DNA of 36,915 nucleotides. Source: Rhodopirellula sp. (GTDB taxonomy: Bacteria; Planctomycetota; Planctomycetia; Pirellulales; Pirellulaceae). Where the stretch lies: assembly GCA_002701385.1 (NCBI GenBank), contig NZVD01000070.1:1-36915 (forward strand), in the 5' to 3' direction. Shown here piece by piece: positions 1 through 36,915 of the stretch. Position numbers and translations under genes: made by a program. The notes below the pieces were generated by a model. It was given only the letters and a program-made list of their open reading frames with translations. It searched no databases and was not told the origin of the DNA. Each line of letters starts with the position of its first letter. Position 1 is the stretch's first letter.

Positions 1-1638
1 AATGCGCTAGTGGCATCAGTTTCCCAAGTAGGGGATTTGATTAAACAAAACAAAGAAATGACGATCGGTGTACTCGTTCGGCAGAACGACGAGATCAGCC
101 GTCTAATACAGCTTTTGAATGAAAAAGGTATTCCGGCGAGTGAAGAAGGCGGAAACCCATTAACACGTTTTTATCCTGTCCAGCTCATAATGACATGGCT
201 CCAGTTGTTAGAGCATCCAGGCGATACAAAAGCAATATTCCGAATCAACCACTCACCACTCGCATCCAGACTAAACACTGATGCTAGCCCCCCAAGTATG
301 ACTTCCTCAACCTATACACGGGAATGGGATCTCTTACTTGAGAAGGGACTGGGCGGATACCTGCGTATTATCGCTGACGCCCTACGCTCTAATTTGAATC
401 AAACTCAGCACTTTCGTGTTGAACAATTAGTTGAGTTTGCAGATGGATACTCCGCAAGCGACCCCATCCGACTTAAAGAGTTCATAGCGGCGGTGGAAAT
501 CGAGCGTTTCGCAGAAGAAAGTGATGCTTGCGTGAGAGTCATGACTATCCATCAGTCCAAAGGACTTGAGTTTGATGCCGTGATTCTGCCTACACTGGAA
601 AACAAACTCACCCGCACACCAGATCTTGCCGTAAAACGTTCGAAAGAAACCCAATTGCCCGCAAATGTCTTTGCTTACCGTAGCCAAGAAATCCAAACCC
701 TGCTAACAGACCCTTATCGTTCTGCTTGCCAAGAAACATTGCATGAACAGGCTCAGGAAGCAATGTGTGTGCTATACGTAGCGTTAACTCGGGCAGCTCA
801 TGCCCTGTATCTTATTGGTCCCTGTGCGACAAAGCCCCCTAAACAACCTCCTGTTTCAGTTGCCGCATTGATTCAATTCGCGATCTCCGGCGAGTATAAC
901 CAGGAACCGGGCACGATCATTTATTCCGCCGGCTGTTCAGATTGGTACCGAAAACTGCCAGGCAAGCATCTTCATGTGGACGATCGCCCCTGCTTCACGC
1001 CTAAACTTGGCAGGACCAACATTGAAAGAAACTCAAACTATGCAACGGCTTCGCCATCCAGCATGGAAGGCGGTGATCTATTTCACTCAAGCGCATTATT
1101 CCGGCCTGAGAACGCCGGTGCGTTGAATTTCGGTACTCTTGTACATTTAGCATTCGAACACGTGGAGTGGTGGAACTCTTCTTCGACTGCCGACATGCTT
1201 ACAGCATTAAGCAACAAGCGTATCGATTTTCCAGATTCATTGTCCACCCTACTCAATTCCATTGATAAAACCCATTGTGTAGCAACTACACTCTCACAAG
1301 CCTTTTATTCCAGCCTAGCCAATTTTGAACAAACTGATGAAATCCGGGTTTTTAACGAATTGCCTGTAACAGCTTTAGTCGGTGGGCAATTGATACGCGG
1401 CTACGTTGACCGGATCGTGCTTGGGATTCTCGACGGCAGTGTTGTCTCTGCAGACATCGTTGACTTCAAAACCGATAAGCTCGGGAAACAGAATGAAGAT
1501 CTCTCAGCGAAGGTAAAGCATTATGAACCGCAGCTGATGGCCTATCGCGAGACCATCTCTCAAATGTTCAAAATACCAATTGAGACAGTGAGCGCGCGTC
1601 TCTTGTTTGTTTCCGCGAACGAGCATCATGCTTTTTAA
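1..1638 (+). CDS. AddA/RecB-like UvrD-family helicase-nuclease, 3' part
   Basis: C-terminal portion of a double-strand-break repair helicase/exonuclease acting on DNA ends in the cytoplasm. The reading frame is open to the first base of the window (codons AAT GCG CTA precede the GTG at 10), so the true start and the Walker A half lie outside. Visible motifs are superfamily-1 motif V (VMTIHQSKGLEFD, about nt 538-579), motif VI (MCVLYVALTRA, about nt 763-795) and a C-terminal PD-(D/E)XK nuclease domain: GTLVHLAFEH, then RGYVDRI, then DIVDFKTDK and the QLMAY helix. This helicase C-half plus RecB-type nuclease order is that of AddA. RecB is the alternative; the missing N-terminus and the absence of a visible partner (AddB or RecC) prevent a firm symbol. 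Downstream is a 176-base gap before an unrelated metabolic gene. Confidence 0.88.
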   Translation, partial: NALVASVSQVGDLIKQNKEMTIGVLVRQNDEISRLIQLLNEKGIPASEEGGNPLTRFYPVQLIMTWLQLLEHPGDTKAIFRINHSPLASRLNTDASPPSMTSSTYTREWDLLLEKGLGGYLRIIADALRSNLNQTQHFRVEQLVEFADGYSASDPIRLKEFIAAVEIERFAEESDACVRVMTIHQSKGLEFDAVILPTLENKLTRTPDLAVKRSKETQLPANVFAYRSQEIQTLLTDPYRSACQETLHEQAQEAMCVLYVALTRAAHALYLIGPCATKPPKQPPVSVAALIQFAISGEYNQEPGTIIYSAGCSDWYRKLPGKHLHVDDRPCFTPKLGRTNIERNSNYATASPSSMEGGDLFHSSALFRPENAGALNFGTLVHLAFEHVEWWNSSSTADMLTALSNKRIDFPDSLSTLLNSIDKTHCVATTLSQAFYSSLANFEQTDEIRVFNELPVTALVGGQLIRGYVDRIVLGILDGSVVSADIVDFKTDKLGKQNEDLSAKVKHYEPQLMAYRETISQMFKIPIETVSARLLFVSANEHHAF

Positions 1639-1778
1639 CCTGGCTATTTTACCGAACACATAGAATTCCTGTTGCGTTACGACTTTGGCAAAGTAGACCT
1701 TCGCAACCGTCCGTTTCGCGGTGTTTATTACCTACGGTTGGCCGGGATGACGGACTAACAAGCCACTAGTTTCCTCTG

Positions 1779-1804
1779 TTACAATAGAACAAACACTGTT
1801 GTAA
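1779..1804 (+). promoter_or_regulatory. Imperfect palindrome over the -10 and the ribosome binding site of the amidohydrolase gene
   Basis: TTACAATAG (1779-1787) and CTGTTGTAA (1796-1804) form a 9-bp inverted repeat with a single T-G mismatch/wobble and an 8-base spacer. The left arm contains TACAAT (1780-1785) preceded by TG at 1777-1778, an extended -10 arrangement with no clear -35. The right arm runs into AAGGAAA (1803-1809), the ribosome binding site of the ATG at 1815. It could be an operator for a dimeric repressor, or an RNA hairpin limiting ribosome access if transcription starts further upstream. Seen in sequence; function is inferred. Confidence 0.4.
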
Positions 1805-1814
1805 GGAAACGAAT

Positions 1815-3083
1815 ATGAAGGCATCTAGCGGAACTACAGTAATAGAAGGCTGTCGTTTATTTGACGGTACGGGCGCGGCTGCGTGTGAGAATCAGGCAAT
1901 CCACTTCACTGACGGAGTAATAACCTATGTAGGCGGTCGAGACAGCCAACCGAATTTCGACCCCACTCAGGTCAAGCACATTTCTGCCGAAGGAATGACA
2001 GTGACCCCTGGATTGGTTGAAGCACATTTCCACCCTACCTATTTCAACGTGTCTGAATTGGCAGATCTCGATATCAAATATCCTGTTGAATATGTGACCC
2101 TTTTGGCAGCCGCCAACGCCAAACTCGCACTAGAATGCGGCTACACTTCCGCTCGCAGTGGAGGAAGCCTCTTCAATATTGATGTCTGGTTGAAGAAGGC
2201 CATTGCCGAGGATGTCGTCGTTGGCCCGCGATTGTCTGCGAACGGTCGAGAAATCTGCGGCGTCGGGGGGTTGATGGATTGGAATCCAGACTACCGTAAG
2301 ATTGGCATGGAAGGCCTCGTTCTTCTGATTAATGGACCTGAGGAGGCCCGTTCTGCTGTACGGAAACTGGTAAAGGATGGTGTCGAGTGGGTTAAGACAT
2401 ATCCCACTGGCGACGCCGCTGCCCCCGATGTCAATGACCACCACACGCTTTGCATGACTTTTGAAGAGATGCATGCAGTAGTTGAAACGGCTCATAATCA
2501 CAAGCTCAAGGTTACTGGGCATTGCCGCGCGACCGAAGGTATTAAGAATGCATTGCTGGCCGGTTATGACTGCCTGGAGCATGGAACATTTATGGACAAT
2601 GAAACCATGGATCTGCTGCTCGAACGCGACGTACCGGTCGTTCCGGCTCTTTATTTTGAACTCGCCAGTATCGAAAACGGGCCAGATTTCAACATGCCCC
2701 AACCGGTGATAGATGGCCATCAGGAAACGCTTGACGGAGGCGTGGAAAGCGCCAAACGCATCTTAAGAGAAGGTGGACGCATCGGTCTTGGCGGCGATTA
2801 TGGTTTCGCATGGAATCCCCACGGCGATTATGCTAAGGAAATCTCTTTCTTCGTCAATTACGTCGGCTTTTCCGCTGAAGAGGCTCTAATGTGTGCCACA
2901 AAAACCGGGGCGGAAATAATGGGAGCGTCCGATCAGATCGGCACGTTAGAAACCGGAAAACTAGCGGACCTGTTAGTCATCAATGGAAACCCATTTGAAG
3001 ATATTCGAATCTTGGAGGACCGTACCAAATTCTACGCGGTTATTCAAAATGGTATTATAAAAGCTGGTCAGGCTATTAATTAG
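1815..3083 (+). CDS. Imidazolonepropionase-like amidohydrolase (metal-dependent hydrolase)
   Basis: 422-residue member of the amidohydrolase superfamily (COG1228-type), which hydrolyses C-N bonds in cyclic amides, peptides or related substrates; the substrate cannot be told from sequence. Metal-site residues are all present in order: H71 and H73 in EAHFHPT, K194 in EWVKTYP (the usual carboxylated lysine position), H236 in TGHCRA, H256 in LEHGTF and D328 in GLGGDYG. The C-terminal beta-sandwich end ETGKLADLLVINGNPF is typical. There is no signal peptide, so it is probably cytoplasmic, unlike its exported neighbours. The ATG is supported by AAGGAAA six to seven bases upstream. The gene is followed after 28 bases by a secreted FG-GAP protein on the same strand, so cotranscription is possible. 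Confidence 0.9.
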   Translation: MKASSGTTVIEGCRLFDGTGAAACENQAIHFTDGVITYVGGRDSQPNFDPTQVKHISAEGMTVTPGLVEAHFHPTYFNVSELADLDIKYPVEYVTLLAAANAKLALECGYTSARSGGSLFNIDVWLKKAIAEDVVVGPRLSANGREICGVGGLMDWNPDYRKIGMEGLVLLINGPEEARSAVRKLVKDGVEWVKTYPTGDAAAPDVNDHHTLCMTFEEMHAVVETAHNHKLKVTGHCRATEGIKNALLAGYDCLEHGTFMDNETMDLLLERDVPVVPALYFELASIENGPDFNMPQPVIDGHQETLDGGVESAKRILREGGRIGLGGDYGFAWNPHGDYAKEISFFVNYVGFSAEEALMCATKTGAEIMGASDQIGTLETGKLADLLVINGNPFEDIRILEDRTKFYAVIQNGIIKAGQAIN

Positions 3084-3111
3084 AACATTCAATTACGGAT
3101 TTATTTACGTT

Positions 3112-4323
3112 ATGAAGCTCAGGATTTTCATTGCCATCTTCGCACTAGCCCAATTCTCACAGGTGGGGCTCACCGTCGAACCAACCTTGCACTGGAAACT
3201 CGTTCCACTCGCAGTCGATGCGAACGAGGGGATCGATATTGCGGACTTCAACGGTGATGGTAAACCGGATGTAGCTGCTGGTCGATTCTGGTACCAAAAC
3301 CCCGAGTTTCGCCCACGCCCATTACGTAACTTCAAAGATGTTAATGGCTATGTCGAAAGCAACGGCGACTTCGCCTACGACGTTGATGCAGACGGCGTCA
3401 ACGACGTTATTGCCGGAGGATTCTTTTCGACCGAAGTACATTGGTATAAGAATCCTGGAGCGGAAGGGTTACGACTAGGTCATTTATGGGAGCAACGATT
3501 GTTGCTGGATACCAAGGAATCACAAAATGAAGGCCAATTGATGGCGGATCTCAATCAGGATGGGAAACCTGAATGGATTGTAAACACCTGGGCAAAAGAT
3601 GCTCCGATATACGTTTACGAGCTTACAACCAAAGAATCAACGATTGAAGTCATTGAGGCCGGACAAAAGAAAACTATCACTAAGATGGAACCTGCTTTAA
3701 GAAAGAACTTGGTAGGGATGCGGGGAAATGGCCACGGTATGGGCGTCGGTGATATTAACGGTGATGGTTACAAGGACTTGCTCCTGGGACACGGTTGGTA
3801 TGAAAGTCCTGGTAAAGATTGCCTGAATACAACATGGAAGTATCACAACGACTGGCAAATTCATGGTTCGGTACCGATGCTCGTGTATGACGTAAATAAC
3901 GATGGGAAAAATGACATCCTTGTCGGAGAAGCACACGCTCACGGATTATATTGGTGGGAAAATCAGGGCGAGCAGAATGGGACGATCACTTTTGAGAAAC
4001 ACCTAATCGATGAAAAGACTTCGCAATTACACGCATTACACTTGGCGGACTTAAATGCGGACGGAGAGCCCGAACTGATTACCGGCAAACGTTATTTTGC
4101 TCATAATGGCGGAGACAAAGGGGCCCGTGAACCTATTGAAATCGTCTATTACTCGATAGACCGAAAGACAGGAACGTTCTCCCGAAATTTGATTCATCAG
4201 GGGCGCGCGGGAATTGGCTTGCAGATTAGAGCCGCCGACATTGATGGTAACGGTTTTGTTGATATTGCAGTGGCCGGCAAATCTGGAACACATATCCTGT
4301 TTAACCAAGGCCCGCGGAAATAG
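3112..4323 (+). CDS. Secreted FG-GAP/VCBS repeat beta-propeller protein
   Basis: 403 residues with an N-terminal signal peptide (MKLRIFIAIFALAQFSQVGL followed by a likely cleavage site near residue 22). The mature part is built from seven repeats with a D-x-N/D-x-D-G-x-x-D calcium-binding loop, for example ADFNGDGKPD, DVDADGVND, ADLNQDGKPE, GDINGDGYKD, DVNNDGKND, ADLNADGEPE and ADIDGNGFVD, each followed by an aromatic W-Y/W-x-N strand. Seven such units fit a complete seven-bladed calcium-stabilised propeller. Proteins of this type bind ligands or carbohydrates outside the cell; no catalytic motif is visible. It sits between an amidohydrolase and a ThuA-like protein on the same strand. The ribosome binding site is weak, but the signal peptide fixes the start. 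Confidence 0.88.
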   Translation: MKLRIFIAIFALAQFSQVGLTVEPTLHWKLVPLAVDANEGIDIADFNGDGKPDVAAGRFWYQNPEFRPRPLRNFKDVNGYVESNGDFAYDVDADGVNDVIAGGFFSTEVHWYKNPGAEGLRLGHLWEQRLLLDTKESQNEGQLMADLNQDGKPEWIVNTWAKDAPIYVYELTTKESTIEVIEAGQKKTITKMEPALRKNLVGMRGNGHGMGVGDINGDGYKDLLLGHGWYESPGKDCLNTTWKYHNDWQIHGSVPMLVYDVNNDGKNDILVGEAHAHGLYWWENQGEQNGTITFEKHLIDEKTSQLHALHLADLNADGEPELITGKRYFAHNGGDKGAREPIEIVYYSIDRKTGTFSRNLIHQGRAGIGLQIRAADIDGNGFVDIAVAGKSGTHILFNQGPRK

Positions 4324-4328
4324 ACTGA

Positions 4329-4358
4329 ATCTAAGCCTTATCCATCTAAGCCTTATCC
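4329..4358 (+). repeat. Perfect 15-bp tandem duplication between two genes
   Basis: The 15-mer ATCTAAGCCTTATCC occurs twice head to tail (4329-4343 and 4344-4358) in the 50-base gap between the FG-GAP gene and the ThuA-like gene. It shortly follows the upstream stop codon (TAG at 4321-4323). It may be a slippage duplication or a pair of direct binding sites. Confidence 0.9.
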
Positions 4359-4373
4359 CGAAACGGACAAATC

Positions 4374-5291
4374 ATGTGTGCAAAAATATACACACTGGCC
4401 TTCGCGGCCATCCTGCAAATCAGCACCGCCTTCTCTACGGCGCAGGCAGAAGTAATTAATGTTGTGATCTGGGACGAGCAACAGCCTAGCCAAAAGGAGG
4501 CCTACGACAACTTTCTAGGAAATCAGATCGCCGAATATTTGGGTGCTCAAGATGGCATTTCCGTTCGCTCCGTCAATCTATCATCTCCTGAAAAGGGTAT
4601 AGCCGACAACGTGTTAGACTCCTGTGACGTCCTAATCTGGTGGGGACACATACGGCAGTTCGAAATCACACCGGAACAGGGAAAGGCAATTGTAGAAAGG
4701 ATTAAAAAAGGACAACTGTCGTTGGTTGCTCTACATTCCGCGCATTGGGCGACCCCTTTTGTTGAGGCTATGAAGGATCGCACTCTAACCAACGCCAAAG
4801 CTCGATTCCAACAAATACCAACAGAACAACTATCCCTCAAATTCATTGAGCCGCCCCGCCGATATTATGCTCCCGACAGAGATGAGCTACTCACTCCGCG
4901 ATTTTACCCTCGGAAATACCCCGATGGTCGTACGAACTTGGTGATCCACTGGCCAAACTGTTGCTTCCCTGCTTACCGAAATGACGGCAAGCCAAGCACG
5001 CTGTTCGCTATCGACAAAGACCATCCTATTGCCGCAGATGTTCCCGCTCAATTCCAACTACCCAGTACTGAAATGTACGATGAGCCTTTTCACGTTCCCG
5101 AGCCGGACGAAGTAGTTTTTGAAGAACGCTGGCCCACCGGTGAGTGGTTTCGAAGTGGAATGATTTGGAATATTGGCAAGGGGAAAGTCTTCTATTTTCG
5201 CCCGGGGCATGAGACTTTCCCTGTCTACAAGCAACCTGTCGCATTGAAGATTGTTGAGAACGCCGTACGGCATTTAGCCGCAGAGAAATAG
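4374..5291 (+). CDS. Exported ThuA-like domain protein
   Basis: 305 residues of the ThuA family, a class-I glutamine-amidotransferase-like fold named for trehalose utilisation in rhizobia and expanded in planctomycetes, where it is usually linked to disaccharide breakdown. A signal peptide covers roughly residues 1-26 (MCAKIYTLAFAAILQIS, ending AQA). The family signature is clear: INVVIWDEQQ near residue 28, DVLIWWGH at 85-92 and the ALHSAHW strand-turn at 119-125, in the position of the nucleophile elbow of related folds, without a cysteine. The C-terminal half carries the conserved GKGKVFYFRPGHETFP strand. It probably acts in the periplasm on a sugar derivative. It lies 50 bases after the FG-GAP gene and converges on the LuxR-type gene with a 16-base gap. 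Confidence 0.87.
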   Translation: MCAKIYTLAFAAILQISTAFSTAQAEVINVVIWDEQQPSQKEAYDNFLGNQIAEYLGAQDGISVRSVNLSSPEKGIADNVLDSCDVLIWWGHIRQFEITPEQGKAIVERIKKGQLSLVALHSAHWATPFVEAMKDRTLTNAKARFQQIPTEQLSLKFIEPPRRYYAPDRDELLTPRFYPRKYPDGRTNLVIHWPNCCFPAYRNDGKPSTLFAIDKDHPIAADVPAQFQLPSTEMYDEPFHVPEPDEVVFEERWPTGEWFRSGMIWNIGKGKVFYFRPGHETFPVYKQPVALKIVENAVRHLAAEK

Positions 5292-5307
5292 TCCAACCAT
5301 AGATGCG

Positions 5308-5820
5308 TTAGGACCTTATATGACGACATCCCCAGGCGATCAGCCCTGCTAGTGAGTCGACGCCAATTTTATCTTTGAGCCGCTGCTTGTAAGTGTTCAC
5401 CGTCGTAGCTTTGACACCCATTTCTAGCGCGATCTCGGCTGTCTGTTGACCAGCGATCAATTGACGCAAACATTCATGTTCTCGGGGTGTCAATCCGACT
5501 TCCTCATCCTCCTCCAAGATCGGCACGGAGGTGGTCATGACGGTAACATCATTGGTATCAACCGGTACAGCATGGCATTCATACAGAGTGGGTTGACCGC
5601 GAAACACAAACGTCGCGCGAATCGTAATTGGTTCGCGATCAAACAACACCTTTTGGAAAGCATCGCGAATCTTAATTCGCTCCGTTTCTGTCGCCACCCA
5701 TTCCCAGGGCTGGCTATACAACACTTCCGCAGCAGAATGGAAGACTAAGGGTTGAGCAAAAACAATTCGGCCTCTGGAATCATGCAGGGTGACCAACGGG
5801 TTTCTGTCTGAATGTTCCAT
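5308..5820 (-). CDS. LuxR-type transcriptional regulator with PAS-like N-terminus
   Basis: 170 residues. The C-terminal region (about 108-165) is a LuxR/FixJ helix-turn-helix: GLTPREHECLRQLIAG, then TAEIALEMGVKATTVNTYKQ, with the conserved E-x-x-L and the T-V-N-x-Y-K recognition helix. The first 100 residues form an alpha/beta region resembling a PAS sensor fold (LVTLHDSRGRIVFAQP opening) rather than a receiver, because no phosphoacceptor aspartate arrangement is visible. The ATG at 5820 is preferred because GAGGAAG lies about seven bases upstream; a TTG at 5874 would add 18 poorly fitting residues. It ends 16 bases from the end of the ThuA-like gene and is 63 bases downstream of the sulfatase stop, on the same strand, so it may be their regulator. 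The signal sensed is unknown. Confidence 0.85.
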   Translation of the reverse strand: MEHSDRNPLVTLHDSRGRIVFAQPLVFHSAAEVLYSQPWEWVATETERIKIRDAFQKVLFDREPITIRATFVFRGQPTLYECHAVPVDTNDVTVMTTSVPILEEDEEVGLTPREHECLRQLIAGQQTAEIALEMGVKATTVNTYKQRLKDKIGVDSLAGLIAWGCRHIRS

Positions 5821-5883
5821 TCTGCTTCCTCTAAATTCTTTAACTACTCGCTTAGGCCAAACGGCATTCTGCAACCGGAAAAT

Positions 5884-7236
5884 TCATTGCATGGTGCGAT
5901 GTGGCTTGACCGTCATTTCCGTTTCGTGCCCCAAATCACCCTGTTGCTTCATCCAAGACTTCAATACACCATCCATCTTACGGATTTCTCTTCTATATGT
6001 GGGGTTATCAGCCAGATTATTCAGCTCGAACGGATCCCGGTCTAAATCATAGAATTCAATGGCCGGCCGCTTAAGGTATCGGCCAACCAGTTTTGCAGCG
6101 TTAGCATCATGAGCAGCGTCCCGAACCCAACTGCTCCAATAGCTACTACCATCGCCTGCAGTGAGGACGTTTTGGAATTCTAACTCATGATTCAGATTTT
6201 TTATCAACTTGTAGCGTTCACTTCGAACGGATCTTACTGGATAGCTTTCTGTCCCAAGGATGATGCCTCTAGTAGTATGTACCCCGAAGACGTATTGATT
6301 GTGATCATCGGTTTTTCCTTGGACAACCTCGACAAAGCTATTGCCGTCGAGTCCTTTTGGCTTATTAATTCCACACAAGTCTAATAGCGTCGGCAAAATA
6401 TCCACATACTGCACCATAGCTGAGCTTGTGGAGCCTGCTTTTATCCCTTCCGGCCATCTTATGACCAGTCCAACATGTAAACCAACTTCATAACACGTCC
6501 ATTTTCCAAACGGGAACTGTGCACCCTGCTCGCTTGTATAAATGAAAATCGTATCACTCTCTTTCCCCGCCGATTCTACTAATTGGTCTAACTCTCCAAG
6601 TTCCCTGTCGAAGTCCGTTATTTCAGCGTAGTAATTACGTAAGGCCGCTCGCGTCTCCCTATTATCGTGCAGGTGGGGTGGAAGCACGAATGTCTTCGGG
6701 TTGTAGGCAGATGGATCTCCGTCGGTCCATGGCAGGTGTGGACTATTGGATGCATAGACCAGAAAAAAGGGGGACTTTTGTTTTACAAATTCGTTGAGTT
6801 GCTTATTCGGAACGGTCTCAAAAGGGAAACTTTCAGCAGGACCGAAATGCTTCTTTCCGCAAAGTCCGACGGAATACCCCGCCTCTTGAAAATAGTGCAC
6901 GAGGCTTTTCGTGCCGGGCTTCACTTTGCTGTGATTAGGAAATGCGCCATTTCGTACCGGGAACAGGCCTGTATAAAGTTGTTGACGAGTCGGCGCACAC
7001 ATCGCCGTTGCCGTAAACGCTCGATCAAAACGCATACCTTCACGCGCTAATTTATCAATATTCGGTGTCTTAACAACTTGGCTACCATAGCAACCAGCGT
7101 CGAACCATGACTGATCATCCGCAATAACCAAAACTACATTCGGTTGTTTTGCGATGCACGGTCGGTTTGCTCCCAGTACGAATAAACCGAGGATGATTGC
7201 GACATGTCGCAAATTCAAAATTCCAATACTTTTCAC
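5884..7236 (-). CDS. Exported sulfatase, SGSH-like (FGly type)
   Basis: Type I sulfatase, about 450 residues, most like heparan N-sulfatase/S1_8-type enzymes that remove sulfate from glycans outside the cytoplasm. Present are the metal aspartates in VLVIADDQSW (D40, D41) and the formylglycine signature MCAPTRQQLYTG with C80 to be oxidised by a maturase not seen here. The usual late D-N metal pair reads E236-Q237 (TSEQGAQFPFGKW), with a lysine nearby at K245. A signal peptide follows the chosen GTG start (MKSIGILNLRHVAIILGLFV, cleavage near residue 29). GTG at 7236 has GGAG nine bases upstream; TTG at 7251 is an alternative adding five residues. It lies about 20 bases after the stop of the next sulfatase, consistent with an operon. 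Confidence 0.93.
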   Translation of the reverse strand: MKSIGILNLRHVAIILGLFVLGANRPCIAKQPNVVLVIADDQSWFDAGCYGSQVVKTPNIDKLAREGMRFDRAFTATAMCAPTRQQLYTGLFPVRNGAFPNHSKVKPGTKSLVHYFQEAGYSVGLCGKKHFGPAESFPFETVPNKQLNEFVKQKSPFFLVYASNSPHLPWTDGDPSAYNPKTFVLPPHLHDNRETRAALRNYYAEITDFDRELGELDQLVESAGKESDTIFIYTSEQGAQFPFGKWTCYEVGLHVGLVIRWPEGIKAGSTSSAMVQYVDILPTLLDLCGINKPKGLDGNSFVEVVQGKTDDHNQYVFGVHTTRGIILGTESYPVRSVRSERYKLIKNLNHELEFQNVLTAGDGSSYWSSWVRDAAHDANAAKLVGRYLKRPAIEFYDLDRDPFELNNLADNPTYRREIRKMDGVLKSWMKQQGDLGHETEMTVKPHRTMQ

Positions 7237-7256
7237 TATCGCAGACTCCAATCAGG

Positions 7257-8627
7257 TCAAGGTTGGGCAAAGTACGCCCACTTTGGCATACGGTCATGTA
7301 CACTTTGAAGCTCTTTGCGTATTTCCAGCTGTTTGCCTTCCACGTTGGTCAATTCCTGACGTTCCTCAACGTCGCGTTGAATGTCGTAGAACCGCCCATC
7401 CGCATAGAGCTTATAGCGCGCGGTCCTTGCAAAAGCCCCCGCCATTTTCTGTTCGATTAACTTGTCTTGCTTTTTTCGAATCTCACTCTGTTTCATTTCG
7501 TCCTGCGGACGCCTTGGAAAACCATTTCGAATGTAGTGACAGTACACCCATTCGCGACCAGATGATCCCGTCCCGTTAAATAACGGCAGCAGTGAATGCC
7601 CATCGGTCACCACTTCTTCAGACTCAACACCCGCTACATCACAAAGAGTTGGAAGAATATCAGTGAAGTCAACCAATGTACTTTTATCAACTCCTTTTGA
7701 AAATTGCGCCGGCCAATGAGCGATCATCGCTACATGAGTTCCGTTGTCAGGTAGCGAAGCTTTTCCTCCCTTTATTTTCCTCCCCTTCATTTCCGAGGTG
7801 ATATTGATAGCGCACCCGTTGTCACAGGTGAAAATGATAAGTGTATTATCGATCTGTTTGCTAGTCTCTAACGCCTTTACTATCCTTCCAGTTAATTTAT
7901 CGAGGTAGTTAACCATATCGGGAAAGTATTCTTCGCCACCAGCGCGTCCATCATACTTGCCGCTCCTATCTCGTGATCCACCTTGATCAGAGTCCGGTGT
8001 GGGCACAAACGGCCAGTGTGGTAGTGACATCGGGAAATAGAGTAAGAAAGGATTATCCCGATCTTGCTGAATAAATTCGCACGCGAAGTCAGTCATCACA
8101 TCAGGACCAAAGGACTCCTCCAGGTTGTCTAGCAACTCACCGTTTCGTGAAATCCGGGGGTTCCAATATCTAGAATCGCGTCCGTCCAAATGCCAAAGAC
8201 AGTGTGTACTAAATCCAAATTTCCGAACGGTTGCCGAATCTCCTCCCAATTGCCACTTTCCACAGATCGCCGTTTCATATCCAACCTCTTGTAGATAGTT
8301 TGCAAATGTCTTTTGGGAAGTGTCCAAAAGCCCAAACTTGACGTAATTTCGAAAATTGTACCTGCCCGTCATAATCTGTACTCTCGAAGGTGTACAGATT
8401 GGAGTCGAATAGGCATGCTTGAAATACAGCCCCGATTTCGCAAGGCTGTCCAAATTAGGTGTGTCATAGGTCGACGATCCGTAAACACTCACACCTTCAT
8501 AACCCATGTCATCGCACATAATTAAGACGACGTTTGGGCGTGTCTCTGCCAAAACTGATATTTGACCAAACGGTCCCGTAATACTGGCAAACAGGATAAC
8601 GATTAGGGATACTGGCTTTATACGCAT
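7257..8627 (-). CDS. Exported arylsulfatase-type sulfatase (FGly type)
   Basis: 456 residues with a signal peptide (MRIKPVSLIVILFASITGPF, cleavage after VLA). Sulfatase motifs are complete: NVVLIMCDDMGYEG with D39 and D40, the CxPxR signature ICTPSRVQIMTGR with C78 as the formylglycine precursor, CGKWQLGG, SLPHWPF and the late metal pair D269-N270 in FTCDNG. It hydrolyses a sulfate ester in the periplasm or outside; the glycan is not predictable. The ATG at 8627 is chosen over the longer frame start at 8741 because GAGG sits nine bases upstream and the signal peptide begins there. It is the first gene of a reverse unit with the second sulfatase and possibly the LuxR-type gene, and starts back to back with the esterase gene, leaving only about 46 bases for both promoters. 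Confidence 0.94.
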   Translation of the reverse strand: MRIKPVSLIVILFASITGPFGQISVLAETRPNVVLIMCDDMGYEGVSVYGSSTYDTPNLDSLAKSGLYFKHAYSTPICTPSRVQIMTGRYNFRNYVKFGLLDTSQKTFANYLQEVGYETAICGKWQLGGDSATVRKFGFSTHCLWHLDGRDSRYWNPRISRNGELLDNLEESFGPDVMTDFACEFIQQDRDNPFLLYFPMSLPHWPFVPTPDSDQGGSRDRSGKYDGRAGGEEYFPDMVNYLDKLTGRIVKALETSKQIDNTLIIFTCDNGCAINITSEMKGRKIKGGKASLPDNGTHVAMIAHWPAQFSKGVDKSTLVDFTDILPTLCDVAGVESEEVVTDGHSLLPLFNGTGSSGREWVYCHYIRNGFPRRPQDEMKQSEIRKKQDKLIEQKMAGAFARTARYKLYADGRFYDIQRDVEERQELTNVEGKQLEIRKELQSVHDRMPKWAYFAQP

Positions 8628-8673
8628 GAAGAATGACCTCTCATTAACATCTTTGACACATTTGTCAGTTCCT

Positions 8674-9789
8674 ATGATACCAGTAAACGCGCTATACAAA
8701 ACGCCCCTATGGCTTCTACTCGTCCTGCCGTTGCATTGCAACCAAATCCTTGCGGCTGCGCCTAGCCAAGAATTTCAACGGCTTGACAAAGATCGAAATG
8801 GTGTCCTTGCCGGTAATGAACTAATCGGTATTCCCGCGGAACTGTTCAAGCAACTAGATTCCAATGGCGATGGTAAAATTTCGGCTGCAGAGGACGAACG
8901 CCACTTTGGTAGGCCTAACGGAATTTTTACAGTCACCGAACTACAATACGCTAACAACAAAAACCCGCGGCAGTCGCTCGACCTATATCACCCCAATGAA
9001 CCATCAAAGGCTAAGCTTCCTTTAATACTCTATATTCACGGGGGGGCTTGGCGTTCTGGAAGTAAAGCAGCTGGCCGTCAGCCACTCGAAGACTATGTTA
9101 AATCCGGCAATTTTATTTGCGCTAGCATTGGCTATCGATTGTCGCAGGAAGCGAACTGGCCAGCCCAACTGCATGATTGTAAAGCGGCAATCCGTTTCCT
9201 ATACGCGCACGCAGACAAATATCATATCGACCCGACACGAACAGTAGTACTCGGAGCGTCGGCTGGTGGGCACCTAGCAACAATGGTTAGCGTTACAGGA
9301 AACAACCCGAAAATGGAGGGAAACCTGGGTAAGCACCTTGATCAACATACACGCGTGGCTGGTGGTATTAGTTATTACGGCCCAACCGATTTTCAAAAAA
9401 TGGATGATTTCCCCAGCAACATCGAACACGATGCCGAAAATAGCCCCGAGTCACAATTAATTGGTGCTCCTATACAGCAAATACCGGCACGAACTCAGGC
9501 AGCAAATCCATTAACATATATCGACGAAAACGATCCCCCACTGATCTGTATTCATGGCAGCCGGGACCGCCTCGTCCCCTTCAACCAATCCCCCCTTCTC
9601 TATAACGCCCTAGAGAGCGCAAAGGTGCCCACCGCATTGATCACGATCCTCGACGGGGGGCATGGAAACTTTCGGAACCCTAAAATCCAGAAAATTGAGA
9701 AAGCATTCGTCGAACATTGTACAAGTGGGACCCGCCCAATTCCTAAAAACACCACGCTGCCAAACATTCCCAAAAGTATGACTAAATAA
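8674..9789 (+). CDS. Exported EF-hand plus alpha/beta-hydrolase esterase
   Basis: 371 residues. After a signal peptide (PLWLLLVLPLHCNQILAAA) come two EF-hand loops, DKDRNGVLAGNE (38-49) and DSNGDGKISAAE (62-73), then an esterase/lipase domain of the hormone-sensitive-lipase-like/BD-FAE type: oxyanion motif IHGGAW at 121-126, nucleophile S196 in LGASAGG, D298 in IHGSRDRLVP and H330 in DGGHGNF. It probably removes acyl groups from carbohydrates in the periplasm; calcium binding by the EF-hands may anchor or stabilise it. An in-frame ATG at 8626 would overlap the start of the divergent sulfatase; the ATG at 8674 is preferred because the signal peptide starts there, although neither has a strong ribosome binding site. 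The gene ends in an intrinsic terminator. Confidence 0.9.
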   Translation: MIPVNALYKTPLWLLLVLPLHCNQILAAAPSQEFQRLDKDRNGVLAGNELIGIPAELFKQLDSNGDGKISAAEDERHFGRPNGIFTVTELQYANNKNPRQSLDLYHPNEPSKAKLPLILYIHGGAWRSGSKAAGRQPLEDYVKSGNFICASIGYRLSQEANWPAQLHDCKAAIRFLYAHADKYHIDPTRTVVLGASAGGHLATMVSVTGNNPKMEGNLGKHLDQHTRVAGGISYYGPTDFQKMDDFPSNIEHDAENSPESQLIGAPIQQIPARTQAANPLTYIDENDPPLICIHGSRDRLVPFNQSPLLYNALESAKVPTALITILDGGHGNFRNPKIQKIEKAFVEHCTSGTRPIPKNTTLPNIPKSMTK

Positions 9790-9794
9790 TACAG

Positions 9795-9815
9795 TGCCGC
9801 AATTCGCGGCATTTT
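9795..9815 (+). terminator. Intrinsic terminator after the esterase gene
   Basis: A perfect 6-bp GC-rich stem TGCCGC / GCGGCA (9795-9800 and 9806-9811) with a five-base AATTC loop is followed directly by TTTT and further U-rich sequence. It begins six bases after the esterase stop codon, which is the expected place for factor-independent termination. Confidence 0.75.
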
Positions 9816-9821
9816 GGTGTT

Positions 9822-9887
9822 CAAAAACGATACACAACTCTTGAACAGCGGCTAGCAAATCGCTTTACGTTCGAATAATCGTTTTTG
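9822..9887. promoter_or_regulatory. Inverted repeats upstream of the sigma-54 promoter, possible activator site
   Basis: CAAAAACGAT (9822-9831) is repeated as its exact reverse complement ATCGTTTTTG (9878-9887), whose last base is the first G of the sigma-54 -24 element. Inside it, GTTCAA (9819-9824) and TTGAAC (9841-9846) form a second inverted pair. Sigma-54 promoters need an upstream enhancer-binding protein site, and these repeats are candidates, though they lie nearer than is usual. They could also simply be the tail of the terminator region. Confidence 0.35.
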
Positions 9888-9902
9888 GCACGCAAAGTGC
9901 TT
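9885..9902 (+). promoter_or_regulatory. Sigma-54 (RpoN) promoter
   Basis: The element TTGGCACGCAAAGTGCTT matches the sigma-54 -24/-12 consensus: GG at 9887-9888 and GC at 9899-9900 are separated by exactly ten bases, and the flanks TTGGCACG and GCTT agree with consensus. Transcription would start near 9911-9912, giving a leader of about 65 bases before the ATG at 9976. It lies in the gap between a terminator and a small gene, so position supports it. The needed enhancer-binding activator is not identified in this window. Confidence 0.75.
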
Positions 9903-9926
9903 AGTAATTACGTATTACAAATAGAG

Positions 9927-9942
9927 GTTGGTAATAGCCAAC
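9927..9942 (+). promoter_or_regulatory. Leader hairpin with alternative pairing near the ribosome binding site
   Basis: GTTGG (9927-9931) pairs with CCAAC (9938-9942) around a six-base loop in the predicted leader of the small gene. The same CCAAC can instead pair with GTTGG at 9969-9973, which lies between AAAGGAGAG and the ATG at 9976. Two exclusive structures could therefore affect translation. The stems are only five base pairs, so this is tentative. Confidence 0.3.
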
Positions 9943-9975
9943 TGAACGGTTCGAATTACGAAAGGAGAGTTGGTT

Positions 9976-10173
9976 ATGGTACGCCTAGATCCTACTCCAG
10001 CACAAATCAAGGAACGCTGTCAAAAAATTCGTAACGAATGGACCGCCGACGAGTTTCGTCGTAGGTCTCATCCGAAGTCTCTGGCAGTTTGGATGCCAAA
10101 ACTTCGGCGGTGGGCCTTTTTAACCCACGATGAGGTGGGAGTACTTCACAATAATGGAGAGTCATTTAATTAA
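9976..10173 (+). CDS. Small hypothetical protein under a sigma-54 promoter
   Basis: 65 residues, not recognised. The ATG is chosen because a strong ribosome binding site AAAGGAGAG (9961-9969) ends six bases before it; a TTG at 9970 in frame would overlap that site. The protein is highly charged and soluble, with an N-terminal helix-like stretch (PTPAQIKERCQKIRNEW), a basic middle (DEFRRRSHPKSL) and two tryptophans near a hydrophobic patch (WMPKLRRWAFL). There is no signal peptide or membrane segment. It stands alone between terminator-like structures on both sides and has its own sigma-54 promoter, so it is probably a real, separately controlled gene. A small regulator or binding protein is possible, but nothing in the sequence establishes a function. 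Confidence 0.7.
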   Translation: MVRLDPTPAQIKERCQKIRNEWTADEFRRRSHPKSLAVWMPKLRRWAFLTHDEVGVLHNNGESFN

Positions 10174-10177
10174 CCAA

Positions 10178-10199
10178 TGGGAGTCCTAGTCCGCTCCCA
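10178..10199 (+). other. Hairpin directly after the small gene
   Basis: TGGGAG (10178-10183) and CTCCCA (10194-10199) form a perfect 6-bp stem with a ten-base loop, starting four bases after the stop codon. No T-run follows, so it is not a standard intrinsic terminator. The 3' arm CTCCCAC can also pair with GTGGGAG at 10135-10141 inside the end of the coding sequence. It may protect the 3' end of the transcript or form part of a longer RNA structure. Confidence 0.45.
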
Positions 10200-10216
10200 C
10201 GAAAACATCACTCAGA

Positions 10217-10268
10217 AAAACGCTCTTGGTCCCAGGATGGAACACTCACCTGAGATTAAGAGCGTTTT
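10217..10268 (+). terminator. Long inverted repeat ending in TTTT, probable terminator
   Basis: AAAACGCTCTT (10217-10227) is the exact reverse complement of AAGAGCGTTTT (10258-10268), an 11-bp stem with a 30-base loop, ending in a T-run on the forward strand and an A-run at the other end, so it could act on transcripts from either side. Only the forward strand has a gene reading into it. Inside, CTCAG (10211-10215) and CTGAG (10250-10254) offer a competing stem. The large loop is unusual for a plain terminator. Confidence 0.55.
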
Positions 10269-10320
10269 AAGTTTCACAGGTAACGGATTAATTTCCGCGT
10301 ATCGTGATCAGGTTAGTTTT

Positions 10321-10329
10321 TGTTAGAAT
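10321..10329 (+). promoter_or_regulatory. Possible extended -10 promoter for the DUF1501 gene
   Basis: TGTTAGAAT holds TG, one base, then TAGAAT (10324-10329), five of six matches to TATAAT. No recognisable -35 is found 16-18 bases upstream. It lies 64 bases before the ATG at 10394 and after the preceding terminator-like repeat, which is a sensible place. Confidence 0.3.
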
Positions 10330-10393
10330 GAATCTGAAGACGCTTAAAATGCACCAGGCATGCCAAGATGAACCCCGGTAACTTGACCTACCA

Positions 10394-11794
10394 ATGTTAT
10401 CAATCAGCCAACAACTTAAAGGATCAGCCCACGGTTCACGTAGCCGCCGGGAGTTTCTACGTATCGGTGGAGCCGGATTAGGTGCTCTTACTCTTCCATC
10501 CATTCTGGCGGCACAACAAAATACTTCCTTCATTAAAGACAAGGCTGTCGTGCTACTATTTCTCCAGGGTGGCCCTTCGCACATAGAGTTTTTCGACCCA
10601 AAGATGGATGCTCCGCCTGAAATCCGAAGTATCACTGGGGAGATTCCAACCACGACGCCGGGCGTCACGTTTGGGTCCACCTTCCCTCGCCTCGCGTCCA
10701 TGATGCACCGTTTCTCTATCCTTCGTTCTTATCAAAGTAAGAATTCCGGTCACACTTATCAGGATGTAATTAGTGCACGGAATCCTTTCAAAGCCACGAT
10801 GAGCGCAATTTATTCACGAATCGCAGGAACGAATCACGCAGAGACAGGAATCCCCAGCAACATCCTTCTCAAGCCAGAAGCAATAAAGCCTGACTTGAAA
10901 CTTGGTAGTAATTTCGAAACCAGTGCCCTTCCCGGGTTAACTTCGCCCGGAACACTAGGAAAAAACTTTGGAGCGTTCGATCCCGCCGGCGGAAGTGAAC
11001 TAAAGGACAATCTCCAGCTTAAGATCGATTCAGGGCGTTTTACAGATCGACGTATGCTCCTGTCACGACTGGACAGAATTAAACGGTTTGCTGATACCAG
11101 TGGCATGCTCGAAGGTGCCACTAAATTCCAACAGCAAGCATTTGACGTCATTGCTCAGGGAGTCGCCGATGCTTTTGACTTGGAGCAGGAGTCCAAATCT
11201 ACGCTAGAAGCTTACGACACAACATCCTACTTCGATATGCGAGCTATGAATCGCTATGGCGATCTACGACGCACATCCAATTTACTCGGACAACAAATGC
11301 TACTGGCACGCCGTTTAGTGGAAAGAGGTTGCGGATTCGTAACTGTATCCGACTGCGGTTGGGACCACCACGCCAACGGAAACAGCCCCAAAAACATGAC
11401 CGCGTTTCCAGCCATGTCCAGACAGGTTGATCACGCCATTGCAACCTTTATCGATGACCTTTATGAACGTGGACTTCAGGATAAAGTGTTGTTGATCGTA
11501 ACCGGTGAGATGGGACGTACGCCCAGAATCAATAAGAACGGTGGTCGCGATCACTGGGGAAATCTCACGAGCCTGCTCATTTCAGGAGGCGGTACAATAC
11601 CCGGACAGGTCATCGGGCAAAGCGACCGGCAGGCCGGCGAACCGATAAGCACACCGTATCATCCGGCACACCTTCTGGGGTTGGTTCTTCATACCTTCTT
11701 TGACTTGGGCGAATTACGCCTCCAGTCCCAATTCCCAGCCGAGCTCATTCGAATTGTAGAGGAGTCACCAACCATCCCTCCTCTTCTTGGTTAA
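10394..11794 (+). CDS. DUF1501 family Tat-exported protein
   Basis: 466-residue DUF1501 protein, a family abundant in planctomycetes with an alkaline-phosphatase/sulfatase-like fold but no formylglycine cysteine. The N-terminus carries a twin-arginine signal, SRREFLRIGG with R18 and R19, followed by a hydrophobic stretch ending LPSILAAQ. Family motifs are FLQGGPSHIEFFDPK near residue 56, SILRSYQSKNSGH near 112, the VSDCGWDHHANG block near 319 and TGEMGRTPRINKNGGRDHWG near 372. It is probably folded in the cytoplasm and exported to the periplasm; no reaction has been settled for the family, so none is claimed. Members usually pair with a DUF1549/DUF1553 cytochrome gene, which is absent here. 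Its stop codon shares the bases TTAA with the stop of the opposing membrane-protein gene. Confidence 0.9.
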   Translation: MLSISQQLKGSAHGSRSRREFLRIGGAGLGALTLPSILAAQQNTSFIKDKAVVLLFLQGGPSHIEFFDPKMDAPPEIRSITGEIPTTTPGVTFGSTFPRLASMMHRFSILRSYQSKNSGHTYQDVISARNPFKATMSAIYSRIAGTNHAETGIPSNILLKPEAIKPDLKLGSNFETSALPGLTSPGTLGKNFGAFDPAGGSELKDNLQLKIDSGRFTDRRMLLSRLDRIKRFADTSGMLEGATKFQQQAFDVIAQGVADAFDLEQESKSTLEAYDTTSYFDMRAMNRYGDLRRTSNLLGQQMLLARRLVERGCGFVTVSDCGWDHHANGNSPKNMTAFPAMSRQVDHAIATFIDDLYERGLQDKVLLIVTGEMGRTPRINKNGGRDHWGNLTSLLISGGGTIPGQVIGQSDRQAGEPISTPYHPAHLLGLVLHTFFDLGELRLQSQFPAELIRIVEESPTIPPLLG

Positions 11795-13020
11795 AGGCTA
11801 AATCCGATTCGTCGCTTATAGCAATACATGGCAAGAGACACGAAACAACAAAAGATCAGGTTGTAGAAGACGATTGGCTCCCACTTCAACCAATGCTCAC
11901 CGAACATAGGTTTCAAAATCGGTTCTAAATGTTTCGCTGCCTCTGTCCGCATAGCCGCTCCTAACACTCTCTCCAGCACATAAACCAAGGCGCTACAGAG
12001 TCCCAAGGCCACACATGGTGTAAAAAATAGTCTCAACTTTACGGGGTGCATCAAAACAGTGGCAATTGCCAATAATCCGAAAGCAAACCCTGCTGCCATA
12101 AGAGTATGCGTTGGCGATGCTAACCCAGGAACGGCTGGAATGCCCGCGTAGGCTAACGCCAAGCTAACACAGATGCAAAACAGTGTTAGACCCACAAACC
12201 CAAGCAGCGTTTGCGTCAAACGACTCCCCTTCAAGACCTGCAGACCAATCATTCCCGCAAACAGCAGGCCCAAATAGGCAACAATGTTTATCGGATTGTA
12301 ATTCTGAAAGTCACTGGACAAACCACTGTTCCGTATAGACATCGGCATCGCTTTTTTCAGAAATTCTGAAACTTTAGAAGTCACCCCCGAATTATTATCC
12401 CATACAGTTTGGGGGATCGTTTCCGACTCAACAGACTGCGTCTGATCGGCAATACTCGTTTCACTTGACACATCTCCGCCGATTACAAACTGAACCAATA
12501 CCCAGTGGCTCACGACACATATCACACTAATACCTGTAAGGACACGTATCCGTTGAATCGGCATCAATAAGCATATTGAACCAACCAGATGCAATAGGCC
12601 TAGCATGATCAACAACGCATTTAGGGGGATGACAGATTGGGAAATGCCGATCGACTCGACGATCACCCCGAGCGCCACGAGGACGCCGGAAACACCGAGC
12701 GCTGAAACGATTGCAGTGATATTGCGCCCACCGGACTTCGATTGGAATCTTCCCAGCAGTACCGCGCCGCTTAGGAATACAATCATCTCGATAAAAAAAT
12801 CCCAACATGACGGCCACTTCGAAATAGACAGCCCGTCAGTAAATTCCAGCGTGAAACCGTACCAAGCACTCGGCGTGGTTTGATGGTGCCACGGCACAAG
12901 TTCAGGCTTCACAAGATGGTAATCCTGGGACAGCGGTCTCATACCAAATGCATGTGAACAGTAGACCGCAACCACCAATCCTAAGATCATATAAACAGGA
13001 TAGCTATCCTTACCGACCAT
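11791..13020 (-). CDS. Ten-helix integral membrane protein, function unknown
   Basis: 409 residues, not recognised. Hydrophobic stretches suggest about ten transmembrane helices, starting with YPVYMILGLVVAVYC and ending with FYNLIFCCFVSLAMYC before a basic cytoplasmic tail. Between the fifth and sixth helices lies a polar loop of about 60 residues rich in serine, threonine and acidic residues. A soluble loop with histidines and tryptophans follows helix 1 (LVPWHHQTTPSAWYG). No transporter or acyltransferase motif is evident. The ATG at 13020 is preferred over the longer frame start at 13068, which would overlap the upstream gene: it begins four bases after the stop of the M24 peptidase gene, so the two are very probably cotranscribed. 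It converges on the DUF1501 gene. Confidence 0.75.
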   Translation of the reverse strand: MVGKDSYPVYMILGLVVAVYCSHAFGMRPLSQDYHLVKPELVPWHHQTTPSAWYGFTLEFTDGLSISKWPSCWDFFIEMIVFLSGAVLLGRFQSKSGGRNITAIVSALGVSGVLVALGVIVESIGISQSVIPLNALLIMLGLLHLVGSICLLMPIQRIRVLTGISVICVVSHWVLVQFVIGGDVSSETSIADQTQSVESETIPQTVWDNNSGVTSKVSEFLKKAMPMSIRNSGLSSDFQNYNPINIVAYLGLLFAGMIGLQVLKGSRLTQTLLGFVGLTLFCICVSLALAYAGIPAVPGLASPTHTLMAAGFAFGLLAIATVLMHPVKLRLFFTPCVALGLCSALVYVLERVLGAAMRTEAAKHLEPILKPMFGEHWLKWEPIVFYNLIFCCFVSLAMYCYKRRIGFSL

Positions 13021-13024
13021 CGCT

Positions 13025-14395
13025 CTATGATCCCTCTGTTGAATTCCTAAACGCAGGCATGAGTTCATCGAATACTGGAACTTGTGCCATCAATCGTTCG
13101 ACGTCGTCTAACTCCAGACACGCATCGGCGGTCACATTCAAATACCCGTCCTCCGTAATAACGACCGTGTCTTCTACACGTATATAAAGATTTTCTTCAG
13201 GAACCCACATTTGGGGATCTAATGCAAAGGCTAGGCCAGGCTCGATCGGTCTACCGAAATAACTGCCATTATCATGAACGGCCATCCCAACAGTGTGCGA
13301 ACAATGTCCGGTAAACTCCGCCACACGGATTCCCGCCTGTCGATAAACATCTCGCGACCAAGACCAACCATCAATCAAGGGTAATGCCTTCTCCCTTGCT
13401 TGCTCATGAATTTCTTCGGGTGTTAATCCAGGTGCGATGGTGTCGAGTAAAAGCTTGTGATATTCGACAATAAATCCATAAAGCTCTCGTTGAACAGCAC
13501 TATAAGAACCATTGACGGGCCACATTCTTCCGATATCACTCGTATAGTAATGCAAATCCGGCGCATAATCCATGATCACCAGTTCACCATCGCTCAGGAC
13601 CGTGTTGTTCCTAAAATAGTGGGCATTCCAAATATTCTCGCCGGTAGCAATGATAGGTCGATATCCACCTCGTGTTGCTCCGCCGGTTAAAAACACAGCA
13701 TCGGCGATGGCGCCCAATTGAAATTCAAACATTCCAGGTTTAGTCGATTTCATAGCCAGATTAACTGCCCGCGCCGTCAATTCCCCAGCCATTCGCATCC
13801 AACGCACTTCGGTCGAATCCTTAATCAACCTCATCGAATTTAATTGAGCTGTTAAGCAATGCTTACCAGTTTCCCTCAAACCGAGCTCACAAGCCACCAT
13901 CTCCTGACGTGTGACGGCAACGTCAAATGGGTCAGTAGTTTTACTATGGGAGGCATGCCGAATCGTATCCTGACAAGCTTGACTTGATTCTTGATTCTCG
14001 TTTGGCAACCATACTGCATTCGCGTGAGCACAGGCTGCCTTCAATGAGTGACGTGGTTTTACATGCTCGATACCAGTCAGCTGGTGGATGGCCGATGCGT
14101 CTTCTAGGCTCAACATCGGCCCTTCACTCCGTTCCATGCGGGAATCTAATGGCTCTAAAAACAGCGTACACTCCGCAGTATCCCCCGAAATCAGTAAATA
14201 ACTATGTGGAACCTCCGTCCCTGTTAAATAATAGAAGTCGTTGTACTGTCTAAATACATCAAAGGCACCTGTAGCGGGAGCGCCGACAAACAGAGCCACG
14301 TCTCCCTCCGGGATGCTCTCTGCAATCTTCTTCCTGCGTTGAATCAAATCGTCACGACGGTAGGTATTTCGATAAAAGGGAGTGCGTTCGCTCAT
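13025..14395 (-). CDS. M24 family aminopeptidase P-like Xaa-Pro peptidase
   Basis: 456 residues with an N-terminal aminopeptidase P domain (VALFVGAPATGAFDVFRQYNDFYYLTG) and a C-terminal pita-bread M24 domain. Such enzymes cleave the N-terminal residue from peptides with proline second, using two metals in the cytoplasm. Ligand positions are D276 in VIMDYAPD, D287 in YTSDIGRMWP, H367 in GHCSHTVGMAVHD and E408 in YIRVEDTVV. The remaining ligand, normally glutamate in a V-x-x-x-E-P-G-x-Y motif, aligns with D393 in FALDPQMWVP, an unusual change that keeps the charge. There is no signal peptide. The gene is divergent from the GYF-domain gene across 108 bases and is followed after four bases by the membrane-protein gene, its likely operon partner. 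Confidence 0.88.
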   Translation of the reverse strand: MSERTPFYRNTYRRDDLIQRRKKIAESIPEGDVALFVGAPATGAFDVFRQYNDFYYLTGTEVPHSYLLISGDTAECTLFLEPLDSRMERSEGPMLSLEDASAIHQLTGIEHVKPRHSLKAACAHANAVWLPNENQESSQACQDTIRHASHSKTTDPFDVAVTRQEMVACELGLRETGKHCLTAQLNSMRLIKDSTEVRWMRMAGELTARAVNLAMKSTKPGMFEFQLGAIADAVFLTGGATRGGYRPIIATGENIWNAHYFRNNTVLSDGELVIMDYAPDLHYYTSDIGRMWPVNGSYSAVQRELYGFIVEYHKLLLDTIAPGLTPEEIHEQAREKALPLIDGWSWSRDVYRQAGIRVAEFTGHCSHTVGMAVHDNGSYFGRPIEPGLAFALDPQMWVPEENLYIRVEDTVVITEDGYLNVTADACLELDDVERLMAQVPVFDELMPAFRNSTEGS

Positions 14396-14503
14396 TCTAT
14401 TTTTTTACGTGTATCCATATCCGAGTTTGCAATTGACTCTAAAATAATACCACTCATTCACTGAACTAACTCGTAAAACAAAGAATTGAAAAATCTTATT
14501 GTT

Positions 14504-15148
14504 ATGTGGTACATCAAAGATCACCTGGGAAATGAAGCTGGTCCGTTCACGTTTGACGAGCTGAATTCACAATTATCACAACCAGCTCTGCGCGAGAACG
14601 CCACACTAATCAAGTCTGGGGAACGGGGTGCGTGGAAACCTGCGTTGATCGCGTTACCTGATCTATTCAATGATCCATTGGATGATTCCGTCACTCCGCC
14701 TGCTGACGCTACCGACGCCCCAAACCCTTATACACTCCTACCGCCGGAAATAGGGGAGCGATATGGCACTGAATTGCAAGAAACCACGGACTTCAAGACA
14801 ACTACAACGCTGTCGTTGGTTGCGAAGGACCTGAATCGGATGCGTACCATCATGGGAATTGGAATATTTTATATTGCCCTCTTGCTATATGGCGTACTTT
14901 CTCGAGCGAGCGTCCAGCATTTAGCTAATGACAAACCGTCATCCGAACTCGGGACTTCCATCATCGTCTGTGGGATTTTTTTAATGTTTCCATTGAGTGT
15001 CTTACTTAAACTCGCAAGAATCAGAACCGAAGCTTCGATCGACTCAATACACTTCACCCTCAAACTGCATCGCAAGTTATGGAGTTCGATTTTTGTTGCC
15101 TCGACCGTATCAATCATCCTGATGCTGCTTGTACTTCTGCTTAGCTAA
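14504..15148 (+). CDS. GYF-domain (DUF4339-type) membrane protein
   Basis: 214 residues. The first 55 residues form a GYF_2 domain: MWYIKDHLGNEAGPFTFDEL, then LIKSGERGAWKPA, the usual W-Y-x-G-P-F-T-x-x-E-L and G-x-W-x-P-A pattern that binds proline-rich or other peptide partners. A proline/aspartate-rich linker leads to three hydrophobic segments near residues 115-135, 150-172 and 190-214, so the domain faces the cytoplasm from a membrane anchor. ATG at 14504 is chosen because the domain begins exactly there; a TTG at 14486 adds six residues. No strong ribosome binding site is seen. Function is unknown; it may recruit a partner to the membrane. Confidence 0.8.
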   Translation: MWYIKDHLGNEAGPFTFDELNSQLSQPALRENATLIKSGERGAWKPALIALPDLFNDPLDDSVTPPADATDAPNPYTLLPPEIGERYGTELQETTDFKTTTTLSLVAKDLNRMRTIMGIGIFYIALLLYGVLSRASVQHLANDKPSSELGTSIIVCGIFLMFPLSVLLKLARIRTEASIDSIHFTLKLHRKLWSSIFVASTVSIILMLLVLLLS

Positions 15149-15178
15149 ACTGCCCTCCCGCAAAAATGGGAAATCTTC

Positions 15179-15187
15179 TGCTATAAT
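15179..15187 (+). promoter_or_regulatory. Extended -10 promoter of the large di-heme protein gene
   Basis: TGCTATAAT gives TG, one base and a perfect TATAAT at 15182-15187. No good -35 is present, as is usual with extended -10 promoters. Transcription would begin near 15194, 44 bases before the ATG at 15238. Confidence 0.55.
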
Positions 15188-15237
15188 CTACGTTTCGAAC
15201 AAATAACAAGCCAAACTATATACTCCGCAATCAAAAA

Positions 15238-18200
15238 ATGCCTTCCTCAATTTTCACTACATCTTTAGCCCTCTTGGCCACCTTTCATGCTCTTTTACTA
15301 GGGAGCGATTTTCCAAAGACCCAAGACGGTATCGTCTCTAGTAATTCCCCCGTCACTCACGACCTTCGTCTCACAGCTGGGGAGTCATTCGAAGCGACTA
15401 TTCGCATAAACCAACCTTCTAGTCTATTCCCAAATGCGCGACTTCGCACAGGTTTGAAGTTAATCGAGGCTGACGACCCTAACTCAATTCCGCGTATTGC
15501 AGAGGGAGGCAATCTACGGGATGTCAATGCGTTTGGAATCTATACCGAGCCGACGGCCAATTGGTCCAAAGTGTTACACTCTCACGACGCTGACGTCCAC
15601 GTAAATTATCGAGCACCCGTTGCTGGGATCTACCGATTGACCATTGCCGCCGAACAAACTCCACTCACCATGATTCAATCACCGCGATGGCGTGAACCGG
15701 GCAATATCCGCAAGACCGATCAACCGCCGCTCGCAGTTAAGTGGCCGAGTGATGCGAAGGTGGAAGTGTCTTATCAACTATTAGCTCTACCAGCGCGGCA
15801 CACACTTGGCAGCACGACCGGAATCGAATTAGAACCAAATGACACTCCCGAAATGGCACAACCGATAGTACTTTTGGATAGCAACCAGGACACATCTTTC
15901 ACCATCTTGGGAAGTGCCGATGACATCGAATACTTCGACAATGGTGATTATGGAAAGAGCGGAGATGACTGGTTCCGCCTGGACTTCACTGGAGATGCAA
16001 AGAAATTGCTCACAATCTGTCTCTCGATACCTGACCAACAGGTCGCCGCTCGTATCCGAGCGTATCGAGTGAATCCTGAGGATTCCGCCAAGGGCCACGC
16101 TGATTATGAACCTGGCCGTCTTATTCCTATTGAAGAATATTCGATTGGAAAGAATGAGAATGAACGTAACCACCAGCAAGAGGAACAGCACCGAATTGCA
16201 ATCAATCGATTACTCAATCCAGGCGAGACATACTTCCTGCGTGTTGAAGCTAATACACCGGCCTATGACCTTGAGGTTCGCTGTGTACAACCCGCCCCTT
16301 ACAAGGATGCTCGTCGCGCAATTCGGCATGGACTATACGATCACATCGGTCAGGTTGATGCATGGCTGACCAATCGCCCACGCGGCGCGAGCGTCGACCG
16401 ACGAATTCGCGACACCGGGAATCTACTCGGAACGAATTGCATGAGTTGTCACACTCAATCTGGTGTCTGGGGCCCTGCCGTACCGTTTGAAAACGGATAT
16501 CGGCCGCAAAACGTGCAGCTATGGCGACATTTGATAAATACATGTTACCAGTCGCTCCGGCCAACCAACGTATTAAAGGACGCTGCGAATAATACAAGTT
16601 TGCCGCCCCTGGACCTCGGAGACGGCCCGGCCGGTACTCGAGTAGCAGGCCATGCTATTGTCGCACTCGAACGGGTTACCCAACCACGTAAATTACAAAG
16701 TAAGCAGCAGTTTCGGACCGCAAACTTTATCCTACAGTCGGCTGACCCAGGTGGTATCAATGCCGCGGGCCCCGGAGCCAATGTCGGCCAGGGTGTCGTC
16801 TACAATTATACCGGTGAGATTTTAGCCAACGCGTGGGCGAAACAAAAGGAAGTAAGATTCTTTCGCGCCTTGGAAGAAAAGGCGAATAAGATGCTCGGTA
16901 TCAATGTCAAATATGCCGACGACCTCGGCCACCGCATCGAATTCTACAAACGATATTTCCCGAGTGATTACGTTCAACAGGCAACTAACATAGCAAAAGG
17001 CGTAACCGACGTACAAATGCGTGACGCATTGATTTCCAAGGCGCAGGAACTACAGTCCAAGATCGATGCCGTCGTAGAAGCCGACCTAAATCGCCTCTTT
17101 GAAACTCAACTATCCGATGGCGGCTGGGGCTTTAATCCCGGTGCACTAAAGGACGGCAAATGGGTAACGTCTGACGGTACCACCTCCGACCCTAGCCCTA
17201 CCTCTACGTCACTTCTCGCATTTCATGCCTACGGGCTTCCCGTAGACCACCCTGTCGTAAAGGCCACCATCGACAACCTGCTACGTAATCAAAAGCCCAC
17301 CGGAATGTGGAAGATCGCTTCAAAAACTGGATTCGTTTCCACCAGTTATGCATTGAATGCATTGTCGCGATATTTTCCGGAAGAGGAATATGTCATTGAT
17401 GTAGCAGACTACCAAGTTGCCAAAGACGCCAGCCTCGAGGAAATCGTCGCAACACTAAGAAGAATTTATATTGACGCAAATCCAGACTTGGCTAAAATCG
17501 CTGCGCCATACACGGAACATCCACTTGCCGCAGTCCGTTACTATGCGACACTAACACTCGGAGCCGTACATCAGGAAGAATACACCGAACGCCTAAACAA
17601 ACGCTTGTCAGACCGTTCTAAGCAGGTACGTGAAGCTGCTCATTGGGCAGTTCGCCAAACGTTAATCGATGACAAGGGCTGGAATGAGGTACTCGAAACC
17701 GCAAGAAACGGTGACGACTTTGCCAGAGAAGCTGCATTACGATCTTTGATTATGCTCGTTGACAGTGAAATGCCGGAATCAAGTCTGGATCACACCGCCC
17801 TTACCAATCTGTTAGATAATGCTCTGAACCACGATCCTCATCCGGCCGTTCGCTCGTGGGCTACACGAAGTGCCTGGCAATGGTGGGTCTGGAACCCCGT
17901 GGTACGGGAGGCCCTAAACAAATCATGGATCGCTCTTTTAACCCGACCGGAAAATGAAGCCCTCACTGAATTGGCGATTCGATATCAAAGCCACGCTCTT
18001 TTTGTTGTCAACGGTCATATCGCCAACGGTTCGAAAGAACACCATTACAAAGAACTAGCTTCTCTGTTTGTTGAACTACGAACGTTACGCAACGAATCCA
18101 AAGAATCTAAGCCACAGGTATTTAACCGCCTTACCACACGGCTGGTAGCCATAGCCTCAACCTATCATAAGCAGAGAGGGGGCGATGGCGGTCCTGGTCA

Positions 18201-19611
18201 ATTGGGCTATTGGACGACTTTTGCCGATGACCTTTTCGGTAACGCAGTGATCGATCAACTTGACCAACTCAAAGTGAGTACCCCCAATGAATACGGGCCC
18301 GCATTCCTATCTGCGATCGAGGGATCCGCCAACATTCCGAACGAAGACTTGCAGGAGATACTTGTTGATCTCACGATTAACGGCCCCGAACACATCCGAC
18401 CTCTCGCATCTGAATCGATCAGCGATCCCCGATTGGTCTCCCTGATTGCTGTTCCCGAACAACTCGAACCCATGCTCGCACAATTGTGGCGTGGGGCCTT
18501 GGATCCACCCAGACGAAAAGAATTATCGGAGCCTATCCTTAAAATGTTCGCCAAGGTTCGGTGGATCATCCCGCAAAGTGAAGAACAAAAGGATGAAATT
18601 CTTCATTTCCTAATTCCCGATCTAACAGGATACCTTACTGACACGGAATTAGAGGCAATCACAGATGGCGCTGCCAAAGCGGAAGCTCGGAAACTCCGCG
18701 ATGCCACTTGGTATATTGCCGATCGTCTCGGCCAGGCCGTTGCCGAAAATCCCGATCTCCATTTTGAGAACCTAGTTAACGCGTTTCCGGTTGAAATATC
18801 CAACGACGCTCATGCACAATACTGGATGCAAAGCGTTCCTTGGATTTTGGAATATAAAACCAAACTACCTGAAGTGGTGAAAGATCCCAAAGCGTTACCG
18901 CCGATTGACCCTTACGAAGAACTAAGGACGCGTGCCCTCAGTCTGTTCCTTGACCAGTTATCAGAGAAGGCTGACCGACGTAGCCGGCAGTTGGCAGTGG
19001 ATCTTGCCAATCAGACATCAATGAAAAGGAATCCGGAAATTCTAGTCGCACTGGAAGCATTGCGGGCATTTGAAACGGATAAGAAGGTGCTCGAGAATGC
19101 CAACAAGGTGCTTTCACAGAGCCAAGGGGCCTTCCAAAAATCCCTATTGGCTGCTGTCAGCAAGGAACCCGACCATGGATTTGGTTCTAAGGACGGTAAA
19201 CTTGTTATTCCTGCCGAGTTCTTTAGCGATGTTGTTTACTTCCGAGATTACGTCATGCCTGAAATGACCAAAGTCCTCCGAGGCGACGAGCGGTCATGCA
19301 TGATTTGTCACGGAGAACCAGGACGAGTTCCATCGCTGGAACTCTATCCTCCCGACCAGGTCGGCTATCTTTCCGTCGATCAATTGCTCATCAATTACCG
19401 AATTCTTCAGCACCGGGTGAATACCGAAGACATTATGAATTCCAAGTTGATCCGCAAACCGCTCAATGTTCAGTCAGGTAAAGAGGACGGGCATCAGGGG
19501 GGACGCCGATACCAACCCAATGATCCTGGTTATCTAATACTAAAGAAATGGGTGGAAAACCAAGTAAACATTCAGGGTGCTTATGGGTTACCGGAACGCA
19601 ATAAGAAATAA
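15238..19611 (+). CDS. Very large exported di-heme protein with toroid and HEAT-like repeats
   Basis: 1457 residues. A signal peptide (SSIFTTSLALLATFHALLLG) is followed by a beta-rich region of about 350 residues resembling bacterial pre-peptidase or carbohydrate-binding sandwiches. A first CxxCH site, C401-M-S-C404-H405, then precedes an alpha-rich region with terpenoid-cyclase/prenyltransferase-like toroid repeats (LSDGGWGFNPG near 627, STSLLAFHAYGLP, then VSTSYALNALSRYFP). From about 760 to 1300 follow HEAT-like helical pairs (HPLAAVRYYATLTLGAV, KQVREAAHWAVRQTL). A second CxxCH, C1354-M-I-C1357-H1358, lies near the C-terminus. It should be a periplasmic c-type heme protein using repeats as scaffold; the electron partner and substrate are unknown. 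The acidic aspartate motifs of true cyclases are not evident, so cyclase activity is doubtful. It has its own promoter. Confidence 0.82.
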   Translation: MPSSIFTTSLALLATFHALLLGSDFPKTQDGIVSSNSPVTHDLRLTAGESFEATIRINQPSSLFPNARLRTGLKLIEADDPNSIPRIAEGGNLRDVNAFGIYTEPTANWSKVLHSHDADVHVNYRAPVAGIYRLTIAAEQTPLTMIQSPRWREPGNIRKTDQPPLAVKWPSDAKVEVSYQLLALPARHTLGSTTGIELEPNDTPEMAQPIVLLDSNQDTSFTILGSADDIEYFDNGDYGKSGDDWFRLDFTGDAKKLLTICLSIPDQQVAARIRAYRVNPEDSAKGHADYEPGRLIPIEEYSIGKNENERNHQQEEQHRIAINRLLNPGETYFLRVEANTPAYDLEVRCVQPAPYKDARRAIRHGLYDHIGQVDAWLTNRPRGASVDRRIRDTGNLLGTNCMSCHTQSGVWGPAVPFENGYRPQNVQLWRHLINTCYQSLRPTNVLKDAANNTSLPPLDLGDGPAGTRVAGHAIVALERVTQPRKLQSKQQFRTANFILQSADPGGINAAGPGANVGQGVVYNYTGEILANAWAKQKEVRFFRALEEKANKMLGINVKYADDLGHRIEFYKRYFPSDYVQQATNIAKGVTDVQMRDALISKAQELQSKIDAVVEADLNRLFETQLSDGGWGFNPGALKDGKWVTSDGTTSDPSPTSTSLLAFHAYGLPVDHPVVKATIDNLLRNQKPTGMWKIASKTGFVSTSYALNALSRYFPEEEYVIDVADYQVAKDASLEEIVATLRRIYIDANPDLAKIAAPYTEHPLAAVRYYATLTLGAVHQEEYTERLNKRLSDRSKQVREAAHWAVRQTLIDDKGWNEVLETARNGDDFAREAALRSLIMLVDSEMPESSLDHTALTNLLDNALNHDPHPAVRSWATRSAWQWWVWNPVVREALNKSWIALLTRPENEALTELAIRYQSHALFVVNGHIANGSKEHHYKELASLFVELRTLRNESKESKPQVFNRLTTRLVAIASTYHKQRGGDGGPGQLGYWTTFADDLFGNAVIDQLDQLKVSTPNEYGPAFLSAIEGSANIPNEDLQEILVDLTINGPEHIRPLASESISDPRLVSLIAVPEQLEPMLAQLWRGALDPPRRKELSEPILKMFAKVRWIIPQSEEQKDEILHFLIPDLTGYLTDTELEAITDGAAKAEARKLRDATWYIADRLGQAVAENPDLHFENLVNAFPVEISNDAHAQYWMQSVPWILEYKTKLPEVVKDPKALPPIDPYEELRTRALSLFLDQLSEKADRRSRQLAVDLANQTSMKRNPEILVALEALRAFETDKKVLENANKVLSQSQGAFQKSLLAAVSKEPDHGFGSKDGKLVIPAEFFSDVVYFRDYVMPEMTKVLRGDERSCMICHGEPGRVPSLELYPPDQVGYLSVDQLLINYRILQHRVNTEDIMNSKLIRKPLNVQSGKEDGHQGGRRYQPNDPGYLILKKWVENQVNIQGAYGLPERNKK

Positions 19612-19725
19612 CCCATCAACGGTCACTTATATATATTTTGGGGTATTTTGCACATAGGCTAAACTTCTGTATATCAAACTCTGGTTGGCTTATCGTGTCG
19701 TTGTCTATTCCACTACTTTACCCCC

Positions 19726-20367
19726 ATGAGCACGGCTGAATCATTATCAAACTCATCTGTTACCCAATGGCTTCGGGCATTACGAAGCGGTGAGGACGCT
19801 GCGGCAACACAAATCTGGGAGCGATATTTTTCCCGTCTCACCGTTATAGCGCGAAAGTATTTATTGACCAGTCCGCGCCGAATGGCTGACGAGGAGGATG
19901 TAGTCATTAATGCATTCCAAAGCTTTTTTCATGGTGTGAAAGAAGATCGCTTCCATCATCTCGCAGATAGACGGGATTTGTGGCAAATTTTGGTGATGCT
20001 AACCTGCCGTAAAGCTATCAAGCAGTCTCTCCACGAACGTAGGCAAAAACGTGGGAGTGGCAATATTCGTACGGAATCCGCAATTCCCGGACCAAACAAA
20101 GAGACGCCAGAATTAAATATCAATTCTGTCGCCGGAGCCGCGCCAACCCCAGAGTTTGTTGTGATGATGATCCAACAGTGCGAGTTGTTGATCGAGCACC
20201 TACCCGACGAAAGACTCCGTGAAATTGCACTTTTACGATTCGAAGGCTTCGCTAATAGCGAGATTGCCGAACGACTATCAGTTCATGAGCGAACGATCGA
20301 GCGAAAACTCAATCTAATTCGCAGCCACTGGCGTAGGCTATTGGATAAGGAACTTGCTGATGACTGA
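19726..20367 (+). CDS. ECF-type RNA polymerase sigma factor (kinase-associated)
   Basis: 213 residues of the Sigma70_ECF type common in planctomycetes. Region 2 is seen in [20 protein letters not shown], then [16 protein letters not shown] and [17 protein letters not shown], region 4 in [21 protein letters not shown] followed by [17 protein letters not shown], a helix-turn-helix for the -35 element. The linker between them is long and glycine/proline rich. No anti-sigma gene is adjacent; instead the kinase gene overlaps its end by eight bases, the arrangement of kinase-linked ECF groups in which phosphorylation is thought to control the sigma factor. The start has no clear ribosome binding site. 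The 114 bases upstream hold AT-rich sequence without a confident promoter. Confidence 0.9.
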
Positions 20368-22198
20368 TCTCTTTCTTCCCGCCACGCCTATCCCCATCGA
20401 TGACAGTGAACTCTTACTAGACCATCTCTGTGACAAATATGAGGCTCTACTAAAGGTTGATAGGGACGCATCCTTTGATGAGTTGCTGAGTGAAATCGAT
20501 ACGCCCCTAGTCCCAAGTCTATTTCAGGAATTGATGATCCTTCGGCTTGCCTATCCGACATCGGATGGCAGCCGAGCATCGATATCCACCTATCTACGCC
20601 GATATCCAAATTACGAAGATCTCATTCTTAACGCGTATAGTCGTTACCACGAGGCCAGTCCAACGCTTACGCCGACCCTTTTCTCTGTCGAATCACAAAC
20701 CGATGACACCATTGACAATTTGAACAACCTGGAACATGTTTACCAACTTGGAAAATACCCTGTCATTGGACATCTCAAGTCCGGTGGGCAAGGTGACGTC
20801 TTCCTGGCTCGACACCCCACCCTCGGAAAGGTGGTCGTCATCAAAGTACTCAAAAACAGAGTGGACCAGAATACGACACGACACGATCGTCTAATACGTG
20901 AGGGTCAGATTCTCGCTAACGCTCAGCACCCAAATATCGTACAGGTCCACGACTTAGACTTTCACGACGGTCGTCCGTTTCTCGTCATGGAATTTGTTGA
21001 AGGACCAACCCTAGCATCATACTTAAAAACTCATTCTATCACCGAGGACACGGCTCTCCGCTGGGTCACGGCGATTACTGAAGCATTATCCGGTTTGCAT
21101 GTCCAACATGTTGTTCACAGAGACATTACCCCCAATAACGTAATCATCAGCGACGGAGAGCCAGTGCTAATTGACTTTGGCTTAGCACTGGACGCAAAGC
21201 ATGACCACACCGTCGCAATAGGTCTCGCTGGCACCGTGCCGTACATGGCGCCTGAGCAGGTGCTGGCACCAGATGCCCATATTACTCCGGCAACTGATGT
21301 GTTTGCATTGGGGGGGTTACTGCTTTACCTTTTAACGGGCAAGTCTGTCCACCGCCTGATTAATGCGGAGAACGACATCGAGTTACACCACGTAGCACGT
21401 TTCTCTGACAAGCAGTTAGCTGCAGCGTTACCGCATAACGAGTTTCGACAACTTCTTGTTTGTTGTCTTTCGAGCTCCACATCCAAACGTTTTAAAGATG
21501 CGGCTCATTTATTAAACGAATTAAATACAATTAGGCAATCGGGACTTTTTCTTAACCGTCGAAACGTTCTAACGGCGGCCGGTGTAGGAATCCTCGCGCT
21601 CACTGCCTTTGAGTTGCTTGATGTCGTTGAGCCAATCGCCCCAGAAGATCTTCACTACCTACCACCGCCCGAAGGTGACTTCACATTAGTCTTCCGTCTG
21701 ACCGACGAAACCCAGGCACAGTATTTGCATAGCTGGGAAAATGCTCTTCTAAAAACTGAGGAAGGTCTCGGGGTAGCTAAGTACTGGATGCCTTCCACGA
21801 CGAATCAGGAAGGGATCGTCACTTACCGAGTTCCGATCCCCTTTGAAATTGGCTCAGCTCGTCTCACTATTCGTACCCACACGTACCCAAAAACCAAATT
21901 TGACGAACGCTTCGCCGACACGGCTTCTGTCATCCTTGAAGCATCCTCAGATGGTCGATTCTGGCAATCATTCCATCAACACCGCCATACGGATGAAGAA
22001 CATGCCCAAAATGGCCCCTATGACATTTCGCATATTGTCGCGGGCGGCAACGAAATTTACGTACGCGCCCGGATGCTGACAGACACCAATTGGCCAAGTG
22101 TTGGGCCTATCTATGCTCAGTTTTTAAGGACCCCCTTCGCTGAAAAGGAAGACCAAACAAACTGCTTCCGCCTCAGTGTTAATGCTTGCGGCGAATAA
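20360..22198 (+). CDS. Membrane Ser/Thr protein kinase paired with the ECF sigma factor
   Basis: 612 residues. After about 130 residues that look like a planctomycete kinase N-extension comes a complete Hanks-type domain: [14 protein letters not shown] loop, K162 in VVVIKVLK, E181, HRD at 253-255 with [11 protein letters not shown] at 272-274 and [10 protein letters not shown]. The lysine after HRD is replaced by threonine, as in some bacterial kinases, but catalysis should be possible. One transmembrane helix near 403-420 leads to a C-terminal beta-rich region of about 180 residues ([18 protein letters not shown], then [14 protein letters not shown]) that would face the periplasm as a sensor, similar to galactose-binding-like sandwiches. 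The ATG at 20360 has AAGGA eight bases upstream and overlaps the sigma gene by eight bases, so translation is likely coupled. Confidence 0.93.
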
Positions 22199-22203
22199 CT
22201 TGC

Positions 22204-23487
22204 CTAATTCAACTTAAAATGACGCTTGGCGAAACGGATGTACTGTTCCCAGTCAAACCGATTTGCATCATGATCCCCACTTCTCATGTGATAGCCGACA
22301 TAATCACCAATAGGATTGTCTACCGGCGGGTGCTCAGCTGTACCTGTACCCACTTTTCCAAATAATTCATATACAGGCGACGCTTCAAGACCACTAACAA
22401 ATTCTCCTTTGGGATCAGCCCACACATCCTCAATGGCACTTGCAATATAGACAGGCCGCGGCGCGATCAAAGCGACGAGCATATGCTGATCGACCGGAAG
22501 GTGATGCTCTGCGTCATTATACTGATTGAAATTATCACAAAACCAATGCGGGAATGACGTATTAATTCGCTTCACCGTTTCACCAAATACCCGACGACTC
22601 AAGGCAGCACCACCGCAACCCGAGTCTGTTGAAATGACGATAGCAAACCGCTCATCTTCCGCACCGGCCCAAAGCGCCGTTTTCCCCAACCGAGACAATC
22701 CCGTTAACGCGACGCGCTGATGATCGATATCCTCATCGGTTTCAAAATAATCCATCATCCGACTTAGCCCCCATGCCCAACTGGCGATTGATCCCCATTC
22801 ATCCTTCTTTAGCTTCGTGCTAGATGGAAATAATGTATGAATTCCATTCTTCCACCCATCATCAAAGTCCGGGTCAATATCTCCATAATAGGCTGTCGCC
22901 AGTCCAAAGCCTTGCGACACCAGCATCTCTGGTTGCCACCGCTCTATTTTTACACCACGAGAACCTTCATTGGCTCGATTGTCCTTATGACCGACACGCG
23001 GGTCATTTCGAGACCATTTCGAATGCACTGGGACCTGCTTTTCAAGGGTGACAGTATGGTTCCCATTGAAATTTAACCCCGTAAATATCGGGACACTGCC
23101 ATCACGCAACAGTTCTTTCTTCGGTAGATAAATCAATAAGTCAATGTATGGTGACTCGCCCTTCACCTTAAGATAAAGTCGCACCTGTCTGCGTATTGCT
23201 TTACCTCCCAATGCTTGGTTGGACTCTTCCTGAAGCACACTTATAAAAGAATTATCGACGTCCCCTGGGATCCGGCCGTAAACATGTTTTCGAAATAATT
23301 CCAGAACCTCCGGTCTCCGCTTCTCTTGCCATTGGGATACCGACATAACAGTCCTGCCCGTGGCCAGCTTAAGAACTTCCGGCAGTTTGTATTCCGGGAC
23401 CTTCGATTCGTCGTAATTGTACCCCGCTGGCTGTGCATATAGACCAGCCCCAAATGTCAGTACTGTGATTAACGTTATCAACTTCAT
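22204..23487 (-). CDS. Glucuronoyl esterase-like exported esterase (CE15 type)
   Basis: 427 residues with a signal peptide (MKLITLITVLTFGAGLYAQP). The alpha/beta-hydrolase core carries the CE15 pattern: VALTGLSRLGKTALWAGAED with nucleophile S265, the STDSGCGGAALSRRVFGE block near 287-304, IAPRPVYIASAIEDVWADP near 341-359, and a C-terminal HMRSGDHDANRFDW with H406 as the likely catalytic histidine. CE15 enzymes cut the ester between lignin or other alcohols and 4-O-methylglucuronic acid on xylan; marine members act on related uronates. It acts in the periplasm or outside. The ATG at 23487 has AGGA about ten bases upstream; the GTG/ATG further up at 23508 would spoil the signal peptide. It lies on the opposite strand between two kinase units and converges on the kinase above with a five-base gap. 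Confidence 0.88.
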   Translation of the reverse strand: MKLITLITVLTFGAGLYAQPAGYNYDESKVPEYKLPEVLKLATGRTVMSVSQWQEKRRPEVLELFRKHVYGRIPGDVDNSFISVLQEESNQALGGKAIRRQVRLYLKVKGESPYIDLLIYLPKKELLRDGSVPIFTGLNFNGNHTVTLEKQVPVHSKWSRNDPRVGHKDNRANEGSRGVKIERWQPEMLVSQGFGLATAYYGDIDPDFDDGWKNGIHTLFPSSTKLKKDEWGSIASWAWGLSRMMDYFETDEDIDHQRVALTGLSRLGKTALWAGAEDERFAIVISTDSGCGGAALSRRVFGETVKRINTSFPHWFCDNFNQYNDAEHHLPVDQHMLVALIAPRPVYIASAIEDVWADPKGEFVSGLEASPVYELFGKVGTGTAEHPPVDNPIGDYVGYHMRSGDHDANRFDWEQYIRFAKRHFKLN

Positions 23488-23585
23488 CGGATTAGGGTCC
23501 TGTTTCAAAATATCGATGTATCGTAATGCGTATTATTTTAATACTATCCAGACTCAATTTGTTACAGCAAAAGGTCTGAAGTTAC

Positions 23586-26500
23586 GTGCCCTTAACCCGA
23601 GATCAACAAACTCGTCTTTCGCAACTAATATCCGAGTCCGGGTCACCTGATGCACTCGCGGCCGTGATACTCGATTGGGGTTACGTTTTGCCCTCCGCGA
23701 ATGATGTAAGCCAGCCGGCAACAGGAATCATTTGGGAATTTTTGCAAACATACGATTCCGAATTGGATCCGTCTTTGGTCATGGGCATAAGCGAATATTT
23801 AGACTCCCCGAAGGTGAACCAGTCCCCCGTTGTCCTTAACCCTGAACTAACTCCCTCTAACGAAGATCCCCACAATATAACTTCCTTTCTTGCTGACGGT
23901 GGGATCGGACGCGTCTGGCTTGCACAGGACAGTCAAGTCCAACGTCAAGTTGTACTTAAACAACTCCTTCCCGCACACAAGGAGAGTCATGGAGCACGTG
24001 ACCGATTTGTGCACGAGGCTCAACTCACTGGTCGATTGCAACACCCAAACATAATTCCTGTCTATTCAATGAACTGGGACAACGACGAAGCCCCGTTCTA
24101 TACGATGAAGTACATTCGAGGGGATACTCTTGCCGAATGCATCGCACAAACCCACGCAAACTTGGCCGACCAGCCTAGCAAAGCGGCCCTCTCTTTGCTC
24201 ATCGACTATTTTATAGCTGTGTGCCAAGCGATTGCTTACGCACACGAACAGACTTTAATTCACCGAGACCTCAAGCCAGACAATATCGCTATCGGCGAAT
24301 TTGGCGAAGTCACGGTATTAGACTGGGGACTCGCTGACCATTTTCACTTGCACGCTAATCATCGCGATTCTCACGCCGGCCCCTTAGGTACTCCTAATTA
24401 CATGCCACCAGAACAAGTATCAGGGGATACTTCTCGCATGGGACCCGTTTCCGACATTTATAGCCTGGGCGCGATTTTGTTCGAAATCTTACACGGATCG
24501 CCTCCGCGTCATTCAGACAAGCAAAACTCTGGCTTGACCGAGTTGCTGAATTCAATTGAAGAAGGGGACATTCCATCCGCAGTTCAGAATTGCAGACGCG
24601 AGAATCGTGGATTGGGGCACATCGCTGACAAATGCCTCGCCCTCCAACCCCAGTTTCGATACGCGACGGTAAGCGATTTGCTGAAAGACATTAAAGCGTG
24701 GCGAGTCGACCAGCCAATTACTGCAAAGCCAGACACTCTCCGGCATTCCGTCGCTCGTAAAATCCGCCACAACCGTAGCGGCCTTGCTGCCGCTTTAATT
24801 CTAATTCCAGTCTGCATCATCGTCTTAACTGGTTTCGTTACGAAGTATAGTATCGAGTCCAACCGCCTGGCGATCGCTCGGAAGGCCGAGGCCGAGAAGC
24901 AGAGCGAATACCTGCTCACGAAAGACCGGTTGGAATCCGCACTGCAATCAGCGTATATTGCGAAACAGGAAGCAATCTCTAATACCGAATTGGCTGAAAC
25001 CAATACTTCCCTTGCCTTAGAAAATGAACGCAAGTATCAAAAAGAGCTCAAACAGTCTCAGCTAGCCAAACTTGACGCAGATAACGCTCGAAAGATCGCT
25101 CAACTTGCTGCTGACCAAGCGACCTCCAGCAGGAAAAGAAAGGACGATGCTCGGCAGGAGGCCGAAAGGAATAGAAGAACAGCAGAACAACTTACACTCG
25201 AACTAAAACATCAAACCACGCAATCCTTCCATCGTAAAGCATTGATCGCATCCGAGTCCGGATTGAATCAGGAAGCTCTTGCCTGGACGACCAAGGCCCT
25301 CGAATTCGCTACTATCAATCATTTAGATACCGAATTGGCCGATTACCAGCAATATAACCTTGCTGCTAGCTTAACCCAATTACCCGCCATCCTCAGCGAC
25401 TTGAGCGTCGATGCATTTCATACTCCGATGACTCCGGTTCCAGGAGGAGAAAACATTCTTATTGCTGCGGATGTCAATAATCGCTACACCCTTACCTGCT
25501 TCGCAAAATCGGTCAACAAACCCCACTGGGCTCAACAATTCAACCAGCCGGTTCTAGCTCTCGCTTGTTCTCGTGACGGCCAGCTCATTGCGGTACTCAC
25601 GGAACCAACAAACCAGGACATGTCGGAACTCGTGATCCTCGATGCTAAGGATGGTTCGCCCGTCACGCGTTCCTTAATCAAGCCCGTAGCCCCACGGAGC
25701 CTGCACTTACTGGACGACAAGATACTAATGGTCGACCAACGTTCTATCATCAGCTACACACTTGATGATTTAAGCGAACAATACCGTACACCAACCACCG
25801 ATTTTCCGATTTACCATTCTGTACTATCTCCAGATGGCTCGCAACTTCTTACCACTCACGGTCGTGTTATTGTTCGTCTTTGGGATGTCGAACACGGTAT
25901 TGTCCGGGGCTTACCCATCAGGCTACCCCTTCCAATCGTCGGAATCGACTTCCAACCAGGCTCGTCTGTCGTGGAATTGGTTACCACACTGGAACAACGT
26001 CTGGCAATCGATCTGGAACAGAGTCAACTTATTGCCCGGTCGCCTACGACCAAACCCGATCCTTTGGAGCGAGTTACATGTGCTGATTTCCATTCACATC
26101 GATTACTGTCCGTCACCGGTACTAATCAAGGACGCGTATCTCTCAAAAACCGCGCTAATTCGTTATTTATTCCTCCACTGCAATTCTCCAAACCTATCGA
26201 ACATGTCCACTTCAGCTCGGACAGTCACTTCCTAATCATTGGTTCTGGAAAGCATTCGGTCAGCGTGTTCGATATTAGAAAAAGACAATTTACACATAAG
26301 GAGATCTATCACCCCGGCATCATACAAGCTATTCATCTTTCTGCTGACAATCGCGTACTGAGTGTCCAGCAAACGAATGGTTTGGTGCGACAATGGGATT
26401 TATCTCGTAATGCGAGTCACCACCGAACACTTGACTCACATGGGGCCTATCTCTATACCACTATCCTCAATGGAGAACTCCTATCGTTCCAAAAGGATGG

Positions 26501-28277
26501 GAAGGTAGACTTACGAAGAGTCGATTCCCTCAACAAAATTGCCGCATCGTGCGATTTGGGGACTTTGGAACCGAAAGCAACCAGCTTTGCTTCAACCAAC
26601 GACACTGCCTTCGTCATGACGCCCAAAACCGTCCATGCAATTTCAATTACGGATAATCTAATAACCCTGGATACCACCAAACTCGCCGCAGATCTACAGG
26701 CACACGCGGTTAACACTACCACTCACAACATTGCCCTATCCTGCTCCGACCGCACATTACATATCTACGACGCCAAAAACAATGACTGGCGACGTATAGA
26801 CACCTTGAAAAAGGTGTTTCAACAAATGGCTTGGTATTCATCTAACACTCTCGTTTGTCTGACCAATGAGTACTCAGACACCCAATCTTTGTTAGAGTTC
26901 GTCGATATAACGTCTCAACAAATCGTACATCGAACGACTATAGATTATCCCCAGTGCAAACTCCACGTTGACACTGAAGGAACAATCCGAGTCGTCTTTG
27001 AAAACGGAATGACAAAATTGATCACCGGTGAATTTACTCTTGGGGAAGTGAACTACTTGGGCGTCCAAACGGCTGCCACTCAACCTACCGGAACGGATTA
27101 CTTAGTTGGAAACGATGGCCGCACTTCATTTTTCTCTAAAACCAGCCTTCAGACATTCGAGACACTCTTTCCAAGCCAGATTACCAACCTAACCCCTAAC
27201 GGTCTATTCGGCAGCGTATCCGAGGAAGGACTCACGCTCTTTGAGTTCGGGGATTCAAATGCTGTATCCCCCCCCTTTAAACTACCATCCAATATCAACC
27301 ACGTTACACTGCTACAACGAGAAGGTATCCCCCACATCATAACGGCCAGCGACGGCGGCCTCCAAATCCTACCCATTGCTCAAGATATCCAAGACCTCAC
27401 CGATGTAACTAATTATTCACTAGCGATCTCTGGAATTCAGGTCGGCAACGTAGGCGAATTATTCTCCGATCCGTCACAAATAAAACGCATTAGCAAGCAA
27501 GTATTCGACGACCGCCCTCTCCATACTCCAGCTTCTCTCTCATGGTTACGTGCCAATAGTACTAAGATCGCATCCTCACAATGGCGTCCTGCCTTGCAGT
27601 TCACAGTTGCAAGATTTGAACGAGTGAAAGGGCTCTCGACTCAGGAAGCAACTAAAGCGTTGGACGAGCTCGTAAGCGTTCAACTAGGTCTACGTGACTG
27701 GGACGGTGTCATTACTAGCTTGCTTGAGGGCTACAATAACACGAAACAGGCTCGTCATTTATATCAGGCTTGTATCCTAGCCGCATGGACCAACAGCCAC
27801 GACGTATACGAGCAGTCGTTAGAACAACTAGCACAACAGGTCAAACCAACAACACTGCAAAACTACATATACCTTGCAGTTGCCTCAAGCCTTATAGAGC
27901 ATAACCTACAGTTTTCTACTCTTCAAAAAGCCTATGAGAACATCAAGCTTCGGCCTCCCGTTCAACCAGTACTCGACCGGGCACTCCTATTTCATGGATT
28001 TAGACTCGACGATTCTGACACCATCTCGCAGAAGCTTACACTCCTCAGCGGAGAACGTATCCCTCTTCCAATTGCCTCTTTTGCGGAACTCGTACGATTG
28101 TTGCAGACGCCACCAGCGGATATCAACCAAATGGATATACAGAGACTACGGCACATTCGCACGTTGCTTCCATCCCTCGAGGGAGGTAATCCAGGGACAT
28201 CCTGGACCGAAAGATGTCTCCTAGACATACTATTTGGTCAACTCCAGGATCACATTAATCGGGAGCGTGATACCTAA
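23586..28277 (+). CDS. Ser/Thr protein kinase with transmembrane helix, coiled coil and WD40-like propeller
   Basis: 1563 residues starting at GTG, with AAAGG some ten bases upstream. About 95 N-terminal residues precede a full Hanks kinase domain: FLADGGIGRVWLA loop, K125 in QVVLKQLL, E144, HRD 226-228 (HRDLKPDN), DWG 246-248 in place of DFG, and GTPNYMPPEQ. A transmembrane helix lies near 398-418 (LAAALILIPVCIIVLTGF), followed by an Ala/Glu/Lys-rich coiled coil to about 560, a long run of WD40/propeller-like repeats (ALACSRDGQLIAVLTEP, HSVLSPDGSQLLTTHGRVI, HLSADNRVLSVQQTNGLVRQWD), and from about 1340 a helical C-terminal domain. Kinase in the cytoplasm with a sensor outside is the likely layout. 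The next gene begins within its stop codon (TAATG), so translation is coupled to a degenerate paralogue. Confidence 0.92.
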   Translation: MPLTRDQQTRLSQLISESGSPDALAAVILDWGYVLPSANDVSQPATGIIWEFLQTYDSELDPSLVMGISEYLDSPKVNQSPVVLNPELTPSNEDPHNITSFLADGGIGRVWLAQDSQVQRQVVLKQLLPAHKESHGARDRFVHEAQLTGRLQHPNIIPVYSMNWDNDEAPFYTMKYIRGDTLAECIAQTHANLADQPSKAALSLLIDYFIAVCQAIAYAHEQTLIHRDLKPDNIAIGEFGEVTVLDWGLADHFHLHANHRDSHAGPLGTPNYMPPEQVSGDTSRMGPVSDIYSLGAILFEILHGSPPRHSDKQNSGLTELLNSIEEGDIPSAVQNCRRENRGLGHIADKCLALQPQFRYATVSDLLKDIKAWRVDQPITAKPDTLRHSVARKIRHNRSGLAAALILIPVCIIVLTGFVTKYSIESNRLAIARKAEAEKQSEYLLTKDRLESALQSAYIAKQEAISNTELAETNTSLALENERKYQKELKQSQLAKLDADNARKIAQLAADQATSSRKRKDDARQEAERNRRTAEQLTLELKHQTTQSFHRKALIASESGLNQEALAWTTKALEFATINHLDTELADYQQYNLAASLTQLPAILSDLSVDAFHTPMTPVPGGENILIAADVNNRYTLTCFAKSVNKPHWAQQFNQPVLALACSRDGQLIAVLTEPTNQDMSELVILDAKDGSPVTRSLIKPVAPRSLHLLDDKILMVDQRSIISYTLDDLSEQYRTPTTDFPIYHSVLSPDGSQLLTTHGRVIVRLWDVEHGIVRGLPIRLPLPIVGIDFQPGSSVVELVTTLEQRLAIDLEQSQLIARSPTTKPDPLERVTCADFHSHRLLSVTGTNQGRVSLKNRANSLFIPPLQFSKPIEHVHFSSDSHFLIIGSGKHSVSVFDIRKRQFTHKEIYHPGIIQAIHLSADNRVLSVQQTNGLVRQWDLSRNASHHRTLDSHGAYLYTTILNGELLSFQKDGKVDLRRVDSLNKIAASCDLGTLEPKATSFASTNDTAFVMTPKTVHAISITDNLITLDTTKLAADLQAHAVNTTTHNIALSCSDRTLHIYDAKNNDWRRIDTLKKVFQQMAWYSSNTLVCLTNEYSDTQSLLEFVDITSQQIVHRTTIDYPQCKLHVDTEGTIRVVFENGMTKLITGEFTLGEVNYLGVQTAATQPTGTDYLVGNDGRTSFFSKTSLQTFETLFPSQITNLTPNGLFGSVSEEGLTLFEFGDSNAVSPPFKLPSNINHVTLLQREGIPHIITASDGGLQILPIAQDIQDLTDVTNYSLAISGIQVGNVGELFSDPSQIKRISKQVFDDRPLHTPASLSWLRANSTKIASSQWRPALQFTVARFERVKGLSTQEATKALDELVSVQLGLRDWDGVITSLLEGYNNTKQARHLYQACILAAWTNSHDVYEQSLEQLAQQVKPTTLQNYIYLAVASSLIEHNLQFSTLQKAYENIKLRPPVQPVLDRALLFHGFRLDDSDTISQKLTLLSGERIPLPIASFAELVRLLQTPPADINQMDIQRLRHIRTLLPSLEGGNPGTSWTERCLLDILFGQLQDHINRERDT

Positions 28278-31200
28278 TGCATGATCTCAATAGACTACTC
28301 TCCAGACAAATTGCGACCCCTCTGGCACCAGCAGAGTTTTATCGCGAATTGCTTGATTGCGACGTCATAAATAGCACACCTGACAACTCCGATAACACAC
28401 TCGACATCCCGGCAGAAATTGAGTCCATTCTGACTTCACTCTATCGGAACGGAATTGAATGCGATTTGACGGCTCAATTACTTCCAGCCCTTGCCGGCCA
28501 AACTATTGACCCCAATTCAACAAGACAGCCGATATCCGCAGTTCCTCCGGCAGATATTCTGGAAGACACTCATCCACAACTTACTTTAGGGTCCACCATC
28601 ACGAGGCCGTCTCCCATCGAACGGTTAAACGAGGAATCCAACGATTTTACCAACACTATGGCAGGGAATACGCTCGTTTCAGGCGACGCATGGCTTGCAT
28701 CAGATGACGTATTGCAACGGCACGTCTTACTCAAAGAGCCAACGGTCGCAGAGAAGGGAGTTTCCGATTCTCATAAGCAATTTATCCGTGAGGCTCAGAT
28801 CACAGGCCAATTGGAACATCCAAATATCCTCCCAGTCTATTCACTCGCCTGGTCAACGGACAACACGCCCTATTACACAATGAAGCTGATCGATGGCACC
28901 AGCTTCTCCCAACACATTCGAAAACGCCACCACGAATCACCGGGTTTGAGCCGTAACACACTCAAACCGTTGCTCGATGTGATTATTGCCGTTAGCAATG
29001 CGATGCATTACGCCCATACACGTGGAGTCTATCACGGCCGGCTAAACTCAGAATCAATCTCTCTCGGGAAATTTGGGGAGGTTATGGTTCTAAATTGGTC
29101 AGAGGCTATTGTCGACGCCAACCAGGATTCCGCCCCTGCCAACTTCCAATGTGATCTCAGGTCTATCGCTTCACTAGTTTACGAAGTAATAACCGGCGCC
29201 CCACCAATCAGCAATACTCTTGAAGGCATCGCCAACCTTCCAACGTCTTGCCCGAAACCCCTTGCCTCGATCTTGCGCAACTGTTATCTCGACGAACCGT
29301 TTTATCCGACCTTAGCCGAGTTGATACGAGATCTTAGGAACTACTCCGAGGATTTACCTGTGATGGCTCACTCTTCCAGATTACCCGAGAGGATAGCTCG
29401 TTGGATCCGTAAACACCCGCTTCACATTCTTTATATCACCACAGTTTCTGTGTTAATCCTGTTTTTTCTAGTAACAGAGTTCTTCATTTTGACTCAAGCC
29501 AATGAGGCGGCTGAACTAGCACTCGATAACACACAACGAATTACGAAACTCCTGCTAAACGACAACCGAAACATTGAAGAAGAACAAAAGAAAGAAATCG
29601 AAGCACGTGATAACGCGTTCGAATCATTTGCTATTGCTGAAACTGCCTTGCAAGAAGCAAAACAGCACGCCGAACTAGCATTAGTCGAGAGTCTAGAAAC
29701 CAAAACACTCGAACTCGAAAGCATCGCTTTAGAGCAAGCCGCTAAGACGGATAAAACACGGGCGATCAACCAAGATGCTGCCGCAAATCTATTGCTGCAG
29801 CAGGCAAAACAGGATGAAGCATATGCCATTCAGGCCAAAGACCAAATCACGACGCAAACTATCGCCACGCACCTACAACAAATTGTCCACTATGGAGCAC
29901 GAGGGCAACGCGAACCCGCCTTGGCCGAAGCGTTCCAACTAAGTCAGCTGACTTCACTGATGCTCGAAGAGTCATCCGATCATCACTCGTTTATCCGTAA
30001 TTTGCTCGGCCATTCGTATATACCTAAGTACCACCTAAATTTCTCCGACGACGATTTGAACGTCAACCTAAAACAACTCACTGACGTGACAGGGCGGAGG
30101 ATAATCCTTCAGGCGTATTCCCGAAAGACGGACAAGACTCAACTAACGGTGATTGCAGACACATTACATCCTAAATTGATAACTATCGATGGGCGAATTG
30201 ATTTCCATTTCACCACTAACGATTCAATCGTTCTGCTCTCAAATGAATTCGATGGTTGCACGGTAACCATCCTCAACCACGGGCTTGAGCCTAGCTATGG
30301 ACGTTTGAGCCACCCCTGCACTGCTGCCTGCATGGCGAACAAGCTGTTATATGCCTGCCTCGAAGACGGTCAGATTACGATTTTTTCCACCGAGCAACTT
30401 ACGCAGACTTCACCTATTCACCGTCTCCCAATCCCTGCGCATCAAATTGACATTTCCAATCGAATCGATCAACTAGCCGTGGCATATGGGACCAAAGCAC
30501 GCATAGTATCTCTGAGCTCTGGAGATATCGAAAATGAGATTGAATTACCTTCTGAATCTGAGGGGCTTTGGTTTAACGCGAACAACGGATTGGCGATCTT
30601 GTCGGATCAATACTACATCAATCAATTCGTTTTGGGGGAACCAACCGAACGCAGGATTCGATTTAGGCCACCCACTACTGCGAAACGTTTAACGAGCCAG
30701 GCACATCATGATTCTGATCATTTCCTACTGTTTGACGACGGTACTCTTACAAAATGCGATAGAAGCTTCAAACCGACACTTGCAAGATTACGTAATTTTC
30801 GTGACGGCCAAATCCTCTTTGTCGGCCCTTCAAGAATCCTGGTCGCCGACCACAAAGGAACGTTGCGCATATTAGATCGCTCCACACTTAATCCGATCGC
30901 CAATCCAATTCGCAAGCAAGGGGCCGTCATTGCGGCCAGGCTAAACTCCGATTCCCTACACGTTTGCACTAACCACGGAACACTCACCACTTATTCACCT
31001 CCCATGGTCTCTTTAGTATCTGAGGGCTTGTCATTGAAGGACGGCAGGTACCTACTACTTGACGACCAAACCCCGGTTTTTGTTTCAGACAGCAAGCAAG
31101 TGTCATCGCCGGATCGCGCCAACCTAAATTACACACATCCAACCGAAATCACTGAGATTAAGCCCCTACACAAGGGGACCCTTCTCGCCATCAAGGATCG

Positions 31201-32071
31201 CGATGGATATACCGTCCTGCTATACGATGGAAAGCAATTACTACCGACCCTGAAACTCCCCAGCGACACCGACTTAAATACCGTCCAGTTGTCACACGAT
31301 CACAACCACATCTACGCCTGTAACAGCAAAACTCTGTTTGAATGGAAACACGGCACCTCCTATAACTACCCACACCCATCGCCGTTAATGGGATTCATAA
31401 ATCTCACACTTGGACAGGCGGACTCCAGTCTGCTTATCTCGTCAAGCAACGTAAAGTCAATCGTTCAGAAAATAACAATTGATGACATGAATTACGGTAA
31501 ACCTATTGTCATCTCGGGTTTTGTACGTGATTGCTTTTGGAATGACTCCAATAGCAAATACCATCTCCTAATCACGAATTCTCAGTTTACAAATAGACAT
31601 CAGCTATTCTCGTTGGATGAGAGCCTGAGCACGCAAGCTGTAGAACTTCCAGTTGGCATCAATCGTCATATTTTCAGCGAGGCCACTCAAACATTGACCA
31701 TTGCTACTAGTGATCACCGACTCGTGAATTATTCAATTCAAACAAATGAAATCACTGACACTTACACCAATTGTCCGGTCATCACTGACATACGTTTAGA
31801 CACCAACAATAATCTGCTGCTTATCCAAAACCCAGCAGAATTCCTCATCGTTGACGCTAACAGCCTGAATCCGCTAAGCCCATTAATCCAATTGCCTTTA
31901 AGCGAACCTGTTGCCACTAATGACAACCTCTTTCTCCAAATTCAGATGGAGGGCCGCAAACCCGAATTCATTTCGGTTCACAATCTACTCGCAACGGAAA
32001 TGACGGTAGCAACAATGCAAAAAGTACTCGATGACGAGTCCGCCGAATTACCTCGATTGGAATTAAAGTAA
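28277..32071 (+). CDS. Predicted pseudokinase paralogue with transmembrane helix, coiled coil and propeller
   Basis: 1264 residues with the same architecture as the preceding kinase, and clear local similarity (REAQITGQLEHPNILPVYSL, then YYTMKLIDG and GKFGEVMVLNW). Catalytic residues are lost: the HRDLKPDN segment reads HGRLNSES (H253, R255, S260), so the catalytic aspartate, lysine and metal asparagine are absent; DFG reads N273-W-S275; the glycine loop is degenerate (TMAGNTLVSGDAWLA) and the GTPxYMPPE segment is missing. Only the strand-3 lysine K153 and E172 remain. A helix at about 384-406 crosses the membrane, followed by a coiled coil with many A/E/Q repeats (to about 540) and propeller repeats to the end. 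It probably acts as a scaffold or allosteric partner of the upstream kinase; ATG at 28277 overlaps its stop by one base. Its end overlaps the opposing DUF1501 gene by nine bases. Confidence 0.88.
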   Translation: MHDLNRLLSRQIATPLAPAEFYRELLDCDVINSTPDNSDNTLDIPAEIESILTSLYRNGIECDLTAQLLPALAGQTIDPNSTRQPISAVPPADILEDTHPQLTLGSTITRPSPIERLNEESNDFTNTMAGNTLVSGDAWLASDDVLQRHVLLKEPTVAEKGVSDSHKQFIREAQITGQLEHPNILPVYSLAWSTDNTPYYTMKLIDGTSFSQHIRKRHHESPGLSRNTLKPLLDVIIAVSNAMHYAHTRGVYHGRLNSESISLGKFGEVMVLNWSEAIVDANQDSAPANFQCDLRSIASLVYEVITGAPPISNTLEGIANLPTSCPKPLASILRNCYLDEPFYPTLAELIRDLRNYSEDLPVMAHSSRLPERIARWIRKHPLHILYITTVSVLILFFLVTEFFILTQANEAAELALDNTQRITKLLLNDNRNIEEEQKKEIEARDNAFESFAIAETALQEAKQHAELALVESLETKTLELESIALEQAAKTDKTRAINQDAAANLLLQQAKQDEAYAIQAKDQITTQTIATHLQQIVHYGARGQREPALAEAFQLSQLTSLMLEESSDHHSFIRNLLGHSYIPKYHLNFSDDDLNVNLKQLTDVTGRRIILQAYSRKTDKTQLTVIADTLHPKLITIDGRIDFHFTTNDSIVLLSNEFDGCTVTILNHGLEPSYGRLSHPCTAACMANKLLYACLEDGQITIFSTEQLTQTSPIHRLPIPAHQIDISNRIDQLAVAYGTKARIVSLSSGDIENEIELPSESEGLWFNANNGLAILSDQYYINQFVLGEPTERRIRFRPPTTAKRLTSQAHHDSDHFLLFDDGTLTKCDRSFKPTLARLRNFRDGQILFVGPSRILVADHKGTLRILDRSTLNPIANPIRKQGAVIAARLNSDSLHVCTNHGTLTTYSPPMVSLVSEGLSLKDGRYLLLDDQTPVFVSDSKQVSSPDRANLNYTHPTEITEIKPLHKGTLLAIKDRDGYTVLLYDGKQLLPTLKLPSDTDLNTVQLSHDHNHIYACNSKTLFEWKHGTSYNYPHPSPLMGFINLTLGQADSSLLISSSNVKSIVQKITIDDMNYGKPIVISGFVRDCFWNDSNSKYHLLITNSQFTNRHQLFSLDESLSTQAVELPVGINRHIFSEATQTLTIATSDHRLVNYSIQTNEITDTYTNCPVITDIRLDTNNNLLLIQNPAEFLIVDANSLNPLSPLIQLPLSEPVATNDNLFLQIQMEGRKPEFISVHNLLATEMTVATMQKVLDDESAELPRLELK

Positions 32072-33403
32072 TTCTCGAGGGACGACCCCTTTTTCATATA
32101 GATGGATCGGCCTTCCAGCGAGATTTGGATAGGTGTCTTCCGCTCGGAGTCCTAACGAATGATAAACAATCGCATTCAAGTCAGCTGGTTTGATTGGACG
32201 ATCAATGGGATGCTCAGCTTTTGAATTGGTTGCGCCAATAAATTGTCCATGGCGATACCCACCCCCAGCAATCATGATGCTTTGTGCCTGTGGCCAATGG
32301 TCTCGTCCAGCATTGGCATTAATTCGTGGAGTTCGGCCAAATTCGCCGGCCGTAATTACCAAAGTATCGTCCAGCATCCCTCGATTGGCCAAATCTTGAA
32401 TCAACACCCCTACCGCACGATCATGTCGCACCATCTTGTCGTTCAATGCTTTTTGAATATTTCCATGATCATCCCAATATCCGGTATTGAGAGTCACAAA
32501 TCTTACGCCTGCTTCAATGAAACGACGCGCAAGCAAGGCTTGTTCTCCCCATCCAGAGCCATAGGCCTCAACCAGCTTCGGATCTTCGTCCGCTAGATCG
32601 AACGCTTTCCGAGCACGACCAGAAAGGATAATCTCCTGTGCCTGAGCATTCATGTCGTCGATGCCCTCAAATGTTCCAGTACTATCTGAATCACGCCGTA
32701 GTTGATCAAACTGTTTTAACAGCGATACTCGATTGACAACGCGATTTTCAGATAATCCATCGACGAGGCTAAAACTCTTATCGCTACCGGTAGGCAATCT
32801 GCCTGCCTCATTTCCGTAGCTATAATCGCCAATACGAAACGGATTATGATTGACGCCAAGAAAGGCCGCCCCGTGGAAGCCAAATCCACCATCGTTAATG
32901 TTAATACCGCTGGGCACGCCACTTCTTCGGGGCCCTAAAAGTAGCGACGCCACCGATTGCATGGATGGATTACGCGGAATCCGATCTGAACCGGTTGCGC
33001 CGGTATAAGCCGTTAATAGCCAATGAGCAGCCGCCCAGTGGTCGCCATTTCCGTGAGTAAAGCTACGGATAATCGATACCTTGTCCATGATTTTCGCATG
33101 GTGGGGAAGTAGTTCACTGATTCGAACACCTGGCACGTTTGTCTCAATCGAGTTCCAGGGACCGCGCACTTCCTGCGGCTGATCTGGCTTCATATCAAAT
33201 GTATCGAGTTGACTAGGACCGCCATGCTGCCAGATGAGTATTACCGATCGCCGGGATTGCTTCGGATAGGCCGTGGTCGCCTCTGCACGCATGAGGTTGC
33301 TAAGAGACATTCCGCCCAATCCCAAACTGCCGACTTGCATGAAGCGTCGGCGATTAAGACCGTTACAATACTTACCTGTAATTTTTCCTACGATAGATAA
33401 CAT
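32063..33403 (-). CDS. DUF1501 family Tat-exported protein (second copy)
   Basis: 446 residues with a twin-arginine signal, NRRRFMQVGSLGLGG (R18-R20), and the DUF1501 blocks ILIWQHGGPSQLDTFDMKP near 58, RGPWNSIETNVPGVRISELL, SIIRSFTHGNGDHWAA near 112, TLNTGYWDDHGN near 305 and TAGEFGRTPRINANAGRDHW near 347. The fold is related to sulfatases and phosphatases and the protein should reach the periplasm; the family's activity is not established. The ATG has AAGGAAG about nine bases upstream. It lies 117 bases downstream of the PVC-type heme protein gene on the same strand, so it may belong to that operon, a common pairing in planctomycetes. It is only distantly similar to the DUF1501 protein at 10394. 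Confidence 0.91.
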   Translation of the reverse strand: MLSIVGKITGKYCNGLNRRRFMQVGSLGLGGMSLSNLMRAEATTAYPKQSRRSVILIWQHGGPSQLDTFDMKPDQPQEVRGPWNSIETNVPGVRISELLPHHAKIMDKVSIIRSFTHGNGDHWAAAHWLLTAYTGATGSDRIPRNPSMQSVASLLLGPRRSGVPSGININDGGFGFHGAAFLGVNHNPFRIGDYSYGNEAGRLPTGSDKSFSLVDGLSENRVVNRVSLLKQFDQLRRDSDSTGTFEGIDDMNAQAQEIILSGRARKAFDLADEDPKLVEAYGSGWGEQALLARRFIEAGVRFVTLNTGYWDDHGNIQKALNDKMVRHDRAVGVLIQDLANRGMLDDTLVITAGEFGRTPRINANAGRDHWPQAQSIMIAGGGYRHGQFIGATNSKAEHPIDRPIKPADLNAIVYHSLGLRAEDTYPNLAGRPIHLYEKGVVPRELL

Positions 33404-33520
33404 GACGTATCTTCCTTACTCAATTATTCAAGTTTTCCATGCGTTATTTTAAGCCGCACGTTTAACTTTCTACAATTCCATTTTAGTTATCGTCAAATGC
33501 GAAGCTACAGCGAGAGATAT

Positions 33521-36439
33521 TTATTTCTTGAACATAGGGCTGCTTGGGTCTCCCCTTGAGAGAAGGAATGCCAGTAAATCAAGTACTTCATCTCGGTTCA
33601 GCGTATTGAGCAGTCCTTCCGGCATCAGTGAATTTTTGGAGGGAAATTGTTCGTCAATCATTTTGGTGTCAATCGAAGTAAAATTGCCGGGATCCAACAT
33701 ATTGGTTTGGACCATGATGTTATCACCCGATAGATTGGCAACGCGGCCCGTTACCACTTTGCCGTCTACAGTAATAAACGTCGTAGCCGCATACTGGTCA
33801 CTAATTTCCTTATTTGGCTTCACGATGCTTTCCAACAAATCCTTTTTGCTAAATCGTCCGGAAATCGTAGTCAAATCAGGCCCAATTGCTCCTCCCCTAC
33901 CATTGAAACGGTGACAAGCAAAGCAGTTAGCTTCTCCAAATAACTTCGCACCTCGTTCAAAGTCTCGATCCCTCATCCCTTCTGTCGCCAGTTCAACCAG
34001 TTCCGATAAATCCCATTGTTTAACGATTTCTCGCTTCGCGTAATTGAGAGGATTCGTTTGCTCGAGGCTCTGTGAGATTACATCTGCCAATGACTCAGAA
34101 TCTGCCGTCGACAGACTTGCAACCGCATCTTTTTTAATGTTCTCGAGAAACATGGTGAAACTTGCACCGCCCCGGTAGTTCGCGGCCTGCAAGAACCACT
34201 CAAAATATTCACGGCGTAATTCGGGAGTCCAGCCTTTAAGTTGATGGCGAAGCGTTTTAGCATAGTCTATCTGCTCTTCCTGAGTGGGTGCATTCACCAT
34301 AAGGTTTACCGCCGACGCAGTCACGGTTTCAGACTCCGCATATACTAGCAACTTCAGGACTTCCGAGTTTATTGCCGCATTTGGGGTTGGGAACTTATTT
34401 TCAAGGTATTCCTTGATCTGCATAGCCTCATCAGCATTAGCCGCGCCCAACCTCATAAATACCAATCCGCAAACACGTAACCAGAGTATTTTCTGAGTCG
34501 AATTCAGCTTCGCATAGGGAATATCATAGAGTCGCTTTAAAATTGCTGGTTTAAGCGTTGGGTTGCCTACTCTTGTTAGCGCTAGCATTCCGTTCAGAGC
34601 TACCTGATCGCTAGGGTGGGCGAGAATCTTGTCCTGCCATAATTCCACCGGCTGATGTTCGAGCGCCACTCGACTTGCGAAACGCAAAGCACGGTCGCTA
34701 CTTTCTAGCGTAGGAATCGAGTCGCTGACAGCCTTCTCACCAATAGGACGATGAAATGCTTCAATGGCTCTACGATGTTTCCTCAAAGCAAATTCCTTAC
34801 CTGCAATCTCATGAGATGTGGAATCAGCTTCTCCGTGATAGGTAACTCGATAAAGTCCAGATTTCGTCCTCCGCCCTCCAATTGTGAAGTACAACGCTCC
34901 GTCCTGTGCCCCGACTACGACATCGGTTAATGGCAGTGGCGTACCCGCGATGAATTCTTCCAATTCCCCGCTGTAGGTACTTCCGTCCGGATGTAAATGA
35001 ACTGCATAAAGTTTTCCATAGCTCCAGTCGCAGGCGAACAACGCATTTTGGTACTTCGAAGGAAACTTCGTGCCATAACCAAAACACACCCCAGTCGGAG
35101 ACCCAGGACCTACATTGACAACAGGCGGCACACTATCTGGGTAATAAACCGGCCATTTGCCTGATCCATTCCTCCAGCCAAATTCAGCGCCGCTAACCAC
35201 ATGGCAGATCCTGGTTGGGCGGTACCAAGGAGTATTCACATCCCATTCCATATCAGCGTCATAAGCAAATAATTCACCTTCGCTGTCAAACGCGGCATCG
35301 AACTGGTTCCGAAATCCCGTTGCTAATAGCTCCCAGTTATTTCCCTCCGGGTCCACCTTAGCGATCCAGCCACCTGGCGCGGGAACGCCACGCATAAAAC
35401 CGCGTCCGTAAGTGCGCTCATGAAGTAGATCCTCATCCCAGACAAGAGGTACACGCGAACTATCCATCGCAGTTAACTTGGTGCTGTTGCCACAAACAAC
35501 TACCAGATTATTACCATCTGGATGAGCTAGAATCGCATGAGGACCGTGCTCACCGCCGCCACTTATTTCGCGCAATAGCCGCACATCGTCGAAGGCTCCG
35601 TCACCATTAGTGTCTTTCACACGATACAAACCGGATTTATATTGATTGCCACCGTTGACCATGACATACAACGACTCAAATGCCCACAGCAATCCGTGTG
35701 CACGTCCTAGTTCAATGTCGAGCCTCGAAACATGCGTGTCGGTTGCCGGCTGACCAATTCCTGGTGGTGTTACGCGGTAGAGACTTCCATACTGATCGGA
35801 CACGATCAAATCTCCATTTGGTAATGAGCACATATTGACCCAAGATCCTTGCGCATCCTTGGGGACGTCATACAGCAGCTCAACCTTAAAACCCTTGGCG
35901 ACAACTAACCCGTCTGTGGGCGTGGCCTCAACCTCTTTCAGTAGTAGCGCCGAATCGAATACTTTTTCTGTGACACCAGTCCAGGCCCCGCCGCCGAGTT
36001 GAGCAATCTTAGTGACTGCTTTATATTCCTCTGGAGCCTTGAGAGTGGTCTTCCAACCAGGAACTTCCTTTAACGCTCCTACCCAGGAATCATCTGTCAC
36101 GATCCTCGGGCTTTGCGTGTCTAACTCTAGATCTAATCGGGCTATGAACCCTGCAGGCCCTTCGGCTTCTGCATTAGCCGCGACAACGGCTATAACATTA
36201 TTACCGCGTTTAAGATATTCCTTCACTTCCTTACCAGTAGGATTATTGAAATCAGTGTTCTCACCGATTTTTGTCCCATTAATAAAAACGGAACATTGAT
36301 TGTCGCAAGCAAACGTAAACTTGGCGCCACCAAATCGTCCGCCAGGCACCAATACATTTTTTCGTAGAAAGACCTTCTGATTTTCGGAAGTGGTAACGTG
36401 GGGACCTAACCACACCCACTGAGGAATAGCCTTAGCTAC
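33521..36439 (-). CDS. PVC-type heme-binding propeller protein with C-terminal cytochrome c domain
   Basis: About 972 residues in this frame. Order of domains: a beta-sandwich of about 150 residues (SVFINGTKIGENTDF, carbohydrate-binding-like), a PVC-type/sorbosone-dehydrogenase-like propeller (SWVNMCSLPNGDLIVSDQYG, then HGPHAILAHPDGNNLVVVCG), HEAT-like helices, and a C-terminal c-heme domain with CFACH at 831-835 (numbered from the GTG at 36415) and FNGRGGAIGPDLTTISGRF. Periplasmic electron transfer linked to sugar oxidation is the usual suggestion for the family. The GTG at 36415 is unlikely to be a real start: no ribosome binding site or signal peptide, and the typical domain opening IPQWVWLGP begins upstream of it. 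The frame continues to the A9 run that ends the DUF1080 frame, so this is probably the downstream part of one polypeptide. Confidence 0.88.
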   Translation of the reverse strand, partial: VAKAIPQWVWLGPHVTTSENQKVFLRKNVLVPGGRFGGAKFTFACDNQCSVFINGTKIGENTDFNNPTGKEVKEYLKRGNNVIAVVAANAEAEGPAGFIARLDLELDTQSPRIVTDDSWVGALKEVPGWKTTLKAPEEYKAVTKIAQLGGGAWTGVTEKVFDSALLLKEVEATPTDGLVVAKGFKVELLYDVPKDAQGSWVNMCSLPNGDLIVSDQYGSLYRVTPPGIGQPATDTHVSRLDIELGRAHGLLWAFESLYVMVNGGNQYKSGLYRVKDTNGDGAFDDVRLLREISGGGEHGPHAILAHPDGNNLVVVCGNSTKLTAMDSSRVPLVWDEDLLHERTYGRGFMRGVPAPGGWIAKVDPEGNNWELLATGFRNQFDAAFDSEGELFAYDADMEWDVNTPWYRPTRICHVVSGAEFGWRNGSGKWPVYYPDSVPPVVNVGPGSPTGVCFGYGTKFPSKYQNALFACDWSYGKLYAVHLHPDGSTYSGELEEFIAGTPLPLTDVVVGAQDGALYFTIGGRRTKSGLYRVTYHGEADSTSHEIAGKEFALRKHRRAIEAFHRPIGEKAVSDSIPTLESSDRALRFASRVALEHQPVELWQDKILAHPSDQVALNGMLALTRVGNPTLKPAILKRLYDIPYAKLNSTQKILWLRVCGLVFMRLGAANADEAMQIKEYLENKFPTPNAAINSEVLKLLVYAESETVTASAVNLMVNAPTQEEQIDYAKTLRHQLKGWTPELRREYFEWFLQAANYRGGASFTMFLENIKKDAVASLSTADSESLADVISQSLEQTNPLNYAKREIVKQWDLSELVELATEGMRDRDFERGAKLFGEANCFACHRFNGRGGAIGPDLTTISGRFSKKDLLESIVKPNKEISDQYAATTFITVDGKVVTGRVANLSGDNIMVQTNMLDPGNFTSIDTKMIDEQFPSKNSLMPEGLLNTLNRDEVLDLLAFLLSRGDPSSPMFKK

Positions 36440-36448
36440 TTTTTTTTT
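36436..36448 (-). promoter_or_regulatory. A9 run with dnaX-type slippery heptamer and adjacent stop, possible frameshift site
   Basis: On the reverse strand the frame reads GTA AAA AAA AAG TAG, holding the heptamer A AAA AAG (36445-36439), the canonical -1 slippery sequence of bacterial dnaX, in the correct phase and directly before the TAG. A -1 shift gives GTA GCT AAG and continues into the PVC-type protein without a stop. One extra A by transcriptional slippage, or one missing A in the assembly, has the same effect. Downstream stems are weak nearby (TAGC/GCTA) and a GTGGG/CCCAC stem lies about 19 bases away, further than usual. Confidence 0.5.
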
Positions 36449-36915
36449 ACGAGTTTCTTAAGCTGGACGTCTTTGAACTGAATCGTCATCGGCGCGCCCG
36501 CATGAATCTGCAAAGCCAATACACCTTTGAATTCTCGATTCTTTTCGTCATTGTCCGTAATATCGACCGTGACTAGCCCATTGATCTTATGGATAAGCCT
36601 ATTGCCTACGCAAGTAATTTCAATGGTCGTCCATTTAGTAAGATCTTCCTTTATCACTTCCGTAGTTGTGTCGGTTACCTCGGACTTACCGTCTTTATTG
36701 ACAGTTACCTTTTGCCCCCTTTGAGCGACGATTCCACGTCCGCCCTCGTCATAGAGCATGCCCGTATAAGGTGGATTACCATGGATATCTGCTTGATATC
36801 CTCTGACTCGGAAAGCATTTTCATCGCCGAAGCGCTGACTGCGATATTGCACACCTGAATTATTATTCCCAACAAGTCGGAATTGCGCTCGAAACGTGAA
36901 GTCCTCAACTTCACC
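36436..36915 (-). CDS. DUF1080 (3-keto-disaccharide hydrolase-like) domain, 5' end outside window
   Basis: About 159 residues of a concanavalin-like DUF1080 domain, the family of 3-keto-disaccharide hydrolases and related exported glycan proteins. The frame is open to the last base of the window (reading GEVEDFTFRAQFRL, then NNNSGVQYRSQRFGDE), so a signal peptide and more sequence lie upstream. Family hallmarks are VQYRSQRF, RGYQADIHGNPPYTGMLYDE, the EWTTIE-like KWTTIEITCVGNRLIHKING and the closing GVLALQIHAGAPMTIQFKDV with the conserved Q-x-H-x-G. It stops at a TAG one codon after the A9 run, exactly where the domain ends; the next frame continues with the PVC-type heme protein. In planctomycetes these domains are often on one chain. 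Confidence 0.88.
   Translation of the reverse strand, partial: GEVEDFTFRAQFRLVGNNNSGVQYRSQRFGDENAFRVRGYQADIHGNPPYTGMLYDEGGRGIVAQRGQKVTVNKDGKSEVTDTTTEVIKEDLTKWTTIEITCVGNRLIHKINGLVTVDITDNDEKNREFKGVLALQIHAGAPMTIQFKDVQLKKLVKKK

What the first reader, a model, noticed from the sequence alone, without database searches (positions are those of the whole stretch)
36436..36460. DUF1080 and PVC-heme frames joined by an in-phase A AAA AAG slippery sequence next to a stop
The DUF1080 frame stops one codon after a run of nine A and the next frame is open immediately, with a domain opening (IPQWVWLGP) that lies before any possible start codon. The heptamer phase is exactly right for -1 frameshifting and the stop abuts it, as in dnaX, which would give both a short DUF1080 protein and a long fusion with the heme protein. 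An assembly error of one A in the run is a serious alternative.
Basis: partly seen in the sequence, partly recalled or inferred. Interest (0 to 1): 0.7.

Follow-up and report, generated by a model that had tools for sequence, protein, structure and literature searches.

The report
Conserved slippage site joins two genes
In a genus of uncultured planctomycete bacteria, a run of nine or ten A letters with a stop signal beside it sits between a sugar-enzyme gene and a heme-protein gene, and comparison of species suggests that slipping on that run lets the cell make both a short protein and a long joined one.

Summary
On the minus strand the DUF1080 (PF06439) frame ends GTA AAA AAA AAG TAG, and the -1 frame runs on for 975 codons into a lectin-like, heme-binding protein. 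It is not one genome's assembly slip: 5 of 9 held genomes of the genus have the two-part gene; 5 of 5 keep A9 or A10 there, 4 of 5 with the stop beside the run and the heme part at -1; the fifth (G002, A10) reads straight through. Fourfold sites between the four lineages are about 25% identical, so run and stop look selected. The downstream part has no conserved start codon and no visible signal peptide. No Shine-Dalgarno-like site or shared hairpin was found, and orthologues differ in frame: this fits transcriptional slippage better than dnaX-type ribosomal frameshifting. A lineage control agrees: dnaX has an A9/A10 run in 9 of 9 genus genomes and 22 of 24 examined relatives. Outside the genus, 19 of 23 DUF1080-heme neighbours are continuous fusions; the other 4 are separate genes with their own ATG and signal-like start. 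No RNA or protein data. Probably transcriptional; new member of a known kind.

The parts
36436..36915 (-). 3' part of the DUF1080 / 3-keto-disaccharide hydrolase gene (whole gene 231 aa, ATG at contig position 37131, outside the window), with a signal-peptide-like N terminus (read by eye)
   Evidence: PF06439 1.6e-36
36440..36448 (-). A9 run, the proposed slippage site; the heptamer A_AAA_AAG (36439-36445) is in phase
36436..36438 (-). zero-frame stop TAG directly after AAG
   Evidence: TAG/TAA kept in this position in all five orthologues (in G002 it lies in the frame that an A9 mRNA would use)
33521..36448 (-). -1 frame, 975 codons from KKK: lectin-like domain, PVC-type region, c-type heme domain; no signal-peptide-like start of its own
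35933..36421 (-). N-terminal beta-sandwich of the downstream part (first strand QWVW), GH78 rhamnosidase / lectin-like fold
   Evidence: AlphaFold2 mean pLDDT 88.8; best PDB match 3w5n, E 1.7e-12, TM 0.76 on the query
34886..35638 (-). PVC-type region (TIGR02604, 65.7 bits, under its curated cut-off of 122.2)
33557..33964 (-). putative heme-binding CxxCH domain (TIGR02603, 98.2 bits, cut-off 68.15)

Best explanation
The A9 run at the end of the DUF1080 gene is a programmed transcriptional slippage site. RNA polymerase adds (or drops) an A in part of the transcripts. In this species A9 mRNA gives the short secreted DUF1080 protein ending KKK*, and A10 mRNA gives one long secreted protein in which DUF1080 is joined through a lysine linker to the lectin-like and heme-binding parts, which have no start codon or signal peptide of their own. 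In species G002 the template is A10: there the long form is the templated one and an A9 mRNA would give the short one. Shown here: the sequence arrangement, its conservation and the signs of selection on run, stop and downstream frame. Inferred: that slippage occurs, that it is in transcription, and that both products are used.
For: Run of A9/A10 in 5 of 5 orthologues, stop beside it with the downstream part at -1 in 4 of 5. Fourfold-site identity between the four lineages is 0.18-0.34 (DUF1080) and 0.25-0.32 (heme part), i.e. near random, yet the codon before the run ends in A in all five (GTA, GCA, TCA, GCA, GTA) and the codon after it is GTA or ATA, which makes TAG/TAA; products of the species' own codon frequencies over four lineages are 3.6e-4, 8.2e-3 and 1e-3 for wobble A, AAA AAA and xTA (chosen after seeing the site). 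It is the only A run of 5 or more shared at aligned positions by all five in the two-part gene. The downstream frame stays open over 975 codons in own, G006, G008 and G002; dN 0.043, dS 0.772 in its codons 4-55 between own and G006. No conserved start: the first ATG/GTG/TTG in G006 and G008 would fall in the second and at the fifth strand of the modelled domain. By contrast, 4 of 4 unjoined heme genes next to a DUF1080 gene outside the genus have their own ATG and a signal-like start. No Shine-Dalgarno-like site or shared hairpin. Mixed frame state among orthologues, which Antonov et al. 2013 (PMC3711429, section 10 read) take as the sign of transcriptional realignment. Lineage control: dnaX has A9 or A10 in 9 of 9 genus genomes, with early stops in the slipped frames, and is itself split in G008; 22 of 24 examined dnaX genes of family and order relatives have A9 or A10.
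Against: No RNA or protein data. The in-phase heptamer A_AAA_AAG is itself shift-prone for ribosomes. The hairpin z-score is -2.9 in G008 and -1.8 in G001, and the first 25 downstream codons have the highest fourfold identity of any window (23 of 53; 18 of 48 without the stop-making codon), which could hide an RNA signal. The codon-frequency test was designed after seeing the site and has only four lineages. 4 of 9 genus genomes lack the joined gene; G003 and G007 have a DUF1080 gene alone. G002 shows that a plain fusion is tolerated, so the short form may not be needed.
Confidence: 0.68

Rival explanations
1. Programmed -1 ribosomal frameshifting on A_AAA_AAG, as in E. coli dnaX, gives the long protein from the A9 mRNA.
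For: Heptamer in phase in own, G006 and G001, and A_AAA_AAA in G008; A_AAA_AAG is among the three most efficient heptamers in E. coli when a stimulator is present (PMC4066793, passages seen). Hairpin z-scores of -1.8 in G001 and -2.9 in G008.
Against: No Shine-Dalgarno-like site (2-4 of 6 matches to AGGAGG within 24 bases) and hairpin z-scores of +1.3, +1.4 and +0.6 in own, G006 and G002; without a stimulator the heptamers of that E. coli study gave at most about ten times a very low background; the wobble A before the heptamer is not needed by ribosomes but is kept; G002 is in frame, so the direction is not conserved; dnaX of the same lineage keeps A9/A10 in varying codon phase.
Confidence: 0.2
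2. Phase variation: the genomic run changes between A9 and A10 by replication slippage, switching the fusion on and off between cells.
For: Homopolymer of 9-10; frame state differs between G002 and G008, which are sisters in the tree.
Against: 4 of 5 genomes show the same off state while the downstream part stays open and under purifying selection; runs of the same lengths are found in dnaX, generally an essential gene (recalled), of 31 of 33 examined genomes (9 of 9 and 22 of 24).
Confidence: 0.07
3. Two separate proteins: the fusion has split and the downstream part starts at an internal codon or by translational coupling.
For: A GTG lies 20 bases after the stop in the window; G001 has one near by too.
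Against: No ATG/GTG/TTG in the corresponding place in G006 or G008; the conserved strand QWVW and the peptide before it precede or contain any start; no signal-like start for a c-type heme protein, whereas 4 of 4 truly separate neighbours outside the genus have one.
Confidence: 0.04
4. Assembly or sequencing error in the homopolymer.
For: Metagenome assembly with Ns near by; homopolymers are error-prone.
Against: Four orthologues from four assemblies (own, CALKCC, DEAW, PAPJ) share the arrangement with different flanking letters; the codon after the run that makes the zero-frame stop is kept against codon usage.
Confidence: 0.02

Closest known systems
Thermus thermophilus dnaX (transcriptional slippage on A9)
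   Same: A run of nine A, early stops in slipped frames, two products from one gene (PMC1088944 passages; PMC3711429 section 23)
   Different: There the long form is templated and slippage gives the short one; here the reverse in 4 of 5 species, the same in G002; other protein
Citrobacter rodentium tssM1 (A11) and Shigella mxiE: slippage needed for the long protein
   Same: Stop after a homopolymer, slippage restores the frame; both lengths of TssM1 are made (PMC4256274 passages; mxiE from PMC1088944 passages)
   Different: Run of 11 with the stop 28 bases away in tssM1; here the stop abuts the run; secreted enzyme-cytochrome fusion
E. coli dnaX -1 ribosomal frameshift (A_AAA_AAG)
   Same: Same heptamer in phase, stop close by
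   Different: No Shine-Dalgarno-like or consistent hairpin stimulator found here; frame state not the same in all orthologues
Continuous DUF1080-heme fusions of other Planctomycetota (for example G012 / JAKUOW010000083)
   Same: Same domain order, often a lysine-rich linker
   Different: Read through in one frame; 18 of 19 have no run of 9 or more A in the fetched locus

Membership tests
Programmed transcriptional realignment (slippage) site | Homopolymer of at least 8-9 A at the frame transition, conserved among orthologues | tested here: met
   A9/A10 in 5 of 5
Programmed transcriptional realignment (slippage) site | Orthologues need not share the frame direction | tested here: met
   4 of 5 at -1, G002 in frame; criterion from PMC3711429 section 10
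Programmed transcriptional realignment (slippage) site | mRNAs of several run lengths | not testable with these tools
   no RNA data
E. coli dnaX-type -1 ribosomal frameshift | In-phase X_XXY_YYZ heptamer | tested here: met
   A_AAA_AAG in own, G006, G001; A_AAA_AAA in G008; G002 is in frame and needs none
E. coli dnaX-type -1 ribosomal frameshift | Upstream Shine-Dalgarno-like stimulator | tested here: not met
   best match 2-4 of 6 to AGGAGG within 24 bases before the run
E. coli dnaX-type -1 ribosomal frameshift | Stable downstream hairpin | tested here: inconclusive
   z +1.3, +1.4, -1.8, -2.9, +0.6 for 45 bases in own, G006, G001, G008, G002; not shared; pseudoknots not examined
DUF1080 / 3-keto-disaccharide hydrolase (PF06439) | Score over Pfam cut-off | tested here: met
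   126.6 bits, cut-off 26.8
PVC-type heme-binding CxxCH protein (TIGR02603 domain / TIGR02604) | Scores over curated cut-offs | tested here: inconclusive
   TIGR02603 98.2 over 68.15; TIGR02604 65.7 under 122.2

The most novel reading that the evidence does not exclude
A whole planctomycete order relies on an RNA polymerase that slips on A9-A10. The site is kept in dnaX, and one genus uses the same device to set the ratio of a free secreted DUF1080 enzyme to the same enzyme tethered to a lectin-heme protein, with species flipping between 'slip to make the long form' and 'slip to make the short form' by one A while keeping both products.
Probability: 0.45. Interest if true: 0.72.

Novelty: new member of a known kind. 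Interest (0 to 1): 0.58.

Why it matters
A plain gene finder would call this locus as a short DUF1080 gene plus a headless heme gene, so the secreted fusion would be missed. Conserved slippage outside mobile elements and dnaX has few worked examples among the papers I saw; this one flips between two modes among sister species and so lets slippage be told from ribosomal frameshifting by comparison. The parallel A9/A10 run in dnaX across the relatives suggests that slippage is a general tool of this lineage.

Tried and rejected
Assembly error: rejected because four orthologues from four assemblies share the break. Internal start: rejected because no start codon is conserved. Stimulatory hairpin: folds of 45-120 bases after the run were not consistently below shuffles, though G008 (-2.9) and G001 (-1.8) were lower (45 bases). 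Reduced synonymous change after the site: the first 25 downstream codons show 23 of 53 fourfold comparisons identical (0.43) against 0.14-0.40 in the other windows of the heme part; without the codon that makes the stop it is 18 of 48 (0.375), within that range, so I did not take it as evidence of a structure. Other A9 runs of this genome as further slippage sites: 13 distinct runs lie outside contigs C51 and C27; apart from this one and dnaX, those inside open frames (in L037, L041, L044, L046, L063) show no frame change in three-frame translations read by eye; whether they are conserved was not tested.

Frame-different neighbours outside the genus: of 23 distinct loci with a DUF1080 match just upstream of the heme match, 19 are in one frame without a stop and 4 (L164, L174, L175, L179) are in different frames, 198-281 bases apart. 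I looked at these four again: each heme frame has its own ATG and a signal-like start and no A run of 7 or more before it, so they are ordinary adjacent genes. G001's contig has a stretch of N in the 3' part of the heme gene, so its end was not compared. In the tree, L123, L130 and L116 gave no usable frame with my motif filter and were dropped (11 of 14 rows used).

Literature: searches for Planctomycetes with frameshift and slippage (2 papers), DUF1080 with heme-binding and Planctomycetes (0), 3-keto-disaccharide hydrolase with cytochrome and fusion (0), dnaX with slippage and Planctomycetes (1), dnaX with Pirellula and frameshift (0), Planctomycetota with transcriptional slippage (1, a soil virus paper by its title). 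The library holds open-licence papers only.
Full report
What is there. The window is the first 36,915 bases of an 84-kb contig (G000:C21) of a genome in 100 contigs. On the minus strand the DUF1080 gene (231 aa, PF06439) begins outside the window with a signal-peptide-like segment (my reading of the sequence; no predictor was run) and ends GTA AAA AAA AAG TAG. The -1 frame is open through the same run and continues for 975 codons. Its parts are a beta-sandwich whose predicted structure (mean pLDDT 88.8) matches a GH78 rhamnosidase (3w5n, TM 0.76 on the query) and a Pleurotus lectin, a PVC-type region below its curated cut-off, and a heme-binding CxxCH domain above it. Upstream lie four sulfatases, a PhoD-like phosphatase and a PQQ-type propeller protein; an FMN dehydrogenase gene lies between on the other strand; a DUF1501 gene follows.

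Conservation. A search of 98 relatives, of the 9 held genomes of the genus and of 241 of the family gives five genomes with the two-part gene in this genus: own, G006 (94% identical over the compared 333 residues), G001, G008 and G002 (70-71%). The junctions are A9 G TAG, A9 G TAG, A9 G TAA, A10 TAA and A10 G TAACC. In the first four the zero frame stops and the heme part is at -1; in G002 the frame is continuous (1,200 aa). G003 and G007 carry a DUF1080 gene without the heme part, near a related sulfatase; in G004 and G005 I saw only weaker, paralogue-like matches (G004 is 69% complete). In the tree, G002 and G008 are sisters (support 96/93) inside the genus, so either one break and one return or three breaks are needed. 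Outside the genus, 23 distinct loci have a DUF1080 match just upstream of a heme match: 19 are continuous (4 of these match only from residue 173 on, i.e. without the lectin-like domain), and 4 are separate genes with their own ATG and signal-like start. One of the 19 (L117) has an in-frame A9 in its linker.

Selection. Fourfold sites agree at 0.18-0.34 between the lineages, close to random, and dS is saturated in most pairs. Against this background the run, the A in the wobble place of the codon before it and the xTA that makes the stop are kept in all five. With codon frequencies of each species' own gene, the products over four lineages are 3.6e-4 for the wobble A, 8.2e-3 for AAA AAA and 1e-3 for xTA. 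These figures were computed after seeing the site and treat lineages as independent; they measure strength and are not a clean p-value. The wobble A lies outside the ribosomal heptamer, and the stop-making codon is kept also in G002, where it matters only if an A9 mRNA is made. The pattern A9-R-TAR is found 8 times in the 9 genomes: 5 times here, once inside a lysine-rich frame of G008, and twice in locally A/T-rich sequence of G007 whose genes I did not examine; the reversed pattern is found 0 times.

Why a fusion is made. The downstream part has no conserved start: a GTG in own, one two residues further on in G001, none until 23 residues after the P of PQW in G006 and 50 in G008. In the model's numbering the last two fall in the second and at the fifth strand of the domain. 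The part shows no signal-like start, which a c-type heme protein needs (general knowledge), whereas the four separate heme genes beside DUF1080 genes elsewhere have one. Its frame stays open and is under purifying selection (dN 0.043, dS 0.772 in codons 4-55 between own and G006).

Transcription or translation. For transcription: run length 9-10 throughout, mixed frame states (the criterion of PMC3711429, section 10 read), no Shine-Dalgarno-like site and no shared hairpin. In mRNA terms, A10 gives the long form in own, G006, G001 and G002, and A11 in G008; in each, an mRNA one A shorter gives the short form. Lineage control: dnaX, searched with TIGR02397, has A9 (own, G005, G006, G008) or A10 (the other five) in 9 of 9 genus genomes; own's and G001's matches are partial. 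An added A leads to TGA after 4 codons in 8 of 9, and in the ninth, G008, the template itself is split and an added A opens 225 codons. In family and order relatives 22 of 24 examined dnaX genes have A9 or A10; G060 and G062 do not (30 of 31 such genomes had a match, and loci were given for 24). Stops in the slipped frames of those 24 were not counted. This is the arrangement of Thermus dnaX (PMC1088944 passages; PMC3711429 section 23). For translation: the in-phase heptamer A_AAA_AAG, and a lower than shuffled hairpin energy in G008 and G001. I give transcription about 0.68 and ribosomes 0.2.

What is not shown. No transcript or protein was seen. Whether the short form has its own use is unknown; the DUF1080-only genes of G003 and G007 make it plausible.

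Comparison. As a mechanism it belongs with Thermus dnaX, Shigella mxiE and Citrobacter tssM1. The protein, the stop abutting the run and the flip of mode between sister species are the new points. My searches found no report of it, or of dnaX slippage in Planctomycetes, in an open-licence library only; PMC3711429 did include two planctomycete genomes in its scan (passage), and its supplementary clusters were not seen.

Noticed in passing
G000:C54:47017-47025 (L061, L199); dnaX loci L191-L198 and L200-L223: dnaX carries an A9 or A10 run behind its conserved part in 9 of 9 held genomes of the genus and 22 of 24 examined family/order relatives, with early stops in the slipped frames in the genus: a Thermus-type slippage site that seems general in this order. 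In G008 the dnaX frame is split at the run.
   Followed up: partly
L117 (PBMZ01000160) 3947-3955: An outgroup DUF1080-heme fusion has an in-frame A9 in its linker; one more A would bring a stop within two codons, so it may be a second, independent slippage site or chance.
   Followed up: no
G000 contigs C51 and C27: GC 0.23-0.28 near their A9 runs against 0.42-0.50 around the others; 14 of the 30 A9 hits of the genome lie on C51. Probably contaminating sequence in the assembly.
   Followed up: no
window end 36915; L003:3917 and L003:4091: The window stops next to an ambiguous base; two Ns lie in the DUF1080 gene, one in its signal-peptide-like segment.
   Followed up: no
L097 and L098 (G007, G003): A DUF1080 gene of the same lineage stands alone near a related sulfatase, without the heme part: a natural counterpart of the short form.
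   Followed up: partly
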